Part shown: positions 1 through 64,000 of the stretch, in pieces
Layout: every line of letters begins with the position of its first letter
Numbering within the stretch: position 1 is the first letter of the stretch
From: Acidimicrobiia bacterium
GTDB taxonomy: Bacteria; Actinomycetota; Acidimicrobiia; Spongiisociales; Spongiisociaceae
Direction of reading: 5' to 3'
Length of the DNA stretch: 64,000 bases
NCBI GenBank assembly: GCA_011523635.1
Contig: WTGI01000035.1
Location: 39,213 to 103,212 of the forward strand
Position numbers and translations under genes: made by a program
The notes under the pieces: generated by a model
Told to the model about the DNA's origin: nothing
Seen by the model: the letters and a program-made list of their open reading frames with translations, nothing else
The model's database searches: none

Positions 1-2294
1 CCTCCGAACTGCGGCGTGTTGCCGCCCGCCACCACGCCGTCCACGAACTTGTCCCGTTCCTGCTCCATGATGGCGGGGATCTTCTTGCCCATGGCCTTGC
101 GCAGGGCGTCGGCGTCAGCCATGGAATACCCCGCTATGTCGCGGGCGATCTGCATGACCTGTTCCTGGTAGATCATGAGGCCGTAGGTCTCGCTCAGCAC
201 GCTCTCGGTGGCCGGATGGGGGTAATCCACCCTGGCACGCCGGTTCTTGCGGTTGGCGTAGGCGTTGTGCCAATCATTCGACATCGGCCCGGGCCGGTAC
301 AGGGCCACGAGGGCGATCATGTCCTGGAAGCGGTCCGGCTGGAGGCTCCTGATCAGCGAGCGCATGGCGGTACCTTCGAGTTGGAAGACCCCGATGGTGT
401 CGCCCCTGCAGAGCATCTCGTAGGTGTCGGGATCGTCCAGGGCGACCCGGTCGATGTCGGGACGGGCGCCGGTGCTCCGTTCGATCAGGTCCAGCGTCCG
501 GTCGATGGTCGACAGGGTGCGCAGGCCGAGAATGTCCATCTTGAGCAGGCCCAGCTTCTCGATGGCATGCATCTCGTACTGGGTGACCACCTCGGCGTCC
601 TCGCCCTTGCGCTGCACGGGCACCAGATCGGTAAGCGGCCGGGGAGCGATCACCACCGCCGCGGCGTGGATCGAGTCCTGCCGGCGGAGCCCTTCCAGAC
701 CCCGCGCCGTGTCCAGAACCAGGCGGGCATCCTCCTCGCTCCGGTATTCCTCCCGCAGGCCGGCCGCGTGGGCAAACCAGTCCTTGGTGATCCCATCGGC
801 ATCGTGGGCGGGAGGGTTGAAGCAGATGTCGAGAGATGCCTCCCGTCCCAGGACCGGATCCGGCATCAGCTTGGCCAGGCGGTCCCCCGTCGCGTACGGG
901 AAACCCTGGACCCGGGCCGAGTCGCGAATCGCCTGCTTCCCCTTGATGGTGGAGAAGGTGACGATCTGCGCCACGTGGTCGGATCCGTACGTATCCGCCG
1001 CGTACCGGATGATGTCGCCCCGGAAACGCTCGTCGAAGTCCATGTCGATGTCGGGCATCTCGCGCCGCCCGGGGTTCAGGAAGCGCTCGAAGATCAGGCC
1101 GTACTCGATCGGGTCCAGATCGGTGATACCCAACGAGTACGCCACGATCGATCCGGCCGCCGAGCCGCGACCCGGGCCGACCCGGATCCGGTGCGACCTC
1201 GCGTAGCGCACCAGGTCCCACACGATCAGGAAATAGTCGGGGAAGCCCATGTCCTCGATGATCCGCATCTCGTGCTCTATGCGCTGCCCGACCTCGCCGC
1301 CGGTCCGGCCCTCGTAGCGGCGGCGAGCGCCTTCGGTGACCAGCTCCCGCAGGTAGGACATGGCCGTGTGGCCGTCCGGAACCGGGAAATGGGGCAGCAG
1401 CAACTGATCGAAGTCCAGGTCCACGTCGGCGCGCTCCGCTATCAGGAGCGTGTTGTCGCACGCACCGGGATAGGTGTCCTCAGGGAACCGGTCCCGCATC
1501 TCCCGGGGGGTCTTCAGGTAGAACTCCTCGCCCTCGAAACGAAGGCTCCGCTCCGGGTCGTCGACGGTCGATCCGGTCTGGATACAGAGCAGGACATCGT
1601 GGGCGGCCGCCTCGTCCTGGCGGGTGTAGTGGGCATCGTTGGTGGCCAGAAGTGGGGCGCCGACACGCTGCGAGATCTCCAAGAGGTCGGGAAGGATGCG
1701 CCGCTGGCTCTCCAGGCCCAAGTCGTGGAGCTCGATGAAGAACCGGTCCCGGCCGAAGATGTCCTGGTAGAGACCCGCTGCCTCCACGGCCTTCTCCAAG
1801 TCCCGCCTGCCCCCGGCGTACCCGTCCTCCCGCGGCGCGTCCGGCGCCAGCAGGCTGGGCACGTGGCCGGACAGGCAGCCGCTGGTGGCGATGATCCCCT
1901 CGGCGTACTCGGACAGCAGCTCGTGGTCCATGCGGGGCTTGTAGTAGTAGCCCTCCAGGAAGGCCCTGCTGACCAGCTTGACCAGGTTGGCGTAGCCGGT
2001 CTGGGTCTCGGCCAGAAGGGTGATGTGGTGACGGACGTTGTCCGGGCCGGTGGGCCGATCGAAGCGGGAGCCGGTGGTCAGGTAACCCTCCACGCCGATG
2101 ATCGGCTTGATGCCCGCCGCGGTGGCGGCCCGGTAGAAGTCGACCGCGCCGTAGAGCACTCCGTGGTCCGTCAGGCCCAGCCCCGGTTGGCCGTGCGAAA
2201 CGACCGCCTCCACGGCGTGGTCGATGCGCGCCGCGCCGTCCAGCATCGAGAACTCGCTGTGCACGTGGAGGTGAACGAAACCCTTACTCGCCAT
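1..2294 (-). CDS. dnaE: DNA polymerase III subunit alpha, C-terminal part off the window
   Basis: This is the catalytic alpha subunit of the replicative DNA polymerase. The reverse strand stays open from an ATG at 2294 to the window edge, about 764 codons, so the C-terminal part is missing; the ORF track omits it because it has no stop. The N-terminus carries the PHP-domain motif HLHVHSEFS (residues 8-16). The polymerase aspartate motif PDIDMDFD lies at about residues 414-421. The visible end, RDKFVDGVVAGG, also fits the family. A Shine-Dalgarno-like AAGGA precedes the ATG. It is the last gene of the traR-lspA-rluD-dnaE block, with 95 nt after rluD. The long plus-strand ORFs over it are shadows. 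Confidence 0.97.
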   Translation of the reverse strand, partial: MASKGFVHLHVHSEFSMLDGAARIDHAVEAVVSHGQPGLGLTDHGVLYGAVDFYRAATAAGIKPIIGVEGYLTTGSRFDRPTGPDNVRHHITLLAETQTGYANLVKLVSRAFLEGYYYKPRMDHELLSEYAEGIIATSGCLSGHVPSLLAPDAPREDGYAGGRRDLEKAVEAAGLYQDIFGRDRFFIELHDLGLESQRRILPDLLEISQRVGAPLLATNDAHYTRQDEAAAHDVLLCIQTGSTVDDPERSLRFEGEEFYLKTPREMRDRFPEDTYPGACDNTLLIAERADVDLDFDQLLLPHFPVPDGHTAMSYLRELVTEGARRRYEGRTGGEVGQRIEHEMRIIEDMGFPDYFLIVWDLVRYARSHRIRVGPGRGSAAGSIVAYSLGITDLDPIEYGLIFERFLNPGRREMPDIDMDFDERFRGDIIRYAADTYGSDHVAQIVTFSTIKGKQAIRDSARVQGFPYATGDRLAKLMPDPVLGREASLDICFNPPAHDADGITKDWFAHAAGLREEYRSEEDARLVLDTARGLEGLRRQDSIHAAAVVIAPRPLTDLVPVQRKGEDAEVVTQYEMHAIEKLGLLKMDILGLRTLSTIDRTLDLIERSTGARPDIDRVALDDPDTYEMLCRGDTIGVFQLEGTAMRSLIRSLQPDRFQDMIALVALYRPGPMSNDWHNAYANRKNRRARVDYPHPATESVLSETYGLMIYQEQVMQIARDIAGYSMADADALRKAMGKKIPAIMEQERDKFVDGVVAGGNTPQFG

Positions 2295-2389
2295 GGCTAT
2301 TCCTTGACCGCTACCCGTCGACCGGTCAGGGGTACCCAGCGATCCGCAAGACTAGCGAGTTCCGGTGGGTCGACCGGGCATGTTCGGGG

Positions 2390-3331
2390 TTATTCCCGCG
2401 GCGCATCCCCGCTGGCCGGCCTTCCGAGGGCTTGGAGACTCGAGCGGAGGTCGGCCGGAAGCGGCGCCTCCACGTCGAGTTCCTGGCCGGTGACCGGATG
2501 TACCAGACCGAGACGGTGGGCATGGAGCCAGACCCGGCCCGGATCCACTCCGGCCCGGGCGGGACGGCCGTAGACCCTATCCCCCACCACCGGCCGGTCG
2601 ATCGAGCCCAGATGCACCCGGATCTGGTGGGTACGCCCGGTCTCGAGAGTCACCTCCAGCAGGCTCAGCACGGGACGATCCCATGTGGCCAGCCACCGGT
2701 AGTGCGTGACGGAGGGCTTTCCGCCGGGTCCCACGAACCTTCTCGCCCGCCGCCGGTCGATCGGCGCGTCGACCGTCCCGGAAGCGACCGCGAAGCCGCC
2801 GTGGGTGAGGGTGAGGTAGCGGCGGCGCACCTCCCTGGCGGCGATCGCCTCGGTAAGGCGACGATGAGCAAGCGGATGCCGGGCGATGAGGATTGCCCCC
2901 GAGGTGTCCATGTCGAGGCGGTGGACGATCCCCCACCGCGGGTACTCGCCCACCCCCTCGACCTCCGGCCACCGATGGAGCAGCGCCGAGACCAGCGTTG
3001 CATCGGTGTGACCGGGCCCCGGATGGGTGACCATCCCCGAGGGCTTGCTGATCACGGCCAGGTAGCGGTCCTCGTAGCGGACGTCGAGCTCGACCGGATG
3101 CGGCTGTAGTGCGGCGGTCTCGGGAGGCAGGAACCAGAGGCCGTCACCGGCTTTGAGCCGGGCCGGGGGCCGGCTTCCGCTATCGGGCCCGGTTGTGGTC
3201 AGCCCGGCCCGGCCGGACTCGATCATCCGCCTGGCCCTCGCCCTGCTCACCCCGGCCAGGCGGGCCAGGATCAGGTCGAAACGGGCGCCGTCCAGCGATT
3301 CCGGGACGGTCAGATGCGTCTGGCCGCCCAT
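2390..3331 (-). CDS. rluD: RluD-family 23S rRNA pseudouridine synthase
   Basis: It isomerises specific uridines in large-subunit rRNA to pseudouridine. An S4-like RNA-binding region covers about residues 10-65, followed by the RluA-family catalytic domain. The signature HRLDMDTSG starts at residue 137, so Asp140 is the predicted nucleophile. GRTHQIRVHL and the C-terminal LHAHRL block are also present. I moved the start from 3430 to ATG 3331, giving 313 residues, because the extra 33 residues are not family-like and lie inside lspA. With that start it overlaps the lspA 3' end by 22 nt, suggesting translational coupling. Which RluA/C/D site it modifies cannot be told from sequence. Confidence 0.93.
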   Translation of the reverse strand: MGGQTHLTVPESLDGARFDLILARLAGVSRARARRMIESGRAGLTTTGPDSGSRPPARLKAGDGLWFLPPETAALQPHPVELDVRYEDRYLAVISKPSGMVTHPGPGHTDATLVSALLHRWPEVEGVGEYPRWGIVHRLDMDTSGAILIARHPLAHRRLTEAIAAREVRRRYLTLTHGGFAVASGTVDAPIDRRRARRFVGPGGKPSVTHYRWLATWDRPVLSLLEVTLETGRTHQIRVHLGSIDRPVVGDRVYGRPARAGVDPGRVWLHAHRLGLVHPVTGQELDVEAPLPADLRSSLQALGRPASGDAPRE

Positions 3332-3786
3332 ACGAGGATCACCACGCCCACCGTGATGGCGGAGTCGGCCACGTTGAAGGTGGGCCAGAAGCTGAAGTCG
3401 ATGAAGTCCGTAACAGATCCGGACATCCATGGCCCGCGCAGGAGCCGATCAACGAGGTTTCCGATGGCCCCGCCGAGCACCAGACCCAGCCCCACCAGCT
3501 CGGTGGCGCTCCTACTGCGCTCCACCACCACCAGGATCAGGAAAGCGACCACTACGGCTGCCAATCCCAACCACGAGCCGTAACCCTGGAACAGCGAGAA
3601 AGCCGCCCCCGAGTTCTCGGTGACCGCGAGCCGGAACCAGCCGGGAATGATCACGAGGTCGTGGTCGGCCAGCGCCGTTCGCGCCCACAGCTTGCTGACC
3701 TGATCGGCTACCAGAACGGCCCCGCCCAGGAGGCCGGCGTTGATGCGTCGGCTGGTCAGCGCCGCCGCGACGCGCACTTCACGCAC
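3310..3786 (-). CDS. lspA: lipoprotein signal peptidase II
   Basis: This inner-membrane aspartyl protease removes signal peptides from prolipoproteins after lipidation. The protein has 158 residues and four hydrophobic segments. The family motifs are present: VTENSGAAFS near residues 55-64, GNLVDR with Asp113, and FNVADS with Asp141; Asp113 and Asp141 are the predicted catalytic pair. It overlaps the upstream traR gene by 31 nt and the downstream rluD by 22 nt, a compact operon. Because of the upstream overlap the exact start could be a few codons later. Length is normal for the family. Confidence 0.95.
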   Translation of the reverse strand: MREVRVAAALTSRRINAGLLGGAVLVADQVSKLWARTALADHDLVIIPGWFRLAVTENSGAAFSLFQGYGSWLGLAAVVVAFLILVVVERSRSATELVGLGLVLGGAIGNLVDRLLRGPWMSGSVTDFIDFSFWPTFNVADSAITVGVVILVWAARRI

Positions 3787-4136
3787 AGGCTGGTCTGCGG
3801 AAGGGCCCGCAGGCGCGCCACCGGTATGGGGCCTCTACACACCCGGCAATCGCCGTAGGTGCCGTCCTCCATCGACTGCAGGGCGTTACGGACCTGGCCG
3901 AGCAGGTCACGGCTGTTGCGGTCCACCGACAGCTCCTTCTCGAACTCGAAGGCCATCGAGCCGCCATCGGCCGAGTCCGGATCGGGTCGGCGCTCGGCGG
4001 CGGTCTCGGCCATCCTGACCTCGCTCCGCTCGGCTTCGTGGTCGGCGATGACCGACACGAGGCTCCGCTCCTTCTCCTCGAGGAGCCGCTTGAAACGTGC
4101 GAGTGTGGACTCGGCCAGCTTGCGGCGAGAAGCCAT
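3756..4136 (-). CDS. DksA/TraR family C4 zinc-finger regulator
   Basis: This is a small protein of the DksA/TraR family, whose members bind the RNA polymerase secondary channel and modulate transcription. It has 126 residues. The N-terminal half is charged and helical, fitting the family coiled coil. A C4 zinc finger is formed by Cys97, Cys100, Cys118 and Cys121 (CRVC and CVKC). It is first in the traR-lspA-rluD-dnaE run and is divergent from ileS with a 147-nt shared upstream region. Actinobacterial chromosomes often carry this regulator next to lspA. Its targets are unknown. Confidence 0.88.
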   Translation of the reverse strand: MASRRKLAESTLARFKRLLEEKERSLVSVIADHEAERSEVRMAETAAERRPDPDSADGGSMAFEFEKELSVDRNSRDLLGQVRNALQSMEDGTYGDCRVCRGPIPVARLRALPQTSLCVKCASRRR

Positions 4137-4283
4137 ACTGCTCTTCCTCCGGCGCGACTGTGGGGCCGACCGAAGCTAGCAGGTCCGGAACCCGGCCGCA
4201 GGCATCGCTCCGCTCCGGCCGGCCGGTTCCGGCACCGCCCACCGCTACGGGTACGATGGCGCCCGCCAGCTACTCACAGGATC

Positions 4284-7200
4284 ATGCCAGGTAGCAAACC
4301 CGACTCCGCGCCGGTCTCCGACTTCACCCGAGAGCCTCCGGGGCTCGACCTCCCTGCCCTCGACGCGCGCATCCTGGAGCGTTGGGACGAGACCGGGGCC
4401 TTCCAGGCCTCCGTCGAGATGCGACCCCGCGAGCACGAGTACACGTTTTACGACGGCCCCCCGTTCGCCTCCGGGAGCCCCCACTACGGCCACATCCTCG
4501 CCGGGATCATCAAGGACATCGTTCCCCGCTACTGGACCATGCGAGGGCACCGGGTGGAGCGCCGCTTCGGCTGGGACACCCACGGCTTGCCGGTCGAGAT
4601 GGAGGTGGAGCAGCAGCTCGGCATCTCCGGCCCCCGCCAGATCGAGGAGCTGGGCGTGACCGCCTTCAACGACGCCTGCCGCCGGATGGTCGAGGTCACC
4701 ACCGCCGATTGGGAGGGCATAACCCGTCGCATCGGCCGCTGGGTCGACTTCAGGAACGACTACAAGACCATGGACCCCGAGTTCATGGAGAGCGTCTGGT
4801 GGGTGTTCCGAGCGCTGTGGGACAAGGGCCTCGTCTACCGGGCCTTCAAGGTGCTTCCCTACTCGTGGGCCGCCGGCACCACCCTGTCCAACTTCGAGGT
4901 GAGCCTGGGCGGCTATCGCGACCACCCCGACCCCGCCGTCACGGTCCGTCTGGAGATCCTCGACACCCCCGACCCGAGCGGGCCGGCCCGCCCCGGCGAC
5001 TACCTGACCATCTGGACCACCACTCCCTGGACGCTTCCGGGCAACCTGGCGGTGGCGGTCGGCCCCGACATCGACTACGTGGCCATCGAGGACCGCGGCG
5101 GCCGCTACTGGGTGGCTGCCGGTCGGGTGGAGGAGGTTTTCGGCGAGGCCCGGCGGCCGGCTACGGTCGCCTCCGGCAGCGAGCTCCTGGGGGTGCGGTA
5201 CCGGCCGCCCCTCCCCTACTTCGAGGATCGCGCCGCCCGGGGGGCCTTCCGGGTGATTCCCAGCCCGTCGGTGACCACCGATGAGGGCACCGGCCTGGTC
5301 CACATGGCGCCCGCCTACGGCGAGGAGGATCTCTACGCCCTGGCGGACGCGGACCTGGACGTGATCGTCGATCCGGTCGACCTCGAGGCGAGGTTCACCG
5401 CCGCCACCCCCGACCTGGCCGGGCTCCACGTGTTCGAAGCGGCCGACACCATCATCGGCCTCCTCCGGGAGTCGGGAGCGCTGCTGAGGAACGAGCAGAT
5501 CGTCCACTCCTACCCGTTCTGCTACCGCACCGATCAGCCGCTCATCTACAAGGCCATCCCGACCTGGTTCGTGCGGGTCGAGGCGGTCCGCGACCGGATG
5601 GTGGAGCTGAACGGATCCATCCACTGGGTTCCGGGTCCGGTAGGGGCCAACCGGTTCGGGAACTGGCTGGAGGACGCCCGGGACTGGGCGGTCTCGCGCA
5701 ACCGGTTCTGGGGGAGCTGCATCCCGGTCTGGGAGTGCGACTCCTGTGGCTACCAGGAGTGCATGGGTAGCAGGGAAGATCTGGCCGAACGGTCCGGCGT
5801 GTGGCTGGAGGACCTCCACAAGCACGTGGTCGACGAGGTGACCTATCCGTGCCCGTCATGCACGGACCGGCCGGGCGTCATGGCCCGCGTGCCCGAAGTG
5901 CTGGACTGCTGGTTCGAGTCCGGGTCGATGCCATACGCCCAGTATCACTACCCGTTCGAGAACGAGGAACGCTTCCCGCGGACGTTCCCCGCCGACTTCA
6001 TCGCCGAGGGTCTCGACCAGACGCGGGGATGGTTCTACACCCTCCACGTGCTGGCCGCCGCCCTGTTCGACGAGGTCGCGTTCCGCAACTGCGTCGTCAA
6101 CGGCATGATCCTGGCGGAGGACGGGCGCAAGATGTCCAAGCGTCTCAAGAACTACCCGGAGCCGTCCGCCGTTCTGGACCGGTACGGGGGAGACGCGGTC
6201 CGGGCCTACCTGATCGACTCGCCGGTGCTCCGGGCCGAGCCGCTCCGCTTCTCCGAGGCGGGGGTGCGGGAGGTGGTGCGGACGGTGATCCTGCCGTTCT
6301 GGAACGCCTACTCCTTCTTCACCACCTACGCCGAGGCGGACGGTATCCGGTTCGACGACCTCAGATCGGCGCCCGCCCCCGCCGACCGGCCCGAGGTCGA
6401 CCGCTGGATACTGAGCGTCCTGCAGTCGCTGATCCGCCGGACCAACGAGTTGATGGAGGGCTACTACCTGTATGCCGTGGTGGGCCCGGCACTCGGCTTC
6501 GTCAACGACCTGACCAACTGGTACGTGAGAAGGTCGAGGCGCCGGTTCTGGCGGGCTCGGGAGGGCAACGAGGCCGACAAGCAGGCTGCCTTCGCCACCC
6601 TCTACGAGGTGCTGGTGACCTTCAGCCGCCTGCTGGCGCCGGTCCTTCCCTTCATCACCGAGGAGATCCACGCCGGCCTGGTCCCGGAAGCCTCCAGCGT
6701 CCATCACACCGACTACCCGGTGGTGGACGAGGACACGATCGACGAGGACCTCGAGCGGTCGATGGCTGTCGCCCGCACGGTGGTCACGCTCGGCCGGTCG
6801 CTCCGGTCGGACCACTCGATCGGTGTTCGCCAGCCCCTGGCGCGGCTGGCGGTGATAACCCGCGATCCCGAGGTGACGGCCGCGGTCCATCGCCACGGCG
6901 CGGTGATCGCCGAGGAGTTGAACGTCAAGGAGATCGGCACGCGCGATGACGAGCTGTCTGTGGTCGAACTGGCGGCCAAGGCCAACTACAAGCGGCTCGG
7001 TCCCCGCCTCGGCGCCGCGGTCCGGGAAGTCGCGGCCGCGCTGGAGATCCTGCCGTCGGACCAGGTGGCGTCCCTGCTCGAAGCGGGCGGGATGACCATC
7101 GCCGGCCACGAGTTGAGCGCCGACGACGTGGTCGTCACCAGGAACCCCCGTCCGGGATTGGCTGTGGCGTCGGATGGTTCGCTGTCGGTGGCGCTCGACA

Positions 7201-7481
7201 CGGTGCTCACCGGCGAGCTACGGAGCGAGGGCCTGGCCCGCGAGGTGGTATCGCGGATCCAGCGCGCCCGGCGCGACCTCGGCCTCGAGGTCACCGACCG
7301 GATCCGGCTCCGGTATCAGGCCGGCGACGATCTGCTCGGCGAGGCCATCCGGACGCACGCCGGATTCATATCCGGCGAGGTGCTGGCGGTGGAGATCCTC
7401 TCCGGGCATGTGCAAGGCGGGATGCGATTCGAGATCGGTGATAGCACCCTGTCGGTACGCCTCGAGAAGGCGGCCGCCTGA
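4284..7481 (+). CDS. ileS: isoleucyl-tRNA synthetase, clade 2 (eukaryote-like)
   Basis: It charges tRNA-Ile with isoleucine and edits mischarged valine. I used ATG 4284, giving 1065 residues, because the 82 preceding codons in the track ORF are antisense to traR and not IleS-like. The class I signatures are HYGH (67-70) and KMSKR (616-620). The connective-peptide editing domain includes TTPWTLPGNLA. A mid-protein Cys cluster (CDSCG, CPSC) probably binds zinc. The length, KMSKR and PHYGH forms match the clade 2 enzymes, which are known for low mupirocin sensitivity. It runs opposite to its neighbours and ends only 4 nt from the convergent oxidoreductase gene. Confidence 0.97.
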   Translation: MPGSKPDSAPVSDFTREPPGLDLPALDARILERWDETGAFQASVEMRPREHEYTFYDGPPFASGSPHYGHILAGIIKDIVPRYWTMRGHRVERRFGWDTHGLPVEMEVEQQLGISGPRQIEELGVTAFNDACRRMVEVTTADWEGITRRIGRWVDFRNDYKTMDPEFMESVWWVFRALWDKGLVYRAFKVLPYSWAAGTTLSNFEVSLGGYRDHPDPAVTVRLEILDTPDPSGPARPGDYLTIWTTTPWTLPGNLAVAVGPDIDYVAIEDRGGRYWVAAGRVEEVFGEARRPATVASGSELLGVRYRPPLPYFEDRAARGAFRVIPSPSVTTDEGTGLVHMAPAYGEEDLYALADADLDVIVDPVDLEARFTAATPDLAGLHVFEAADTIIGLLRESGALLRNEQIVHSYPFCYRTDQPLIYKAIPTWFVRVEAVRDRMVELNGSIHWVPGPVGANRFGNWLEDARDWAVSRNRFWGSCIPVWECDSCGYQECMGSREDLAERSGVWLEDLHKHVVDEVTYPCPSCTDRPGVMARVPEVLDCWFESGSMPYAQYHYPFENEERFPRTFPADFIAEGLDQTRGWFYTLHVLAAALFDEVAFRNCVVNGMILAEDGRKMSKRLKNYPEPSAVLDRYGGDAVRAYLIDSPVLRAEPLRFSEAGVREVVRTVILPFWNAYSFFTTYAEADGIRFDDLRSAPAPADRPEVDRWILSVLQSLIRRTNELMEGYYLYAVVGPALGFVNDLTNWYVRRSRRRFWRAREGNEADKQAAFATLYEVLVTFSRLLAPVLPFITEEIHAGLVPEASSVHHTDYPVVDEDTIDEDLERSMAVARTVVTLGRSLRSDHSIGVRQPLARLAVITRDPEVTAAVHRHGAVIAEELNVKEIGTRDDELSVVELAAKANYKRLGPRLGAAVREVAAALEILPSDQVASLLEAGGMTIAGHELSADDVVVTRNPRPGLAVASDGSLSVALDTVLTGELRSEGLAREVVSRIQRARRDLGLEVTDRIRLRYQAGDDLLGEAIRTHAGFISGEVLAVEILSGHVQGGMRFEIGDSTLSVRLEKAAA

Positions 7482-7485
7482 CCGT

Positions 7486-8778
7486 CTAGCGGAACCGGCG
7501 GGGCGAGAAGGGATCCAGCTCGAGGTCGGTGGGCCGGTCGCAGACGATCTGGGCCACCAGCCGCCCGGTCACCGGCCCGTGCGACAGACCGAGCTTGCCG
7601 TGCCCGACCGCATAGGTCACGTTGCGCCAGCCGGGTGACCGACCGATGACGGGAAGCCCGTCGGGTGTCACCGGTCGCAGACCCGCCCATCTCTCGAGCA
7701 CGGTGAGCTCGGGATCGAGCCGCACGCGGGATCGAACGTTGGCCTCCACCGTGGCCAGCCGGCGTAACGACGGCCGGGTGTCGAGGCGGCCCAGCTCGAG
7801 CCAGCCGCTCATCCGCAGCAGGTCTCCGATCGGGTTCACCGCCACCCATCGGTCTCCCAACAGGATGTTGTTGCGAGGACCCTGGCGGGGCGCCGCCACC
7901 GTCATGCTGTAACCCTTACCGGCCTGGATGGGGATCGACTCGCCGAGCAGGGCGGCCACCCCAGGGGTCCACGCGCCGGTGGCGATCACAACCTCGTCAG
8001 CCGCCAGATCGCCCCGCGCGGTCACCAGGCGGTCCACCCCGCCGTCCGAGGTCCGGAAGTCCAGCAGCCGCGTCTGAGGAACGAACACCACCCCGCGTTC
8101 GGCGAGCACCGACACGATTCCCGACATGAAGCGGGCGGGATCGAGACCGGCGTCATCCAGGCACCGGAATCCCCCGACGACTCCCTCGTCGAGTGCAGGC
8201 TCCTGCTCGCGGATCTCGGCGGCGTCGTATCTCTCGATGGTGACGCCGTACCGCTCCATCGTGTCGGCCTCGTGCCGAGCGGCTTCGAAGGCCGCCGGAT
8301 CTCCGTAGGCGTACAGGAGTCCCGACTTCTGGTAGGAACATTCTATGCCTTCACGCCTGATCCACTGCACCGCCAGATCGGCGCTGAGGAACCCGAGTGT
8401 GGACAGGGCGATCGCCCCCGCATGGGCGGCCCGGGAGGTGCAATTGAGGGCGAACCGGACCATCCAGCGCAGGTACGAGGGGTCGATCGACGGCCGCACC
8501 GTCACCGGCCCGGTGCGCCGGATCATCCCGCGCACCACTCCGGACATCACGCCCGGGGCGGCCATGGGGATCAGATGGCTCGGGGTGATCAACCCGGCGT
8601 TGCCCGCGGCGCTACCGCGTCCGATCCGTCCCCCGTCGATGACGACCACCTGGCGACCGTGCGCCGCCATCTCGTAGGCGACGCACAACCCGACCACGCC
8701 GCCTCCGACCACCGCCACGTCGGCGCGGCGCGGCAGGGATATCACGGGCGGCGACCCTTCGGACGATGGATGCGACAT
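7486..8778 (-). CDS. FAD-dependent amine/D-amino-acid oxidoreductase (DAO family)
   Basis: This is a predicted flavoenzyme that oxidises amines or amino acids. It has 430 residues. The Rossmann dinucleotide-binding motif VVGGGVVGL and the following acidic strand end lie near residues 22-48. The C-terminal GLRPVTPDGLPVIG and GHGKLGLSHGP blocks are typical of the DadA/DAO superfamily. It resembles D-amino-acid dehydrogenases more than glycine or sarcosine oxidases, but the substrate cannot be assigned from sequence. It lies between ileS (convergent) and divIVA (25 nt away, same strand), where the conserved actinobacterial order normally has no such gene. That suggests local insertion. Confidence 0.85.
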   Translation of the reverse strand: MSHPSSEGSPPVISLPRRADVAVVGGGVVGLCVAYEMAAHGRQVVVIDGGRIGRGSAAGNAGLITPSHLIPMAAPGVMSGVVRGMIRRTGPVTVRPSIDPSYLRWMVRFALNCTSRAAHAGAIALSTLGFLSADLAVQWIRREGIECSYQKSGLLYAYGDPAAFEAARHEADTMERYGVTIERYDAAEIREQEPALDEGVVGGFRCLDDAGLDPARFMSGIVSVLAERGVVFVPQTRLLDFRTSDGGVDRLVTARGDLAADEVVIATGAWTPGVAALLGESIPIQAGKGYSMTVAAPRQGPRNNILLGDRWVAVNPIGDLLRMSGWLELGRLDTRPSLRRLATVEANVRSRVRLDPELTVLERWAGLRPVTPDGLPVIGRSPGWRNVTYAVGHGKLGLSHGPVTGRLVAQIVCDRPTDLELDPFSPRRFR

Positions 8779-8803
8779 CTGGAACCCCTCGGCGGACCGC
8801 TTC

Positions 8804-9202
8804 TCAACGCGGGACGGGACCGTCCTGCTGCTCTCCAGGTGTCATCGCGGCGCGGAATTGGTCCAGAAGGTGTTCGCCGGCCTCCAGCACGTTCTCGACC
8901 ATCTGTTCCGATGTCCGGGCGGCCTCGTCGATCATGTCCCGGACCCGGGCCACCGCCTCATCGGCCTGGACGGTCACCACGGTCCGGGCCTTGCCGGAAC
9001 CCTCCGCGATCCGGCTCTCCCGGCATTCGTCGAGCGCCGCACGCAACCGCCCGACCTCACGCTGCAGCCGGTCGTGGAGTCCCTCGTACTCGGAGACCGT
9101 CTTGACCACGATATCGAGAAAGGCGTCCACCTCGTTCTCGGCGTACCCGCGCAGGGCAACCGAGAACTTGACCGCCTGGACCTCGTTCGAAGTTATCCGC
9201 AT
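8804..9202 (-). CDS. divIVA: DivIVA-domain cell-pole/septum protein
   Basis: This is a coiled-coil scaffold that recognises curved membrane and organises polar or septal growth. It has 132 residues. The N-terminal DivIVA domain is clear: an Asn-Glu-Val-Gln-Ala-Val-Lys-Phe start, then SVALRGYAENEVDAFLD. It is followed by a predicted coiled coil of about 90 residues. It is much shorter than mycobacterial Wag31 or streptomycete DivIVA, which have extra coiled-coil and linker segments. It sits 10 nt downstream of yggT, at the end of the ftsZ-to-divIVA run, which supports a role in division or growth. Confidence 0.9.
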   Translation of the reverse strand: MRITSNEVQAVKFSVALRGYAENEVDAFLDIVVKTVSEYEGLHDRLQREVGRLRAALDECRESRIAEGSGKARTVVTVQADEAVARVRDMIDEAARTSEQMVENVLEAGEHLLDQFRAAMTPGEQQDGPVPR

Positions 9203-9212
9203 ACCATCCTCG

Positions 9213-9470
9213 TCATCTGCATATGATCCTCGCCACGATCATTATCGCCACGATCAGGATGATCGGCGACAGATCCAACCTGACACCCCCCACTGGGATG
9301 GCGGGTAGGGAGCGCCGGAGCGGCCGGAGCGGCGGATCCACGATCCGCGAGAGCACCGCCACCGCCCGGCCGACAGGGTGATCGCCGGGAACCTCGATCC
9401 AGCTCAGGACGGCCCGGGCGACGATCGCAACTACATAGAGCTGCAGCAGATTGCAGATCAGCCGGATCAA
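9213..9470 (-). CDS. yggT: YggT family small membrane protein, TTG start
   Basis: This is a small two-helix membrane protein of the YggT family, commonly encoded between sepF and divIVA. The track ORF (130 aa) begins inside sepF. The family-like part starts at a TTG at 9470, 7 nt after the sepF stop and preceded by GAGG, giving 85 residues. Hydrophobic segments lie at about residues 2-22 and 66-84, with PVGRAVAVLSRIVDPPLRPLRR between them, a recognisable YggT core. Its biochemical role is not established. The TTG start is inferred from spacing and homology. Confidence 0.85.
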   Translation of the reverse strand: MIRLICNLLQLYVVAIVARAVLSWIEVPGDHPVGRAVAVLSRIVDPPLRPLRRSLPAIPVGGVRLDLSPIILIVAIMIVARIICR

Positions 9471-9477
9471 GCCCGCC

Positions 9478-10032
9478 TCAGACGTCGATGTCGTACAGGC
9501 CCAGGGAGGCCAGGCGCTGTAGCTCCTGCCGGGTGATCGTGACCCTCGGGGGGCGCACCAGCAGGACTCCCGCGGCCGGTTTCTGGATGGTCCCCTCCAA
9601 CGCATACACGAGGCCGCACAGGAAGTCGACCAGCCTCCGTACGGTCGGGGGATCGAGACTCTTCAGGTTCACCACCACCGGGACCTGCTCGCGGAGCACG
9701 TCGGCGACCTTCCTCACGTCGTCGAATCCGCGGGCCTCGAGTATCTCGGTGTAGCTGGCCGAGATGACCGCCGACTCCGGACCTCGCACGATGACATCCG
9801 AGTCACCGCGAGCGGAAACCACCGCAGGCCGCTGGTATGGGGGGACCGGCTCGGCGATCCGAGAGCTCCGGTCAGCCGGTGGCGGCGGCTGATCGTCCAC
9901 TATGCGGAACTGGCTCCGCGGCGGAGGCCGGCGGCTGGGCATATCGGTACGGGTTCCGTAACCGGGGTTCAGGGCGGGCTCTCCTTCGTCCACGAGACCC
10001 ATCCATGTCAGCAGTTTGTTCATGGCGCTCAT
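9478..10032 (-). CDS. sepF: SepF cell-division protein
   Basis: SepF binds the membrane and the FtsZ tail and anchors the Z-ring in bacteria lacking FtsA. The protein has 184 residues. The N-terminus MNKLLTWMGL could be the amphipathic membrane-binding helix; the start may be Met4 rather than Met1. A Pro-rich linker follows at about 25-70. The C-terminal SepF domain contains VVVNLKSLDPPTVRRLVDFLCGLVYALEG. ftsA is not found beside ftsZ, so SepF is probably the main Z-ring anchor here. The gene is followed by yggT after 7 nt. Confidence 0.94.
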   Translation of the reverse strand: MSAMNKLLTWMGLVDEGEPALNPGYGTRTDMPSRRPPPRSQFRIVDDQPPPPADRSSRIAEPVPPYQRPAVVSARGDSDVIVRGPESAVISASYTEILEARGFDDVRKVADVLREQVPVVVNLKSLDPPTVRRLVDFLCGLVYALEGTIQKPAAGVLLVRPPRVTITRQELQRLASLGLYDIDV

Positions 10033-10049
10033 TTCTGTACCGCGACGGC

Positions 10050-10718
10050 TCAGTGCCCAAAGATAGCCCGTCCGATGCGAACGATGGTGGATCCTTCCTC
10101 GATCGCGACCTCAAAATCGTCCGTCATGCCCATGCTGAGCGCCATCGGACGCTCCAGCCGGCCCGACAACTCGTCCCTGATCTCGCGCATCCGGACGAAG
10201 TAGGGGCGGGAATCCTCCGGTCTCGCGCCGATCGGAGGTATCGCCATCACTCCGGCCAGCGGGACCCCGGCCGCGTCCCACCGCTCGAAAGTCTCGACCA
10301 CGAGATCGGGTTGGACCCCCGACTTCTGGGGCTCCCGCCCGATGTTGACCTGTAGCAGGGTCGGTGGAGGCCGGTCCGCGCCGCGCAGCCACGGCTTCAC
10401 GAGCCGATCGCGGTCGAAGGAGTGCAGGAGTGCCACCAGCGGCCGTACCATCCGCACCTTGTTGGTCTGGAGCGGGCCCACGAAGTGCCACTCGAGGTCG
10501 CTCGGGAGCTGGCGGGCCTTCGCCGCCAGCTCCTGCCCCCGGTTCTCACCGAACACCCGGTGTCCGGCGGCGATGGCCTCTTCCAATACCGCGGGCGGGC
10601 GACCCTTGCCGATCGCCACGACCTTCACGTCGTCGCGGTCCCGGCCCGACCGGCGGGCAGCCTCCTCGACGCGCCGGACCACCTCGCGCAGGCGGACGGC
10701 CACGCTCACGGAATCCAT
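10050..10718 (-). CDS. yggS: YggS/PLPBP family pyridoxal-phosphate-binding protein
   Basis: This is a PLP-homeostasis protein with an alanine-racemase-like TIM-barrel fold and no known catalytic activity. I trimmed the track start (10808) to ATG 10718, giving 222 residues. A GTG at 10709 is an alternative that would overlap the pgeF stop as GTGA. The predicted PLP lysine lies in VVAIGKGRP. Other family blocks are FGENRGQE, WHFVGPLQTNK, LLQVNIG and LSMGMTDDFEVAIEEGSTIVRIG. Its place between pgeF and sepF is the conserved arrangement downstream of ftsZ in many Gram-positive bacteria. Confidence 0.93.
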   Translation of the reverse strand: MDSVSVAVRLREVVRRVEEAARRSGRDRDDVKVVAIGKGRPPAVLEEAIAAGHRVFGENRGQELAAKARQLPSDLEWHFVGPLQTNKVRMVRPLVALLHSFDRDRLVKPWLRGADRPPPTLLQVNIGREPQKSGVQPDLVVETFERWDAAGVPLAGVMAIPPIGARPEDSRPYFVRMREIRDELSGRLERPMALSMGMTDDFEVAIEEGSTIVRIGRAIFGH

Positions 10719-11335
10719 CCCAGGGCCGCCAGGCGATGCTTGGTGCGGTCGGCCCGGAACGAGAACCAATCCTCCTCGCAGCGAGTACACGCCTCGACTG
10801 ACCACCATTCGGCGTGCGGGACCTGCTCACGGATGGCGGTCGCCAGGTCAACGGTCGTCATGCCACCGGTGGACTTGACGTGCCGGTCACGGAACAGGAC
10901 GGCGACTTCGGGACCGACCTCGAAACAGCAGGGGCCGATCAACGGACCGATGGCAGCCCTCAACACCGGACCGGGCCGCCTGCCCAGACCCTCCAGACGG
11001 CGGGCTGTCGCCGCTACCACGCCGGCCACCACCCCCCTCCATCCGGCGTGCGCCACGCCCACGACACTCTCGGTCTCCAGCACCACGCCTGCGCAGTCGG
11101 CGGTCATGACCGCCAGGGGAAGACCCGGTACGCCGGTGACAAGCCCGTCGCCGGGCCCGGCCCGGCCCGGTTTGGTAGCGGTGAGGACATCCGCCCCATG
11201 AACCTGGCGGAGCGAAGCCCACTCCGATCGGATCCCGAGCGCCCCTGAAACGACCTCGCGATCACCGGACAACATGTCGCCGGCCGCGGCAGTGGTGAAA
11301 GCGACGCCCCGGAACCCGGGAGGCCGGATCAGCAC
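10706..11335 (-). CDS. pgeF: PgeF/YfiH (LACC1-like) peptidoglycan editing factor
   Basis: This family of purine-nucleoside-metabolising enzymes also removes wrongly incorporated serine from peptidoglycan precursors in E. coli. The family metal and active-site motifs are present: QVHGADV, TADC and HAGWRG, plus IGPLIGPCCFEVG. The track start at 11413 lies within the 3' end of ftsZ and has no family-like N-terminus, so I chose a GTG at 11335, giving 209 residues. This start is uncertain because no strong ribosome-binding site precedes it. The neighbours ftsZ and yggS are the usual ones for this gene. Confidence 0.87.
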   Translation of the reverse strand: MLIRPPGFRGVAFTTAAAGDMLSGDREVVSGALGIRSEWASLRQVHGADVLTATKPGRAGPGDGLVTGVPGLPLAVMTADCAGVVLETESVVGVAHAGWRGVVAGVVAATARRLEGLGRRPGPVLRAAIGPLIGPCCFEVGPEVAVLFRDRHVKSTGGMTTVDLATAIREQVPHAEWWSVEACTRCEEDWFSFRADRTKHRLAALGWIP

Positions 11336-11375
11336 GGTCGACCGGCCGGGTGTCCCCGGCGTCTCCGCGTGCCCT

Positions 11376-12455
11376 CTATTCCCGGAGCCAGTCGGGAATG
11401 TCCAGCGGATCATCCTCGGCCGACCGGAAGACGCTCTCCGATCGGTCGGAGTACGGGGTGCGCCTTGACGCGCCCGATCCGGACGGACCGGCGGAAGGCG
11501 ATCCCACCCCGGCCGCGATCACGGTGACGCGCACCTCCTCGCCGACCGACTCGTCGGAAGTAGCGCCGAAGATGATCTGGGCATCGGACTCGGCGTGCTC
11601 CTGGACGGCCATGGCCGCCTCGCTCACCTCGGCGAGGGTCATGTCGGGCGGGCCGCATATCGACAGCAAGACACCCTTGGCCCCGTCCATCGTGGTTTCG
11701 AGGAGGGGGCTGGACATCGCCTGCTGGGCCGCCTGCAGCGCCCGGCTCTCGCCCGATGCCCGTCCGATACCGAGCACGGCCGCGCCCGCCCCGCCCAGAA
11801 CCGTCTTGACATCCGCGAAGTCCACGTTGATGAGGCCGGGCGTGGTGATGATCTGGGCGATGCCGTTCACCCCGTCCGTCAGAACCTGGTCGGCCATCGC
11901 GAAGGCCTCCATCATCGTGGTGGAGCGATCGGCCTCGGCCAGCAGGTTGTCGTTCGGAATGACGATCATGGCGTCGACCGCCTCCCTGAGCGCGGCTATG
12001 CCCTGTTCGGCCAGCTTGGAACGGCGATGACCCTCGAATCCGAAGGGCCTGGTGACGACCGCGACCGTCAGGGCGTCGAGGTTGCGGGCGACGTCGGCCA
12101 CCACCGGAGCAGCGCCCGTTCCCGTTCCCCCGCCCTCGCCGGCGGTCACGAAGACGAGATCCGAGCCGGCCAGCGCCTCCTCGATCTGCTCCCTGTTGTC
12201 CTCGGCGGCGGACCTACCCACCGACGGATCCGCGCCGGCGCCCAGTCCCTTCGTGAGTTCGCCACCGATGTTGAGCTTGACATCTGCCTCCGACATGAGC
12301 AGCGCCTGCGCGTCCGTGTTCACGGCGACGAACTCAACTCCCCGGATTCCGGCCTCGATCATGCGGTTGACGGCGTTCGTGCCGCCGCCACCTACCCCGA
12401 CCACCTTGATGACAGCCACGTAGCTACGGAGGGGGCTTTCGTTGATAACGGTCAT
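11376..12455 (-). CDS. ftsZ: cell-division GTPase FtsZ
   Basis: FtsZ is the tubulin homologue that forms the division ring. ATG 12455 (359 residues) is preferred over the track ATG at 12476 because GGAAGGAA lies between the two. The tubulin signature GGGTGTG is at residues 108-114. The synergy-loop region [10 protein letters not shown] and an N-terminal [13 protein letters not shown] are present. A short linker leads to the conserved C-terminal peptide DIPDWLRE, the docking site for SepF and FtsW. It is about 100 nt downstream of ftsQ, the only sizeable spacer in this part of the cluster, which could hold its own promoter or mRNA structure. Confidence 0.98.
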
Positions 12456-12496
12456 TGGGTGTGTCGTTCCTTCCATTCACCGCTTCGGCATTGACA

Positions 12497-12544
12497 GTCC
12501 GCTCCGGACACGCCCAATGCTAGAAGCAAAGCTTCGCGTTCTAG
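12497..12544. promoter_or_regulatory. two small hairpins in the ftsQ-ftsZ spacer
   Basis: GTCCG-ctc-CGGAC lies at 12497-12509. Next to it CTAGAA (12520-12525) faces TTCTAG (12539-12544), with an alternative inner stem GAAGC-aaa-GCTTC. Both sit 42-90 nt upstream of the ftsZ start. They could affect ftsZ mRNA stability or attenuate read-through; no U-tract follows either. Confidence 0.35.
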
Positions 12545-12577
12545 TGGAGACTCAGGAAGCATACGCCATCCAATTCC

Positions 12578-13390
12578 TTAAGGTTCTAGATAAATCTCGG
12601 CTTCTAGTTGAGACTTAAGGTATTCCAGTCCCGGCAGGGTCTTGCCGACCGACTTCCAGGGCCGGACTGCGGGGCGGCTCGGGGCCGTGACGTCGATGAG
12701 TCCGACCGGGGCGGTATCGAGGATCGTGAGGAGCGAGGTCGCCTTGGCCGTCATGTCGCCGGGTAGGCCGAGCCGGGCTATCCGGTTACCCACCCAGACC
12801 CAGAGCTCGCCGTCGCTGGCCTCGAAGAGGCTCCGTTCGGCCAGGTCATCAGGCAGCGCCGCGATGAAGTCGAGAGCGCCGCCGACCTCCGGAGCCTCGA
12901 TCCTGGCACCCAGCCCCGGGTCATCGATGACCACGCGGATCTGCGGAAGCCGGGTGGTCGGCGTGGACGCGTAAGCCAATACCACGCCATCGTCGGCCAG
13001 AACCCCCCACCTGTCCCCCAAGTCGATCCAGGCGGTGTCCACCCGCTCCCGGACCACCACTTCGACACGGGTGGGGAACACCAGCTTGACAGAGGCGGCT
13101 GCGATCCGGGGATCCTCCATGAGGTCCGTTTCCACAGTGGAGGCGCGGATGGTGACCAGCGGCCTGCCCTCCACCACCCCGCTCCGTTGAAGAATCTCCT
13201 CGACCGGCACGCGCACCGCACCGCTGACGGCCACCTCCTCGACACTCATGAACGGCGACACCAGGAACCACGCCACACCACCGGCACAGGCCAGGATGGC
13301 CAGCATCCAGATGGACCTTCGGATGCGAGCCCGAGCCTGCTGTTCGGCGACCTCCTGGCGCCGACGCTTGATGCGGGGCTCGATGGTCAA
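12578..13390 (-). CDS. ftsQ: cell-division protein FtsQ (POTRA domain)
   Basis: This bitopic divisome protein links early and late division proteins. It has 270 residues. A basic cytoplasmic head (1-26) is followed by one transmembrane helix (about 27-47). The POTRA domain starts near FMSVEEVAVSGAVRVPVEEI, then the FtsQ beta domain (PTRVEVVVRERVDTAWI, WGVLADDGVVL). It overlaps murB by 4 nt. The low sequence conservation is normal for FtsQ; the identification rests on architecture and position between murB and ftsZ. Confidence 0.92.
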   Translation of the reverse strand: MTIEPRIKRRRQEVAEQQARARIRRSIWMLAILACAGGVAWFLVSPFMSVEEVAVSGAVRVPVEEILQRSGVVEGRPLVTIRASTVETDLMEDPRIAAASVKLVFPTRVEVVVRERVDTAWIDLGDRWGVLADDGVVLAYASTPTTRLPQIRVVIDDPGLGARIEAPEVGGALDFIAALPDDLAERSLFEASDGELWVWVGNRIARLGLPGDMTAKATSLLTILDTAPVGLIDVTAPSRPAVRPWKSVGKTLPGLEYLKSQLEAEIYLEP

Positions 13391-14304
13391 TTCGTTCGAT
13401 CCTGCGGAAACCCGATGAACCTCACCTCCGGTTCCAGCAGGATTCCCGTCCTGTCGAGTACCAGTTGCCTCACGTCCTGGACCAGGCTGAACACATCCTG
13501 CGCGGTGCCGCCCGGATCCACGACGAAGAAGTTGGCGTGCTTCGGGGAGACGTGAGCGCCGCCGCGGCGCATCCCCTTCAGCCCGAGCGCGTCGATGATC
13601 CGACCGGCGCTGTCTCCCGGTGGGTTGCGGAACACGCTACCGGCGTTGAGGGTTCCACCGGGCTGGTGATCGCGCCGCCAGCGGATGGCTTCGCGCATCA
13701 ACGCCGCGATCCTCTCCCGATCACCTTCACGCACCGAATAGGAAGCATCCAGCACGACCTCACCGGCGCCCAGGTTGCTGGTCCGGTAGCCGAGACCGAG
13801 CTGGCCGGCCTCCCGCTCGACGACCGATCCCGAGCCGGCATCCAGGATCGACGCCGACCTGATCACGTCAACGGTCTCTACGCCGAAGAAGCCGGCGTTC
13901 ATGCGGACCGCCCCTCCCACCGAACCGGGTATGCCGACGTAGAACTCCAGCCCGGACCAGGACTCGTCTGCCATCCTGCGCGCCAGCACGGGCAGGCTGA
14001 CGGCCGCTCCCGCCCTGACGACCCGCGCCTCCCGGTCCACGGCCACCTGCCTGAACCCGGCGCCCAACCTGATCACCAGACCGGCGTATCCCTCGTCGGA
14101 GACCACCAGGTTGCTTCCCCGTCCCATGACGACCATCTCGATCCCGCGTGCCCGTGCAGCCATCGACACCGACCGCAACTCCTCCACGCTCCCCGGCTCG
14201 CAGAACCAGCGGGCGGGCCCGCCCAGCTTGTACGTGGTGAGCCGGGCCAAGTCCACGCCCGCCCGGATCTGGCCACCGGCTACGAGTCCGTCCCAGCCCT
14301 GCAT
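13387..14304 (-). CDS. murB: UDP-N-acetylenolpyruvoylglucosamine reductase MurB
   Basis: It reduces UDP-GlcNAc-enolpyruvate to UDP-MurNAc with FAD and NADPH. It has 305 residues. FAD-binding blocks are GRGSNLVVSDEGYAG and YVGIPGSVGGAVRMNAG. The GSVFRNP segment carries the catalytic serine, and SPKHANFFVV is the type II MurB C-terminal motif. It starts one base inside the murC stop (TGATG) and overlaps ftsQ by 4 nt, so translation is probably coupled through murC-murB-ftsQ. Confidence 0.97.
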   Translation of the reverse strand: MQGWDGLVAGGQIRAGVDLARLTTYKLGGPARWFCEPGSVEELRSVSMAARARGIEMVVMGRGSNLVVSDEGYAGLVIRLGAGFRQVAVDREARVVRAGAAVSLPVLARRMADESWSGLEFYVGIPGSVGGAVRMNAGFFGVETVDVIRSASILDAGSGSVVEREAGQLGLGYRTSNLGAGEVVLDASYSVREGDRERIAALMREAIRWRRDHQPGGTLNAGSVFRNPPGDSAGRIIDALGLKGMRRGGAHVSPKHANFFVVDPGGTAQDVFSLVQDVRQLVLDRTGILLEPEVRFIGFPQDRTN

Positions 14305-15674
14305 CAGCGCCCGGCCAGCCGGTCGACCAGGCGGTCCGGCAGGGTGGCTATGTCGCCGGCGCCCAGCGTGAGGACCAGGTCATCCGGCCGGACCTCCCCG
14401 GCGACCAGATCCGCCGCCTCCTCCAGGCTCGGGACGTAGCGAACCGCCCCGTGCCGGCCGCTCGCCGAGTCGGCCACCAGCTCTCCGGTGACGCCCGGCC
14501 GGGGCGCCTCACGGGCCCCGTATATGTCGGTCACCACCACCCGGTCCGCCCCTGCCAGGGCCTCTCCGAACTCGGACGCCAGCGCCGCCGTCCTCGAATA
14601 GAGATGGGGTTGGAACACCACCCAGAGCCGGTTCCGGTCCACCGGGGCCAGCGCCTCTATGTCAGCCGCCACTTCGGCGGGATGGTGGGCGTAGCTGTCG
14701 ATGATGGTCACGTCACCGACCGTGGCCCGATGTTCGAGCCGCCGCCGTACCCCCTCGAAGCGCGCCAGGCTCTCGATCGCTGCTGCCAGGTCGTGACCCA
14801 GCTCGGACAGCAGGGCCAGCACGCCACAGGCGTTGCGGGCGGTATGCAGGCCGGGACTGCCCACCTTCACCGATCCGGGGGGGAACCGGCCACCCAGCCG
14901 GAACGACACCGACCCGGCGCCGGGCTCGACATCCGAGATCCTCCAGACCGCCTCGGGAGAGGTGCCGTACCCCGGCCGCCCGGTCCGCTCGGCGAGGCGC
15001 CGCCCGCCCGCATCGTCTACCCCTACCACCACCGGGCCGTCGACCCGGTCGACCACGTCCCGGAAGGCATCCTCCAGGCGCTCCTGCGTCCCGTAATGGT
15101 CCAGGTGGTCGGCGTCGACGTTGGTGACCGCCAGCCCGGCCAGGACCAGGTGGGCGAAGGTCCCGAAGGCCTCATCGGCCTCGAGCACCAGCAGGTCCGC
15201 CGCGCCGAGGTGGGCATTGTCACCGGAGCCCGCCAGGTCACCACCCACAATGAAGGAGGCGTCTATCCCCAGTGCTCTCGTAGCTGTCACCGCCAGGGCC
15301 GTGGAGGTGGTCTTGCCGTGCGTTCCGGTGAAGCCGAGAGTGGGTATGCGACCGGTTATCTCGCGGAGCAGGCGCGGACGGTCCCATACCGTGACCCCCG
15401 CGTCTCCTGCCGCCACCAGCTCCGGGTCCGTGGCGGGAACCGCCGACGAGGCCACCACCAGGTCGCACGCCACCATCCGGTCGGGGCGGCTGCCCACCCA
15501 GGTCGCTACGCGGTGGCTATCCAGCCCTTCGAGGCCGGCGCCCCCGACCAGGTCGGACCCGGATACGACGTGACCCATGGCCGACAGCAGCTTGGCGAGC
15601 GGGCCGATCCCGGCGCCCCCCGCCCCCACGAGGTGGATTCGTATGCTCTCATCGAGCCGCGACATCCGCGCCAT
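14304..15674 (-). CDS. murC: UDP-N-acetylmuramate-L-alanine ligase MurC
   Basis: It adds L-alanine to UDP-MurNAc, the first Mur ligase step. It has 456 residues. The N-terminal HLVGAGGAGIGPLAKLL Rossmann motif binds the UDP substrate. The P-loop is FTGTHGKTTS, and the C-terminal domain contains DSYAHHPAEV and FQPHLYSRT. Met4 is an equally plausible start. It overlaps the murG 3' end by 17-26 nt and murB by 1 nt. Length and motifs are normal. Confidence 0.97.
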   Translation of the reverse strand: MARMSRLDESIRIHLVGAGGAGIGPLAKLLSAMGHVVSGSDLVGGAGLEGLDSHRVATWVGSRPDRMVACDLVVASSAVPATDPELVAAGDAGVTVWDRPRLLREITGRIPTLGFTGTHGKTTSTALAVTATRALGIDASFIVGGDLAGSGDNAHLGAADLLVLEADEAFGTFAHLVLAGLAVTNVDADHLDHYGTQERLEDAFRDVVDRVDGPVVVGVDDAGGRRLAERTGRPGYGTSPEAVWRISDVEPGAGSVSFRLGGRFPPGSVKVGSPGLHTARNACGVLALLSELGHDLAAAIESLARFEGVRRRLEHRATVGDVTIIDSYAHHPAEVAADIEALAPVDRNRLWVVFQPHLYSRTAALASEFGEALAGADRVVVTDIYGAREAPRPGVTGELVADSASGRHGAVRYVPSLEEAADLVAGEVRPDDLVLTLGAGDIATLPDRLVDRLAGR

Positions 15675-16734
15675 CCATCATCATGGTGGCAATGGTGGCA
15701 GCAGCACCCGGTCTGGCTGCGTCAATTGCGGCCCGGCGCATCCGGTCGCGCCGATCCGGGTCGGCCAGCAGGTCCTCCAGAATCCCGCCTACAGAACCCA
15801 ACCCGGCCTCCTCCACCAGCACGGCGGCGCCGGTCTCGGCCATGGCGCGGGCGTTGGCGAGCTGATGGCGACCGGCGAACGATCCGGGCACCAGGACGCT
15901 GGGAGTGCCGGTGACGGCCGCCTCCATCATGCTTCCCCCGGCCCGGGAGAGCACCACGTCCGAGACGCCGTAGAAGAGGTCCATCCGGTCCTCGAAGCCC
16001 AGCACCCGCCTCGTCACCGAGGACGAGTCTCCGGCGGTCGAGACCTGAGCCCGGTTCCGGGCGCCCGCGAGGTGAACGATCTGGATGGGTGCGCCCTTCC
16101 ACCTCGCCGACAGGGCGGTGACCGCCTCGTTGATCGAGCCGGCGCCGAGGCTCCCTCCCATCACCCCGACCGTGTCCGGACCGGACTCCAGCCGGTACCG
16201 CTCCAACGCGTGCCGCCGGACCGCCGCCTTATCGAGCGTGGTGAGCGATGACCTCAGCGGGTAGCCGACGACCTCCCCGGCCAGCCCCCTGGTACCGGGA
16301 AACGAGACCAGGGACCGGTCTGCCCAGCGGCCGGCGAGGCGGTTCGCCAGCCCGGCCCCGGCATTCTGTTCGTGGATGTACAGCGGCACGCCGGCCTGAC
16401 GGGCGGCGATGGCGACCGGCACCGTGACGTAGCTTCCCATGCAGAGCACGGCACCGACCTCGCGCCTCCGGAGTTCCCGCGCCACCGTCCGGGTGGCCTT
16501 CCACACGAGCTGCGGGATGCGGAGGTTGCGGGCCGACATACGCCTCTCCAGGCCGTGTATCCGTATCCGCAGCAGCGGGTAGCCCTCCTTCGGGACCAGG
16601 TCCACCTCCATCCGGTCTCCTCCGATGAACAGCACGTGCTCCCTGCCGACCCCGGCGGCGACCAGATGCTCCGCCACCGCCAGACCCGGAAAGATGTGCC
16701 CACCGGTGCCTGCCGCGGCGATGGCGAACCTCAC
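15649..16734 (-). CDS. murG: UDP-GlcNAc:lipid I transferase MurG
   Basis: This peripheral membrane glycosyltransferase converts lipid I to lipid II. It has 361 residues. The N-terminal glycine-rich motif AGTGGHIFPG begins near residue 8. The second domain has VMGGSLGAGSINEA and the donor-binding block SRAGGSMMEAAVTGTPSVLVP. It overlaps ftsW by 4 nt and murC by 17-26 nt, in standard dcw order. Confidence 0.97.
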   Translation of the reverse strand: MRFAIAAAGTGGHIFPGLAVAEHLVAAGVGREHVLFIGGDRMEVDLVPKEGYPLLRIRIHGLERRMSARNLRIPQLVWKATRTVARELRRREVGAVLCMGSYVTVPVAIAARQAGVPLYIHEQNAGAGLANRLAGRWADRSLVSFPGTRGLAGEVVGYPLRSSLTTLDKAAVRRHALERYRLESGPDTVGVMGGSLGAGSINEAVTALSARWKGAPIQIVHLAGARNRAQVSTAGDSSSVTRRVLGFEDRMDLFYGVSDVVLSRAGGSMMEAAVTGTPSVLVPGSFAGRHQLANARAMAETGAAVLVEEAGLGSVGGILEDLLADPDRRDRMRRAAIDAARPGAAATIATMMMDGADVAAR

Positions 16735-17918
16735 CGGACCCGCCGTTCCGGCGCCGGATCGGGTACGTGCGGGGCGTTGCGCGCCACGTTCACCAGGATC
16801 CCGACCCCGGCCATGGCCACCAGCATGGCGCTACCACCGACCGACACCAGCGGCAGGGCCAGGCCGGTGACGGGAATGGCGCCCACCGCACCACCCACGT
16901 TGACCAGCGACTGCACGCCCAACCAGGCGGTGATGCCGCTGGCGAGGAGGCGGGCGAACATGTCGCTGGTCCGGTAGGCCACCCACACCCCGACCAGCGA
17001 CAGGCCGGCCAGGGCGAACAGGAGGGCGGTCGCCCCGATGAAACCGGTCTCCTCGCCGATGATGGTGAAGATGAAGTCGGTGTAGGGATTAGGCAGGTAG
17101 GACCAGCGGGACCGGGAGGCGCCCAGCCCGACACCCAGCCAGTGACCGCTTCCGAGGGCTATGAGGCTCTGGATCATCTGGAAGCAGGCGTCGCTGGGGT
17201 CCGACAGCGGGTCCAGGAAACACAGGAACCGCTGGCGGCGGTACTCCAGCGAGTAGGTGGCATACCCGATCACCGCCAATCCGGTGGCGCCGATGGCGGC
17301 GATGTACCGGAACGGCACCCCGGCCGCGATCATCATGACCCCGGCCGCCCCAGCCACGATGATGGCGGTTCCCAGGTCGGGCTGCCAGACGATCAGCGCA
17401 CAGGTCCCGCCCACTGCGGTCACCATCGGACCTACCCACTGGCGCGCCTCGTCGAGGCGGTCCCTCCGGCGGGTGAGGACGGCGGCCAGGAACACGATCA
17501 CGGCCAGCTTGGAGAACTCGGAGACCTGGACGGTCAGATCGCCGAACTCCAGCCAACGGTTGGCGCCGCCCCTCCTCACGCCGACCATCAGGGTCACCAC
17601 CAGCCCGGCGAAGGAGAGGCCCAGGGCATAGGGGGCGATCCGGCGGTACCAGTTGTAGGGAACCATGGCCATGATCACCATCGCGCAGAGACCGACGACC
17701 ACCCACTGCAGCTGCCTCTTGAAGACCGCCAGCCGATCGGCCTCCTGGATGATCCCGGAGGCCGAGGAAGCCGACAGGGTGGCCCCCAGGCCGATCACCA
17801 GCAGGCTGGCGGCCAGCACCAGCACGAACACCACCACCCTGGATCGGGACAGAGCGATCTCGTCCCGGCGGCGGGCCCAGACGCGGAGGTCCGCGATCGA
17901 CGACAGGCGGTTGCTCAT
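16731..17918 (-). CDS. ftsW: SEDS-family peptidoglycan polymerase FtsW
   Basis: This is the septal glycosyltransferase that polymerises lipid II together with FtsI. It has 395 residues and about ten hydrophobic helices. The conserved SEDS stretch LPNPYTDFIFTIIGEETGFIG lies in the large extracytoplasmic loop and following helix. GGANRWLEFGDLTVQVSEFSKLA is the other family hallmark. Its place between murD and murG, with 4-nt overlaps on both sides, supports FtsW rather than RodA. Confidence 0.96.
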   Translation of the reverse strand: MSNRLSSIADLRVWARRRDEIALSRSRVVVFVLVLAASLLVIGLGATLSASSASGIIQEADRLAVFKRQLQWVVVGLCAMVIMAMVPYNWYRRIAPYALGLSFAGLVVTLMVGVRRGGANRWLEFGDLTVQVSEFSKLAVIVFLAAVLTRRRDRLDEARQWVGPMVTAVGGTCALIVWQPDLGTAIIVAGAAGVMMIAAGVPFRYIAAIGATGLAVIGYATYSLEYRRQRFLCFLDPLSDPSDACFQMIQSLIALGSGHWLGVGLGASRSRWSYLPNPYTDFIFTIIGEETGFIGATALLFALAGLSLVGVWVAYRTSDMFARLLASGITAWLGVQSLVNVGGAVGAIPVTGLALPLVSVGGSAMLVAMAGVGILVNVARNAPHVPDPAPERRVR

Positions 17919-19264
17919 TCAGCAGCCGCCGCGGATGCGGGCGCCCTCGGTTCCCGACCGGCCCGGACCCGACCCAGGTACTCGTCGACGTGTTGGATAA
18001 AAACGTTTCCCCGGTGTTCGTAGCAAGTAAACATGTCGAATCCGGTGGTGCCCGGCGAGAGCAGGACGGTATCCCCGGCCCGGGCCTGGTCGGAGGCCAT
18101 GCGCACCGCCTCCTCCATCGTTTCGGCCAGCGCGGTGGGCAGATCCGCGGCCATCTCCACCAGGTCGGGACCGCACTCCCCCATCGCCACCATGTAGCGG
18201 ACGTTGGGCGCCCGCACCAGGGGGGACAGGTCGAGGCCCTTCCTCACCCCGCCCGCGATGAGCACCACGGACGGATAGGAACGGATGGCCGCCATCGCTG
18301 CATGCGGGTTGGTGGCCTTGGAGTCGTCCACCCAGGTCACGTCGCCGAGCGAGCCCACCACCGTCCGCCGATGGTGGCGGTGCCGGAAGCGGGACGCCAC
18401 CCTGGCCGCCGCCGCCGGGTCGGCGCCCAGTTCTACTGCGGCCACGGCCGAGGCCGCCAGATTCACCCGGAAGGAGTAGTCGAGGTCGGGCATTTCCCCG
18501 ATCGGCGCCATCCCGCCGGGAAGCATCAGGCCGCCGGATGCGAACCCGAACGGCCCCTCCGGGCCCGAGCCCGGCTCGGCGCCGGTGACCGGCGCCTGGC
18601 GGCCAGGAGCCCCGAGCGCATGGGCGACCGCGCCCGGGTCTCCCTCGTCGTAGACCAGCAGGTCCCGGTCGGAGAGATGGCGGGAGATGCGGCCCTTGGC
18701 CATCCGGTACGCGATCAGCGACCGATGCCAGTCGACGTGGTCGTCCGCGACGTTCATGAACACCGACACCCGCGGCGCCAGCGAGTAGGTGTACTCGAGC
18801 TGGAAGCTGGAGATCTCGAGGACCACCACCTCGCAGGTTCCCGGCAGGACATCGCTGATCGGAACCCCGATGTTGCCGGCAGCCACCGCGTTGATGCCCG
18901 ATTCCTGCAGCATCTCGGTGGTCTGGCGGCACACGGTGGTCTTGCCGTTGGTGCCGGTGATGGCGATCACCGGGCAATCGAGATGGCGAACGGCCAGTTC
19001 GACCTCGCTCCAGATCGGGATGCCCGCCGCGCGGACATCTGTCAACGGTGGCAGATGGGGCATGAACCCGGGGCTGGCCACCACCAGCGAAACGCCCGCC
19101 AGCATGGAGGGGTCCCACTCCCCGGCGGCTGTCTCCACCTCCGCGGAAGCGCCATCGAGAGCGTCGGCGCTCCGGTCGTAGATGCGGTGTTCCATCCCGA
19201 GCCGCGTTAGCAGGCGCGACGCGGCCTGCCCCGAGATACCCGCACCCAGCACCAGGGTGTGCAT
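17915..19264 (-). CDS. murD: UDP-MurNAc-L-Ala:D-Glu ligase MurD
   Basis: It adds D-glutamate to the muropeptide precursor. The track shows a 742-aa ORF from 20143, but its first 293 residues are a frame-shifted shadow of mraY. The real start is ATG 19264, one base inside the mraY stop (TGATG), giving 449 residues. Motifs: LVLGAGISGQAASRLL at the N-terminus, ITGTNGKTTV for ATP, HVDWHRS, and DDSKATNPHAAM in the C-terminal domain. It overlaps ftsW by 4 nt. Confidence 0.97.
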   Translation of the reverse strand: MHTLVLGAGISGQAASRLLTRLGMEHRIYDRSADALDGASAEVETAAGEWDPSMLAGVSLVVASPGFMPHLPPLTDVRAAGIPIWSEVELAVRHLDCPVIAITGTNGKTTVCRQTTEMLQESGINAVAAGNIGVPISDVLPGTCEVVVLEISSFQLEYTYSLAPRVSVFMNVADDHVDWHRSLIAYRMAKGRISRHLSDRDLLVYDEGDPGAVAHALGAPGRQAPVTGAEPGSGPEGPFGFASGGLMLPGGMAPIGEMPDLDYSFRVNLAASAVAAVELGADPAAAARVASRFRHRHHRRTVVGSLGDVTWVDDSKATNPHAAMAAIRSYPSVVLIAGGVRKGLDLSPLVRAPNVRYMVAMGECGPDLVEMAADLPTALAETMEEAVRMASDQARAGDTVLLSPGTTGFDMFTCYEHRGNVFIQHVDEYLGRVRAGREPRAPASAAAAE

Positions 19265-20325
19265 CAGGAACCTCCCAACTGGCCCACGGCGAGGAAGTCC
19301 CCGTAGAAGATCCCCAGGCCGAGCGCCACGCCGATAGCCGCAATGATCCAGAAGCGGGTGATGATGGTGGTCTCCGGCCACTCCTTCATCTCGAAGTGAT
19401 GGTGGATGGGCGCCATCCGGAATACCCGCCTCCCCCCGAACCATCGGAAACCGGCCACCTGGATGATCACCGACAGGGCTTCGATCACCCACAGGCCGCC
19501 CAGGATCACGAGAAGCAGGTGCGTGTTGGTCAGCAACGCGATCGCCGTGACCCCGCCCCCCAGGGCCTGGGAGCCGACATCCCCCATGATTATCCGGGCG
19601 GGACAGGCGTTCCACCAGAGAAAGCCGAGGGAGGCGCCCATGATCGCGGACGCCACGGTCGCCAGGCCCAGGCTTCCCTCCACGTTGTAGATCTCGGGAT
19701 GCCGGAATATCCAGAAGGCGATGATCATGTAGGAGGCTGCCACCAGAGCCACCGACCCGGATGCCAGCCCGTCCAGGCCGTCGGTGAAGTTGACCGCGTT
19801 CGAGAAGCCGGTGAGCAGCAGGAGCACCCAGATGGCGAACGCCGCCGCTCCCAGGTCGAGGGCCGTGGGCCGGGTGAAGGCGAGGGCGGTGGAGGCGCCG
19901 CTCGCCACCGCGCCCCACGTGAACAGCCCGGCCACCGCCAGCTGACCTATCAGCTTGGCCGTGATGCCGAGGCCCTTGTTGCGGAACCTGGAGAGCTTCT
20001 GGTAGTCGTCGATGAAGCCGACCACGCCCATGCCGACGATGGCGCCGAGCACGAGCAGCCCGGAGGTCTCGAAGCCGGTCTCGGCCAGCTCGATTCCGCG
20101 GTCGTCGAACCGGACCCGGAACTGCGACACCGCATAGCCGCACAGGATGGCGGCGATGATGACGATGCCGCCCATCGTGGGCGTGCCCGACTTGTGCATG
20201 TGGCCTTCCAGCTCCTGCTGGATGAACTGGCCGATGTTCAACGCCCGGAACAGGCGGATCACGTAGGCGGTGCCGAAGATGGCCACCCCGAAGGCCACCG
20301 TGGCAGCGGTGAGCATGGCGATCAT
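19264..20325 (-). CDS. mraY: phospho-MurNAc-pentapeptide translocase MraY
   Basis: It attaches phospho-MurNAc-pentapeptide to undecaprenyl phosphate to form lipid I. It has 353 residues and about ten transmembrane helices. Catalytic motifs: FIDDYQKLSRFRNKGLG, NFTDGLDGLA, and MAPIHHHFE with the HHH motif. The usual GDTGS reads GDVGS here, a conservative change worth noting. Upstream, murE ends only 37 nt away, leaving no room for murF, which normally lies between them. Confidence 0.97.
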   Translation of the reverse strand: MIAMLTAATVAFGVAIFGTAYVIRLFRALNIGQFIQQELEGHMHKSGTPTMGGIVIIAAILCGYAVSQFRVRFDDRGIELAETGFETSGLLVLGAIVGMGVVGFIDDYQKLSRFRNKGLGITAKLIGQLAVAGLFTWGAVASGASTALAFTRPTALDLGAAAFAIWVLLLLTGFSNAVNFTDGLDGLASGSVALVAASYMIIAFWIFRHPEIYNVEGSLGLATVASAIMGASLGFLWWNACPARIIMGDVGSQALGGGVTAIALLTNTHLLLVILGGLWVIEALSVIIQVAGFRWFGGRRVFRMAPIHHHFEMKEWPETTIITRFWIIAAIGVALGLGIFYGDFLAVGQLGGS

Positions 20326-20362
20326 CGGAAGCCGCCCGTGAGACCGTCCGCCCGCATGACCA

Positions 20363-21823
20363 CTATCCCGACCGGACCGCTAGCCAGGAAGCAGCCACTT
20401 CCCGGTCGTCGAACGGAACCACCCGCGAGCCGAAGTCCTGGTAGGTCTCGTGTCCCTTGCCGAGGATCAGCACCACGTCGCCGGGCGTGGCGTGGTCGAT
20501 CGCCAGCCGGATGGCCGCGTGCCGGTCCACCTCCGCCAGCACGCGGGCCCGGCCGTCCCGGGCGCCGGCCACCACCTGCTCGACCAGCGAGGCAGGATCC
20601 TCGCTACGAGGGTTGTCGGACGTGATCACGGCCAGGTCGGCCCGGGCCGCGGCCGCTCCGAGGAGGGGGCGCTTCGTGGCGTCCCGATCCCCCGCGCCGC
20701 CGACCACCACGATTACCGAACCGCTGCTGTGGGCGCGGGCGGTCCTGACCACCGACTCCACCGCCTCGGGGCTGTGGGCGTAGTCGACCAGCACCTGGAA
20801 GGACTGTCCCATGTCCACCGGATCGAGCCGGCCCCTCACGCCGGTCATGGCGGCCAGGCCCGCTCTGATGGGGCCGAAGCCGATACCCACCTGCTGGGCG
20901 CACGCCGCCGCCAGGGCCGCATTGTGGATGTTGTGAAGACCTCCTGGACGCACCTTCAGGGTCACGTCCCGACCCCCGATCCGGCAGCGGAAGCGGGCCC
21001 GGGACAGATCCGGGTCAGGAGAGTTGATCGACACCTCGTGGCCGGGACCGTGGCCTACCGTGACCACGGGCCGGTTACCCGATCCGGCCAGGCGCCGCCC
21101 GGCGGAGGTGGTCACATCGATTACGTGAACAGAGGCGCGCCCGTCGAAGAGGCTGGCCTTGGCCAGGTAGTAGTCCTCCATGTTGCCGTGGAAGTCGAGG
21201 TGGTCCTGGGACAGGTTGGTGAAGGCGGCCACCGTGAAGGTGGTGCCTTCGACACGGCTGAGGGCCAGGGCATGCGAGGACACCTCCATCGCCACCGTAG
21301 AGACCCCGCTGTCCACCATTCTTCGCAAGAGACGTTGCAAGTCGGCCCCCTCCGGAGTCGTGTGCGAGAGGGTCTCATCGACCCCCTCCAGCGTGACGCC
21401 CAGCGTTCCTATCCTCCCGAACGATCGACCGGCGGCGCGGGCGATCGCCTCCAGCATCACCGTAACCGTGGTCTTGCCGTTGGTACCGGTCACGCCGATT
21501 ATCTCCAGGCTGCGGGAGGGCTCGCCATGAACCATGGAGGCGGCCACGCCGAGCACCTGGCGGGTATCGGGAACGCTTATTTGGGGAATCGCGACTGGAG
21601 TGAACCGATCCTGTACGAGGGCGGCGGCCGCTCCCCGCCGGGCGGCGTCCTCCAGGAACCGGTGCCCGTCCACGATCCGGCCGGGTACCGCCACGAACAG
21701 GAACCCGGGGCCGGCCTCGCGGCTGTCGTGGGTCACGTCATCGATCGGGATCGAGCCGTCGCCCCTGAACTCACCGCCGATGCGGCTGGCCAGGCGGGCG
21801 AGCGTGAACCGGTCATCAGGCAT
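20363..21823 (-). CDS. murE: UDP-MurNAc-tripeptide synthetase MurE (meso-DAP type)
   Basis: It adds the third residue of the stem peptide. ATG 21823 gives 486 residues and an 8-nt overlap with the ftsI stop; the 29 extra residues in the track are an ftsI shadow. Motifs: GVTGTNGKTTV, HTTPEGADLQ, SSHALALSRVEG and VDYAHSPEA. SDNPRSEDP contains the DNPR signature of enzymes that add meso-diaminopimelate, so the peptidoglycan is predicted to be DAP-type. No murF follows, which is unusual for this cluster. Confidence 0.97.
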   Translation of the reverse strand: MPDDRFTLARLASRIGGEFRGDGSIPIDDVTHDSREAGPGFLFVAVPGRIVDGHRFLEDAARRGAAAALVQDRFTPVAIPQISVPDTRQVLGVAASMVHGEPSRSLEIIGVTGTNGKTTVTVMLEAIARAAGRSFGRIGTLGVTLEGVDETLSHTTPEGADLQRLLRRMVDSGVSTVAMEVSSHALALSRVEGTTFTVAAFTNLSQDHLDFHGNMEDYYLAKASLFDGRASVHVIDVTTSAGRRLAGSGNRPVVTVGHGPGHEVSINSPDPDLSRARFRCRIGGRDVTLKVRPGGLHNIHNAALAAACAQQVGIGFGPIRAGLAAMTGVRGRLDPVDMGQSFQVLVDYAHSPEAVESVVRTARAHSSGSVIVVVGGAGDRDATKRPLLGAAAARADLAVITSDNPRSEDPASLVEQVVAGARDGRARVLAEVDRHAAIRLAIDHATPGDVVLILGKGHETYQDFGSRVVPFDDREVAASWLAVRSG

Positions 21824-23570
21824 CCGGCCGTACTCCCATCTGGTGGAGGGACGCCTCCATGATCCGGGAGAAGGCTGGAGCAGCCACGGCGCCGCCGGTC
21901 CGTTCGACAACGGTCGAACCCACTTGAGGTGAGTCCACCACCACTGCTATCACCAGGCGGGGGTCGTCGACCGGCGCCATCCCCACGAAGCTGGAGATGT
22001 AGTCCGTGGTATACGCCCCGAGGTCGGAGTCGAACCTCCGGGTGGTGCCGGTCTTCCCGGCCACCGTGTATCCGGGCACCGCCGCGTTGGTACCGGTACC
22101 GCTGTCCACCACGGACTTGAGCAGCAGGCGCACCGTGCGGGCGGTGTCCTCGGTTATCACTCTGGTCCCGGCTGAGGGCTCGGTCTGCTGGAGGCCGTCT
22201 CCATCCGCCCAACCGATCATCAGGCGGGGTCCCAGACGGACGCCCCCGTTGGCGATGGTGCTGTACACAGAGGCCATCTGCAAGGCGGTGACCGAGAGGG
22301 AATAGCCGATCGAGGCGGAGGCCGGGCAGGTCGGGCAGCCGTGCGGGAGGTTGACCACTCCGCCGGCTTCGCCCGGGTAGTCGATGCCGGTGAGTTGACC
22401 GTACCCGAACGCGTCCAGATACGACCGCAGCTTGTCTACGCCGAGATCACGACCGATCTTCACCATGCATACGTTCGAGGATAGGCGGACGCAGTCCCTG
22501 ACCGTCATCACCATCGGTTCGTGCGGGCTGAAGTCCCGGTAGCAGCCGAACTCCTGCACGCCATCGCCGTCACACGTGTTCTCGACGACTTCGAACTCGT
22601 CCTGGACCAGGTACTGGGTGTCCCAGGCGACCACTCCCTCGTTGAGGGCGGCCGCCACCGTCACCGCCTTCTGGGTGGAGCCGGGCTCGTAGACGGAGCG
22701 GACGGCCATGTTCACGAGGCGGCCCGACTCGATGTCGTCCTGCGTTCTGGTGGTCGGGTCGAACGCCGGCGCCACCGCCATGGCCAGCACCTCGAAGGTG
22801 GCGGGGTCCATGGCCACCACGATGCACCGCTTCGCCTGGGCCACCACCAACGTCTCCACGCACTCCCGGTAGGCCATGAACTGGATCTCACGGTCGATGG
22901 CCAGGACCAGGTCGGCGCCCGCCACGGCGGGCTCTATCTCGGTGCGCCCTTGCGGGATCAGCTGCCCTCTTGCCGCACGCTCGGCCAGCACCCGTCCGGG
23001 AACGCCCGTCAGAAGGTCGTCGTACTCGGCCTCGACCCCCTCGATGCCCTCCGAATCTATGTTGACGAACCCCACCACATGGGCAGCGAGCGGCCCGTAG
23101 GGGTATACCCGCTTGGGCTCGGGCAGGAGGTGGATGCCGGGAAGCTCGAGAGCCTCCACCCTGGCCGCGGTGTCGGTGTCGACCTGGCGGGCGATGAACT
23201 GGAAGGTGGTGTCCGAGTACAGCTTGTCCCGGAGCGTGTGGATGTCGATTTCGAGCAGTTCGCTCAGCACCGATGCCGTTCCCGACGGATCCTCGATCTG
23301 GCGCGGGTCCGCATAGATGGAGCGGGACTGGGAAGTGATGGCCAGCTCCCGTTTCTGACGGTCGAAGATGGTTCCCCGGACCGCCGCAGTCTCCTCCACC
23401 CGGATGAGCTGGCGGTCGGCAGCCTCCCGGTACGAGGCCGCGTCCACCACTTGGACCTGGTACAGCTGGTAGCCGATGAACACCCAGCACCCGACGAAGA
23501 TGAGCGCTATCGACAACAAGCGCACGTCGGTCGACTGCTTGACGAGCCGGCGCGGCTTCCTGGTCGCCAT
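21816..23570 (-). CDS. ftsI: septal penicillin-binding protein (FtsI/PBP3 transpeptidase)
   Basis: This class B PBP cross-links septal peptidoglycan with FtsW. It has 584 residues. A basic tail is followed by one transmembrane helix (about 19-38), a pedestal domain, then the transpeptidase domain. The catalytic motifs are STQK (Ser298), SSN (364-366) and KTG (506-508). No PASTA domains are present. The extracytoplasmic part has many cysteines (237, 249, 333, 343, 360, 368, 412, 415), including a GCPTC pair, which is unusual and suggests disulfides. It meets ftsL at a TGATG junction. Confidence 0.96.
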   Translation of the reverse strand: MATRKPRRLVKQSTDVRLLSIALIFVGCWVFIGYQLYQVQVVDAASYREAADRQLIRVEETAAVRGTIFDRQKRELAITSQSRSIYADPRQIEDPSGTASVLSELLEIDIHTLRDKLYSDTTFQFIARQVDTDTAARVEALELPGIHLLPEPKRVYPYGPLAAHVVGFVNIDSEGIEGVEAEYDDLLTGVPGRVLAERAARGQLIPQGRTEIEPAVAGADLVLAIDREIQFMAYRECVETLVVAQAKRCIVVAMDPATFEVLAMAVAPAFDPTTRTQDDIESGRLVNMAVRSVYEPGSTQKAVTVAAALNEGVVAWDTQYLVQDEFEVVENTCDGDGVQEFGCYRDFSPHEPMVMTVRDCVRLSSNVCMVKIGRDLGVDKLRSYLDAFGYGQLTGIDYPGEAGGVVNLPHGCPTCPASASIGYSLSVTALQMASVYSTIANGGVRLGPRLMIGWADGDGLQQTEPSAGTRVITEDTARTVRLLLKSVVDSGTGTNAAVPGYTVAGKTGTTRRFDSDLGAYTTDYISSFVGMAPVDDPRLVIAVVVDSPQVGSTVVERTGGAVAAPAFSRIMEASLHQMGVRPDA

Positions 23571-23965
23571 CAGCCTCCGCCCTCGCCGGTCTGGGTCGAG
23601 GCTCCGCCGTCTCCGACCGGTTCAGGACCTGTCGCGGACACCGGGATGACATCTTCGGGCAGCACCATTCCGAGCATTCTCTCTGCGATCGGCACGATCT
23701 CCCAGGGCGACTGGAGAGCTCTCTTCTCCTCCTCCAGGTGGGCCTGACGCTCCAGCTCCACCTGTATCTGCGCTTCCGTATTGCTGATCTCGTACACGAC
23801 CTCGTCGACCGCGGTCCGCAGGAAGATGAACGCCAGGAACGCGGCCACCGCCACCACCGTGTAGACCACCCAGGAGAGCGGGCGCCACCAGGTTGCTCCT
23901 CCCCCGGACAGGACCCGGAGACCGGCCGGAGCAGGAGCGGCAACCGGTAGCCGGCGCGCGGTCAC
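23570..23965 (-). CDS. ftsL: FtsL/DivIC-like bitopic division protein
   Basis: This small divisome protein has 131 residues. A Pro/Ala-rich head is followed by one transmembrane helix (about 31-50) and a coiled coil (about 53-85, EISNTEAQIQVELERQAHLEEEKRALQ). A disordered Gly/Thr/Glu-rich tail ends the protein. Sequence similarity within this family is weak, so the call rests on architecture and on position between rsmH and ftsI, with a 4-nt overlap upstream and a 1-nt overlap downstream. Confidence 0.85.
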   Translation of the reverse strand: MTARRLPVAAPAPAGLRVLSGGGATWWRPLSWVVYTVVAVAAFLAFIFLRTAVDEVVYEISNTEAQIQVELERQAHLEEEKRALQSPWEIVPIAERMLGMVLPEDVIPVSATGPEPVGDGGASTQTGEGGG

Positions 23966-24885
23966 GCCACCTTCTCCACAGCGCGGAGGCGGGCGCTTCG
24001 CGCCCTCGGGTTACGGAGCACCTCGGCCTCACCCGGCCTGATGGCGCGGCGCGCCAGAGCCGTGAGCTCGACCGGCGGCGCGACAGGAAGGACCGGGCCG
24101 GGTTCCCGGCCCTCCCCCCGCCGGAACCGGTGCTTGACGATCCGATCCTCGAGCGAGTGATAAGAAATCGCCACGCACCGACCCCCCGGACGGAGTGCTT
24201 CGATACCGGAGTCCAGCCCTGCTGACAGCGCGCTCAACTCCTCGTTCACGGCCATCCGCACCGCCTGGAAGGTCCGGCGTGCCGGGTGGCCGCCCGATCG
24301 GCGGGTGGCCGCGGGGATGGCCCGGCGGACCACCTCCGCCAGCCGGGCAGTCGTCTCGATGGGCCGATGTTCGACGATCGCTCCGGCGATACGCCTGGCG
24401 AAACGCTCCTCGCCCAGCGTGCGGATGATCCGCGCGAGTTCGGCCGGGGAGGCCTCGTTGACGATCTCATGGGCCGTGCGAGCGGCGTCCGGGCCCATTC
24501 GCATATCGAGCGGACCCTCATGACGGAACGAGAAGCCGCGCCCGCCCTCGTCGAGTTGATGGCTCGAGACACCTAGATCGAGCAGGACTCCGGCTATCTC
24601 GTCCAGGCCCTGGCTCGCCAGGATCCGGTCGAGGTGTCCGAAGTTGCCCACCACGAGCCTGAGCCGGCCGTGCCCGGGCATGCGGTCGACGGCGGCGGGA
24701 TCGCGATCGATGCCGAGAATGCTGACCGAGTCGTCGAGCCCGGCAAGGAGAGCCGTAGTGTGGCCGCCTCCGCCGAGCGTCGCGTCGACTATCACCCCAT
24801 CCTTTATGGGCGAGAACAAGCTCACAACCTCCTCCAGCATCACGGGTACATGGAACGGCCTCCCGCTCACCGGCTCTTCTCTCAT
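23962..24885 (-). CDS. rsmH: 16S rRNA (cytosine1402-N4)-methyltransferase RsmH
   Basis: It methylates C1402 of 16S rRNA with S-adenosylmethionine. It has 307 residues. The N-terminal HVPVMLEEVV, the SAM-binding VDATLGGGGHT, DLGVSSHQLDEGGRGFSF and the C-terminal AISYHSLEDRIVKHRF are all MraW/RsmH hallmarks. The ATG is closely preceded by AGGA, 12 nt downstream of one arm of a 16-bp perfect inverted repeat that could influence its translation. It overlaps ftsL by 4 nt. Confidence 0.97.
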   Translation of the reverse strand: MREEPVSGRPFHVPVMLEEVVSLFSPIKDGVIVDATLGGGGHTTALLAGLDDSVSILGIDRDPAAVDRMPGHGRLRLVVGNFGHLDRILASQGLDEIAGVLLDLGVSSHQLDEGGRGFSFRHEGPLDMRMGPDAARTAHEIVNEASPAELARIIRTLGEERFARRIAGAIVEHRPIETTARLAEVVRRAIPAATRRSGGHPARRTFQAVRMAVNEELSALSAGLDSGIEALRPGGRCVAISYHSLEDRIVKHRFRRGEGREPGPVLPVAPPVELTALARRAIRPGEAEVLRNPRARSARLRAVEKVA

Positions 24886-24896
24886 GGTTCCTGACC

Positions 24897-24982
24897 CATT
24901 GCCAGCCCTCCGATGCTTTCTTACCTAAGGGACTGCGGGCGGAGTAGGGACAATCCATTGGGTGTCCGGAGGGCTGGCAATG
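24897..24982. repeat. 16-bp perfect inverted repeat in mraZ-rsmH spacer
   Basis: CATTGCCAGCCCTCCG at 24897-24912 is exactly complementary to CGGAGGGCTGGCAATG at 24967-24982, with 54 nt between. A nested GGACA/TGTCC stem lies inside on the transcribed strand. The element fills most of the 130-nt spacer and ends 12 nt from the rsmH start, so it could form a long mRNA hairpin controlling flow into the dcw operon. Confidence 0.7.
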
Positions 24983-25015
24983 AGCAGGTCATCGTGCCGG
25001 TGGGTTTGTCTGGTG

Positions 25016-25468
25016 TCAGTCGTCGAGCTGTGGTGATTCCTCCTGTCCTCCGGAATAGGCCGCCATGGCCGATGGTTGGTAGCGGGCCCACGCCTCCGCG
25101 GCCCAGATTTCGGCGTACTCGCCGGCCCCTACGAAGATCACATCCTGCGAGAGCCCGGCGTACTCGCGCAACCGGAACGAGAGTTGAACCCGGCCGGCCG
25201 AATCGAGATCGGGACGGGTGGCGCCGGAGAAGAAGGCCCGCACCTCGGCCCGGCCCGCGGCACTCGCCTCGTCGAGCTGCCCGAGTGCTTTCTTTCTCCT
25301 CTCCCACACCTCCCACGGGAACACGTACAGGCAGCGGTCTCGACCCCTGGTCACGTAGAAGTCGCCGTCGAGCAGGTCGCGGTATTCGGCCGGGAGCACC
25401 ACGCGACCCTTGCCGTCCACCTTCCGCGACAGCTCGCCTAGAAACTCCTGGCGCCGTTCCTTCATCAC
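25016..25468 (-). CDS. mraZ: MraZ transcriptional regulator of the dcw cluster
   Basis: MraZ is a SpoVT-AbrB-fold DNA-binding protein that autoregulates the division/cell-wall cluster. It has 150 residues and two AbrB-like repeats: FLGELSRKVDGKGRVVLPAEYRDLL near the N-terminus, and DLDSAGRVQLSFRLREYAGL in the second half. It is the first gene of the cluster, divergent from the fur-like gene. The upstream region holds an inverted pair of TGGGAGGA sequences, compatible with the TGGG-containing sites known for MraZ. Confidence 0.95.
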   Translation of the reverse strand: MMKERRQEFLGELSRKVDGKGRVVLPAEYRDLLDGDFYVTRGRDRCLYVFPWEVWERRKKALGQLDEASAAGRAEVRAFFSGATRPDLDSAGRVQLSFRLREYAGLSQDVIFVGAGEYAEIWAAEAWARYQPSAMAAYSGGQEESPQLDD

Positions 25469-25506
25469 TCCGCTCGTAGTACCGTTCCGCTACCCCTCAG
25501 AGGAAC

Positions 25507-25535
25507 TGGGAGGAGTAGCCTACCACTTCCTCCCA
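25507..25535. promoter_or_regulatory. candidate MraZ operator (inverted TGGGAGGA pair)
   Basis: TGGGAGGA at 25507-25514 and its exact reverse complement TCCTCCCA at 25528-25535 are separated by 13 bp, 39-67 bp upstream of mraZ. MraZ is known to bind TGGGN repeats, usually direct repeats with 5-bp spacing. Here the two clearest copies are inverted, and only an imperfect second direct copy (TGGTA) is seen. Confidence 0.4.
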
Positions 25536-25764
25536 CTTGATGCACTATTCTTACACAAAATGACACCAGCCGGAAATCGGAGGGTGGTACATCCTTGGAT
25601 GGGTCGGGTGGGCTGGTCCGGTCGGCGTCGAGAGAGTGCCCGGGGGGAGGATCGAGGCCCCGAGGGCTAAGATGCGAACCGGTATCAAGGTCCGCGGAGC
25701 AGCAGCTGTCGCTCCGGCTTGGCACCACCCGACATATCCGGCTGACAGATTCCCTCGAGGTCCC

Positions 25765-26226
25765 ATGGCCACCTCACAGATCGAGCAACAGGTGATGTTG
25801 CGTCTCAGTTCGGCCGAGGTCCGCTATACCAAGGGACGGCGTCTCGTCATCCAAGCCTTGCAGCAATCCGACGGCCCGCGCTCGGCCCGAGATCTGCACA
25901 AGGACCTCGAGGAAGTGGTGCCCATGTCCTCCTTGTACCGCACCCTCACGACCATGTCCGATCTCGGCATCCTGGTCCGCCACCACGGCAGGGGCGGGAA
26001 TATCCGCTACGAACTGGCGGAGTGGCTGATGGGACACCACCACCACCTGATATGTAGGTCCTGCGGGACCATCGACGACATCGAGTTGAACGAACACACC
26101 GAGTCGATAATCGACGCTCTGGTGTCGGCGGCGACCGAGGAAAAGGGATTCGCGTCCGCCAGCCATTCCCTGGAGATCGACGGCGTTTGCGCCTCTTGCG
26201 CCGGGGCCGGTAGCAGCTCCGGATAG
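25765..26226 (+). CDS. Fur-family metal-responsive repressor (Fur/Zur-like)
   Basis: This is a winged-helix metal-dependent regulator. ATG 25765 (preceded by GAGG) gives 153 residues; the 43 extra track residues are not family-like. The DNA-binding domain includes RYTKGRRLVIQALQQSDGPRSARDLHKDLEE and SSLYRTLTTMSDLGIL. The hinge metal ligands HHHHLICRSCG follow, and Cys97/Cys100 with Cys142/Cys145 form the structural zinc site. Whether it senses iron, zinc or peroxide cannot be decided. No metal-transport genes are adjacent, and I saw no clear Fur box. Confidence 0.9.
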   Translation: MATSQIEQQVMLRLSSAEVRYTKGRRLVIQALQQSDGPRSARDLHKDLEEVVPMSSLYRTLTTMSDLGILVRHHGRGGNIRYELAEWLMGHHHHLICRSCGTIDDIELNEHTESIIDALVSAATEEKGFASASHSLEIDGVCASCAGAGSSSG

Positions 26227-26326
26227 CCGGGGCGGGCGCTCCGCGCCGCCCTCCCGACACGTCCCGCGGGCCCGAAAACAATCCCGACGGCTTGGTATGG
26301 TTATCCCGAGCTGAAAGGGTATCCGG

Positions 26327-26833
26327 TTGGCAGAGCGCGCACTGGTTCTCAACGCAACTTACGAGCCGCTTTCCATCGTGAGCGCCCGGCGCGCCATCGT
26401 GCTGGTACTGCGCTCCAAGGCGGACACCGTGGCCGCCACCAACCTGGTGTGGAGGAGCGCGGACCACAAGTTCGAGGTTCCCTCAGTGGTCCGGTTGCGA
26501 GACTACGTGAAGGTCCCGTACCACCGCCGCGTCCCGCTTACCAGGACTGCGGTCTTTGCCCGGGACCACCACCGGTGCCAGTACTGCCGCTCGCCTGCCG
26601 AGAGCCTCGATCACGTGGTGCCGAAGGCCCGTGGTGGCAAACATACGTGGGAGAACGTGGTGGCCTGCTGCCGGCGCTGCAATGTCCGGAAGGGAAGCCG
26701 CCTGCCCGAACAGGCCGGTCTCAAGCTAACCCGGACCCCGGTCACACCGAGCTACCAGGGATGGCTGTACGCCGCCCTGAGCAAGTCCCGAGACCCGCAG
26801 TGGGTCCCCTACCTTCTGGCCGAACCCGCCTAA
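26327..26833 (+). CDS. HNH endonuclease family protein, TTG start
   Basis: This is a 168-residue HNH nuclease of the small chromosomal type common in actinobacteria and cyanobacteria. The ORF begins with TTG at 26327, preceded by AAAGGG at good spacing, and reads LVLNATYEPL, a typical N-terminus of the family. The HNH module has a first zinc pair CQYC, then LDHVVPKARGGKHTWENVVACCRRCNVRKG. No restriction, phage or Cas partner is nearby, so the biological target is unknown. Confidence 0.88.
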   Translation: MAERALVLNATYEPLSIVSARRAIVLVLRSKADTVAATNLVWRSADHKFEVPSVVRLRDYVKVPYHRRVPLTRTAVFARDHHRCQYCRSPAESLDHVVPKARGGKHTWENVVACCRRCNVRKGSRLPEQAGLKLTRTPVTPSYQGWLYAALSKSRDPQWVPYLLAEPA

Positions 26834-26896
26834 CGGCGTCGGGAGCGCACCGCGCCAGTGATAACCTTGCCGACCCTTTGACATGAGGTGACCGAA

Positions 26897-27472
26897 ATGC
26901 CCCCAGCAACATCCACCATGCTCGCGCTGGGAACCCCGGCGCCCGGCTTCGACCTTCCGGACACGGTGAGCGGTAACCGGATCAGCCTCCACGATGTCGC
27001 CGGTAACAAGGCGCTCGTGGTCATGTTCATCTGTAACCACTGCCCGTACGTGGTCCACATCCAGCAGGGACTCGTCGACTTCGGCCGGGACTACGCCGGG
27101 GCCGACGTGGCCATCGTCGGCATCAGCGCCAACGACGCCGTGGGCTATCCGGACGATGCGCCCGACATGCTCGGGAAGGTGGCGCGCCGGCGGGGCTACC
27201 TGTTCCCGGTGCTCTATGACGAGACCCAGGATGTAGCCACGAGCTACACGGCGATGTGCACCCCGGACTTCTTCCTGTTCGGGCCGGAGCGAACCCTCGT
27301 CTATCGAGGACAGTTCGACGGAGCACGACCGGGTTCGGGCGTACCGGTGACCGGGGAGGACCTGCGAGCCGCCCTCGACGCCGTCCTGGAGGACCGTCCC
27401 GTAGCCGGGAAGCAGTATCCCTCCATGGGGTGCTCCATCAAATGGAAGCCCGGTAACGAACCTGGTTTCTAG
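26897..27472 (+). CDS. thioredoxin-fold (AhpC/TSA-like) redox protein
   Basis: This is a predicted cytoplasmic thiol-disulfide protein of 191 residues. The track start is a GTG at 26888; ATG 26897 is better spaced from GAGGTG. The active-site motif is CNHCPYV (Cys46, Cys49), typical of a thioredoxin-like subfamily close to peroxiredoxins. TPDFFLFGPERTLVYRGQFD is the cis-Pro strand region. There is no signal peptide. Its stop codon TAG is the first unit of a TAGTYGY repeat. Substrate unknown. Confidence 0.87.
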   Translation: MPPATSTMLALGTPAPGFDLPDTVSGNRISLHDVAGNKALVVMFICNHCPYVVHIQQGLVDFGRDYAGADVAIVGISANDAVGYPDDAPDMLGKVARRRGYLFPVLYDETQDVATSYTAMCTPDFFLFGPERTLVYRGQFDGARPGSGVPVTGEDLRAALDAVLEDRPVAGKQYPSMGCSIKWKPGNEPGF

Positions 27473-27490
27473 TCGTTAGTCGCTAGAGAC
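27470..27490. repeat. TAGTYGY heptamer repeat, site C
   Basis: TAGTCGT, TAGTCGC and TAGAGAC follow each other at 7-bp intervals. The first TAG is the stop of the thioredoxin-fold gene, and the CTAG at 27483-27486 supplies the stop of the convergent gene on the minus strand. Confidence 0.6.
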
Positions 27491-27749
27491 GGCGGAGGGT
27501 TCGACGCCACCGGAGGAACTCCTCCACTTCCCTCTCGGTCGGGGTGGAATCGGGCCGGCCGTAGGCGGTCAGCATGCGCCAGTCGAGGTAACCGGGCTCC
27601 GGCCGGGGCACGAACGGCGCCTTCCTGAACCAGCCGGGAGCGGCCGTCGCCGCCGCCAACCGGATCGCCTCCCAGGCAAGGGACGGATGGCGGACCGCCA
27701 CCCTGAGGAATACGGTGCCCATGCGCCCGGCCAGGTAGCTGCCAGGCAC
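27483..27749 (-). CDS. small uncharacterised protein, GTG start
   Basis: I do not recognise a named family. The 88-residue product starts with GTG at 27749, 4 nt after the MerR stop, so the two are probably co-transcribed. It has a mildly hydrophobic first half and an aromatic, proline-rich middle (WFRKAPFVPRPEPGYLDWRMLTAYG), ending in a charged helix (REVEEFLRWRRTLRRL). Codon use fits the region. The tight linkage to the MerR gene is the main reason to treat it as real. Confidence 0.6.
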   Translation of the reverse strand: MPGSYLAGRMGTVFLRVAVRHPSLAWEAIRLAAATAAPGWFRKAPFVPRPEPGYLDWRMLTAYGRPDSTPTEREVEEFLRWRRTLRRL

Positions 27750-27753
27750 GATC

Positions 27754-28314
27754 TCAGGTCCCGACCGCCTCGTCGAGTTGGTCCTGGACGGATTGGCGGC
27801 TCTTCTCGACGTGGTGCAGGAACTGATCCCGATTCAGTTCGAAATGGGTCGTGTCCTCGTCGACCTTGTTGGTCAGCTTGTCCAGCTCCACGAAGAAGGA
27901 CAGCTGACCTCGAAGGAGGTCCAACAGGTTGTCAGGCTCCACGGAGAAGATGGTTTCGCCGTCGGTCACGAGCTTCACGTCCCTAGGGTCGACCCCCTGC
28001 CGCCGCAGGTAGTTCCAAGCCCGCCCGATCCGCTGGAGAGACAAGCCGTTGGCCTTAAGCGTGACCACCACCCGCAGCATCACCAGGTCCCGGAACGAGT
28101 ACTTCCTCCGCTTACCCGGACGTCCGTCCGTGCTCTGGATGGAGGGCTGCACCAGGCGCAACTTGTCCCAGTAGCGAAGTTGGGATTGGGTGGCTCCGGT
28201 CAGTCTCGAGGCAACCTCGGAATTGAAGCCTTGTTGCAACAACTTATCTCCCTGGGATCTCCGGGGCACCAGTGCTACCGGAGTCTCGTAAGCCGTGTCG
28301 TACCGTGCCCGCAA
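27754..28314 (-). CDS. MerR-family transcriptional regulator
   Basis: This is a DNA-binding regulator of 186 residues. The winged-helix segment FNSEVASRLTGATQSQLRYWDKLRLVQPS is followed by RKYSFRDLVMLRVVVTLKANGLSLQRIGRAWNYLR, the MerR recognition and dimerisation region. The C-terminal part lacks the cysteines of metal-sensing MerR proteins and is charged and helical. It resembles actinobacterial MerR regulators linked to growth or division, but I cannot assign a target. A short palindrome lies just upstream. Confidence 0.85.
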   Translation of the reverse strand: MRARYDTAYETPVALVPRRSQGDKLLQQGFNSEVASRLTGATQSQLRYWDKLRLVQPSIQSTDGRPGKRRKYSFRDLVMLRVVVTLKANGLSLQRIGRAWNYLRRQGVDPRDVKLVTDGETIFSVEPDNLLDLLRGQLSFFVELDKLTNKVDEDTTHFELNRDQFLHHVEKSRQSVQDQLDEAVGT

Positions 28315-28340
28315 CCTGGCAGAGGCAACTGCGATGTAAA

Positions 28341-28358
28341 GCTCAATTTGATTGAAGC
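28341..28358. promoter_or_regulatory. small palindrome upstream of the MerR gene
   Basis: GCTCAATTTGATTGAAGC contains the arms TCAAT and ATTGA around TTG, 27-44 nt upstream of the MerR start. It could be an autoregulatory site. No clear -35/-10 pair was seen around it. Confidence 0.3.
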
Positions 28359-28400
28359 CTCCGCCGCGAGGGGTCCGCGAATCCTAACCTGTACGAGCGC

Positions 28401-28733
28401 TCAGCGCCCAAATGGCCAACGGGAGTTTCGGCCATTCGGCAGAAAATCCCGCATCGGCTGACCCGGCACCCGGGTCGTGAGCCGGAGGATCCGGATCAGA
28501 GTCGCCGTTGACAGCAACAGCACGCAGAATCCCCCCACCGCCACCACGGTGTTGAAGGAAAACGTGACGAGTAGGACCAGTGAGCCGACCACAACTCCGG
28601 CAACCGCTACGCGTAGATACCACTGGGGAATGCGGTTCAAGGAGGAAGTACGTTTGGTGAAGTCCGGGTCTTCGGCTTGAAACTGGCGCTCGATCTCGTC
28701 GAGGATCTGCTGCTCCCGCTCATTCAATGGCAT
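28401..28733 (-). CDS. DUF3040 small membrane protein
   Basis: This actinobacterial family of unknown function is recognisable from the start MPLNEREQQILDEIERQFQAEDPDF and two adjacent transmembrane helices (about 40-60 and 62-82). ATG 28733 gives 110 residues; the 100 extra track residues are not family-like. GGAG precedes the ATG, and a TATACT -10-like hexamer lies 33-38 nt upstream. The neighbours give no clue to function. Confidence 0.88.
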   Translation of the reverse strand: MPLNEREQQILDEIERQFQAEDPDFTKRTSSLNRIPQWYLRVAVAGVVVGSLVLLVTFSFNTVVAVGGFCVLLLSTATLIRILRLTTRVPGQPMRDFLPNGRNSRWPFGR

Positions 28734-28766
28734 CGAAGCTGCTCCGGTCCGTGTCCATCGCCATGC

Positions 28767-28772
28767 AGTATA
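28767..28772 (-). promoter_or_regulatory. -10-like TATACT upstream of DUF3040 gene
   Basis: On the minus strand TATACT matches the sigma-70 -10 consensus at 5 of 6 positions. It lies 33 nt before the ATG, which allows a short leader with the GGAG ribosome-binding site. No convincing -35 was seen. Confidence 0.4.
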
Positions 28773-28892
28773 CGCAAGCCCGTATCGCTGCGTAGCCGGC
28801 AGTCCGGCCGAGGTGTTCCCTCCCGATGTTCGGGGGAAGGATCGTCCTGCTAGCCGCCCGTAGGGAGCCGATCGGACGGTACGCTGGGTGGG

Positions 28893-29492
28893 ATGGAATC
28901 GGTTGTGCATCTGGTCAGGCACGGCGAGGTCGAGAACCCTGACCAGGTCGTGTACGCCGACCTGGCCGGCTTCGGCTTGAGCGAGACGGGCCGCCGCCAG
29001 GCGACCTGGGCGAGTACCCGTCTGGCCGCCCATCCGATCACCGCCGTCTACGCCTCTCCGCTGGCTCGGGCCCGGGAGACGGCGCGTGTCATCGCCCTAC
29101 CGCACGGGCTCGAACCGCTCGTGCTGCCGGAGGTGACCGAGTGGGCCCTGATGAGCAGGTGGGCCGGCCTGCCATGGGCCGATCTGGACATCCATTTCCC
29201 CGGCGAATTGGGCGGCTACCTGAATGATCCTCTCGCCCTGGACTTCGCCCCCGAGTCGGTCACGGACCTGGCCCTTCGCGTCGCGAGAGCGGTTGATGAT
29301 CTGGCCGATCGGCACCCCGGACAGGAGGTGGTGGTGGTATCCCACCAGGATCCGATCCAGGCCGCCCGGCTACGGCTGACCGGGCAGGACCTGGGCCGGC
29401 TCCACCATGACAAGCCTCGCCACTGCGAGGTGATCAGCCTGTCACGATCCGCAGGATGGCGCCAAGCCTCTCGAGTAGCGCCTAGTTGCTAG
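28893..29492 (+). CDS. histidine phosphatase superfamily (phosphoglycerate-mutase-like)
   Basis: The product has 199 residues. The catalytic RHG motif is near the N-terminus (HLVRHGEVENP), and the second catalytic histidine lies in VVVVSHQDPIQA. GLSETGRRQA and VYASPLARARETA are typical of the branch containing broad-specificity phosphatases. No substrate can be assigned. A TACGCT hexamer ends 7 nt before the ATG, so the mRNA may be leaderless. The stop TAG overlaps the stop of the convergent Nudix gene. Confidence 0.9.
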   Translation: MESVVHLVRHGEVENPDQVVYADLAGFGLSETGRRQATWASTRLAAHPITAVYASPLARARETARVIALPHGLEPLVLPEVTEWALMSRWAGLPWADLDIHFPGELGGYLNDPLALDFAPESVTDLALRVARAVDDLADRHPGQEVVVVSHQDPIQAARLRLTGQDLGRLHHDKPRHCEVISLSRSAGWRQASRVAPSC

Positions 29493-29496
29493 ACCG
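29483..29496. repeat. TAGTYGY heptamer repeat, site D
   Basis: TAGTTGC followed by TAGACCG. The CTAG at 29489-29492 supplies the stop codons of both convergent genes. Confidence 0.5.
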
Positions 29497-30031
29497 TATC
29501 TCCGGTGCGGAGTTGCTCGATCAGGGCGGTGTCCGTCTCGAACGCCAACTCGGGCAGGTCATCCAGCGCGAACCAGCCGATGTCCGATGCATCCGACCCG
29601 GCGACCGCCTCTCCGTCCGCGGCGGTGCCGGCGAACCATATGCACACGCTCACCTTGGCCGGATCGTGGAAGTTGGTGGCGACGAAGACCGGAGGGCCGA
29701 TGGTCGCGACCAGTCCGGTCTCCTCGAGGAGCTCGCGGGCCGCGGCCTCGCGCACGTCCTCGCCGTAGTCCACGTAGCCGGCCGGAATGGACCATCGCCC
29801 GGACCGGGTGGCCCCAGGCCCCCGCTCGACCAGCAACACCCGGCCGGCACGGTCCCGGAGCAGCACCGCGGCCGCTAGCTGCGGCGCCCGGAAGTCGATG
29901 CGGCCACAATCCGGGCACACCCCCCGCTCCCGACCGTACAACTCCGCCCTGTCGAGCTCGGCCCCGCAGGCGGGACAGTAGACGGCTTCTCCCGGCCACC
30001 CGCCCTCGTCTCTCGATACCACGGCGGCCAT
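29489..30031 (-). CDS. Nudix hydrolase with N-terminal zinc ribbon
   Basis: This is a 180-residue nucleoside-diphosphate-linked hydrolase. An N-terminal zinc ribbon uses Cys19, Cys22, Cys39 and Cys42. The Nudix box GYVDYGEDVREAAARELLEETGL matches the catalytic consensus. The layout resembles small NudC-like proteins but lacks the rest of NudC, so the substrate is open. It ends in a 4-nt overlap with the convergent phosphatase gene. Confidence 0.9.
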   Translation of the reverse strand: MAAVVSRDEGGWPGEAVYCPACGAELDRAELYGRERGVCPDCGRIDFRAPQLAAAVLLRDRAGRVLLVERGPGATRSGRWSIPAGYVDYGEDVREAAARELLEETGLVATIGPPVFVATNFHDPAKVSVCIWFAGTAADGEAVAGSDASDIGWFALDDLPELAFETDTALIEQLRTGDTV

Positions 30032-30079
30032 CGTACCGGTCGGCTTCTGTTCGGGGAGACGGCGCGCCAGAATGGGGCC

Positions 30080-30841
30080 ATGCCGTATAGGGTGTCGCTG
30101 GCCGCCGTTCTCGTCCTCCTGAGCGGGCTGCTCTGGGCTGCACAGGTCCTGTTCGGAACGTCGCCCTGGGGAGTCGGCGCCGCCCCGCTGGTGACCATGG
30201 GGTTCGTGATCGAGGCCGCCGTGCTCGTGGTGGCCATGCTCCTATCGCCAGGACGCTGGGTCCGTATATCGCTCGCCGTCATCGGGGGCGGGTGGGCGTT
30301 GACGGCCCTTCTGACACCGATCGGCTTCCTCTGGGTTGGGGCGCTGTCGACCGGAGCGGCGGGAACCGGGCTGGCCTGGACACGCTCGCTTGACGAGTGG
30401 TTCAGTCCGGTGAAGGCCGACCGGGTGCCGGCTGCGGCCACGGCTCTGGCGCTCGGACTGGTGTGGCTCCCTGGTGTCGCCGGCCGGTTGGGAGCGCCCG
30501 AGGTCACGGTCGGTGGCTGGATCCTGGTGGGGTTCGGGCTGGTGGTGGGATGGGCCTACGCCCGGGCCGTCAAGGGGTCCCTGTGGGTGGTCCGCCTAGG
30601 CCTGTTGCCGCTGGGGGTGCTCGCCTCGGTCGGGCTGGTCCCCTGGGCGGCGACGTTGCTCTTCGCTACCACGGCGGTGCTGACCTGCCTCGCGTGGACG
30701 CCGGACGCCCGTCTGGCCACCGAACCCCCGCGGCCGCGACGCGGCAAGCCCGTATCGATCCTGCCCGAAGTGACCCCGCCGGGCCTCATGGAGGCGGCCG
30801 GATACAGCCGGTCGGGACGGCCCCTGGACGAGCGCGACTGA
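30080..30841 (+). CDS. multi-pass membrane protein, unknown function
   Basis: I do not recognise the family. The 253-residue product has about eight hydrophobic segments from residue 5 to 215, then a cytoplasmic tail rich in Pro and Arg (TEPPRPRRGKPVSILPEV). Its stop TGA is followed immediately by the next gene, whose GAGG ribosome-binding site overlaps the stop, so the two probably form an operon. Confidence 0.7.
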   Translation: MPYRVSLAAVLVLLSGLLWAAQVLFGTSPWGVGAAPLVTMGFVIEAAVLVVAMLLSPGRWVRISLAVIGGGWALTALLTPIGFLWVGALSTGAAGTGLAWTRSLDEWFSPVKADRVPAAATALALGLVWLPGVAGRLGAPEVTVGGWILVGFGLVVGWAYARAVKGSLWVVRLGLLPLGVLASVGLVPWAATLLFATTAVLTCLAWTPDARLATEPPRPRRGKPVSILPEVTPPGLMEAAGYSRSGRPLDERD

Positions 30842-30843
30842 GG

Positions 30844-31362
30844 ATGGTCCGCCCGCGCTATACCTTCGCAGTGCCGGTCGGGCTGGCCGGGCTGATCGGA
30901 GGATTCATCGGCGGGACCGTGGCCCGCGTGGGATGCCTCGACAGCTCGTGCGAGAGCCTGTCCATCCTGTTGGTCGCGGCGGTGTCGGCGCTCGTCGCCG
31001 CCGGCGGGGTGGGCATCGTGGTGGTTCTCGCCGACCGATCCCTGAGAGAGTGGCGGTCGGAGAGCCGCGATGCGGCCGACGGTAACCTCTCCGCCCCTCA
31101 GGATGCCCGCGAGACGGAGGATGACGGCCGGCTCGATGGCGACCGCGGCCGGCGGGGATCCCTGTGGGACATGGCTCTGGTGGGGATGGTGGTCGGAGCC
31201 GGCGCGACTTTCGTGCTGGGCGCGGTGGCGCTGGGCGTGGGCGCCCTGACGGGACGCGTTCCCCTCGTTCTGTGGCTGCTCCTCGCCCTGGGAACGCTGA
31301 CGCTGGTCGGTACCGTGGGGCTGGCGATCACCCTCATCGTCCTGCGCATCCGCAGAGATTAG
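30844..31362 (+). CDS. small membrane protein, unknown function
   Basis: ATG 30844 gives 172 residues; the longer track ORF begins inside the upstream gene. Two hydrophobic segments at the N-terminus (about 8-25 and 38-62) are followed by a charged loop (about 65-103) and two more (about 108-135 and 140-165). It is translationally coupled to the upstream membrane protein. No motif is recognised. The stop TAG is the first unit of a heptamer repeat. Confidence 0.65.
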   Translation: MVRPRYTFAVPVGLAGLIGGFIGGTVARVGCLDSSCESLSILLVAAVSALVAAGGVGIVVVLADRSLREWRSESRDAADGNLSAPQDARETEDDGRLDGDRGRRGSLWDMALVGMVVGAGATFVLGAVALGVGALTGRVPLVLWLLLALGTLTLVGTVGLAITLIVLRIRRD

Positions 31363-31410
31363 TTGCTAGTTGCTAGTCGTCAGTTGCTAGTTATTAGCAA
31401 CATATATGTT
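31360..31410. repeat. TAGTYGY heptamer repeat site A plus 12-bp palindrome
   Basis: Six 7-bp units run TAGTTGC, TAGTTGC, TAGTCGT, CAGTTGC, TAGTTAT, TAGCAAC from 31360 to 31401. The perfect palindrome AACATATATGTT follows at 31399-31410. The stretch lies between two convergent gene ends and is much more AT-rich than its surroundings. Confidence 0.75.
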
Positions 31411-31434
31411 CCAGAATAAGCCAGGCCACTAGAA

Positions 31435-32688
31435 CTAAGGACGTCCGAAAATGAGAACCACGTTGTGCCCGCCGAACCCGAAAGAGTTGGTCATGGCGTA
31501 TTCCACCTCGGCCTCGCGCGGCTCGTTGGGAACGTAGTCGAGATCGCAGTCGGGATCGGGTGTGGTGTAGTTGATGGTGGGCGGGATGATCCCGTGGTTG
31601 ATCGCCTGGATGCAGAAGATCGACTCCACGGCGCCGGCGCCGCCCATCAGGTGTCCGGTCATCGACTTGGTGGACGAGACGGGGACGGCCCGGGCCGCCT
31701 TCTCCCCCAGAGCCAGCTTGATCGCTTGCGTCTCGGTGACGTCGTTGGCCTTGGTCGACGTGCCGTGGGCGTTTATGTAACCCAACTGCTCCGGCTCCAG
31801 GCCGGCCGAGTCGAGGGCGGCCTCCATCGCCCGCGCCGCCCCTTCCCCGCCCGGACGGGGCAGGGTCACGTGATGGGCGTCGGAGGTCATCCCGTACCCG
31901 ATCACCTCGGCATGGATCCGAGCACCCCTGGCCAGAGCCCGCTCACGATCCTCGAGTATCACGCATACGCCGCCCTCCGACATGACGAAGCCGTCCCGAT
32001 TCGCATCGAACGGGCGGGAGGCGCCGGTCGGATCATCGTTACGGGTGCTGAGCGCCTTGCTGCTGTTGAAGGATCCGATGCCGAATTCGCAGATGGTGGC
32101 CTCGGCGCCACCGGCCAGCATCACATCGGCGGCGCCTCGCCGGATAATCTCGGCGGCGTCGCCGATGGCGTTGGCAGATGCGGCGCATGCCGTCACCACG
32201 CAGGTCACCGGCCCGCGCATGTTGAAACGGATGGAAGCCACCCCGGCCGCCTCGTTGGGAATGATCATCGTGACCGCCAGGGGGCTGATCCGCGAGGCCC
32301 CCCGGTCCAGCATCACCTTGATGTGGTTGTCGAAGGACAGCATCCCTCCGAGGCCGGATCCGACCACCACACCGGCCCGGTCGGCGTCGGAACTATCGGC
32401 CACGAAGTCGAGACCGGATTCGTCCATGGCCTGCTGGGCGGCGCACACGAATAGTTGCGCCGAGCGGTCGAGCCGGCGGGCCTCCCTCCTGGGGATGACG
32501 AGTTCCGGATCCCATCCCCGGACCTCGCCGGCGAATTTGGTCTGGACGCCGGAAGGGTCGAACTGGGTGATCGGACCGATCCCGGACTCGCCGGCCAGGG
32601 CCGCCTTCCAGGTCTCTTCGACAGTGTGACCGAGTGGGGTGATGGCGCCCATACCGGTCACCACCACCCTCCGGAACTCCCCGTGCAT
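31435..32688 (-). CDS. fabF: 3-oxoacyl-ACP synthase II (KAS II)
   Basis: It elongates acyl-ACP by condensation with malonyl-ACP. It has 417 residues. The catalytic cysteine lies in VVTACAASANAIGDA, and the two histidines in NAHGTSTKANDVTE and TGHLMGGAGA. FGFGGHNVVLIF ends the protein. It is last in fabD-fabH-fabG-acpP-fabF, 23 nt after acpP. This is a dissociated type II system. The neighbours point to housekeeping fatty-acid synthesis. Confidence 0.97.
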   Translation of the reverse strand: MHGEFRRVVVTGMGAITPLGHTVEETWKAALAGESGIGPITQFDPSGVQTKFAGEVRGWDPELVIPRREARRLDRSAQLFVCAAQQAMDESGLDFVADSSDADRAGVVVGSGLGGMLSFDNHIKVMLDRGASRISPLAVTMIIPNEAAGVASIRFNMRGPVTCVVTACAASANAIGDAAEIIRRGAADVMLAGGAEATICEFGIGSFNSSKALSTRNDDPTGASRPFDANRDGFVMSEGGVCVILEDRERALARGARIHAEVIGYGMTSDAHHVTLPRPGGEGAARAMEAALDSAGLEPEQLGYINAHGTSTKANDVTETQAIKLALGEKAARAVPVSSTKSMTGHLMGGAGAVESIFCIQAINHGIIPPTINYTTPDPDCDLDYVPNEPREAEVEYAMTNSFGFGGHNVVLIFGRP

Positions 32689-32711
32689 GGTCCGACCCCC
32701 GAGGCGCCCTC

Positions 32712-32957
32712 TCAGGAGGAGAGCTTGGCGACCACCAGGTCGACCGCCTCGCCCACCGCCGTTATGTTCTCGGCCTCCTCGTCGGGGATCTTGACACCGA
32801 ACTCATCCTCGAGGGCCATCAATAGCTCGACCACTCCGAGCGAATCCACCTCGAGGTCCTCCTCGAAAGTCGCCGCGTCCGTGATCTTGTCGGCATCGAG
32901 CCCCAACTCGTCAACGAGCAGATCCCGCATCTTGGCCTGAACTTGCGAGCGATCCAT
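32712..32957 (-). CDS. acpP: acyl carrier protein
   Basis: It carries growing acyl chains on a phosphopantetheine arm. ATG 32957, preceded by AAGGAG, gives 81 residues; the longer track start is a shadow. The attachment serine is Ser39 in LEVDSLGVVELLMALEDEFGV. The protein is strongly acidic, as expected. It lies between fabG and fabF, the usual place in type II clusters. Confidence 0.97.
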   Translation of the reverse strand: MDRSQVQAKMRDLLVDELGLDADKITDAATFEEDLEVDSLGVVELLMALEDEFGVKIPDEEAENITAVGEAVDLVVAKLSS

Positions 32958-33000
32958 GTTGCTTGTCTCCTTGATGTGATTGTGTTCCGAGGGTCCCGAC

Positions 33001-33735
33001 TCAGAGGGCAAGCCCGCCGTCGACGACCAACACCTGGCCGGTTATGTACGAAGCACCATCCGAGACCAGAAAAGCCACAGCCGAGGCTATCTCCTCGGGC
33101 CGGCCGATCCGGCGGAGGCTGGTCGTAGAGCGTACCTGCTCCAGGAAGGATTCCGGCATACCAGAGGTCAGGTCGGTTATGACGAAGCCGGGTGCGACCG
33201 CGTTGACCGTAACCCCTCTGGAACCCACCTCCTTGGCGAGAGACTTGGAAAAGGCGATCACGCCCGCCTTGGAGGCGGCATAGTTGGTCTGGCCCGGATT
33301 GCCGGTCAGGCCCGCCACGGAGGCGATCGACACTATCCTTCCCCACTTTTGCCTCAGCATCCCCCTCAGCACCGCCTTGCTGCACAGGTAAACAGACTTC
33401 AGGTTTGTCTCGAGAAGGCGATCCCAGGCGGCCTCCTCCATGCGAAGGAGCAGGCTGTCGTCCGTGGTACCGGCGTTGTTGATCAGGATGGCCGGACGAC
33501 CGAACTTGTCCTCCACCTCCGAGAAGAGCCTGGCCACGTCGTCCGCTCGGCTCACATCCGCCCCGAACGCGGCCGCCGAGCCACCGGATGCTCCGATGCA
33601 GTCCACCACCTCGTCCGCCGCTCCGGACCGGCTCCGGTAGTTCACCGCCACCGAATAACCCCGGCCGGCCAGGGCCACGGAGATGGCGCGCCCGATCCCT
33701 CGGGAACCACCGGTCACCAGGGCCACCTTGCTCAT
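33001..33735 (-). CDS. fabG: 3-oxoacyl-ACP reductase FabG
   Basis: This NADPH-dependent short-chain dehydrogenase reduces beta-ketoacyl-ACP. ATG 33735 gives 244 residues and a 4-nt ATGA overlap with fabH. The cofactor motif is [12 protein letters not shown]. The catalytic residues are in [23 protein letters not shown] (Ser, Tyr, Lys). [14 protein letters not shown] and the C-terminal [15 protein letters not shown] are FabG-type. Confidence 0.96.
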
Positions 33736-34808
33736 TCGAGCTCGAGCCTCCCGAAGGACTTGAAATTGGCCGCCAGCAAATCCCACACCGACTCATCGGT
33801 GCCGGGAAGCTCGTCATCGACTTCTCCGACAGGCGTGACTCGCTCGCCGAACCGCACCGCGGCGGCCGCCCACGTGAGACCCCCACCGAAGGCCGCGAAC
33901 ACCAGGTTGGCTCGGGGAGGAACCCGCCTCACCTCGATGGCCTCGGTCAGCGCGATCGGGATGGTGGCGGCGCTGGTGTTCCCGTACGCATGGATGTTGA
34001 GGAATACCCGGGCGGGATCCAGTTTCAGGCGCCGGGATGTGGCGTCGATGATCCGTTGGTTGGCCTGGTGCGGCACCAGGAGGTCGATGTCGTCGAGATC
34101 CCATCCGGCCTGGCGCACCACCGCCTCCGAAGCATCCGCCATGGCGGTCACGGCCCGCCGGAACACGTCCGATCCCTGCATCACGATCCTGGGAGGTACG
34201 AGCGACGAGCCGGGCTGGACGGTGCCGTCCCCATGTACGGCCAGTAGATCGGCCATGTTCCCGTCAACCCCCAGCTCGGAGCCGAACACCCCGGCCTCGG
34301 TATCGGTCGGTTGGAGGACGACCGCTCCCGCTCCGTCCCCGAAGAGGATGCAGGTGGCGCGGTCCGTGTAGTCGAGGACCCAGCTGAGCCGCTCCACACC
34401 GACCAGCACCACCGTGTCGACGACCCCGGTCCGGACCAGGGAATCGGCGGTCACGTAGGAGTAGACGAACCCCGAACAGTTGGCGTTGAGGTCCATGGCG
34501 CCGGCATTGACCGCTCCCAGCTTGGCCTGCACGTAGGAGGCGGAGGCGGGAATGATCGACTCGGGGGTGCAGGTGGCATTGATGACGAGATCGATCTGTT
34601 CCATCTCGACGCCGGCCGCGGCTATGGCGCGGCGGGCGGCCAACTCGGCCATGTCGCTGGCGGCTACGTGGGAGATACGCCGCTCCTTGATACCGCTACG
34701 AGAGGTGATCCACTCGTCGCTGGTGTCGACCAGTTGCTCGAGGTCGGCGTTGCTGAGGACGGTCGGAGGAAGGGCCTTGCCCCAACCGGTGATCTCGGCG
34801 TACCTCAT
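33732..34808 (-). CDS. fabH: 3-oxoacyl-ACP synthase III FabH
   Basis: It starts fatty-acid chains by condensing acyl-CoA with malonyl-ACP. ATG 34808 with GAAAGGGA upstream gives 358 residues. The catalytic triad sits in NANCSGF (Cys), VPHQANQRI (His) and HAYGNTSAA (Asn). Compared with typical FabH proteins (about 320-340) it has an extra C-terminal tail of some 30 residues ([19 protein letters not shown] onward). It is 163 nt downstream of fabD. Confidence 0.95.
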
Positions 34809-34971
34809 CCGTCCCTTTCTTCGTGGCGTTCGGCCCGGTTCGCCGGCAGGCATCGATACGACAGGGGAACCCCTAGTTCGGACGGATGGGCAGGTCGGCG
34901 GAGCCTCGCGCAGGCAACTCTAGTGGGCCGGGGCGGACGGGAGTGGAGGGGCCGCGGAAGGCGGTGACAGG

Positions 34972-35904
34972 TCATGACCGGCCGAGGCGGTCGGCAACCT
35001 CCTCGACCTCCGCGATCGACGAGGCGACCAGCACCCGGCACCCGCGGACCGCCCGCCTGGCCAGGCCGGCCGTAACGTCCCCGGGGCCGACGTGGACGAA
35101 GGCTTCGACCCCGGCTTCCGCCATACCCCGCAGGGTCTCGCCGAACCGGACCGGAGCGGTGATCTGGCGGCTCAGCATCTCCCTGACATGACCCTCCGGC
35201 ATCGGTCGGGCGGTCACGTTGGCCCACACGGGGAAGGCGAGGGGGCGGATCCCCACCCCGGCCAGCGCGGTGGCCAGCCTCGACCCGGCCGGTTCCATGA
35301 GCGGGGTATGGAAGGCGCCCGCTACGTCGAGTCGGATCGCCCGCCGGATGCCCAGATCGCGGGCGTTACGGACCAGCCATCCGATGTCCTCGAGCGCTCC
35401 GGCGGCCACGACCTGGCCCGGAGCATTGAGATTGGCCACCCAGAGCTTGCCACCCTCGAGCCTCCGGTCCGCCGCGACCTGGTGGGCTACCTCATCGGAA
35501 ACCCCGAGGAGGGCGGCCATTCCGGAGTCCACCCTTGCCACCGCATCAGCCATGGCGCGGGCTCTCCGGTCCACCAGCCCGAGCCCGGTCTCGAACGAGA
35601 AGGCTCCGGCGGCCGCCAGCGCCGTGTACTCCCCGAGCGAATGCCCGGCCGCCGCCGCCGGCGGGTGACCCACGCGTTCGCCGAGTTCCGTCCAGAGCTG
35701 GTACGCCAGGGCGTAGAGGGCCGGTTGGGCGTGTTCGGTAGCGGTCAGCCTCTCCTCCGGCCCTTCCAGGCACACGTCCCGGAGAGACCATCCGAGCACC
35801 CGGTCCGACACGTCGACCAGCCGATCAGGCCGGGCGCCGAAGAGATCGGCGCCCATGCCCACCCGTTGGCTTCCCTGGCCCGGAAACAGAACCGCGTACT
35901 TCAC
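34972..35904 (-). CDS. fabD: malonyl-CoA:ACP transacylase FabD, GTG start
   Basis: It loads malonyl groups onto ACP. The ORF starts with GTG at 35904 and encodes 310 residues beginning KYAVLFPGQGSQRVGMG, the standard FabD N-terminus. The nucleophile is Ser89 in AAGHSLGEY. AGAFHTPLMEPA carries the catalytic histidine. It is the first fab gene, with 83 nt separating it from the DUF1232 gene upstream. Confidence 0.96.
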   Translation of the reverse strand: MKYAVLFPGQGSQRVGMGADLFGARPDRLVDVSDRVLGWSLRDVCLEGPEERLTATEHAQPALYALAYQLWTELGERVGHPPAAAAGHSLGEYTALAAAGAFSFETGLGLVDRRARAMADAVARVDSGMAALLGVSDEVAHQVAADRRLEGGKLWVANLNAPGQVVAAGALEDIGWLVRNARDLGIRRAIRLDVAGAFHTPLMEPAGSRLATALAGVGIRPLAFPVWANVTARPMPEGHVREMLSRQITAPVRFGETLRGMAEAGVEAFVHVGPGDVTAGLARRAVRGCRVLVASSIAEVEEVADRLGRS

Positions 35905-35987
35905 TGTTGATCTTCGACCTGACGTCCGGCTACACGGTTACCGGGCCGACCCGCCGGCGCCGGTCTGCGGCGCCCGGCCACGCCCGT

Positions 35988-36398
35988 TCAGCCGGCGCGC
36001 AGGAAACGGTTGAGGGCCATCCGCAGCGGCCTCGGAACGGTGTCGGCGATGGCGCTGACCAGATCGATCATCACGGTGAGCACCTGATCGGGGCCGTCCC
36101 AGTGCTCCCTGACCACCGCCACGCCGACCTCCTCGATCACGTGCCGCAACGCCAGCGCCATCAGCAGGATGTCGTCGGTCTTGCCCAGCACGGGAATGAA
36201 GTCCGGTACCACGTCGATCGGCGAGAAGGCGTATGCCGCCGCCAGCCCGGCAAAGACCTTGGCCCGGACGGGCACGCGGGGATCCGCGGCCAGGCGGGCC
36301 GCCAGCTTGCCCAGGTTGGGCACCAGCATGACCGCCTCCCGGATGAGCGCACGCGTGCGCTCATCGGCCATCCTTGCTTCCAGCCAGTCACGGATCAC
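35988..36398 (-). CDS. DUF1232 (YkvA-like) membrane-associated protein, GTG start
   Basis: The 136-residue product carries the DUF1232 core VRAKVFAGLAAAYAFSPIDVVPDFIPVLGKTDDILLMALAL, a short family of unknown function. GTG 36398 overlaps the ROK-kinase stop as GTGA and has GAGAGG upstream, so I prefer it to the track ATG at 36464, which lies inside the kinase gene. The coupling with the kinase may only reflect operon packing. Confidence 0.85.
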   Translation of the reverse strand: MIRDWLEARMADERTRALIREAVMLVPNLGKLAARLAADPRVPVRAKVFAGLAAAYAFSPIDVVPDFIPVLGKTDDILLMALALRHVIEEVGVAVVREHWDGPDQVLTVMIDLVSAIADTVPRPLRMALNRFLRAG

Positions 36399-37333
36399 AG
36401 CAGCCTCTCCCGGGCGTGGAGTCCGGCGCCGATGACACCGGCGTCCTCCTTCAGGGCGGCGCATACTATCGGCGTCGGATCCCGGTGGTCGGATCCCTCC
36501 AGCGCATCCCGGAACGACTCCCGCGCGGCATCCAGGAACAGATCCCCGACCTGTGAGACGCCCCCGCCGACCACCACGATCTCAGGATCCATGGCCGCCA
36601 CCAGCCCGGCGATACCGACACCCAACCACAAGGCCACCTCCTGAAGCGCTCCGGTGGCGTCAGGATCGCCTTCCATGGCGGCCCGGGTCAGGTGCCCTCC
36701 CTCCGGTGACTCCCCGCGGGCCAACTTCGCGACCAGCCCTCCCGGACGCGCCGCAGCCAGGTCCCGTGCCATCTGATCGAGCCGGCGACCCGAGGCGAAG
36801 GTCTCCCAGCAGCCTCTCTGACCGCATGTGCAGCGAGGCCCTCCGACATCCACGGGGATGTGCCCCACTTCTCCGGCGAACCCGCGCCCGCGATAGGGAC
36901 GGCCGTCGATGACCCAGGCACCGCCGATGCCGGTCCCCAAGGTGATCATGCAGACGTGCCGGTAGCCGCGGCCGGCACCCACGCGGGCCTCGGCCAGACC
37001 GGAGACGTTGGCGTCGTTGTCCACCACGGTGGGAAGGCCCAACTCGGCCTCGAAGATCTCACGGAAGCGAATCTGGCGGCCTTCGACGTTGGGACCCCAG
37101 ATCAGGACGCCCGCCTCGGCGTCCACCAGGCCGGCGGCGCCGATCCCGATTGCGCCGATGCGGGAGTCGAGCAGCGAACGCGCCACCTCGACCGGCACCG
37201 TCTCCATCTCGGCGGCCGTGGCAGGTCGGGGCATCGCCAGATGCTCCACTATCTCGCCGCGCGCGTCCACATGGGCGAACGCCATCTTCGTTCCACCCAG
37301 ATCAATACCCAGGGTCAGGTCAGGGTCGTTCAT
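36395..37333 (-). CDS. ROK-family sugar kinase (glucokinase-like)
   Basis: It is predicted to phosphorylate glucose or a related sugar with ATP. It has 312 residues. The phosphate-binding motif LGIDLGGTKMAFA is at the N-terminus. VVDNDANVSGLAEA carries the catalytic aspartate, TLGTGIGGAWVIDG the second phosphate loop, and the ROK zinc motif is CTCGQRGCWET. It has no N-terminal DNA-binding domain, so it is an enzyme rather than a repressor. Glucokinase is the likeliest activity, unproven. Confidence 0.9.
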   Translation of the reverse strand: MNDPDLTLGIDLGGTKMAFAHVDARGEIVEHLAMPRPATAAEMETVPVEVARSLLDSRIGAIGIGAAGLVDAEAGVLIWGPNVEGRQIRFREIFEAELGLPTVVDNDANVSGLAEARVGAGRGYRHVCMITLGTGIGGAWVIDGRPYRGRGFAGEVGHIPVDVGGPRCTCGQRGCWETFASGRRLDQMARDLAAARPGGLVAKLARGESPEGGHLTRAAMEGDPDATGALQEVALWLGVGIAGLVAAMDPEIVVVGGGVSQVGDLFLDAARESFRDALEGSDHRDPTPIVCAALKEDAGVIGAGLHARERLL

Positions 37334-37556
37334 CAGCCCCGGCGGCGTGTCGGTCTCGGGCCACCCCTACAGGTTACGAGCGCCAGCATATCCCGCCCCG
37401 TTTCGGCGGCATGTCATCCCTCTCCATAGGAGTCCGAAAAAAGTTAGGCTTTTCCGGGAAGAAACCTCAGCGCATCTGTGTTAGATTATATGACTAGCAA
37501 CGAACGGTGGCCGGCCGATGAGCCGAACCCACCCCGATCAGAGGAAGAGCACGCAT

Positions 37557-38000
37557 ATGCAGCTGGTACGCACCCGACCCTTCAAGTTCGTCCCGGACAT
37601 CGACTCGTTGTTCGAGGGCCTCCCCCTCGCCGGGACCCATCTCCTGGGCACCCGCGATCGGCTGGGAGCGCCGACCCTGGTGCCCCGAGTCGACATCATC
37701 GAGTCCGGCGCCGAGATCACGACCCGCTTCGAGATCCCCGGATTCAAGCTCGCCGACCTCGAGGTCACGGTGGAGGACAACGTGTTGACCGTCAAGGGCT
37801 CCCGTTCCCTCGAGTTGGCGGAGGGCGCCACCTACCGCCACCGGGAGTTGGCGGACGGTGGGTTCTCCCGCTCCGTCACGCTGGCTGACAACGTCGACAG
37901 CGACCAGGTGACCGCCCGGCTCTCCAACGGCATCCTGGAGGTAGTGGTCCGGAAGCAACCGGACGTCCTGCCCAGGACCATCGAGATCGAGGCTGCCTGA
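37557..38000 (+). CDS. Hsp20/alpha-crystallin small heat-shock protein
   Basis: This ATP-independent chaperone holds unfolding proteins. ATG 37557, preceded by GAGGAAG, gives 147 residues; ATG 37518 is an alternative. The alpha-crystallin domain runs from about residue 42 (PRVDIIESGAEITTRFEIPGFKLADLEVTVEDNVLTVKG) to the C-terminal ILEVVVRKQP. No CIRCE or HspR-type element was recognised in the 223-nt upstream region, which holds an AT-rich stretch TTAGATTATATGAC at about 37481. A strong hairpin follows the gene. Confidence 0.92.
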   Translation: MQLVRTRPFKFVPDIDSLFEGLPLAGTHLLGTRDRLGAPTLVPRVDIIESGAEITTRFEIPGFKLADLEVTVEDNVLTVKGSRSLELAEGATYRHRELADGGFSRSVTLADNVDSDQVTARLSNGILEVVVRKQPDVLPRTIEIEAA

Positions 38001-38041
38001 GCTCGCCGCCCGGCACCTGAGACCAGACCAGAGCCTCCCCC

Positions 38042-38075
38042 CCCGTTCCGGCGTACCCTCCCACGCCGGAACGGG
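38042..38075. terminator. 13-bp perfect hairpin between convergent genes
   Basis: CCCGTTCCGGCGT (38042-38054) and ACGCCGGAACGGG (38063-38075) form a perfect 13-bp stem with an 8-nt loop, between hsp20 and the SRPBCC gene, which converge. No T-run follows on either side, so termination is inferred from strength and location. Confidence 0.6.
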
Positions 38076-38144
38076 CGCGTCGAGGGGTCTAGCCGGAAGC
38101 CTCCGGGTGGTGATGGCGTCGATCACCGGACCGAGGCGCAGCGG

Positions 38145-38579
38145 TCAGCTGCCTTCGGCGCGCTTCCGCAGCGCCCGCAGGGCCGTGCCCACTATCTGCT
38201 TCTCGGCCTGGCTGAGCAGGAATCCGGGGATGTCGAATCCGGGGACCACCCTCAGCATGTAGACCGCCGTGGTTCCCTCTCCGAGCTCGCGGAACTCGTA
38301 CGATCCGTCCAGTTCGAGGACATCCCGCCCCGGCTCGGCCGTCCAGCGCATCGCATGGGGCGGGTCGTAGGTGTAGCGGAAGGTGACCTCGACCTGGCGG
38401 ATCATGGCATCCACCACGAGGGTGGCTCTGACGGGCCGCCCCTGGGCGTCCTTCTCGTGGACCGAGACCCGCCGCACCTCGCCGGCCCATTCCGGATAGG
38501 CCTCCAGATCGGCCGCCACCTCGAAACACGTGGCGGGCGGAGCGTCTATCTCAATAGCTTGGAGAGTCGACTTGGACAC
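38145..38579 (-). CDS. SRPBCC (polyketide cyclase/START-like) protein
   Basis: This 144-residue protein has the helix-grip ligand-binding fold. The N-terminus STLQAIEIDAPPATCFEVAADLEAYPEWAGEVRRVSV is typical of the actinobacterial cyclase/dehydrase subgroup (coenzyme-Q-binding COQ10-like). It probably binds a lipid or small hydrophobic ligand. No enzyme partner is adjacent and the ligand is unknown. Confidence 0.85.
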   Translation of the reverse strand: MSKSTLQAIEIDAPPATCFEVAADLEAYPEWAGEVRRVSVHEKDAQGRPVRATLVVDAMIRQVEVTFRYTYDPPHAMRWTAEPGRDVLELDGSYEFRELGEGTTAVYMLRVVPGFDIPGFLLSQAEKQIVGTALRALRKRAEGS

Positions 38580-38662
38580 TCTCTAACCCCATCCTTCCGA
38601 CCCGCCGGGGACGCGGTGAATACCCCTCGTTCCGGATAGGCGCTCGGAGGGATTTCGCGCGT

Positions 38663-41275
38663 TCAGGACTTTGAAGTCTCCCGCACGATTTCCAGCACCT
38701 CCTCCCCGTACAACTCCAATTTAGTAGGACCGACTCCGCTCACCGCCAGCAACTCCTCCTCGGTCCGCGGCTGACGAACCGCTATCCCCGCGAGGGTTCG
38801 GTTCGAGAACACTATGTAGGCCGGGACATTGTCTTCCTTGGACCTGTCGCGACGCCAGGTCTTGAGCCTTTCGAGCAACTCGGGATCGACCTCCACCGGC
38901 GCTTCGGGTCGCGCCGCCGCGACCGGTGTCCGGGCCGTCGAGACCCGAGCCTCCCGAGGCTGCCGGCCTCGCATCTCGGCCAGAAACCGCGAGGGACGGC
39001 CGGCGTCCGCCAACACCACCGCCTGCCTGCGGGCCCGGGTGATCGCCACGTAGAGGATGCGCCGCTCCTCCTCCAGGTTCTCCGACAGGTCGTGGGGCAT
39101 CAGGCCCCGATCGGTCCCGAAAACGAGCACCCGGTCCCACTCCATGCCCTTGACCCGGTGGACCGTGGAGAGCGTCACACCGTCCCGGACCTCTCCGGCA
39201 CCGCGGTGTCGCGCCAACGCCGCCCGCAGGTCCTCCTCGAATGTTCCCACCTCGCGGTACACGGAGGCGGCGCGGAGGAGCGCCACCAGATCGTCGGCGT
39301 GACCGGCCTTGTCCACCCGGGTCCGGTTCCGATCCAGCAGGTGGGCCGACCGTCCCAGACCGATGACATCGATCAGCCGCCGGAGGACGGGGCCGACCGT
39401 TCCGCTCCTTGCCTTGCCGGCCAGCCCGTCGATGTCGTGAACCCACGTCACCCATGCCTCCGCCTGGCGCCCCTCCAATCCCTCTGCCAGTTCCCGGAGA
39501 TCTTCCAGGGAGTACGCGCTGCGTTGAAGGCGCCGGTCCGCCAGGCGGTTGAGTCCCCGGGAGGGACGGCGGACCGCTTCGAGCAGGTCCAGGCGCCCCA
39601 TCTCCTCCGGTCGGAGCCCGAGGCGTATCCAAGCCAGCGCCGATCTCATGACCGACCGGTCGAGCAGTCCGGGCTCGATCCTGGAGTTCAACGGGAATCC
39701 GGCCCGGTCCAACCCGGCCAGCACGGGGAGGAGAGCTGAATTGACCCGGGACAGCACCGCCACCTTGCCGGGAGGGACCCCTTCCTCCAGCCATCCACGA
39801 ACCCGATCGATCGCCTCCCCGGTCACTTCCGGATCGGGCCGCTCGAGGATTAGGAGGCGGTCGGTCCCGTCCGGGGAGCCGGGCGCCGGCCTAACCGCCT
39901 TCGGCACCCGGACGCGGTTGTGGACGAGGAGATGGTTACCGCCGCCGATCACCGCGGCAGGCGACCGGTAGTTCACTTCCAATGCGTACTCCGCCGCGCC
40001 CGGGAAGAGGCGGTCGAAGTCCACCAGGAAGCGCGGGTCCGCCCCCGCATACCCGTAGATGGTCTGATCGTCGTCCCCCACCCCGAACACGTTGAGACTC
40101 GGCGATGACAGCACCCGGAGCAACAGCACGTAGGCGGGTGTGAGGTCCTGGAACTCGTCGACCAGCAGGTGCCTGCATCGGGCCTGCCAGCGAGCCCGGA
40201 GGTCGGGGTCTCGGAGCAGCAGCTCTATGGCTCGGTAGATCTGCTCGTCGTAGTCCACCAGGCTGTGCCGCTCGAGCCGGTAGCGGTAGCGCCTGAAGAC
40301 CTCCGCGAAGCCCGGGATGTCGTCGCGGCCCTCCTCCACCTCGGCCGGATCCGCCAGTCCCAGGCGGGCGTCCGACAGGGCCTCCAGGTAGGGACCGATC
40401 ACGTCCTTGTTGAGAACGGGCCGGCTCGGCACGAGTCCCCGGAGACGTCCCCGCACCTCTCCTTCGTCGAGGAGGCGGGCGTCCGGAAGCGCTTCCCTGA
40501 CGATCGCCCAACCGAGGGAATGGATGGTCCGGATGTGGACGTCCTGCCTCCCCAGACGCTCCCTCATCTGCGCCGCAGCCCGGTTGTTGTAGGCGACCGC
40601 GGTTACCAGGCCGGGCTCGACCCCGCGGTGGTCGACCAGGTGGGCGAGCCGGGCCAGGAGGGTCCGGGTCTTACCCGATCCGGCGGTGGCGATGATGCGG
40701 GCGGGGCCGGGGCCATGCTCGACGGCCGCCCGCTGGGCGGGATCCAGATCCGGGTCGAGCCTTGCCGGCGAGCCGCCCGGAAGGAGACGGCCTGCCGCGA
40801 CCGACTCGGCATGCACCACGGGCAGGTCGAGCGGCTCCCGGGGGCCTCCGTCAACCCAGGCCGGCTCGCCGTCCCTGAGGACTATGTCGGCGGGCCCACC
40901 CTCGGCGGCGCCCAGCCCGGCGGCCTTGGAACCCCACCACCACACCGGGGTGCCGCTGCGGCAATCCCAGTTGTTGGCCCACACCAGGAAGTGAAGCCGC
41001 TCCCTGAGAATGGTGAAGTCCGTTCCGAGCCGCCACAGCGGGCGCTCCTCTATGACCGGGCGGCGGAGCTTCTCCTGGTCGACAGCCAGCTCGACGGCGA
41101 CATGCTCTCGGGCCGACCAGCCCCGATGCAGCCGGTCCACCGTCCCGGCCAGCAACTCGGGCGAGTCCAGGAGGTCCTGATCCACGCGCACCCTGGGCAG
41201 CCCCTCGATCGGATCGGGGTCGCCGGGGTGGACGACCACCCCGCGCCCCAGCTCTACCGGCCCCGGGAACACCAT
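38663..41275 (-). CDS. UvrD/Rep-type DNA helicase with N-terminal extension and HRDC domain
   Basis: This superfamily 1 helicase has 870 residues. The Walker A motif ATAGSGKT is at 196-203, and Walker B DEFQD lies in LLVDEFQDLTPAYVLLL. GDDDQTIYGYAGADP and the C-terminal TLSTVHRVKGMEWDRVLVFG and EERRILYVAITRAR are UvrD motifs. An HRDC domain (VPAYIVFSNRTLAGIAVRQPRTEEELLAVSGVGPTKLELYG) closes the protein, as in mycobacterial UvrD2. The first about 190 residues precede the helicase core, are Trp-rich (VWWWGSK) and not a motif I recognise. DNA repair is the likely role. Confidence 0.92.
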   Translation of the reverse strand: MVFPGPVELGRGVVVHPGDPDPIEGLPRVRVDQDLLDSPELLAGTVDRLHRGWSAREHVAVELAVDQEKLRRPVIEERPLWRLGTDFTILRERLHFLVWANNWDCRSGTPVWWWGSKAAGLGAAEGGPADIVLRDGEPAWVDGGPREPLDLPVVHAESVAAGRLLPGGSPARLDPDLDPAQRAAVEHGPGPARIIATAGSGKTRTLLARLAHLVDHRGVEPGLVTAVAYNNRAAAQMRERLGRQDVHIRTIHSLGWAIVREALPDARLLDEGEVRGRLRGLVPSRPVLNKDVIGPYLEALSDARLGLADPAEVEEGRDDIPGFAEVFRRYRYRLERHSLVDYDEQIYRAIELLLRDPDLRARWQARCRHLLVDEFQDLTPAYVLLLRVLSSPSLNVFGVGDDDQTIYGYAGADPRFLVDFDRLFPGAAEYALEVNYRSPAAVIGGGNHLLVHNRVRVPKAVRPAPGSPDGTDRLLILERPDPEVTGEAIDRVRGWLEEGVPPGKVAVLSRVNSALLPVLAGLDRAGFPLNSRIEPGLLDRSVMRSALAWIRLGLRPEEMGRLDLLEAVRRPSRGLNRLADRRLQRSAYSLEDLRELAEGLEGRQAEAWVTWVHDIDGLAGKARSGTVGPVLRRLIDVIGLGRSAHLLDRNRTRVDKAGHADDLVALLRAASVYREVGTFEEDLRAALARHRGAGEVRDGVTLSTVHRVKGMEWDRVLVFGTDRGLMPHDLSENLEEERRILYVAITRARRQAVVLADAGRPSRFLAEMRGRQPREARVSTARTPVAAARPEAPVEVDPELLERLKTWRRDRSKEDNVPAYIVFSNRTLAGIAVRQPRTEEELLAVSGVGPTKLELYGEEVLEIVRETSKS

Positions 41276-41305
41276 GTCGACAACGTACCACCCGACGGTG
41301 ACACG

Positions 41306-42067
41306 TCAGCGGTGGCGCACCGCGCGAGCCGTGGCCCGGAAGTAGCCGACATTGCGGCAGACGGTGCGCCCCACCCGCCACTCCTGTGCCTGGGGTTGGT
41401 GGATGTCTCCGAAGTAGTGGTACCGGGGCCGGTGGGTCGCCAGGTAGTCCAGCACCACGGGGGACGACCGCTCCAGCATGCCCGTCACCACGTCCCGGCG
41501 GAGCGGCGCCACCGAGGGGGCGACATGGGTGCACAGGATGTCCACCCGTCCCAGGGCGTCCAGCTTGGCGGCCATGGCCTCGTGCGACACCTCGCCCCGG
41601 GCCCTCGCCGGGGTGGGCACCCCTCCCCCGGCGAACCCGACCGAGTAGCCCTCGATCTCGACCACCTCGCCGTCCACCAGCATGACCTCATCCGCCAGCG
41701 CGGTCGCCATCTCCTCCGGCCAGTCCACGTTGCCGTATATCACGTAGGCCTGCGCGGCGGGGAGCAGGGCCCGGCGCGCCGCCCTGTACTGGCGGCGTAC
41801 CTCGGCCCGGATGCGCTCGGCCAGGTCAGACTCCCGTCCCTCCTGGACGCGGCGCCACAGCCTCCGGTTGGCCGGCCAGTCGCCGGTCCTTCGGTTACGG
41901 ATGAACTCGCGGGCGTACTCGGGACCGTACACCTCGGCGGCGATCCCCCGGCCGGTGCGGTAGTCCACGAAGTTGAGCAGATCCCCGAGCACCAGGAGAG
42001 GGCCTCCACGCGAGGCAACCCGGGCCAACTCGGTGAAAGCCCCATGGACGTCGCTGACGATCAGCAC
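41306..42067 (-). CDS. calcineurin-like metallophosphoesterase
   Basis: This 253-residue phosphoesterase has the metal-binding series LIVSDVHG, VLGDLLNFVDY, IYGNVDWP, CTHVAPSV and HYFGDIHQPQ in order, giving the usual two-metal site. There is no signal peptide. Substrate unknown. It is divergent from ilvD across a 217-nt region with heptamer repeats. Confidence 0.9.
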   Translation of the reverse strand: MLIVSDVHGAFTELARVASRGGPLLVLGDLLNFVDYRTGRGIAAEVYGPEYAREFIRNRRTGDWPANRRLWRRVQEGRESDLAERIRAEVRRQYRAARRALLPAAQAYVIYGNVDWPEEMATALADEVMLVDGEVVEIEGYSVGFAGGGVPTPARARGEVSHEAMAAKLDALGRVDILCTHVAPSVAPLRRDVVTGMLERSSPVVLDYLATHRPRYHYFGDIHQPQAQEWRVGRTVCRNVGYFRATARAVRHR

Positions 42068-42143
42068 CGACCACCACGATCATGACGACGCCTCGGCCCG
42101 TCGGCCGCAAGCCTTCGATCGGGCGGGAGGAGCATGGCGACAG

Positions 42144-42186
42144 GCTAGTTGAGTAGTCACTAGTTGCTAGTTGCCAGCTTCTAGTT
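42144..42186. repeat. TAGTYGY heptamer repeat, site B
   Basis: TAGTTGA, g, TAGTCAC, TAGTTGC, TAGTTGC, CAGCTTC, TAGTTGA. This is the only site in the window that lies between divergent gene starts (metallophosphoesterase and ilvD) rather than at gene ends. It is 99 nt from the ilvD start. Confidence 0.7.
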
Positions 42187-42270
42187 GATGTTAAAGTTAA
42201 CTGACGACCAACGGCTGATCACAACACCTTGGAAACACTCGTCTGGAGGTGGCCGGATCGGCGCCCAATC

Positions 42271-42276
42271 TATGAT
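42271..42276 (+). promoter_or_regulatory. -10-like TATGAT immediately before ilvD
   Basis: TATGAT (5 of 6 consensus matches) ends 8 nt before the ilvD ATG, and no ribosome-binding site lies between, so ilvD is probably leaderless. The hexamer is centred in CCAATCTATGATTGG, a small palindrome that could be an operator. No -35 was recognised. Confidence 0.45.
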
Positions 42277-42284
42277 TGGCGCGC

Positions 42285-43967
42285 ATGGAAACAGCTATAA
42301 ACCGAGTCAGCAGACGGATAACCCAGGAACGCTCGCAGGGCGGCTCGCAGGCCATGCTCTACGCCACCGGCCTCACGCCCGGCGACATGTCGAAGGCCCA
42401 GGTCGGGATCGCCTCCATGTGGTACGAGGGCAACAGCTGCAACATGCATCTGGACGAGTTGGCCGCCCAGACCAAGCTGGGGGTCACCGAGGCCGGCCTG
42501 GTGGGCATGCGTTTCAACACCATCGGGGTGTCGGACGGGATGTCGATGGGGACCGACGGCATGTCCTACTCGCTCCAGTCGAGGGACCTCATCGCCGACT
42601 CCATCGAGACCGTCATGAGCGCCCAGTGGTACGACGCCAACATCTCGATCCCGGGCTGTGACAAGAACATGCCGGGGGCGGTCATGGCGATGGCCCGTCT
42701 CGACCGTCCGGCGCTGATGATCTACGGGGGCACCATCCGGGCCGGCGTGAACCGCCACGGCAACCCGATCGACATCGTGTCGGCCTTCCAGTCCTACGGC
42801 GAGGCCATCGCCGGCCGCCTGAGCGAGGACGATCGGCTCGACGTGGTCCGCAACGCCTGCCCCGGCGCCGGCGCCTGCGGGGGCATGTACACGGCCAACA
42901 CGATGGCCGTGGCGATCGAGGCACTGGGGATGAGCCTCCCCTACAGCTCCTCGACTCCGGCAACCGACCCGGGCAAGGCGGACGAGTGCCGGGCGGCGGG
43001 TACGGCCATCCGCAGGCTTCTCGAGGAGGACATCCGCCCCAGCGACATCATGACCCGGGCGGCGTTCGAGAACGCCATGGTCATCACGATGGTGCTGGGC
43101 GGCTCCACCAACGCGGTGCTGCACCTGATGGCCATGGCCCACTCAGCCGGGGTCGATCTGGACATCGAGGACTTCCAGCCGGTCAGCGACCGCATCCCCT
43201 ACCTGGGCGACCTCAAGCCCTCCGGCCGGTACGTGATGGAGGACCTGCATGAGGTGGGAGGGACGCCGGCGGTGCTGAGGATGCTGCTGGAACGGGGCGC
43301 CATCGATGGCGACTGCCTGACCGTGACCGGCCGGACCATGGCCGAGAACCTCGCCGACCTGCCGGGCCTGGCGGAGGGACAGCTGGTGATCGCTCCCTGG
43401 GACAGCCCGGTGAAGGACTCCGGCCACATCCAGATCCTCCGGGGCAACCTGGCCCCCGAAGGGGCGGTCGCCAAGATAACCGGCAAGGAAGGCCTCTCCT
43501 TCACGGGCACTGCCCTGCCTTACGACAGCGAGGAGGACATGCTGGCCGCCCTCGAGCGGGGCGAGATCGGACCTGGCACGGTGATCATCATCCGCTACGA
43601 GGGCCCGAAGGGCGGGCCGGGCATGCCCGAGATGCTCACCCCCACCTCGGCCATCATGGGCGCCGGTCTGGGCCAGGACGTCGCCCTCATAACCGACGGC
43701 CGCTTCTCGGGCGGCTCCCACGGTTTCATCATGGGCCATGTCTGCCCCGAGGCCCAGGAGGGCGGCCCGATCGCGCTGGTAGAACCCGGAGATCGGATCT
43801 CGATAGACGCGGTCGCCCGGACCATCACCCTCGACGTGTCCGAGGCCGAACTGGCCGACCGCCGGGCGGCCTGGACGCCGCCGCCGCTCAAGGCCACTCG
43901 GGGCACCCTGGCCCGCTACATCCGGACGGTGTCAACAGCAAGCACCGGATGCGTGACCGACGCCTGA
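42285..43967 (+). CDS. ilvD: dihydroxy-acid dehydratase
   Basis: It dehydrates dihydroxyisovalerate and dihydroxymethylvalerate, the third common step to Val, Leu and Ile. ATG 42285 gives 560 residues (the track used TTG 42276). Iron-sulfur ligands are Cys52 (GNSCNMHL), Cys125 ([10 protein letters not shown]) and Cys198 ([12 protein letters not shown]), the three-cysteine pattern of the family. [14 protein letters not shown] lies near the C-terminus. It stands 2 kb from ilvBNC, separated by three genes. Confidence 0.97.
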
Positions 43968-43972
43968 AGGTC

Positions 43973-43986
43973 TAGTCGCTATTCGG
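43973..43986. repeat. TAGTYGY heptamer repeat, site E
   Basis: TAGTCGC followed by TATTCGG just after ilvD. The CTA at 43979-43981 is the stop codon of the convergent VOC gene. Confidence 0.45.
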
Positions 43987-44344
43987 CCGGGGGTGTCTCG
44001 CTGTCCACGATGCCGACCACCACGCCGGCCGGGTCCGAGAACACGGCAAAGGTCACCGCGCCGGGAATGCTCGTCACCGGCATGACGACCCCGGCTCCGG
44101 CGGCCACCGCCCGGTCCAGGTAGCCCTGGATGTCGTCGACCTCGATGTAGATCATCACCTGGTTCTCCCCGGTGGGCGAGGCTTCGATACCGCCGTTGAT
44201 CCCCGTCTCGGCGCCGGTGTTCACGAGGCCGTACTCCATCTCTGTCGCCAACTCGATCTGCCATCCGAAGACTTCCCTGAAGAATTCCCGGCTCTTCCCG
44301 GGCTCCGTGGACTGGATCTCGAAGTGGACTACGGGGTTGGGCAT
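43979..44344 (-). CDS. VOC-superfamily (glyoxalase/bleomycin-resistance-like) protein
   Basis: This is a 121-residue single VOC module. ATG 44344 has GGAGG upstream; the longer track start is not supported. NPVVHFEIQSTEPGKSREFFREVFGW starts the domain, and VMPVTSIPGAVTFAVFSDPAGVVVGIVD ends it, the layout of a common VOC subgroup. The putative metal ligands are only partly conserved. Function is unknown. Confidence 0.87.
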   Translation of the reverse strand: MPNPVVHFEIQSTEPGKSREFFREVFGWQIELATEMEYGLVNTGAETGINGGIEASPTGENQVMIYIEVDDIQGYLDRAVAAGAGVVMPVTSIPGAVTFAVFSDPAGVVVGIVDSETPPAE

Positions 44345-44429
44345 GGCATCCTCCTGCGCGTCGTACGTGAGTGGCCGGAGAGCCACGGTAGCGCAGCGAA
44401 CGACCTACGCCGGTAGCGTAGGCAGCGGC

Positions 44430-44651
44430 ATGCGAAGCGTCAGCAATCTTCTGATAATCGGGGGGTTGATCGCCATCGCGGCCGGGCTGGCGGCCCGGTT
44501 CGGGTTGCTCTCGTGGTTCGGCAACCTGCCGGGCGACATCCGCCGGGTCGGGGACCGGTCGGTGGTGTACATCCCGCTCACCTCGATGCTGGTGGCGAGC
44601 CTGCTGCTGACCATCGTGGTCAACCTGGCGGGCCGCTTCTTCCGCGGATAG
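44430..44651 (+). CDS. DUF2905 small membrane protein
   Basis: ATG 44430 gives 73 residues. Two transmembrane helices flank the family motif GNLPGDIRRVGDRSVVYIPLTSML, the hallmark of DUF2905. The track shows it only as the end of a longer ORF (44172-44651). Function unknown; it stands alone between convergent or divergent neighbours. Confidence 0.88.
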   Translation: MRSVSNLLIIGGLIAIAAGLAARFGLLSWFGNLPGDIRRVGDRSVVYIPLTSMLVASLLLTIVVNLAGRFFRG

Positions 44652-44717
44652 GCGCTACCCAGCGCGCGGTTGCGTCTAGGGCGCGGCGCGATCGGAGAGC
44701 GACGTCAGGGCCTCGCC

Positions 44718-45959
44718 TCAGCCGTTGAGCGCCCAGGCGGCGAGGGCTTCGCTCCACAGGCCCAGCGATCCGGCCCGCTGTGCTCCCTCCCGGACCTCGC
44801 GATCGCTCGAGAACACCACCGCGGAGGCGCCCAAGCCCCCGGCCAGGTCGATCAGCTCGTCGTCGGCCTTCCACCCTTCACGCGTGTACCTGACCTCGAT
44901 CCCGTTGGGCAGGGTCTCGGCACTCGTCTCGCTTGCCCGGCCCGAGTCCCACACCACAGTGATCCGGGGGCGCCCCTTGGCCCGGACCTTCAACTCGGCG
45001 AGGTCGTTCTGCAGGCGATCCCGTATCTCGGGCTGGCTGAACCGATGGGGCGGGTACATCTTGGCGGTCACGTTGTAGCCGTCCACCAGCAGGACGAAGG
45101 GCCGGTCCAATTCGATCAACCACTCGACCGCTTGGGGGCTGTCGGGCGCCACCCCGGCCGGTAGGGCAAGCGGCTCCGAGCCGGAGGGAACCGGCTCCAT
45201 CACGACAGGATCCGGTCCCGGGAAGAAGGCCTGCACCACCTCATCCAGCCGCCGCGCCGCCTCCACCTCGTCCATGTCGGCCCACACGTTCGGCGCCTCC
45301 GTGCGGGCAGGCGGGGCATGCTCGATCCGCCGCTCCCGCTCCAGGTCCCGGCGCGTCTCGGCGAGGCGTCGCGCCGCCTCCTCCAGCTCGGCGCGGGCCG
45401 CCTCGAGCTCAGCCGCCAGCCGGCGGTTGTCCCTTCTCAGCCGATCGCAGGTTTCGATGAGCTCCGGTTCCACCGTGGATCGGGCCTCTTCCCATGCCTT
45501 TTCCACCCGGCGCTCGGCCTCGCGCATGGCTTCCTCCGCGTTCTCACGGGCTTGCCGGGCGTCGCCCTTCCACTTCTTCAACTCCGACTCCAACTCGCCG
45601 ATCCGCTGCTCGTGGCGTTCGATCCGAGCCGAGTTCCAGGCGTCGCGGAGGTCGCGGCGGATCCGCTCCAGCCGGTCCTCCCAGCCGTCCGGGCGCAGCA
45701 GGAAGAGCGCCGCCGCCTGCTCGTGGGGATCGTCGCCGTCCTCCGAACCGTCGAAGTCCTCTGCTACCTGCTCGCGCAACCACTCGTCATCGTCGATCTC
45801 CTTGAGGAGAAGCTTCTCGAGGGGCGCTGGCAGCCGCTGTCCCGTGCTCTGCGCGACCCGATGCATCGACCGCGGCACGTCGCGCCACTCCATGTCCCTC
45901 AGGGTCTCGCGGGCGGCCTCGACCACTTGGCGGAGGAGTCGGCGTTCCGGTTTGCGCAT
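44718..45959 (-). CDS. NYN-domain (YacP-like) predicted RNase with long coiled coil
   Basis: The 413-residue product has a helical N-terminal region, a long coiled coil (about 110-225, rich in Glu, Arg, Ala) and a C-terminal NYN/PIN-like nuclease domain. Acidic residues in LLVDGYNVTAKM, VVWDSG, WKADDELIDL and VVFSSDREV are the predicted metal ligands. YacP/Rae1-like proteins act as ribosome-associated RNases in Firmicutes; the same role here is inferred. A TACGAT -10 ends 6 nt before the ATG, so the mRNA is probably leaderless. Confidence 0.87.
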   Translation of the reverse strand: MRKPERRLLRQVVEAARETLRDMEWRDVPRSMHRVAQSTGQRLPAPLEKLLLKEIDDDEWLREQVAEDFDGSEDGDDPHEQAAALFLLRPDGWEDRLERIRRDLRDAWNSARIERHEQRIGELESELKKWKGDARQARENAEEAMREAERRVEKAWEEARSTVEPELIETCDRLRRDNRRLAAELEAARAELEEAARRLAETRRDLERERRIEHAPPARTEAPNVWADMDEVEAARRLDEVVQAFFPGPDPVVMEPVPSGSEPLALPAGVAPDSPQAVEWLIELDRPFVLLVDGYNVTAKMYPPHRFSQPEIRDRLQNDLAELKVRAKGRPRITVVWDSGRASETSAETLPNGIEVRYTREGWKADDELIDLAGGLGASAVVFSSDREVREGAQRAGSLGLWSEALAAWALNG

Positions 45960-45965
45960 TCCCCA

Positions 45966-45996
45966 ATCGTAAGCAGGAAGCGGACCGCTATGTCAA
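45966..45996 (-). promoter_or_regulatory. promoter of the NYN gene, probably leaderless
   Basis: On the minus strand TTGACA (45996-45991) is followed after 19 nt by TACGAT (45971-45966), and the ATG begins 7 nt further. The -35 forms one arm of a TGTCAAC/GTTGACA inverted repeat whose other arm is the -35 of the divergent ilvB leader promoter. Confidence 0.5.
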
Positions 45997-46020
45997 CGCC
46001 GACATATATCGCCACAAATG

Positions 46021-46049
46021 TTGACATCACGGCCCGCATGCTCCATACT
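46021..46049 (+). promoter_or_regulatory. ilvB leader promoter (TTGACA-17-CATACT)
   Basis: A perfect -35 TTGACA at 46021-46026 and CATACT at 46044-46049 (4 of 6) are separated by 17 nt. Transcription would start near 46056, about 4 nt before the ATG of the leader peptide. Confidence 0.65.
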
Positions 46050-46059
46050 TCGGCATCTC

Positions 46060-46095
46060 ATGACCGGCCGCAGCCTCGTACTAGTACTTATGTAG
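46060..46095 (+). CDS. ilvB leader peptide MTGRSLVLVLM
   Basis: An 11-codon ORF reads MTGRSLVLVLM with codons CTC GTA CTA GTA CTT in a row, then TAG. Five consecutive Leu/Val codons just before strong RNA hairpins and a terminator are the hallmark of a transcription-attenuation leader. It lies about 4 nt after the predicted transcription start, so it would be translated almost leaderlessly. There is no Ile codon, so Leu and Val supply are the predicted signals. Attenuation of ilvB by leader peptides is known in actinobacteria. Confidence 0.75.
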   Translation: MTGRSLVLVLM

Positions 46096-46122
46096 CGCAC
46101 CGTCGCAACGCGACGTGTGCGC
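46095..46122 (+). promoter_or_regulatory. ilvB leader pause hairpin
   Basis: GCGCAC-CGTCGC (46095-46106) pairs with GCGACG-t-GTGCGC (46110-46122), twelve pairs with one bulge and a 3-nt loop. The 5' arm begins at the last base of the leader stop codon, so a ribosome stalled on the Leu/Val codons would mask it. Confidence 0.6.
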
Positions 46123-46124
46123 TC

Positions 46125-46150
46125 AGGCCCTCCATCCCGGAGGGCTTTCT
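46125..46150 (+). terminator. ilvB attenuator terminator
   Basis: GCCCTCC-atccc-GGAGGGC (46127-46145), extendable by AG/TT, is followed by TTTCT. It lies 29 nt after the leader peptide stop and 45 nt before ilvB. Confidence 0.65.
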
Positions 46151-46194
46151 GTATGAGGGCACCACAGGAACCAGCGAGACCAGCAAGGAAGCAG

Positions 46195-47895
46195 ATGGGC
46201 ATGATCACCGGCGCAGAGATACTGATCAAAGCACTCGAATACCAGGAGGTCGACACCGCCTTCGGCATCCCTGGCGGCGCCATCCTCCCCGCCTACGACC
46301 CGTTGCTCGACGCCGGATTCCGCCATATCCTCGCCCGCCACGAGCAGGGCGCCGGCCACATGGCCGAGGGCTACGCCTGGGCTACCGGGAAGGTCGGAGT
46401 GGCCATCGCCACCTCGGGTCCCGGCGCCACCAACCTGGTCACCCCGCTGGCGGACGCACTGATGGACTCGGTGCCCATAGTGGCAATCACCGGACAGGTG
46501 CCCACCCACGCCGTCGGTAACGACGCCTTCCAGGAGGCGCACACCACCGGCATCACCATGCCGGCCACCAAGCACAACTACTTCGTCACCCGCGCCGAGG
46601 AGATCGCCCAGACCGTCGCCGAGGCCTTCCACCTGGCGTCGACCGGACGTCCCGGGCCGGTGCTGGTCGATATCCCCAAGGACGTGCTCAACGCCCGCGT
46701 GCCATGGCGCGATCCGGAGCCGGTGGCCATGCCGGGATACCGTCCCACCGTCTCCCCCCACCCCCGCCGGGTGCGGGAGGCCATCCGGCTCATCGAGAGC
46801 GCGGAACGCCCCGTTCTCTACGTCGGGGGCGGCATCATCAAGGCGGGAGCGAGCGAGGCCCTGACCGCCTTCGCCCGCATGACGAACATGCCGGTCATCA
46901 CCACCCTGATGGGCCGGGGCGCCATCTCCGATCGCAATCCCAACACCCTGGGAATGCCGGGGATGCACGGCCTCTACGCCGCCACCACCGCCATGCAGAA
47001 GGCCGATCTGCTGGTGGCAATCGGCGTGCGCTTCGACGACCGGGTCACCGGAGATCCCGACGCCTTCGCTCCCTTCGCCAAGGTGATACATGCCGACATC
47101 GATCCGGCCGAGATCGGGAAGGTGCGCGCTCCGGAGGTTCCGATCGTCGGTGACGCCCGCCTGATTCTGGAGGCGATGTGCGAGCGCTGGGGAGACACGC
47201 CGACCCCGGAACTGGAGAAGTGGTGGACCACCATCAGGACGTGGCAGGAACGGCACCCGCTCCGCTTCGAGCAGCAGGCCGACGGTCCGCTGAAGCCCCA
47301 GCACGTGATCAGCCGCCTGCGGGACCGGGCGGACGATGACGCCATCGTCGTGTCGGGTGTGGGGCAGCATCAGATGTGGGCCTCCCAGTACTGGCGTTTC
47401 GACCAGCCCCGCCACTGGATCAACTCCGGCGGGCTAGGCACCATGGGGTTCGCAGTGCCGGCGGCCATCGGCGCCAAGGCCGGCATGCCCGACCAGCAGG
47501 TGATCGCCGTGGACGGAGACGGCTGCTTCCAGATGACCGTCCAGGAGCTGATAACCGCCGCCTACGAGCGGATCCCCATCAAGGTGGCCTTGTTCAACAA
47601 CGCTGCGCACGGCATGGTCCGCCAGTGGCAACGCCTCTTCTACAACGAGCGGTTCTCCGCCTCCGACCTCGGTCAACAGCTCCCGGACTACCCGAAGCTG
47701 GCCGAGTCCATGGGTTGCGCGGGGCTGCGCGCCACCCGGGTGGACGAGGTGGACCACGTGATCGAGACCATGATCGAGATCGACGACCGGCCGGTGGTGG
47801 CCGAGTTCGTGGTGGACCGTGACGAGATGGTCTTCCCGATGGTGCCCGCCGGCGGGTCCAACGACATCGTTCTCAACGGACCGGAGGATCTGTGA
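46195..47895 (+). CDS. ilvB: acetolactate synthase large subunit
   Basis: This thiamine-diphosphate enzyme makes acetolactate and acetohydroxybutyrate, the first common step to branched-chain amino acids. ATG 46195 follows AAGGAAGCAG and gives 566 residues; ATG 46201 is an alternative. The catalytic glutamate lies in ILARHEQGAGHMAEGYA. FAD and substrate-domain blocks include GMPGMHGLYAATTAMQKADLL, and the ThDP motif GDGCFQMTVQELITAA with FNNAAHGMVRQWQ follows. It overlaps ilvN by 4 nt (GTGA). Confidence 0.97.
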   Translation: MGMITGAEILIKALEYQEVDTAFGIPGGAILPAYDPLLDAGFRHILARHEQGAGHMAEGYAWATGKVGVAIATSGPGATNLVTPLADALMDSVPIVAITGQVPTHAVGNDAFQEAHTTGITMPATKHNYFVTRAEEIAQTVAEAFHLASTGRPGPVLVDIPKDVLNARVPWRDPEPVAMPGYRPTVSPHPRRVREAIRLIESAERPVLYVGGGIIKAGASEALTAFARMTNMPVITTLMGRGAISDRNPNTLGMPGMHGLYAATTAMQKADLLVAIGVRFDDRVTGDPDAFAPFAKVIHADIDPAEIGKVRAPEVPIVGDARLILEAMCERWGDTPTPELEKWWTTIRTWQERHPLRFEQQADGPLKPQHVISRLRDRADDDAIVVSGVGQHQMWASQYWRFDQPRHWINSGGLGTMGFAVPAAIGAKAGMPDQQVIAVDGDGCFQMTVQELITAAYERIPIKVALFNNAAHGMVRQWQRLFYNERFSASDLGQQLPDYPKLAESMGCAGLRATRVDEVDHVIETMIEIDDRPVVAEFVVDRDEMVFPMVPAGGSNDIVLNGPEDL

Positions 47896-48395
47896 CCGAG
47901 CAGCAGGTATTGAGCGTCCTGGTAGAGAACAAGCCGGGTGTCCTGGCGAGGGTGTCTTCACTGTTCGCCCGGCGGGGATTCAACATCCACTCCCTAGCGG
48001 TGGGGCCGGCCGCCGACCCGGGGTTGTCGAAGATGACCATCGTGGTGCGGGCGCCGGAACTCGAGCAGGTCAAGAAGCAGCTTCACAAGCTGGTCAACGT
48101 GGTGAAGATCACGGAGTTGGACCCCGGGTCCTCGATCGAGCGCGAGATCATGCTGGTCAGGGTGCGCGCCGGCTCCCGGCAACGGTCCGAGGTCCTGCAG
48201 CTGGCTTCCATCTTCAGGGCGACACCGGTCGACGTGGGGGTCGACTCCATCACGTTCATGGTCACCGGCTCCCCCGCCAAACTGAACGATCTGCTCGAGC
48301 TGATCCGCCCGTTCGGGCTCGTGGACCTGGTGAAGTCGGGACGGATCGCCATGAACCGCGAACCCAAGGCCCGCAAGCTCAAGGCGGTGGGATGA
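47892..48395 (+). CDS. ilvN: acetolactate synthase regulatory subunit, GTG start
   Basis: It activates IlvB and makes it sensitive to valine feedback. The GTG at 47892 overlaps the ilvB stop. It has 167 residues: an ACT domain at the N-terminus ([36 protein letters not shown]) and the C-terminal ALS-ss domain ([31 protein letters not shown]). Length is normal for the short bacterial form. Confidence 0.97.
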
Positions 48396-48420
48396 CGTTC
48401 CGCCGGCGCCCCGTTACGAT
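48392..48420 (+). promoter_or_regulatory. possible internal promoter before ilvC
   Basis: ATGACG at 48392-48397 and TACGAT at 48415-48420 have a 17-nt spacer, each matching consensus at four positions. The ilvC start with its GGAAGG lies 33 nt further. It would allow ilvC expression independent of the ilvB attenuator. Confidence 0.35.
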
Positions 48421-48453
48421 TCCCGACCGGTCAGCGACCCCCGGAAGGTAGAC

Positions 48454-49464
48454 ATGGCTGCAATCTTCTACGACGACGATGCCGATCCCGCCGCCGTATC
48501 GAGCCGCAAGGTGGCGGTCATCGGCTACGGGAGCCAGGGACACGCCCACGCCCTGAACCTGCGGGAGTCGGGAATCGAGGTGAGGGTCGGCCTCAGGGAG
48601 TCGTCCCGGAGCCGCACCGACGCCCAGGACGAAGGCCTGGTGGTCGGTAGCGTGGCGGAGGTCTCCGACTGGGCGGACGTGGTGATGATGCTGGTGCCCG
48701 ATCAGCACATGGCGGACCTCTACGCAGCCGAGGTCGCCCCCAATCTGGCGGACGGCGACGCCCTGATGTTCGCCCACGGCTTCAACATCCACTTCGACGA
48801 GATCACCCCGGACCCGGGCCTCGACGTGCTGATGGTGGCTCCGAAAGGTCCCGGACACCTGGTGCGACGCACCTACACGGAAGGTTCAGGGGTTCCATGC
48901 CTGCTGGCGATCCACCAGGACGCCACGGACGGCGCCCATGCCCTCGGCCTGGCCTATGCGTGGGGTATCGGCGGCACCCGCGCCGGCGTGCTGGAGACCA
49001 CCTTCCGCGAGGAGACGGAGACCGACCTGTTCGGGGAGCAGGTCATCCTCTGCGGCGGGTTGTCGGCACTGGTCAAGGCCTCCTTCGAAACGCTGGTCGA
49101 GGCGGGCTACGCACCCGAGTCGGCCTATTTCGAGACCCTCCACGAGTTGAAGCTGATCGTCGACCTGATGTACGAGGGCGGACTGTCCTGGATGAGATAC
49201 TCGGTCTCCGACACCGCCGAATGGGGCGACTACAGCACCGGCCCGCGGATCATCACCGACGAGACCCGGCAGGTCATGCAGGATGTGCTGGCTGACATCC
49301 GTTCGGGCCGGTTCGCCCGCGATTGGATGGCCGAAGCCCGGGCCGGAGCGCCCGAGTTGCTGCGACGGCGGGCGGCTGAGCGCAGCCACCCGGTCGAGCA
49401 GGTGGGCGCCGGGCTCCGCGAGCTGATGCCCTTCCTCACCCCCAAGACCCCGAGCGACCGATGA
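48454..49464 (+). CDS. ilvC: ketol-acid reductoisomerase, class I
   Basis: It converts acetolactate to dihydroxyisovalerate with NADPH and magnesium. It has 336 residues. The Rossmann motif [17 protein letters not shown] is followed by [10 protein letters not shown], whose Ser/Arg loop is typical of NADPH specificity. Metal and substrate residues sit in [26 protein letters not shown] and [18 protein letters not shown]. Its stop overlaps the ATG of the leuA leader ORF as ATGA. Confidence 0.97.
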
Positions 49465-49565
49465 GCCGCAAGGAACACCCGTCGCCCGTCCCCGCTCCGG
49501 TCGGTCCCGGCCGGTTCCTGCTCCGGCGGCTTCTGGCGCTATCGGGCCTCCACGACCCGACGTAG
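49461..49565 (+). CDS. leuA leader peptide, Leu-rich, 34 residues
   Basis: An ORF starting within the ilvC stop (ATGA overlap) encodes 34 residues. It ends in [16 protein letters not shown], with six Leu codons within twelve, then TAG. The last codons and the stop lie in the 5' arm and loop of a 12-bp perfect hairpin (49546-49576). This arrangement is that of a leucine-responsive leader peptide ahead of leuA. Leader control of leuA is known in actinobacteria; here it sits inside an operon, coupled to ilvC translation. Confidence 0.7.
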
Positions 49566-49576
49566 GTCGTGGAGGC
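49546..49576 (+). terminator. leuA leader hairpin (12-bp perfect stem)
   Basis: GCCTCCACGACC (49546-49557) pairs exactly with GGTCGTGGAGGC (49565-49576) around a 7-nt loop containing most of the leader stop codon. The following sequence is C-rich, not T-rich, so it may act through Rho, pausing or translation rather than as a classical terminator. It lies 60 nt before leuA. Confidence 0.6.
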
Positions 49577-49636
49577 ACCCCCTCCCCGCATCACCGCCAA
49601 CCCATCCACTACCTCATCCAACCGGAGCAGACAGCC

Positions 49637-51169
49637 ATGCCACAGGACAAACTGATCATCTTCGACACCACCCTCCGCGACGGGGAACAGGCGCCCGGAA
49701 TCGCCCTGACCCCTGACGAGAAACTCACGATCGCCCGGCAGCTCGCCAGGCTGCGGGTGGACGTCATCGAGGCCGGCTTCGCAGCCGCCTCCGACGGCGA
49801 CTTCTACGGTGTCTCCCAGATCGCGAAGCTGGTCAAGGGCCCGGTGATCGCCTCGCTGGCCCGGTGCACGCCCGACGACATCGACCGCGCCTACGACGCG
49901 GTCCGCCATGCGGAGCGCCACCGCCTCCACGTATTCCAGAGCACCTCCCCCATCCACATGGAACGGATGCTCCGCATGACTCCCGCCGAGGTGATGCAGT
50001 CGATCATCGAGTCGGTCCGCCGGGCCCGGCGCTACACGGACGATGTCGAGTTCTCGCCCCAGGACGCCACCCGCTCGGATCCGGACTTCATGATCGCCAC
50101 CTGCCAGGCGGCGGTCCGGGAGGGCGCCACCACCATCAACATCCCCGACACGGTGGGCTTCGCCACCCCCCAGGACTATGTCGAGTTGCTGCGGCGGGTT
50201 TACGACGAGGTGCTCGAGAGCAGGGACGATGTGATCGTGTCGACCCATTGCCACAACGACCTGGGGCTGGCCGTCGCCAACTCGTTGACCGCCATCCATG
50301 CGGGGGCCCGCCAGATCGAGGGGGCCATCAACGGGATCGGCGAACGGGCCGGAAACACCTCCACCGAGGAGGTGATCATGGCCGTCACCACCCGCCAGGA
50401 CCATTTCGGGGTGGAAGTCGGCGCCAACACCGCCGAGATCGTGCCCACTAGCCGGCTGGTCTCCCGCCTCACCGGGTATCCCATCCAGTTCAACAAGGCG
50501 GTGGTGGGACGCAACGCCTTCGCCCACGAGTCCGGAATCCATCAGCACGGGGTGCTCCGCGACCGGGAAACCTACGAGATCATGGATCCCGAGTCGGTGG
50601 GAACGACCAGCCAGATCGTGCTGGGGAAGCACTCCGGACGCGCCGGATTCGCCGACGCTCTGTCCAAGCTCGACATCGTGTTGGAGGATGACCAGTTCAA
50701 CGAGGCTTTCCTTGCCTTCAAGGAGATGGCCGACCGGAAGGTGGAGATAAACGAGCAGGAGCTCCGTGCCATCATCCGTCACGGAAGCCGCCGCGTCCCG
50801 GACGCCATACGGATGGTGTCGATGCGGGTACGAGGGGGTACGGACGTGGAGCCCACCGCCACCGTGGTAGTGGCTCGCGGAGAGGGATCCGAGACCGAGG
50901 AGTTCACCGGCACCGGAGGCGGAATGGTGGACGCCACCTTCGCCGCGCTCAGGAAGGCGTCCGGGCTGGACCCCCACCTCCTGGACTACCGGGTGGTGCC
51001 GGTCACGTCCGGAGCCGACGCCATGGCCGAGGTCAACGTGGTGATCCAGATCGACGGTATGTCCCGGAGCGGACGAGCAATCTCTACAGATGTGGTTGAA
51101 GGTTCGGGTCATGCCTTCGTCGAAGCCCTCAACCGGGTACTGAACGCCGGCGCCGGGACGGCGGCATAG
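49637..51169 (+). CDS. leuA: 2-isopropylmalate synthase
   Basis: It condenses acetyl-CoA with ketoisovalerate, the committed step to leucine. It has 510 residues. The HMGL-like domain has FDTTLRDGEQAPG, the metal ligands in STHCHNDLGLAVANS, and GNTSTEEVIMA. AFAHESGIHQHG and LGKHSGRAGF follow. The C-terminal regulatory domain (about 390-510) provides leucine feedback in this family. Its TAG stop coincides with the left boundary of a TA-flanked inverted-repeat element. Confidence 0.97.
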   Translation: MPQDKLIIFDTTLRDGEQAPGIALTPDEKLTIARQLARLRVDVIEAGFAAASDGDFYGVSQIAKLVKGPVIASLARCTPDDIDRAYDAVRHAERHRLHVFQSTSPIHMERMLRMTPAEVMQSIIESVRRARRYTDDVEFSPQDATRSDPDFMIATCQAAVREGATTINIPDTVGFATPQDYVELLRRVYDEVLESRDDVIVSTHCHNDLGLAVANSLTAIHAGARQIEGAINGIGERAGNTSTEEVIMAVTTRQDHFGVEVGANTAEIVPTSRLVSRLTGYPIQFNKAVVGRNAFAHESGIHQHGVLRDRETYEIMDPESVGTTSQIVLGKHSGRAGFADALSKLDIVLEDDQFNEAFLAFKEMADRKVEINEQELRAIIRHGSRRVPDAIRMVSMRVRGGTDVEPTATVVVARGEGSETEEFTGTGGGMVDATFAALRKASGLDPHLLDYRVVPVTSGADAMAEVNVVIQIDGMSRSGRAISTDVVEGSGHAFVEALNRVLNAGAGTAA

Positions 51170-51271
51170 GGGGGTACTGAAAAATATGCCGTCGGCCCGA
51201 TAGCCGGAGACAAGACCCCAGGTAGAAGCCTCGCGCGGGCCAACCAATCCCCGTCTTTTTCAGCACCCTCC
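51169..51271. mobile_element. MITE-like element between leuA and leuB, TA-flanked
   Basis: GGGGGGTACTGAAAAA (51169-51184) and TTTTTCAGCACCCTCC (51256-51271) are inverted repeats matching at 14 of 16 positions. TA lies directly outside both ends (51167-51168 and 51272-51273), as for TA-targeting IS630/Tc1-mariner-like transposons. The 103-bp interior encodes nothing. A transcription-termination hairpin is the alternative reading. Confidence 0.5.
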
Positions 51272-51290
51272 TAGAAGACCACTAAAACCT

Positions 51291-51296
51291 TATGAT
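51291..51296 (+). promoter_or_regulatory. -10-like TATGAT before leuB
   Basis: TATGAT (5 of 6) lies 22 nt before the leuB ATG and just downstream of the MITE-like element. No -35 was recognised. It could give leuB its own promoter. Confidence 0.35.
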
Positions 51297-51318
51297 GGAC
51301 GGTTAAGATCACCGGCTG

Positions 51319-52386
51319 ATGAGCGAACGACGGCACCGGCTGGCGGTCATCGCCGGAGATGGAATCGGACCCGAGGTAATCGTTCAGGCTCTCAAGGCCG
51401 TGGAAGCAGCCGGCGACCGGTGCGGGTTCGCCGTCGAGACCGAGCGTTACGACCTGGGAGGGAACCGGTATCTCGCCACCGGCGAGGTGCTGCCCGACTC
51501 CGTGGAGCAGGAGCTCAGCGGCTTCGACGCCATCCTGATCGGAGCGGTCGGCACGCCTGACGTGCCGCCGGGAGTCCTCGAACGCGGGCTGCTCCTGAGG
51601 TTGAGATTCAACTTCCAGCTCTACGTGAACCTCAGGCCTGTCAAGTTGTTGCCCGGCGTAGCCACTCCCATCGCGGGTCTCACACCCGACCGTTGCGACA
51701 TACTGGTCGTCAGGGAGAACACGGAGGGCCCGTATGTCGGAGCGGGCGGCGTGCTCCGCGAGGGCACGCCGGCCGAGGTAGCCGTCGAGGAGTCGCTCAA
51801 CACCCGCTTCGGCGTAGAGCGGATCGTCCGTTTCGCGTTCGAACAGGCCATGGGACGGCGGAAGCACCTAACCCTGGGACACAAGACCAACGTCCTCACC
51901 TACGCGGGAGGCCTCTGGTACCGGACGCTCCACGAGATCGCCGAGCACTACCCCGACGTGGAGGTGGAATACGCCCACGTGGACGCCATGTGCCTGCACC
52001 TGGTCACCCAACCCGAGCGCTTCGATGTGATCGTCACCGACAACCTGTTCGGTGACATCGTCACCGACCTCGGCGCCGCGGTGCAGGGGGGCATGGGTCT
52101 GGCCGCGAGCGGCAACATCAACCCCGAGGGCGACTACCCGTCCCTGTTCGAGCCCGTACACGGTTCGGCGCCCGACATCGTGGGACGGGGATGGGCCAAC
52201 CCGGTGGCGGCGGTGCTGTCAGCCGCCATGTGCCTCTCCCACCTGGGCGAGCACCGGGCGGCGTCGATCGTGGAGGATGCGGTCGGCGCGGTGCTACCCA
52301 CCATGAGATCGATGGGAGGACCCGACATGGGGGCCTCCACCGAACAGCTGGGCGACCGGATAGCCGCTGCCGTGGCGGAAGCCTGA
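51319..52386 (+). CDS. leuB: 3-isopropylmalate dehydrogenase
   Basis: It oxidatively decarboxylates 3-isopropylmalate with NAD, the last pathway-specific leucine step before transamination. It has 355 residues. Motifs: [12 protein letters not shown], substrate arginines in [32 protein letters not shown], the metal aspartates in [23 protein letters not shown], and the cofactor region [20 protein letters not shown]. leuC and leuD are not in this window. Confidence 0.96.
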
Positions 52387-52434
52387 CGACTTGGAATCCT
52401 TTCCCTAAGGGCCTCGACCGGAACCAGATACCGT

Positions 52435-53553
52435 ATGAACATCGGAGCACCGAGGCAGCCAAGCCCCGAGACTCGCATCGGGATCACCCCCGAGATCGCC
52501 GAGCGATACGTGGGGGACGGCCATCCGGTCCAGGTGGAGCACGGCGCGGGTGAGGCCGCCGGCCTGCCGGACGAAGCCTTCCGGCAAGCTGGATGCGAGA
52601 TGGTCGGCTCGGCGTGGGAGGCCGACGTGGTGGTGACGGTCGGGCCGCCCGGTGAGGCCCAACTCTCCCGGATGGCTCCGGGCGCCCGGCTGATGGGCCT
52701 CCTCCGCCCCCTCGATGAGCCGCACGCCATGCGAGCCCTCGCCGGGGCGAAGGTGACGGCCATCGCGTTCGAGACCCTACCCAGGACCACCCGGGCCCAG
52801 TCGATGGATGCCCTGTCATCCCAGGCCACGCTGGCCGGGTACGAGATGGTGCTGGAAGCCGCCTCCCGTCTCCCCCGCATCTTCCCCATGATGGTGACCG
52901 CGGCGGGAACGATCCGACCCGCGACGGTGCTGGTGCTCGGATGCGGCGTGGCCGGCCTGCAGGCCATCGCCACCGCTCGACGCCTCGGAGCGGTGGTCCG
53001 GGGATACGATGTCCGGGCCGGCGCCGAGGAGCAGGTCCGGAGCCTGGGCGCCTCGTTCATCGATCTGGACGTGACCCAGCAGGACTCATCCGCATCCGGC
53101 GGGTACGCCCGCCCGCTCTCCGACGGCGACGGCAGCCGCCTGCTGGAGCGCCTGGAGCCTCACCTGGCGGCCTCCGACGTGGTCATCACAGCCGCGGCCA
53201 TCCCGGGTAGGCCCGCTCCCACCCTGATCAGCGCGAAGGCCGTCGCCGGCATGCGGCCCGGGTCGGTGATCGTCGACGGCGCCGCGGAACGGGGAGGGAA
53301 CTGCGTGCTGACCGTGCCGGACGAGGTGGTCCGGGTGGGAAACGTAACGGTGGTGGGGCCCACCGGCCTCGAGGCTCGACCCGCCGCCGATGCCTCGAGG
53401 ACCTTCGCCCGCAACGCCTACGAGCTGTTCAGCTATCTCAACGACCCTGCGACCGCCGGCGCCGACGACGAGATCCGGGCAGGAGTGACGATCACCCGCG
53501 GCGGCGACGTGGTGCATCCGGATGTTCTGGCCCGCCTCGAGGTGGAGCGATGA
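52435..53553 (+). CDS. pntAA: NAD(P) transhydrogenase subunit alpha 1 (domain I)
   Basis: This is the soluble NAD(H)-binding part of proton-translocating transhydrogenase. It has 372 residues. The start fits the AlaDH/PNT N-terminal domain (GAPRQPSPETRIGITPEIAERY). The NAD-binding Rossmann motif VLVLGCGVAGLQAIATARRLGAVVRGYDVR lies at about 163-192, and GSVIVDGAAERGGNC follows. It overlaps pntAB by 4 nt. The split of the alpha subunit into two genes is common in bacteria such as Rhodospirillum. Confidence 0.95.
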   Translation: MNIGAPRQPSPETRIGITPEIAERYVGDGHPVQVEHGAGEAAGLPDEAFRQAGCEMVGSAWEADVVVTVGPPGEAQLSRMAPGARLMGLLRPLDEPHAMRALAGAKVTAIAFETLPRTTRAQSMDALSSQATLAGYEMVLEAASRLPRIFPMMVTAAGTIRPATVLVLGCGVAGLQAIATARRLGAVVRGYDVRAGAEEQVRSLGASFIDLDVTQQDSSASGGYARPLSDGDGSRLLERLEPHLAASDVVITAAAIPGRPAPTLISAKAVAGMRPGSVIVDGAAERGGNCVLTVPDEVVRVGNVTVVGPTGLEARPAADASRTFARNAYELFSYLNDPATAGADDEIRAGVTITRGGDVVHPDVLARLEVER

Positions 53554-53849
53554 CCCTCGCCATCGGTATCACCGTGTTCGTCCTAGCCGCTTTCGTCGGT
53601 TTCGAGGTCATCACGAAGGTTCCTCCCCAGCTGCACACCCCGCTCATGTCCGGATCCAACGCCATCTCCGGTATCACCCTGGTGGGGGCCCTCCTGGTGG
53701 CCGGGCGGGGAGGTCTCCTCGCCGGCATACTCGGGTTCCTGGCGGTGACCTTCGCCACGATCAACGTGGTGGGCGGGTTCCTGGTGACGGACCGGATGCT
53801 GGAGATGTTCGGCACGCGCCGGCGCCCGTCCGGGAGGCACGGGAGTTGA
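53550..53849 (+). CDS. pntAB: NAD(P) transhydrogenase subunit alpha 2 (membrane part)
   Basis: The 99-residue membrane protein has three to four helices with FVGFEVITKVPPQLHTPLMSGSNAISGITLVGAL, the diagnostic PntA2 segment. It forms part of the proton channel. The ATG overlaps the pntAA stop and its TGA overlaps a TTG start of pntB. Confidence 0.95.
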   Translation: MTLAIGITVFVLAAFVGFEVITKVPPQLHTPLMSGSNAISGITLVGALLVAGRGGLLAGILGFLAVTFATINVVGGFLVTDRMLEMFGTRRRPSGRHGS

Positions 53850-55216
53850 GCGACGCCGCCTCCACCCTCCTATACCTGGCCGCCGCCACCCTGTTCATCC
53901 TCGGCCTCAAACGGCTGAGCTCGCCGCTGACCGCCCGGTCGGGCAACCTGATGGGCGCGGTCGGGATGCTGATCGCGATAGTGGTTACGCTGTTCCGATC
54001 GGGCATCGTCGACTACACGCTCATAGTCGCCGGCTTCCTGGTGGGCGGCACCGCGGGCACGATCCTGGCCCGGCGGGTGGCGATGACCGGAATCCCGCAG
54101 CTGGTGGCGGCCTTCAACGGCTTCGGCGGCGCCGCCTCGGGCATGGTGGCGGCGGCCGAGTTCCTGGCGAACGGGTCGTCGACGGCCGAGACCGCGGTCA
54201 CGGTCACCCTCTCCTGCGCCCTGGGCATCGCCACGTTCACCGGCAGCTTCGTGGCGTTCGGGAAGCTCCAGGGCCTGATCCCGGGCCGGCCCCTGCTGTT
54301 CAGGGGGCAGATGGTCTTCGACTCGGCCCTGGCCGCGGCGGTGGTGGGCTCGGGTATCTGGATGGCGTCCTCAGGCGACCGGGGTGCCCTATGGCTGCTG
54401 GTCGCCCTGGCCGCCTTGCTTGGTGTGACCCGCACCCTGCCGATCGGAGGCGCCGACATGCCGGTAATCGTCGCCTTCCTCAACTCGATGTCGGGCCTGG
54501 CCGCGGCCTCCACCGGCTTCGTGATCGGCTCCGAGGCCCTCATCATCTCGGGAGCGCTCGTGGGCGCATCCGGCCTGGTCCTGACCGCCATCATGTCGAG
54601 AGCCATGAACCGCTCCCTGGCCAACGTCCTGTTCGCAGCCTTCGGCGGAGACGAAGAGGCGCCACCCGAAGGGATAGGAGGCGGCCCGGTTCGCCGGGCG
54701 ACCGTGGACGATGCCGCCGTGACGCTCGCCTATGCCCGCTCCGTGATCGTGGTCCCCGGCTACGGCCTCGCCGTCTCCCAGGCCCAGTACAGCGCCCGGG
54801 ACCTGACCGACCGGCTGGCCGCTCGGGGCGTGGAGGTGCGATACGCCATCCACCCCGTCGCCGGACGGATGCCGGGGCACATGAACGTCCTGCTGGCGGA
54901 GGCTGATGTCGCCTACGAACAGCTGCTCGACCTCGACGAGATCAACGATGACTTCCCCCGCACGGATGTGGCGCTCGTGGTGGGCGCCAACGATGTGGTG
55001 AACCCCTCGGCGCGGGATGACCCCGCCTCGCCCATCTACGGGATGCCGATCCTCGACGTGGACCGGGCCGGCGCCGTCATAGTCGTCAAGCGCAGCCTCT
55101 CCCCCGGTTTCGCGGGCATCGACAACCCGCTCTTCTACCGCGACACCACCCTGATGATGTTCTCCGACGCCAAGGCGGCTCTCGAGGATCTGGCCGGGGC
55201 GGTGCAGACGGTCTGA
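53846..55216 (+). CDS. pntB: NAD(P) transhydrogenase subunit beta, TTG start
   Basis: This subunit carries the NADP(H)-binding domain and most of the membrane channel. I place the start at TTG 53846, which overlaps the pntAB stop (TTGA) and has GGGAGG 8 nt upstream, giving 456 residues; the track start lies inside pntAA. About nine helices (to about residue 260) are followed by domain III: VIVVPGYGLAVSQAQYSARDLTDRL, HPVAGRMPGHMNVLLAEADV, VALVVGANDVVNP. The complex uses proton motive force to make NADPH. Confidence 0.95.
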   Translation: MSDAASTLLYLAAATLFILGLKRLSSPLTARSGNLMGAVGMLIAIVVTLFRSGIVDYTLIVAGFLVGGTAGTILARRVAMTGIPQLVAAFNGFGGAASGMVAAAEFLANGSSTAETAVTVTLSCALGIATFTGSFVAFGKLQGLIPGRPLLFRGQMVFDSALAAAVVGSGIWMASSGDRGALWLLVALAALLGVTRTLPIGGADMPVIVAFLNSMSGLAAASTGFVIGSEALIISGALVGASGLVLTAIMSRAMNRSLANVLFAAFGGDEEAPPEGIGGGPVRRATVDDAAVTLAYARSVIVVPGYGLAVSQAQYSARDLTDRLAARGVEVRYAIHPVAGRMPGHMNVLLAEADVAYEQLLDLDEINDDFPRTDVALVVGANDVVNPSARDDPASPIYGMPILDVDRAGAVIVVKRSLSPGFAGIDNPLFYRDTTLMMFSDAKAALEDLAGAVQTV

Positions 55217-55268
55217 CCCCAGGGGCCTATCGCCATCCAGACAGGTCCCGGAACTACCGTACGGTGCC

Positions 55269-55877
55269 ATGGAGTTCCGTGAGGTGGTCGCCCGGCGGCG
55301 GATGGTCCGAAACTACACCTGCAGTCCCGTGGATCCGGCTGCATTGGAACGGATAGTCGATGCAGGACGGAAGGCCCCGAGCGCCGGGTTCTCCCAGGGC
55401 CAGGCCTTCGTCGTCGTGACCGACCGGGCCGACCGGGCGGCGATCGCCGCCCTGGCAGGGGAGGCCGACTACGTCGAGGCCGGGTTCGATCCGTGGATCA
55501 GCCGGGCACCGGCCCATGTGGTCGTCTGTGTTTCGGAGGACGCCTACCGTCGGCGCTACCGGGAGCCCGACAAGTCACCCGACGGGAAAGAGATCGAGTG
55601 GCCGGTCCCGTACTGGTGGATAGACGCGGGGGCAGCCCTCCAGAACATACTCCTGGCTGCTGTGGACGAGGGCTTGGCGGCCGGCTTCCTCGGTTGCCAT
55701 GCCATGTCCGGCCTGGCGGCCCTGCTGGACATCCCCGAGGAGTACTCGCCGATCGGGGTGGTCACCATCGGCCATCCCGCCCCCGATCGGAGGTCGGGCT
55801 CGCTGGATAGAGGCTGGCGGCCCGTCCGGGACGTGATCCACCGGGACCGCTGGTCCCCCGCCGACCGATCCGGATGA
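55269..55877 (+). CDS. nitroreductase-family flavoprotein
   Basis: The 202-residue product has the nitroreductase N-terminus MEFREVVARRRMVRNYTCSPVDPAALERIVDAGRKAPSAGFSQGQAFVVV, with the FMN-binding Arg cluster. WWIDAGAALQNILLAAVDEGLAAGFLG and PIGVVTIGHP complete the fold. The physiological substrate is unknown. It overlaps the downstream methyltransferase gene by 4 nt. Confidence 0.9.
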   Translation: MEFREVVARRRMVRNYTCSPVDPAALERIVDAGRKAPSAGFSQGQAFVVVTDRADRAAIAALAGEADYVEAGFDPWISRAPAHVVVCVSEDAYRRRYREPDKSPDGKEIEWPVPYWWIDAGAALQNILLAAVDEGLAAGFLGCHAMSGLAALLDIPEEYSPIGVVTIGHPAPDRRSGSLDRGWRPVRDVIHRDRWSPADRSG

Positions 55878-56665
55878 TCACCTCTCCGACCAACCCCAAG
55901 GTGAAGCGCCTGGTGCGGCTCCGGAGCCGGCGCCACCGGGACAGCGAGGGCGCCTTCCTGATCGAGGGTTACAGCGAGATCACGCGGGCGGCGGACGCCG
56001 GCATCCGCATCGACGAGATCTACATGTGCGACCGCCTCTTCCTCGGGACCAACGAGCCGGGCCTGGTCGACCGGATCGTGGCGTCGGGAGCCCGGTGCCA
56101 CCGATTGGCGCCCGAACCGTTCCGGAAGGCCGCCTACCGGGACCGGCCCGAGGGGCTCCTGGCCGTGGCGCCGCAGTTCGACACAGGTCTGGAGCGGATC
56201 AGGCTCCCGACCGACCCGCTCCTGCTGGTGATGGAGAGCATCGAGAAGCCGGGCAACCTCGGGACCATGCTGCGCACCGCTGATGCCGCCGGCGTGAGCG
56301 CGGTCGTCGTGGCCGATCCGACCACCGATCCATTCAACCCCAACGTGGTGCGGGCCTCGCTCGGGTGCCTGTTCACCGTGCCGCTGGCGGTCTCGACCGC
56401 GGACGGCGCCATCGGATGGATGGCCGAACACGGGATAAGGGCCGTAGTCACCACCCCGTCCACCCGGGATCTCTACTGGAACGCGGACTACTCGGGTGCG
56501 GTGGCCGTTGTGGTGGGCTCCGAGCAGTACGGGCTCAGCGAGACCTGGCTGGACGGACGCTTCCCCATGGTCCGGATCCCCATGGCCGGCTCGGCCGACT
56601 CCCTCAACGCGGCCACGGCCGCCGCCCTGGTCCTCTTCGAAGCCCTACGGCAGCGCCCATCCTGA
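55874..56665 (+). CDS. SpoU/TrmH-family RNA 2'-O-methyltransferase
   Basis: This is a SPOUT-fold methyltransferase of 263 residues. The N-terminal substrate-binding domain starts MITSPTNPKVKRLVRLRSRRHRDSEGAFLIEG. The three SpoU motifs are EKPGNLGTMLRTADAAGVSAVV, VVVGSEQYGLSE and IPMAGSADSLNAATAAALVLFE. It resembles rRNA methyltransferases of the RlmB/TsnR group; the modified site is unknown. Confidence 0.92.
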   Translation: MITSPTNPKVKRLVRLRSRRHRDSEGAFLIEGYSEITRAADAGIRIDEIYMCDRLFLGTNEPGLVDRIVASGARCHRLAPEPFRKAAYRDRPEGLLAVAPQFDTGLERIRLPTDPLLLVMESIEKPGNLGTMLRTADAAGVSAVVVADPTTDPFNPNVVRASLGCLFTVPLAVSTADGAIGWMAEHGIRAVVTTPSTRDLYWNADYSGAVAVVVGSEQYGLSETWLDGRFPMVRIPMAGSADSLNAATAAALVLFEALRQRPS

Positions 56666-57265
56666 CCCTCGAACGGGACTCGAATACGTGAGTGCCCAAC
56701 GGTTCTTGCGACACATGGATCAGAGACGGCTCGCACAGGTGAAGGAGAGCCGGCGAGGACGCCGTAGTCCTGCCTGGCATTCATCCGGATGGTTCCGCCG
56801 GGCCCGTCGGGACGGCTGATCACCCAGCAGTCGATGAGCGGCTGGATCGATGGCGCCAACTCCGCGCCGGAGGCGACGAGTACCCAGCACCCCGATGAGG
56901 CCCGCCATGAACGCTCATGTACGTCGCCGTTGCCGGGGTCATAGCGGCCGTCCAGCGGCGCCGCGTCCTTCCCGGGACCGTAGCGACCCCCGCATCACCA
57001 GGCCGTCCCGATATCGGTCCTGTGGGGCTGACACAGGCCGCCTTGCGCCGGCAGGCCGGTCCCGCGGGACCTGCAGATGCCAAGGTTGCGCTCGAATGCC
57101 CCAGCAAGCGAGAGAAACGACGCCTGCCGGCAGACCTGGAGCAGAGCCTCGAGCAATCGCACAACGGCGATGACCACCGCGTAGCCGGCGGTGGCGCCGA
57201 AAGCCGACACGCCGTCGGAGCCGGCACAAACCGTGCAGCACCTCCTGCGTCGGGGCGGTGCCGGG
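56666..57265. other. 600-bp gene-poor stretch
   Basis: I see no recognisable gene. The minus strand is open between about 56995 and 56666, with a plausible-looking translation (for example PSIQPLIDCWVISRPDGPGGTIRMNARQDYGVLAG) but no start or known motif. A 71-codon ORF (57210-56995) in the same frame ends just before it. These may be parts of one decayed gene. No repeat ends, tRNA or transposase were found. It borders the VapBC pair and the truncated reductase, so it may be part of a decayed accessory islet. Confidence 0.35.
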
Positions 57266-57691
57266 TCAGAGGGGGTTGCGCCAGCGCACTCCTGGGAAGC
57301 GTGCGAAGTCGCTGTCGTTGGAGTGGACCTCGGCTTGGTGCTCGATGGCTAGCGCGGCGATGTGGGCGTCGGTGACGAGGTTCCCCCCTACACCGGCGGC
57401 GACCAGCATGCTGCGGAAGATCGCGATGTGCTGGGTGCCCGGGTTCAGCGGTGCGACGCTGGGTGAGCGGAACCACTCGGCCATGAGGTCGACGGCGTGC
57501 TCAGGAGCCGCCGGGGTGTTCAGGACGCCGGGGTGGGTGAGCAGTCGCACGAACCCTGCCGCCACGAGCCACGGAACCCCGACTCGCTTGGTTCCGTTCA
57601 CCAGATCCTCCCACCAGCGGCGCGCCGGCTCGTGCAGCGGCGCACCGGTGCTGTGTGCGTAGACGAGCAGGTTCAGGTCCGGGACGATCAC
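57266..57691 (-). CDS. vapC: VapC-type PIN-domain toxin
   Basis: The 141-residue PIN-domain RNase is the toxin of a type II toxin-antitoxin system. Acidic residues fit the PIN active site: Asp in MIVPDLNLLVYA, Glu in the central region, Asp in LVTDAHIAALAIEH and Asp in HSNDSDFARFPGVRW. It overlaps the antitoxin gene by 4 nt. The target RNA is unknown; most VapC toxins cleave tRNA or rRNA. Confidence 0.92.
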   Translation of the reverse strand: MIVPDLNLLVYAHSTGAPLHEPARRWWEDLVNGTKRVGVPWLVAAGFVRLLTHPGVLNTPAAPEHAVDLMAEWFRSPSVAPLNPGTQHIAIFRSMLVAAGVGGNLVTDAHIAALAIEHQAEVHSNDSDFARFPGVRWRNPL

Positions 57692-57945
57692 TGCGGCGGC
57701 GAGCCCGCGAACTCGTCAGCCTCGAGCGCGTCGTTGAGCTGGTTCAGCCGCAACGGATCGACGCCGGGCCTGAAACCGCTGTCGTGGGGCCTGACCTCGT
57801 AGCCGGACTCCGCCTCCGCCAGCACCGGGGACAGACCTCGCCGCAGGGTGTCGTTGACGACCTGCTTGAACGGCTGATCCGCCAGCCGGGCCTGTTCCTT
57901 CAGGGCCGCGGCCAAGTCATCGTCGAGAGTCAACGTCGTTCGCAT
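57688..57945 (-). CDS. vapB: VapB-type ribbon-helix-helix antitoxin
   Basis: The 85-residue antitoxin begins MRTTLTLDDDLAAALKEQARLADQPFKQVVNDTLRRGL, a ribbon-helix-helix DNA-binding domain. A C-terminal tail (about 45-85) should wrap the toxin. It is upstream of vapC and overlaps it. A TATGAT -10 ends 6 nt before the ATG, so the mRNA is probably leaderless, and a small palindrome just upstream is a candidate autoregulatory operator. Confidence 0.9.
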   Translation of the reverse strand: MRTTLTLDDDLAAALKEQARLADQPFKQVVNDTLRRGLSPVLAEAESGYEVRPHDSGFRPGVDPLRLNQLNDALEADEFAGSPPQ

Positions 57946-57951
57946 GCAGAC

Positions 57952-57973
57952 ATCATAACATCTCCATTAGATG
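57952..57973 (-). promoter_or_regulatory. vapBC promoter and small palindrome
   Basis: On the minus strand TATGAT (57957-57952) matches -10 consensus at 5 of 6, 6 nt before the vapB ATG. CATCT-ccatt-AGATG (57959-57973) lies directly upstream where the VapBC complex would be expected to bind. No -35 was recognised. Confidence 0.5.
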
Positions 57974-58003
57974 ATGCCTTGATGCCCACACGATGGTCAG
58001 CAC

Positions 58004-58273
58004 CTACGGGACTCTTTTCACCTCGTAAACCAGACTCACCGTTCCTGTCGTCTCGTAAAGCCTTTGCTCTGTCAGTATTAGCTCCACTCGCGTGGACAGG
58101 TCGGCAACGAGCGGAACGCCCGCACCGAGCATTACGGGGACGATCGAGACCTCAACCGTGTCGACGAGCCCTTCCTCGCTGAGGTTGCGAAACAGTGCGC
58201 CACCGCCGAACAACCAGCTGTCTTTGCCCCGCTCCTCTCGAAGCGACCGGTAGGTCGATGAGCACTCGTCGGA
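58004..58273 (-). pseudogene. truncated dihydrofolate-reductase-like (RibD C-terminal domain) remnant
   Basis: The reading frame is open for 89 codons. It encodes YRSLREERGKDSWLFGGGALFRNLSEEGLVDTVEVSIVPVMLGAGVPL and a C-terminal strand, matching only the last half of proteins of the RibD-C/YwjB-like dihydrofolate reductase family. Full-length members have about 175-190 residues and start with a MSLDGFIAG-like motif, which is not seen upstream. An in-frame TGA lies at 58274-58276. The track's internal Met (58213) is probably not a true start. It is best read as a decayed gene beside the VapBC pair. Confidence 0.7.
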
Positions 58274-58444
58274 TCACTCCCTGCCGTGGCCCGGGCACCG
58301 ATCAAGAGATGAAACGGCCACGGGCTCAGCCATGAGCTGTCGTCGGTTCTGGCGTTGGTCAGCCGGATGCCGTCTACGACTCGGTCGGCTGCGATCCGTC
58401 CGGCCTGATCAGCCGTGATCCCGATCCGACACTAAACTCACCTG

Positions 58445-59590
58445 ATGATCGCCGAACCTTCCTGGACTATGGGGATCGAGGAGGAGTACCTCCTGGTCGA
58501 GCGCGAAACGGGGGCGCTCGTGTCCTACCAGCCGGAGGGTCTGATCGAGAAGGTGAAGGCGCTGCGCCACGGGTTGGTGAGCCCCGAATTGTTCAGCTGC
58601 CAGATCGAGATCGGGACTCCGGTCTGCGACAACCTGAAGGATCTGCGGGCCGAGATCGGGCTGTTGCGCATCGCCGTCTCCGAGGCCGCTGACGACTACG
58701 GCCTGGCCCCGATCGCCTCCTCGACCCATCCGTTCACCCGCTGGGAGACCCAGCAGGTGACCGACGGCGACCGCTACCGCCAGCTCGCCGACGACCTCCA
58801 GGGCACCGCCCGGCAGCTGGTGATCTCGGGACTCCACGTTCATGTGGGAATCGAGGACCCGGACCTCCGGATCGACCTGATGGGCCAGATCTCCTACTTC
58901 CTTCCCCACCTCCTCGCCCTGTCGAGCTCATCACCGTTCTGGCAGGGCAGGGACACGGGCCTCAAGAGCTACCGCCCGGCCATCTTCGGCGCCATTCCTC
59001 GCACCGGCCTGCCCGAGCGGTTCGAATCGTGGGCGGAGTACGAACGGCACGCGCAGGTCCTGGTGAACGCCGGCCTCATCGAGGACGCTTCGAAGCTCTG
59101 GTGGGACGTCCGCCCGTCGTGTCGCTACCCCACCCTCGAGATGAGGATCACCGACCTGCCCACCAAGATGGAGGACAGCGTCACCCTCGCCGCCCTCTAC
59201 GTGTGCCTGCTGCGCATGCTCTGGCGGTTGCGGATGGAGAACCAGCGCTGGCGGAGCTACGCCAACTTCCTGGTGGCGGAGAACATCTGGCGGGCCCAGC
59301 GGTACGGGATCGCCGGCAGCCTCGTCGACTTCGGCAAGGGCATCGTGGTGCCGTTCCCCGAGCTGATGGAAGAGATGATCGAACTGGTGCGGCCCGACGC
59401 GGAAGCGCTCGGCTGCGTGCGCGAGGTGGAACACGCCCGGACCATCATCGAGCGGGGTACCTCCGCCGACGTCCAGTTGGCCGTCTACAGGGAGGCTTTG
59501 GAGTCGGGCGCCGACGAGAGGGAGGCGCTACGAGCGGTGGTGGATCGCCTGGTCAACGACTCGCTGGCTCCCCCCGACTTGCGGCAATAG
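58445..59590 (+). CDS. YbdK-type carboxylate-amine ligase (glutamate-cysteine ligase family 2)
   Basis: This GCS2-family ATP-dependent ligase has 381 residues. WTMGIEEEYLLVERETG at the N-terminus and QIEIGTPVCDNLKDLRAEIGLLR carry the metal-binding acids. ISGLHVHVGIEDPDLRIDLMGQI and RPSCRYPTLEMRITDLPT are the other family blocks. Family members have weak gamma-glutamylcysteine synthetase activity; the actual substrate here is unknown. Confidence 0.92.
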   Translation: MIAEPSWTMGIEEEYLLVERETGALVSYQPEGLIEKVKALRHGLVSPELFSCQIEIGTPVCDNLKDLRAEIGLLRIAVSEAADDYGLAPIASSTHPFTRWETQQVTDGDRYRQLADDLQGTARQLVISGLHVHVGIEDPDLRIDLMGQISYFLPHLLALSSSSPFWQGRDTGLKSYRPAIFGAIPRTGLPERFESWAEYERHAQVLVNAGLIEDASKLWWDVRPSCRYPTLEMRITDLPTKMEDSVTLAALYVCLLRMLWRLRMENQRWRSYANFLVAENIWRAQRYGIAGSLVDFGKGIVVPFPELMEEMIELVRPDAEALGCVREVEHARTIIERGTSADVQLAVYREALESGADEREALRAVVDRLVNDSLAPPDLRQ

Positions 59591-59937
59591 GCGTCAGGGT
59601 ATTCCGCGACTCCACCGCTGAGGCACGGCATCGGCTGAGTCGGCCAGGCTCGTCGCGTCGAAGCGCCTACTTCCACATGTTCTCGTGTGCCAACCTCAGC
59701 GGCAGTGTTCCAGGGCTGACACCCCCTGTTTCTAGCCCTGATTATTCATGTACCCAGGACACCGACCGGGATCAGGCCACTTCAACCACATTATTCTCGA
59801 AGTAGCCGCCCTCACCCGGCGGGTTATTTCACACTCGGGCGGAAGGTGGGGCTGTCAAATCGCTATGACCCCAGGTCAGAATCACGGAGCACCCATTACC
59901 GTCATCCGTACAAACCCCCATCCATGAATAATTGGGG
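59591..59937. other. intergenic region holding a CTAG-flanked inverted repeat
   Basis: No gene is supported in this 347-bp stretch. It contains the left arm and interior of the inverted-repeat element at 59732-59941 and is less GC-rich than its surroundings. Confidence 0.5.
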
Positions 59938-59941
59938 CTAG
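59732..59941. mobile_element. MITE-like element, 19-bp imperfect inverted repeats, CTAG at both ends
   Basis: CTAGCCCTGATTATTCATG (59732-59750) and CATGAATAATTGGGGCTAG (59923-59941) match as inverted repeats at 17 of 19 positions, 172 nt apart. CTAG stands at both outer ends and could be a target duplication. The interior has no coding capacity. The right-end CTAG supplies the stop codon of the small membrane protein gene. Confidence 0.5.
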
Positions 59942-60117
59942 GGGACGCGCAGCACCGCAATGATGAGACCGGTCGCTCCAAGCACGAGAGCGGTTACGAA
60001 ACCGATGACCCGCCATGTGAACCGATTCATCTCCTTGGCCAGATCGGTCCGTACCTCTGCCTGACGGGCTTCGTCCTTCGCGTCGACTAACGACTCGGTG
60101 ACTCCCTGGCTGGTCAT
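59938..60117 (-). CDS. 59-residue single-helix membrane protein (below ORF-track cutoff)
   Basis: Not in the ORF track. ATG 60117 to TAG 59938 encodes 59 residues. A charged, probably coiled-coil N-terminus (VTESLVDAKDEARQAEVRTDLAKEMNRF) is followed by one transmembrane helix (about residues 36-57, VIGFVTALVLGATGLIIAVL). GAGGAAGGAA precedes the ATG by about 10 nt. The layout resembles small DUF1640-like or XhlA-like proteins found beside mobile or addiction genes; I cannot assign a function. One structured repeat lies 75-150 nt upstream. Confidence 0.7.
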   Translation of the reverse strand: MTSQGVTESLVDAKDEARQAEVRTDLAKEMNRFTWRVIGFVTALVLGATGLIIAVLRVP

Positions 60118-60191
60118 GCGTGGACCGTTCCTTCCTCAGTCTGGCTGGCACCTATTCTACCACTCTGGCTCTGATCGGCCTTCCGTTCCGA

Positions 60192-60266
60192 TGTCGGTGC
60201 TCGGTGATAATTAACATAAGAGATTCTTGTGACGCGTTCAACCCCCTTTCTGGAGAACGAGAAAAC
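60192..60266. repeat. structured repeat, copy 1
   Basis: About 75 bp, sharing with copy 2 the blocks GGTGC, GATA, AACATAAG, TGACGC, TTCAACCCC, TTTC, GAGAACG and GAAAA. It contains the stem CATAAGA-gat-TCTTGTG (one wobble pair). Confidence 0.65.
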
Positions 60267-60422
60267 GCGCCGACGCGGCACTCCGCACCGGGCCCATCCC
60301 CCGCCACCACCTCCGTGCCTTGGGGGCGTGGCCGGCCTGGTGCCGGGAGATCGGCCTCCGCTCCGTCGAGCCTGAATGTTCCCTTCATGCCGGCCGAACC
60401 GATCGGTATGCGTGTCGGCCGG

Positions 60423-60498
60423 TGTTGGTGCCTGGCGATAGGCAACATAAGGGTGCCCTATGACGCTTTCAACCCCTTTCCGGGAGAACGCGAAAAAC
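60423..60498. repeat. structured repeat, copy 2
   Basis: Diverged copy of the 60192 repeat. At the stem position it has CATAAGGGTGCCCTATG, so both sides of the stem differ from copy 1 while pairing is largely kept. It lies 46 nt downstream of hisA on the minus strand. Confidence 0.65.
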
Positions 60499-60544
60499 AG
60501 TCGTTCCAAGCATCCGCCGAGCGGCACACCTGGCGGGCAGGCGT

Positions 60545-61258
60545 CTAGCCCGGGAACTCTGCCAGCGCCTCGGTCAGGTCGATCCCGCCTTCGTAGAGGG
60601 CCCGACCGATGACCGCCCCGTCGATGCCTCCGGCGGCCAGATCGCGCAGGTCGTCCATCGTCGCGATGCCGCCTGCGGCCATCAGTTCGGCGTCCGGGGC
60701 CTGGCGGCGGATCGCTCCGAGCAGCTCCAGGTCGGGACCGCTCATGGCGCCGTCGCGGGCGATGGCGGTCACCAGGAACGTCGGCACCCCCGCCTCGAGA
60801 GCACCTTCGACCACCTGTCCGAAGTCCCGGCCCTCGTCCAGCCAGCCCTGGCCTCCGGCCCTCCCTTCCCTGACGTCGACCGCCGCCACCACCCGGTCGG
60901 GCGAGGCTCGCTCCACGGTCGACGCCAGAACGCCCGGCGACCACACCGCGCTGGTGCCCATGATCACCCGGTCTATGCCGCAGCCGAGCGCCGCCACCGC
61001 GTCATCGGCGCTCCGGATGCCCCCACCGAACTGGACCGCCACGCCCCGGCCGGCCACCCGGCGCCACAGGGACGGATCGGGCGTCCCCGCACGAGCACCG
61101 TCGAGGTCGATCACGTGCACCCAGGCGGCCCCGGCATCCTTCCAGGCCTCCAGCTGGTCGCCGATCGACTCCCCGTATCTGGTGACCTGGCCGTAGTCGC
61201 CTTGGAACAGGCGCACCACGCCCCCGGACAGGACGTCTATCGCCGGAAAGATCCTCAC
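60545..61258 (-). CDS. hisA: ProFAR isomerase HisA, GTG start
   Basis: This TIM-barrel enzyme performs the fourth step of histidine synthesis. GTG 61258, preceded by GAGG, gives 237 residues; the 24 extra track residues are not family-like. Motifs: RIFPAIDVLSGGVVRLFQGDYGQ with the catalytic Asp, VQFGGGIRS, VIMGTSA, VAAVDVREG, TAIARDGAMSGPDLELL and MAAGGIATMDDLRDL. No other his gene is in the window. A dual PriA-type function, known in some actinobacteria, cannot be excluded. Confidence 0.94.
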   Translation of the reverse strand: MRIFPAIDVLSGGVVRLFQGDYGQVTRYGESIGDQLEAWKDAGAAWVHVIDLDGARAGTPDPSLWRRVAGRGVAVQFGGGIRSADDAVAALGCGIDRVIMGTSAVWSPGVLASTVERASPDRVVAAVDVREGRAGGQGWLDEGRDFGQVVEGALEAGVPTFLVTAIARDGAMSGPDLELLGAIRRQAPDAELMAAGGIATMDDLRDLAAGGIDGAVIGRALYEGGIDLTEALAEFPG

Positions 61259-61363
61259 GGAATGCCTCGCAAGTGCTGCTCGGGAGCGGATTCCAGCGCG
61301 GCAGGGTACCGGACCACAGGACCGGAACAACGAGACCCTGCCGCGATGTGGTCAAATGGCGCC

Positions 61364-62800
61364 ATGGATGTCTGCTCGCTCCCGGCAATGGAGATGGCCT
61401 CGCTGCTGGCCCGAGGGCAGATCAGCGCCTGCGAGCTGCTCGACGCCCACCTGTCCCGGATCGAGGCACTCAACCCGATCGTCAACGCGCTGGTGACCCT
61501 GACACCCGAACTGGCCCTGGAGCGCGCCACCGCCGCTGACGAGGCACACGCCCGGGGCGAGTCGCTGGGACTGCTGCACGGCCTGCCCGTGGCCCACAAG
61601 GACCTGCTGGCGACGGCCGGCATCCGCACCACCTTCGGCTCGCCGATCTTCTCAGACTTCCTCCCTCCGTCCGACTCGCTGGTGGTGGAGCGCCAGCGCC
61701 GGGCCGGCGCGCTGATGGTGGGAAAGACCAACACTCCCGAGTTCGGCGCCGGGTCCCACACTTTCAACCCGGTCTTCGGCCCCACCCGCAACCCCTACGC
61801 TCTCGACCGGACACCCGGCGGCAGCAGCGGGGGCGCGGCGGCCGCGCTGGCGGCCCGGATGCTTCCCCTGTGTGACGGCTCCGATCTAGGCGGCTCGCTC
61901 CGCAATCCCGCTGCCTTCTGCAACATCGTCGGGTTCCGCCCCTCGCCCGGCCGCGTGCCGGCCATCACCGCCCACGATCCGTGGTCCCCCCTCCCCGTGA
62001 GGGGCCCGATGGCCCGGACCGTGGCCGACGTAGCCCTCTACCTCCGGGCCATGGCCGGCCCGGATCCTCGGTCGCCGGTCTCCATCGACCAGTCACCGGA
62101 CGCGTTAGCCGGCTCGCTGGAACGGGATCTGACCGGAACCAGAGTGGCCTGGTCCCCCGACGCCGGCGGGCTACCGGTCGACCCCTCCATCAGAGCGGCC
62201 CTCGAAAACGCTCCCGACCTGCTGGCCGATCTGGGCTGCGAGGTCGTCGAGACCTGGCCGGACCTGTCTGACGCCGCCGAGATCTTCCACGCCCGGAGGG
62301 CATGGCTGTTCGCGGTCGGCTACGCCCCGCTGCTGGACCAACACCGGGACCTGATGAAGGCGACCGTGATCTGGAACATCGAGGCCGGCCTGAAGATGAC
62401 CATCGCCGAGTACGCCGAGGTCTGCCGCCGACATCGCCAACTGATCGCCCGCGTCCATGACTTCATGAGGCCCGAACGGGGAGGGTTCGACTTCCTGGCG
62501 GCACCGGTCACCCAGGTGCCCCCGTTCCCCGTCGATGTGGAATACCCAACCGAGATCGACGGAACCCGGATGGAGACCTACATCGACTGGATGCGGTCAT
62601 GCAGCGACGTCACGGTCACGACCCATCCCACCATCTCAGTCCCAGGCAGCTTCACACCCGACGGACTCCCGGTCGGACTGCAGCTGGTGGGCCGGTATCA
62701 CGCCGACCGCTCCGTCCTGGAGCTGGCCCATGCGTGGGAACGGACCACCGGCTGGGGCGAGCGGCTACCCCCCGAGATCACCACCTCCGGCGGGGTTTGA
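61364..62800 (+). CDS. amidase-signature enzyme
   Basis: This Ser-cisSer-Lys amidohydrolase has 478 residues from ATG 61364; ATG 61346 is possible. The catalytic lysine lies in LPVAHKDLLATAGI, the signature is RTPGGSSGGAAAALAARM, and the nucleophile serine is in DGSDLGGSLRNPAAF. No gatB or gatC gene is adjacent and there are family differences from GatA, so it is likely a catabolic or detoxifying amidase. Substrate unknown. Confidence 0.92.
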   Translation: MDVCSLPAMEMASLLARGQISACELLDAHLSRIEALNPIVNALVTLTPELALERATAADEAHARGESLGLLHGLPVAHKDLLATAGIRTTFGSPIFSDFLPPSDSLVVERQRRAGALMVGKTNTPEFGAGSHTFNPVFGPTRNPYALDRTPGGSSGGAAAALAARMLPLCDGSDLGGSLRNPAAFCNIVGFRPSPGRVPAITAHDPWSPLPVRGPMARTVADVALYLRAMAGPDPRSPVSIDQSPDALAGSLERDLTGTRVAWSPDAGGLPVDPSIRAALENAPDLLADLGCEVVETWPDLSDAAEIFHARRAWLFAVGYAPLLDQHRDLMKATVIWNIEAGLKMTIAEYAEVCRRHRQLIARVHDFMRPERGGFDFLAAPVTQVPPFPVDVEYPTEIDGTRMETYIDWMRSCSDVTVTTHPTISVPGSFTPDGLPVGLQLVGRYHADRSVLELAHAWERTTGWGERLPPEITTSGGV

Positions 62801-62890
62801 CCGGTTAAGCGCCGGTAGCCCCGCCGGACCGGTGGACGGTCACAGCACGAAGCGCTGCCAAAGCCACCGGACCGCCCTAACCTGAGGGCT

Positions 62891-64000
62891 ATGGGACGCG
62901 ACCCCTCCACTCCCGAATCCGGTCCGGCCCCCTCGTCCCGGCTATGGCTCGGCTTCGCACTCCTTGGTGTGATCGCGGCGGGCGCCGCTCTCGCCGTTTC
63001 CGAGTTGGTAGCGGGCCTCTTCCTGTCCGCGCCGTCGCTGGTGCGCACCATAGGACAGCGGGTCATCGACATCACGCCCGTACCAGTCGTGGATTGGGCC
63101 ATCGCGATCTTCGGAACCAATGACAAGTTGGTGCTGGTAATCGGGATCGTCCTGGTCTCGCTCGGGATCGGCGCCCTACTCGGCATCCTGTCCAGGGACC
63201 GACCCGGTCTGGCATCGGCCGGCTTCGTGGTGTTCGGCGCGGTCGGGTTCGTGGCCGGGCTGACCGATCCGCTGGCGAGAGTGGCTCTCACCCTGGTGGC
63301 CGCCGTGGCTGCTGCGGGCCTGGGCGTCAGTGTGTTGCTGGGGCTCCGTTCTCTGTTCGCGGGCGCAACTCGGCCCGGGTCCAGCGCGGTGGCCGGTGCC
63401 GGATCGCGGCGTGCCTTCCTCGTCGCGTCGGCCGCGACGGTGGTCGTGTCGGTGGGTGAGGTGTTCCTCGGCCGCTACCTCGGGAACCGGACACAGTCGG
63501 TCGCGGTCGCACGGGACCAGGTGACGCTTCCCACCGCACTCCCCTCGCCGGCGCCCGCTGCGACCCCGGCCGCGGACGGCGTCTCCGACACCACCGTACC
63601 GGAGTTCGAACCCATCGACGCCGCCGTACCGGAGTTCGAACCCATCGACACCACCGTGCCGGAGTTCGAGCCCATCGAACCGGAGATCCTGCCCACCGAC
63701 ACCCCCGAAGGGGCCGGGACCGTCCCGGCGGCGGAGACCACCGAGACAACACAGCCGCCCGAGACCACCACCACCCAGGCGACGACCACCGAAACGACAC
63801 AGGCGCCCGAAACAACCACCACCACCCAAGCCCCCCAGACCACCACCACACAGGCACCCGAGACCACCACCACCCCGGCGACGCCCACCGAAACGACACA
63901 GGCGCCCGAAACAACCACCACCACCCAAGCCCCCCGGACCACAACCACACAGGCCCCCGAGACCACGACCACCACACGGGCACCCGAGACAACCACTACC
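62891..64000 (+). CDS. membrane-anchored protein with Thr/Pro-rich linker, probably the N-terminus of a sulfite-oxidase-like molybdoenzyme (partial)
   Basis: The frame is open from ATG 62891 (TGAGGG upstream) to the window end, 370 codons, so it is missing from the track. Four hydrophobic segments (about 20-43, 78-98, 103-125, 128-150) carry ELVAGLFLSAPSLVRTIGQRVIDITPVPVVDWAIAIFGTNDK, which I know from membrane-anchored molybdopterin oxidoreductases of actinobacteria. SRRAFL near residue 176 is Tat-like. Then come three VPEFEPID repeats and a Thr/Pro/Glu-rich mucin-like tract to the edge. The catalytic domain would lie beyond the window; the molybdoenzyme call is therefore inferred. Confidence 0.65.
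   Translation, partial: MGRDPSTPESGPAPSSRLWLGFALLGVIAAGAALAVSELVAGLFLSAPSLVRTIGQRVIDITPVPVVDWAIAIFGTNDKLVLVIGIVLVSLGIGALLGILSRDRPGLASAGFVVFGAVGFVAGLTDPLARVALTLVAAVAAAGLGVSVLLGLRSLFAGATRPGSSAVAGAGSRRAFLVASAATVVVSVGEVFLGRYLGNRTQSVAVARDQVTLPTALPSPAPAATPAADGVSDTTVPEFEPIDAAVPEFEPIDTTVPEFEPIEPEILPTDTPEGAGTVPAAETTETTQPPETTTTQATTTETTQAPETTTTTQAPQTTTTQAPETTTTPATPTETTQAPETTTTTQAPRTTTTQAPETTTTTRAPETTTT
63587..63676 (+). repeat. three 30-bp tandem repeats in coding sequence
   Basis: Three near-identical 30-bp units at 63587, 63617 and 63647 encode (D)TTVPEFEPI, DAAVPEFEPI and DTTVPEFEPI. They form the start of the extracytoplasmic linker. Confidence 0.9.
63737..64000 (+). repeat. Thr/Pro-rich low-complexity coding tract
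   Basis: Repeats of ETTTTTQAPETTTTQAP type continue to the window edge. The minus-strand Trp/Val/Gly-rich ORFs here are antisense shadows of this tract. Confidence 0.85.

Follow-up and report, generated by a model that had tools for sequence, protein, structure and literature searches.

The spacer between mraZ and rsmH in a genome of the class Acidimicrobiia encodes a long RNA hairpin, and a conserved, covarying helix of this hairpin contains the rsmH ribosome-binding site. The hairpin lies within the window, which is the whole 64,000 nt stretch of contig WTGI01000035.1 that was analysed. It occupies one site per genome, always upstream of rsmH among the loci read. Comparative sequence evidence suggests that it is probably a cis-acting hairpin of translational control that hides the rsmH start and is read through its apical loop by a dedicated factor. 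What is firm in this explanation is the regulatory hairpin that masks the start; the step that would involve RsmH is hypothetical.

An inverted repeat fills the spacer, with mraZ as the upstream gene and rsmH as the downstream gene, on the minus strand (Table 1). As described in the earlier note, the arms CATTGCCAGCCCTCCG and CGGAGGGCTGGCAATG are perfect 16-bp complements situated 54 nt apart; the gap between the 3′ arm and the annotated rsmH start is 11 nt. The pairing of this outer helix, termed P1, extends beyond 16 bp by way of CCTG and its partner CAGG. The sense-strand fold of a 146-nt segment is −60.5 kcal/mol (z = −4.85), which 0/200 shuffles equal, and a perfect inverted repeat of at least 16 bp whose arms lie no more than 100 nt apart is present in only one of the 32 two-kb bins of the window. 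A search of the 3.15-Mb assembly with the arm sequence gives exactly two perfect matches, which are the two arms themselves, and the whole element is single copy. The sequence is thus not a dispersed or mobile repeat, an objection that the earlier note had raised and that falls with this search.

Table 1. Parts of the RNA element in the mraZ–rsmH spacer and the neighbouring genes (window coordinates).
Feature	Coordinates	Strand	Evidence or remark
Whole RNA element (covariance model R1 match)	24891..24991	-	89.4 bits, E = 3e-19
P1 5′ arm, CATTGCCAGCCCTCCG	24967..24982	-	exact complement and covariation
CCTG, outer P1 5′ extension (partner CAGG, 24890-24893)	24985..24988	-	fold; alignment columns 9-12/109-112
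P2 5′ strand	24950..24963	-	folds; own strands pair better than swapped
Apical loop, CCCTACTCCGCCC	24937..24949	-	core CTCCGCCC at 24937-24944
P2 3′ strand	24923..24936	-	folds; strand-swap comparison
P1 3′ arm, CGGAGGGCTGGCAATG	24897..24912	-	holds Shine-Dalgarno GGAGGG (24906-24911) and AUG (24897-24899)
Short ORF ATGGGTCAGGAACCATGA (MGQEP*), begins in the arm, ATGA overlap with the annotated rsmH start	24882..24899	-	sequence reading
mraZ, upstream gene	25016..25468	-	Pfam PF02381 (MraZ), E = 1.2e-25
rsmH (mraW), downstream gene, start masked	23962..24885	-	Pfam PF01795 (MraW methylase), E = 1.1e-95

Relatives retain complementary arms, with compensatory changes. In P1, 17 of the 22 pairs display changes on both sides that preserve pairing. 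Cells with such changes number 93, versus 30 ± 6 in shuffles (0/500 shuffles are as high), and the signal is lost when the partner strand is slid by one, two or three columns. On the sense strand, G-U pairs are frequent and C-A cells are rare. The covariance model R1, which was built from alignment A1 of 50 sequences, scores 89 bits on the sense strand of the window and 37 bits on the other strand. This G-U/C-A asymmetry together with the strand bias of the R1 score points to selection on the gene-strand transcript. The inner stem is not the one first proposed. The GGACA/TGTCC pairing is absent from relatives (e.g. L018 and L020), and the conserved inner helix is a different one, P2. In 97% of 59 distinct elements, the P2 strands pair better with their own partners than with partners taken from other families.

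Many variants in the class have a third helix, P3, with the sequence GGGGAGA[AC]AUCCC, and this results in a three-way junction. The P3 hairpin is located between P2 and the 3′ arm in L129, L132, L134, L136-L144, L146 and L147. In the window's order, a linker, GCCAGCGC, is found in place of P3. A switch by way of a competing hairpin between this linker and the 3′ arm was considered and rejected, as the linker's own pairs are no better than shuffled ones (387/1000).

The element is widespread in the class. At the family level, rsmH is present in 15/15 genomes; 14 of the loci extend upstream, and all 14 carry the spacer RNA. Within the order, rsmH is present in 114/119 genomes, and the element is found upstream of rsmH in all 90 upstream regions read (14 from the family, 16 from the order search and 60 obtained by coordinates). 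Three genomes of the order are listed without an R1 match; two of these have no rsmH match, and the rsmH match of the third begins at contig base 14. R1 matches are present in 209/296 genomes of class Acidimicrobiia. In a phylum-wide sample of 397 genomes, R1 matches 15, every one in the window's class, and the element was not found in the other classes of the phylum in this sample. Occurrence outside the class was suggested by a pattern scan of contigs that matched Streptomyces and other genera; R1 confirmed none of these. Genome records with confirmed R1 matches are mostly labelled as Acidimicrobiia or Actinomycetota bins (including L236 and L247), and a few are metagenome bins with other labels (e.g. 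L183, 'Acidobacteria').

The element is conserved more than either flanking gene, with identities of 87, 84 and 85% in L019, L020 and L021, versus 65-70% for the flanking coding sequences. Some genera of family f10 (L148-L154) do not have the element between mraZ and rsmH. At several of these loci, such as L152 and L153, the end of mraZ runs straight into the start of rsmH, and this overlap is an alternative coupling of the two genes.

The earlier suggestion that the rsmH ribosome-binding site is hidden is strongly supported, and in a more literal form than was proposed: the 3′ arm is itself the Shine-Dalgarno sequence and the start codon. The AUG of the 3′ arm is in frame with RsmH in 83/90 genomes (73 detected by a script motif and 10 by reading the exceptions), and the arm start codon is 5-8 nt downstream of a G-rich Shine-Dalgarno run. 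A covarying helix that contains both signals marks the element as a probable start-masking cis-regulatory hairpin. The exceptions include L055, where the arm start is out of frame, and L084, which displays no start there. For the window, as for four genus mates, the open reading frame that begins at the arm AUG is either MGQEP* or ten codons long, and its stop overlaps an rsmH start (ATGA or GTGA); the frame in the window has five codons and ends on the annotated rsmH start with ATGA. As the stop and start overlap, ribosomes that initiate in the arm could still reach rsmH by terminating and then reinitiating. The start annotated for rsmH, at 24885, may represent a second start (window 24882-24899, L014-L017). 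Since RsmH begins at the in-stem AUG in most relatives, rsmH starts in the class may be misannotated, and the arm AUG is probably where rsmH begins in most Acidimicrobiia. The masking does not extend to every family, as f65, f71, f77 and f63 show no obvious rsmH start in the 3′ arm.

Three parts make up the apical loop of P2, namely a run of C, a short stretch that varies and the core CUCCGCCC. The sole long run of invariant columns in A1 (50 sequences) is CCGCCCG. As CCGCCCG is present in 90/90 loci read, the set is not biased by the use of CCGCCCG to find elements. Variants of the core do occur at the class level, i.e. CUCCACCC in L155 and L166, CUUCGCCC in L170 and CUCCGCCCA in L131 and L135. 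Loop length ranges from 12 to 17 nt across families and shifts by single bases. L131 and L135 belong to family f61, with genomes of ~1 Mb, and represent a less GC-rich lineage in which the match region has 45% G+C. Here the stems are largely rewritten and the loop CCCUUACUCCGCCC is retained, which suggests that the loop is under selection for its sequence.

In the mechanism proposed, P1 would bury the rsmH Shine-Dalgarno sequence, start codon and first codons, and P2 would present the nearly invariant C-rich loop with its core. The folded state would repress translation of rsmH and of genes translationally coupled to it. A factor that reads the loop would alter how frequently the start is exposed. 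The presence of one site per genome suggests that this factor is dedicated rather than global. A stem of this stability is expected to be shut by default, and this is the main gap of the explanation. The earlier note had proposed that the element sets how much MraZ is made relative to the division genes, and this putative role is plausible. Attenuation was offered there as one means to this end; in the form of intrinsic termination it is unsupported, as the sequence that comes after the stem on the gene strand, GGUCAGGAACCAUGAGAG, contains no U run.

RsmH, the RNA-directed enzyme of the operon, would be the likeliest single candidate for the factor, and what puts it first is the likeness of the loop to the RsmH target in 16S, around C1402. 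The segment ACACCGCCCG, 16S positions 1396-1405, contains C1402, the RsmH target, and is matched by the loop at 9/10 positions in 76/90 elements, where the 16S letters are the universal ones and not the host's own; at least 9 matches are also reached by ~2% of loops after shuffling and by 0.3% of random loops with 60% GC. A scan for the pattern of the host 16S gave its sole match in an apparent rpsC coding sequence. Besides this background of chance matches, two points count against the RsmH step. In a few families the loop core differs at sites where 16S does not vary, and RsmH reportedly needs the assembled 30S subunit and not protein-free 16S rRNA (PMC5053481). Autoregulation by RsmH through the loop is therefore a tentative idea and on balance doubtful. 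In a specific form of it, likewise doubtful, the leader might imitate the decoding site of 16S and so act as a decoy: when bound at the CUCCGCCC loop, free RsmH would shut rsmH and the coupled division and cell-wall genes, and unmethylated 30S would compete for the enzyme and open them. If the decoy reading is true, an rRNA methyltransferase would link cell division to the assembly of ribosomes.

The chief rival answer to how the stem opens is cleavage by RNase III, which would cut the 20-24 bp stem, split mraZ from the remaining transcript and free the rsmH start, such that control is by cleavage and a ligand is not needed. P1 has sufficient length for RNase III, relatives preserve that length, and cleavage would account for the opening of so stable a stem. 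With a different RNA, the mraW motif of Corynebacterium glutamicum, an RNA 5′ end maps within the predicted motif, although the authors interpret this end as a transcription start (PMC3890552). Cleavage does not call for a constant apical loop, but no other part of the element is as conserved as the loop, and we regard this alternative as unlikely, though worth keeping in view.

Base-pairing control is a good deal less probable. Here the loop would pair with another RNA, such as a small RNA or the ribosome-binding site of mraZ. The mraZ leader of close genus mates does have GCGGAG, the complement of CUCCGC in the loop, but this complement is absent in L018-L022 and in the other families, although the loop there is the same; pairing of the loop with the Shine-Dalgarno sequence of mraZ is confined to close members of the window's genus and was rejected on this basis. 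Less probable again is a leader peptide, whereby ribosomes that translate a short open reading frame through P1 open the rsmH start. As read from the window, a 23-codon frame, MTCSLPALRTPNGLSLLRPQSLR, spans the 5′ arm and the loop, and different short frames are found at the same place in other families, but the first ATG is absent in some relatives (L022) and the single-base shifts in loop length leave no conserved frame, which disposes of a conserved peptide. As DNA, the two arms of the window match perfectly, but a protein-binding DNA palindrome or a mobile-element remnant is scarcely credible, as the sequence is unique in the genome, its register with the rsmH start is fixed and the covariation involves G-U pairs, which are tolerated in sense RNA alone; this strand specificity effectively refutes the alternative.

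The hairpin that masks the rsmH start shares its location with a known RNA, the mraW motif (RF01746) of the Actinomycetales, which was described between mraZ and mraW/rsmH by Weinberg et al., 2010 (PMC2864571). Both lie in the same spacer of the dcw operon, and both are long hairpins with a C-rich apical loop, which is ACUUCCCC in the mraW motif. The RF01746 model has no match in the window from 24600 to 25800 up to E = 10 and, with a limit of E = 1, none at 15 loci of the class. In a sample of the phylum it matches 10/199 genomes, none of the window's class. The loop core here is CUCCGCCC, whereas the mraW members read display ACUUCCCC or ACCUUCCCC-like loops. The mraW hairpin is also bulged along its length, unlike the element here, and the members read do not have the rsmH Shine-Dalgarno sequence and AUG at the end of the hairpin. 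A common origin is possible in view of the likeness of the loops (UACUUCCCC; UACUUCGCCC in L170).

Hairpins placed over a ribosome-binding site with a recognisable loop include the MS2 coat operator and the leaders of ribosomal protein genes, and the autogenous operators of ribosomal proteins employ rRNA-like recognition. The stems of such autogenous start-masking operators are far less stable, and the binder of the element here is only putative. UpsM of Rhodobacter sphaeroides is likewise a regulatory RNA of the dcw transcript, but it is situated before mraZ, includes a Rho-independent terminator and comes from an unrelated lineage (PMC5089854). The element matches no Rfam family, and no description of it was found in the open-access literature, most subscription papers lying outside that search. 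It appears to be an RNA family that is new although its kind is known, one that is class-wide and has an unusually constant loop. With no Rfam entry, it will be missed by annotation pipelines. Why mraZ and an rRNA methyltransferase gene head the cell-division cluster in so many bacteria is an old puzzle, and a class-wide RNA that masks the methyltransferase start and has a nearly invariant loop offers a concrete handle on it.

Upstream of mraZ, the sequence AAGTGGGAGGAAGTGGTAGG (25519-25538, minus strand) resembles two MraZ-binding boxes, which are direct repeats of the TGGGN type. With two such box-like repeats at this position, mraZ is probably autoregulated at its own promoter.

Follow-up and report, generated by a model that had tools for sequence, protein, structure and literature searches.

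The stretch of DNA analyzed here (the window, 64,000 nucleotides) comes from an Acidimicrobiia genome of 3.15 Mb in 91 contigs and contains, on the plus strand, the consecutive genes ilvB-ilvN-ilvC-leuA-leuB, with names checked against NCBIfam. The leading gene of the operon, ilvB for the large subunit of acetolactate synthase (46195 to 47895; TIGR00118, E 9e-231), starts with an ATG at position 46195 behind a Shine-Dalgarno site, AAGGA, at 46185 to 46189. The genes ilvN, ilvC, leuA, and leuB (47892 to 52386), all NCBIfam equivalogs and co-directional, presumably form the remainder of the operon. The upstream neighbor of ilvB is divergently oriented (44718 to 45959, minus strand) and encodes a protein of 413 aa whose C-terminus is a YacP-like NYN (RNase-like) domain and whose middle part is long, charged, and probably a coiled coil.

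A preliminary description of the leader region upstream of ilvB had listed a promoter, a short open reading frame with five consecutive Leu/Val codons, a hairpin beginning at the stop codon of this frame, and a GC-rich hairpin followed by TTTCT, and all of these elements were recovered on the plus strand. The promoter TTGACA-17-CATACT was read directly at 46021 to 46049 (TTGACA at 46021 to 46026, CATACT at 46044 to 46049); it is the sole promoter-like site in 500 bases, in which 0.1 sites would be expected by chance, and is kept in relatives. The 11-codon leader peptide frame MTGRSLVLVLM extends from the ATG at 46060 to the TAG at 46093 to 46095 (ATG ACC GGC CGC AGC CTC GTA CTA GTA CTT ATG TAG), and this frame is also kept in relatives. 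Its putative sensing codons, CTC GTA CTA GTA CTT, occupy 46075 to 46089, with one codon between the final Leu/Val codon and the stop. Hairpin H1 (46094 to 46123, 13 pairs with one bulge) starts within the stop codon. Two nucleotides past H1 follows a predicted intrinsic terminator (46126 to 46150), composed of a stem-loop at 46126 to 46146 and a T-run to 46150, with TTCT directly after the stem-loop. The fold of the leader reached −42.3 kcal/mol compared to −28.4 ± 3.2 kcal/mol for shuffled sequences (z = −4.4). A simple terminator scan listed no terminator in this leader because it required five T in eight bases and the tail in the window is TTTCT; many relatives contain TTTTT or a longer T-run at the equivalent position. 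A search of the leader with the Rfam 15 covariance models gave no match at the gathering score, either to ilvB-OMG or to any other family, and only two unrelated sub-threshold matches on the opposite strand.

Of 59 relatives, 57 possess an IlvB-like protein that could be located, and the regions upstream of the best 30 were inspected. The identical arrangement was present in all 29 readable ones, the thirtieth being N-masked. Conservation of the peptide frame and of the terminator stem had been set beforehand as a test of the attenuator idea, and both are kept across the order. A covariance model built on 21 ilvB leaders (R1) gave matches in 110 of 138 genomes for the order and in 207 of 296 for the class, the latter sample including genomes of the order. 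A broader model (R2), run on 397 genomes sampled across the phylum, matched in 78 genomes, 49 of them outside the class, where matches were sporadic; those that were read were mostly ilvB leaders, with one (L180) lacking a gene assignment. The stronger matches of a codon-free model (R3) in 15 genomes were restricted to branched-chain operons and included no other amino acid operon, with the proviso that this model would overlook any device whose H1 has a very different sequence. The weaker matches of R3 resembled chance, and one of them was a tRNA gene followed by a hairpin. An exact pattern scan returned 16 matches; the named contigs with the motif were mostly Acidimicrobiia metagenome-assembled genomes, and the matches in Amphritea and Bacteroidales, having neither leader nor ilvB, were discarded as chance. 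Genomes of one family of the order (f8; G021, G028, G034, G041, G048, and G053) possess neither a strong ilvB homologue nor the leader, and this joint absence suggests that branched-chain amino acid synthesis was lost in them.

The common layout is a frame predicted to be near-leaderless, with four sensing codons, one spacer codon, and the stop, from which H1 starts, followed by the terminator 0 to 6 nt further on. A total of 113 leaders was evaluated, with the downstream genes sorted by motif into 70 ilvB, 30 cimA, 6 leuB-like, and 6 leuA, plus one leader without an assigned gene. In the 70 ilvB leaders, codons −5 to −2 before the stop specify Ile, Leu, or Val in 97 to 100% of the cases and codon −1 in 7%. 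This register is the one that a stall sensor would need. The sensing codons moreover favor rare synonyms. With the genes of the window alone as background and leader codons drawn from many genomes, GTA contributed 71% of the Val codons in ilvB leaders versus 4.5% in the genes, CTT 35% of the Leu codons versus 4.2%, and ATT 57% of the Ile codons versus 3.5%; GTG and CTG, the most frequent genomic codons, are almost missing from the ilvB leaders. Arrest by the nascent peptide is unlikely because the residues change with the downstream gene and there is no conservation in the N-terminal part. Starvation-induced frameshifting or stop codon read-through, which would carry the ribosome across the terminator, was rejected because the three frames hardly differ in openness, being open in 68, 64, and 61 of 71 leaders with about 49 expected per frame from shuffles, and no frame was clearly favored.

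H1 starts at position +1 or +2 of the stop codon in 55 of 71 leaders, and the gap between H1 and the terminator is 0 to 6 nt in every one of the 71, with a median of 2 nt. In an alignment of 72 leaders, changes on both sides were seen for 17 of 18 base pairs (11 of 11 modeled pairs in H1 and 6 of 7 in the terminator), counts that lean toward the structure since the alignment was fitted to it and that do not represent independent events since the sequences are related. The aligned cells were paired in 93% of the cases, compared to 80% in shuffles and 28 to 72% when the partners were slid. When arms were permuted between leaders, the arms of H1 and those of the terminator preferred their cognate partners, and none of 200 permutations was as strong. 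H1 paired more poorly with the 5′ arm of its own terminator than with foreign arms (200 of 200 permutations stronger), as if both hairpins were kept insulated from each other.

The preliminary description had also predicted a very short 5′ untranslated region, and the promoter positions fit such a near-leaderless start. With the leader start picked as the nearest in-frame ATG or else GTG, a promoter was located 4 to 14 nt before the start in 30 of 36 ilvB leaders of the order (1.2 expected) and in 20 of 21 cimA leaders (0.3 expected). The end of the −10 site is typically 9 to 10 nt before the leader start, with a range of 8 to 14 nt and a mode of 10 in these 30 ilvB leaders, and Shine-Dalgarno-like sites ahead of the ilvB and cimA leader starts of the order were at or below chance. 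Assuming that transcription starts about 6 to 7 nt past the −10 site, the predicted 5′ untranslated region would be about 0 to 8 nt, and the leader ATG in the window is predicted about 3 to 4 nt past the transcript start. Outside the class, the ilvB leaders of family f64 have H1 and the terminator directly abutting, and AGGAG is located ahead of the GTG start in six leaders of this family (L167, L171, L172, L174, L178, and L185), so the leaderless form does not seem to be essential to the device.

Further R1 matches in the same genomes precede cimA (TIGR00977), two types of leuA (the leuA leaders being L104/L145, L153, L154, L155, and L156), and leuB-like genes (L139, L146, L150, L151, L166, and L179). 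In these leaders, found with a model whose columns favor T at second codon positions, the sensing codons differ with the gene: 41% Leu, 45% Val, and 13% Ile in ilvB leaders, 83% Ile in cimA leaders, 100% Leu in long-type leuA leaders, and 62% Ile and 29% Val in leuB-like leaders. Runs of Ile and Leu were not built into R1 because it was trained solely on ilvB leaders. With Leu/Val on ilvB, Ile on cimA, Leu on leuA, and Ile/Val on the leuB-like genes, the codons thus follow the pathway product. The genome of the window has a second copy itself (L148, G000:C36:153230-153301), which encodes MSIHTGIIID ahead of cimA and likewise possesses a promoter just upstream of the start. The missing Ile codon in the ilvB leader of the window, which had been remarked upon as unusual, is a trait of the genus with one exception (L011, with one Ile), and in the window it is probably accounted for by the cimA leader of the same genome, which reads Ile. 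Ile would thus be read on the Ile-specific gene cimA and Leu/Val on the ilvBNC-leuAB operon, a regulation predicted from the sequences. Usually leuB is a leucine gene; the leuB-like enzymes with Ile/Val leaders perhaps serve the citramalate route to isoleucine. One genome with a standard ilvB leader contains, in addition, a weak match (L210, G043:C139:20807-20867) immediately ahead of another, partial ilvB-like match, and the apparent leader tail of L210 reads Ile-Ile-Ile-Ser-stop (TGA). In the open-access literature, no report was found that links Acidimicrobiia or citramalate synthase to leader-peptide attenuation.

A classical attenuator requires an antiterminator, and the doubt already expressed about such a structure was justified. 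In the test used, the 3′ arm of the terminator was treated as not yet made, and the probability that upstream RNA occupies the 5′ arm was calculated. In the starved state, the mean occupancy was 0.09 in 71 leaders versus 0.56 to 0.90 in seven Escherichia coli leaders with the same code. Six of these seven controls displayed the expected drop in occupancy with the ribosome at the stop codon, and the seventh, his, displayed it only weakly. In the published Corynebacterium ulcerans leader, with the stop set one codon early, a ribosome stalled at the first regulatory codon gave an occupancy of the terminator base of 1.0, which fell to 0.01 once the ribosome was near the stop. Occupancy test and arm permutations together revealed no conserved antiterminator sharing bases with the terminator in the 71 leaders, nor did upstream RNA pair with the terminator arm as the P1 loop of the Corynebacterium ilvB-II motif does. 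Occupancy of the terminator bases increased upon starvation in 5 of 71 leaders and changed in the opposite direction in 23; in one lineage (L029, L031, and L055), H1 is overlapped by an alternative arm of the terminator. Permutations between leaders that covered the sensing codons, H1, both terminator arms, and the RNA downstream indicated no cognate preference apart from a small one of the sensing codons for the 3′ arm of the terminator, in ilvB leaders only and not in those of cimA, and a weak one of the sensing codons for the 3′ half of H1 (5 of 200). Of the elements of a classical attenuator, the leader frame with pathway codons and a predicted intrinsic terminator are present and the base-sharing antiterminator was looked for and not found, so the device, although it would operate in the manner of a ribosome-mediated attenuator, was placed apart from the classical attenuators. 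If stalling prevents termination at these leaders, it should therefore do so in another way than that of the textbook.

Anatomy, conservation, covariation, register, the match between codons and pathway, and the missing conserved pairing antiterminator are properties of the sequences themselves. A model of their action was built on a predicted transcript start, assumed ribosome edges, and a proposed step from H1 to the terminator. The transcript would begin only a few bases ahead of the ATG of the leader, and the ribosome would initiate at the 5′ end of this transcript. With charged Leu and Val tRNAs plentiful, the ribosome would reach the stop codon and cover the 5′ arm of H1, and the terminator would halt transcription. 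With Leu or Val scarce, it would be halted on a rare Leu/Val codon with its front edge at or before the base of H1, which would then fold. If RNA is assumed to become available for pairing about 8 to 10 nt past the first base of the codon in the A site, H1 stays wholly or almost wholly accessible while the ribosome waits on any of the four sensing codons, whereas a ribosome at the stop removes most of the 5′ arm. A biosynthetic operon should be on in starved cells, so folded H1 should oppose termination. Since no conserved base-sharing switch was found and the hairpins look insulated, hindrance by abutment is proposed: folded H1, 0 to 6 nt from the terminator, would hinder completion of the terminator hairpin at the exit channel of RNA polymerase without any shared bases, and ilvBNC-leuAB would be transcribed. 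Judged by geometry and what is generally known of RNA polymerase, the base of a finished terminator hairpin would sit in the RNA exit channel, leaving no space for another duplex only a few bases before it. A proposal that neighboring hairpins aid termination (PMC8355165) counts against hindrance by abutment. Folding by energy alone predicted the terminator in both ribosome states, with a mean probability of 0.91 to 0.95, so the proposed hindrance is not a computed result.

Attenuation of some kind at these leaders is highly probable. That they represent a compact and nearly leaderless type of attenuator for branched-chain amino acids, in which a ribosome-gated H1 opposes the terminator without shared bases, is the favored reading and a reasonably likely one. 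The final step taken alone, hindrance by abutment, is tentative and may well be wrong.

The closest competitor keeps the ribosome-gated hairpin and lets folded H1 act through a pause of RNA polymerase or a protein bound to H1 or to the paused complex. Hairpins that cause pausing and antitermination factors that bind RNA are generally known, and the base of H1 beside the stop (GCGCA...UGCGC) is more conserved in sequence than the stem alone requires. Its outer and inner pairs nevertheless all vary with compensation, no candidate factor is in hand, and the placement of H1 within 6 nt of the terminator would be left unexplained, making this explanation rather unlikely. Less likely again is a classical attenuator with an antiterminator that was missed because it uses non-canonical pairs, a pseudoknot, or a few overlapping bases. 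In C. glutamicum the switch overlaps by only three bases (PMC11857589), and the five leaders with increased occupancy, the lineage with the alternative arm, and the small cognate signal of the ilvB sensing codons could be traces of such a structure. This signal is, however, absent from the cimA leaders and sits in RNA covered by the ribosome; more leaders shifted in the opposite direction, the occupancy was far below that of the E. coli controls, and the same approach does detect the Corynebacterium leader.

Two further explanations abandon the stall-dependent release. H1 and the terminator could form one composite terminator, as proposed for clustered adjacent hairpins (PMC8355165), and the leader would set a fixed expression level or act with the opposite sign. 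A correct response of such a terminator would call for sensing codons inside H1, but the actual codons finish 3 nt ahead of the stop, with H1 left free, and gene-matched codon runs and rare codons would be purposeless, so that there is very little to be said for it. Finally, the near-perfect palindrome with its conserved base near the promoter might be a DNA operator for a dimeric repressor instead of an RNA hairpin. The arms are separated by anything from 3 to about 12 nt, G-U pairs occur (at one position, for instance, in 9 of 71 leaders), every pair shows covariation, and the repeat keeps a fixed place relative to the stop codon of the leader, which leaves this explanation hardly credible.

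Parts of the favored attenuator are known from other systems. The E. coli trp, his, leu, thr, phe, and ilv attenuators also combine a run of cognate codons with an intrinsic terminator before the first gene; they differ, in a side-by-side comparison, by a pairing that pre-empts the terminator. The ilvL leader before ilvBHC in Streptomyces lividans and S. coelicolor (MRTRILVLGKRVG; PMC8079986) likewise has a short frame with an Ile-Leu-Val-Leu run, hairpins, and a U-rich stretch, the frame being leaderless as is predicted here, but has five codons between run and stop instead of the one in the Acidimicrobiia leaders. According to a citation in PMC1262725, mutated regulatory codons were reported to be without effect in S. 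coelicolor. For ilvB1 of Mycobacterium tuberculosis, with LVVI codons in a short upstream frame and an intrinsic terminator, attenuation was demonstrated by codon mutation; its leader of 166 nt differs by a predicted anti-terminator that is mutually exclusive with the terminator (PMC13236596). The Corynebacterium ilvB-II motif and ilvBNC of C. glutamicum share CUU and GUA control codons and a terminator abutting the preceding hairpin, and have a leaderless start of the kind predicted here, but there P1 spans the frame and the antiterminator overlaps the terminator by GCC (PMC10272879, PMC11857589), whereas in the Acidimicrobiia leaders H1 starts from the stop codon in nearly all cases and does not overlap with the terminator. 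The actinobacterial ilvB leaders of Seliverstov et al. (2005) also have branched-chain codons and a terminator with other attenuator elements not found, and their mode of regulation was called unclear; in contrast to the Acidimicrobiia leaders, they have codon runs that overlap with the hairpins of the terminators. The genomes listed in that study include no Acidimicrobiia, and no cimA or leuB leaders were reported (PMC1262725).

The leaders described here support, by comparison between genomes, an architecture that has been on record for Actinobacteria since 2005, with leader peptides and terminators but other attenuator elements missing (PMC1262725). For the Ile-reading leader on citramalate synthase, no prior description was found in the open-access literature. 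One compact cassette appears to be re-codable for different amino acids on different genes of a single pathway. It is conceivable, with the balance slightly on the negative side, that these leaders form a class-wide attenuator family in which a ribosome-gated hairpin suppresses an abutting terminator by proximity alone and which was re-coded for ilvB, cimA, leuA, and leuB-like genes. If H1 acts by abutment, this would be a minimal switch of one hairpin and one terminator without alternative pairing, easily overlooked by genome scans that seek antiterminators and easily tested in vitro.
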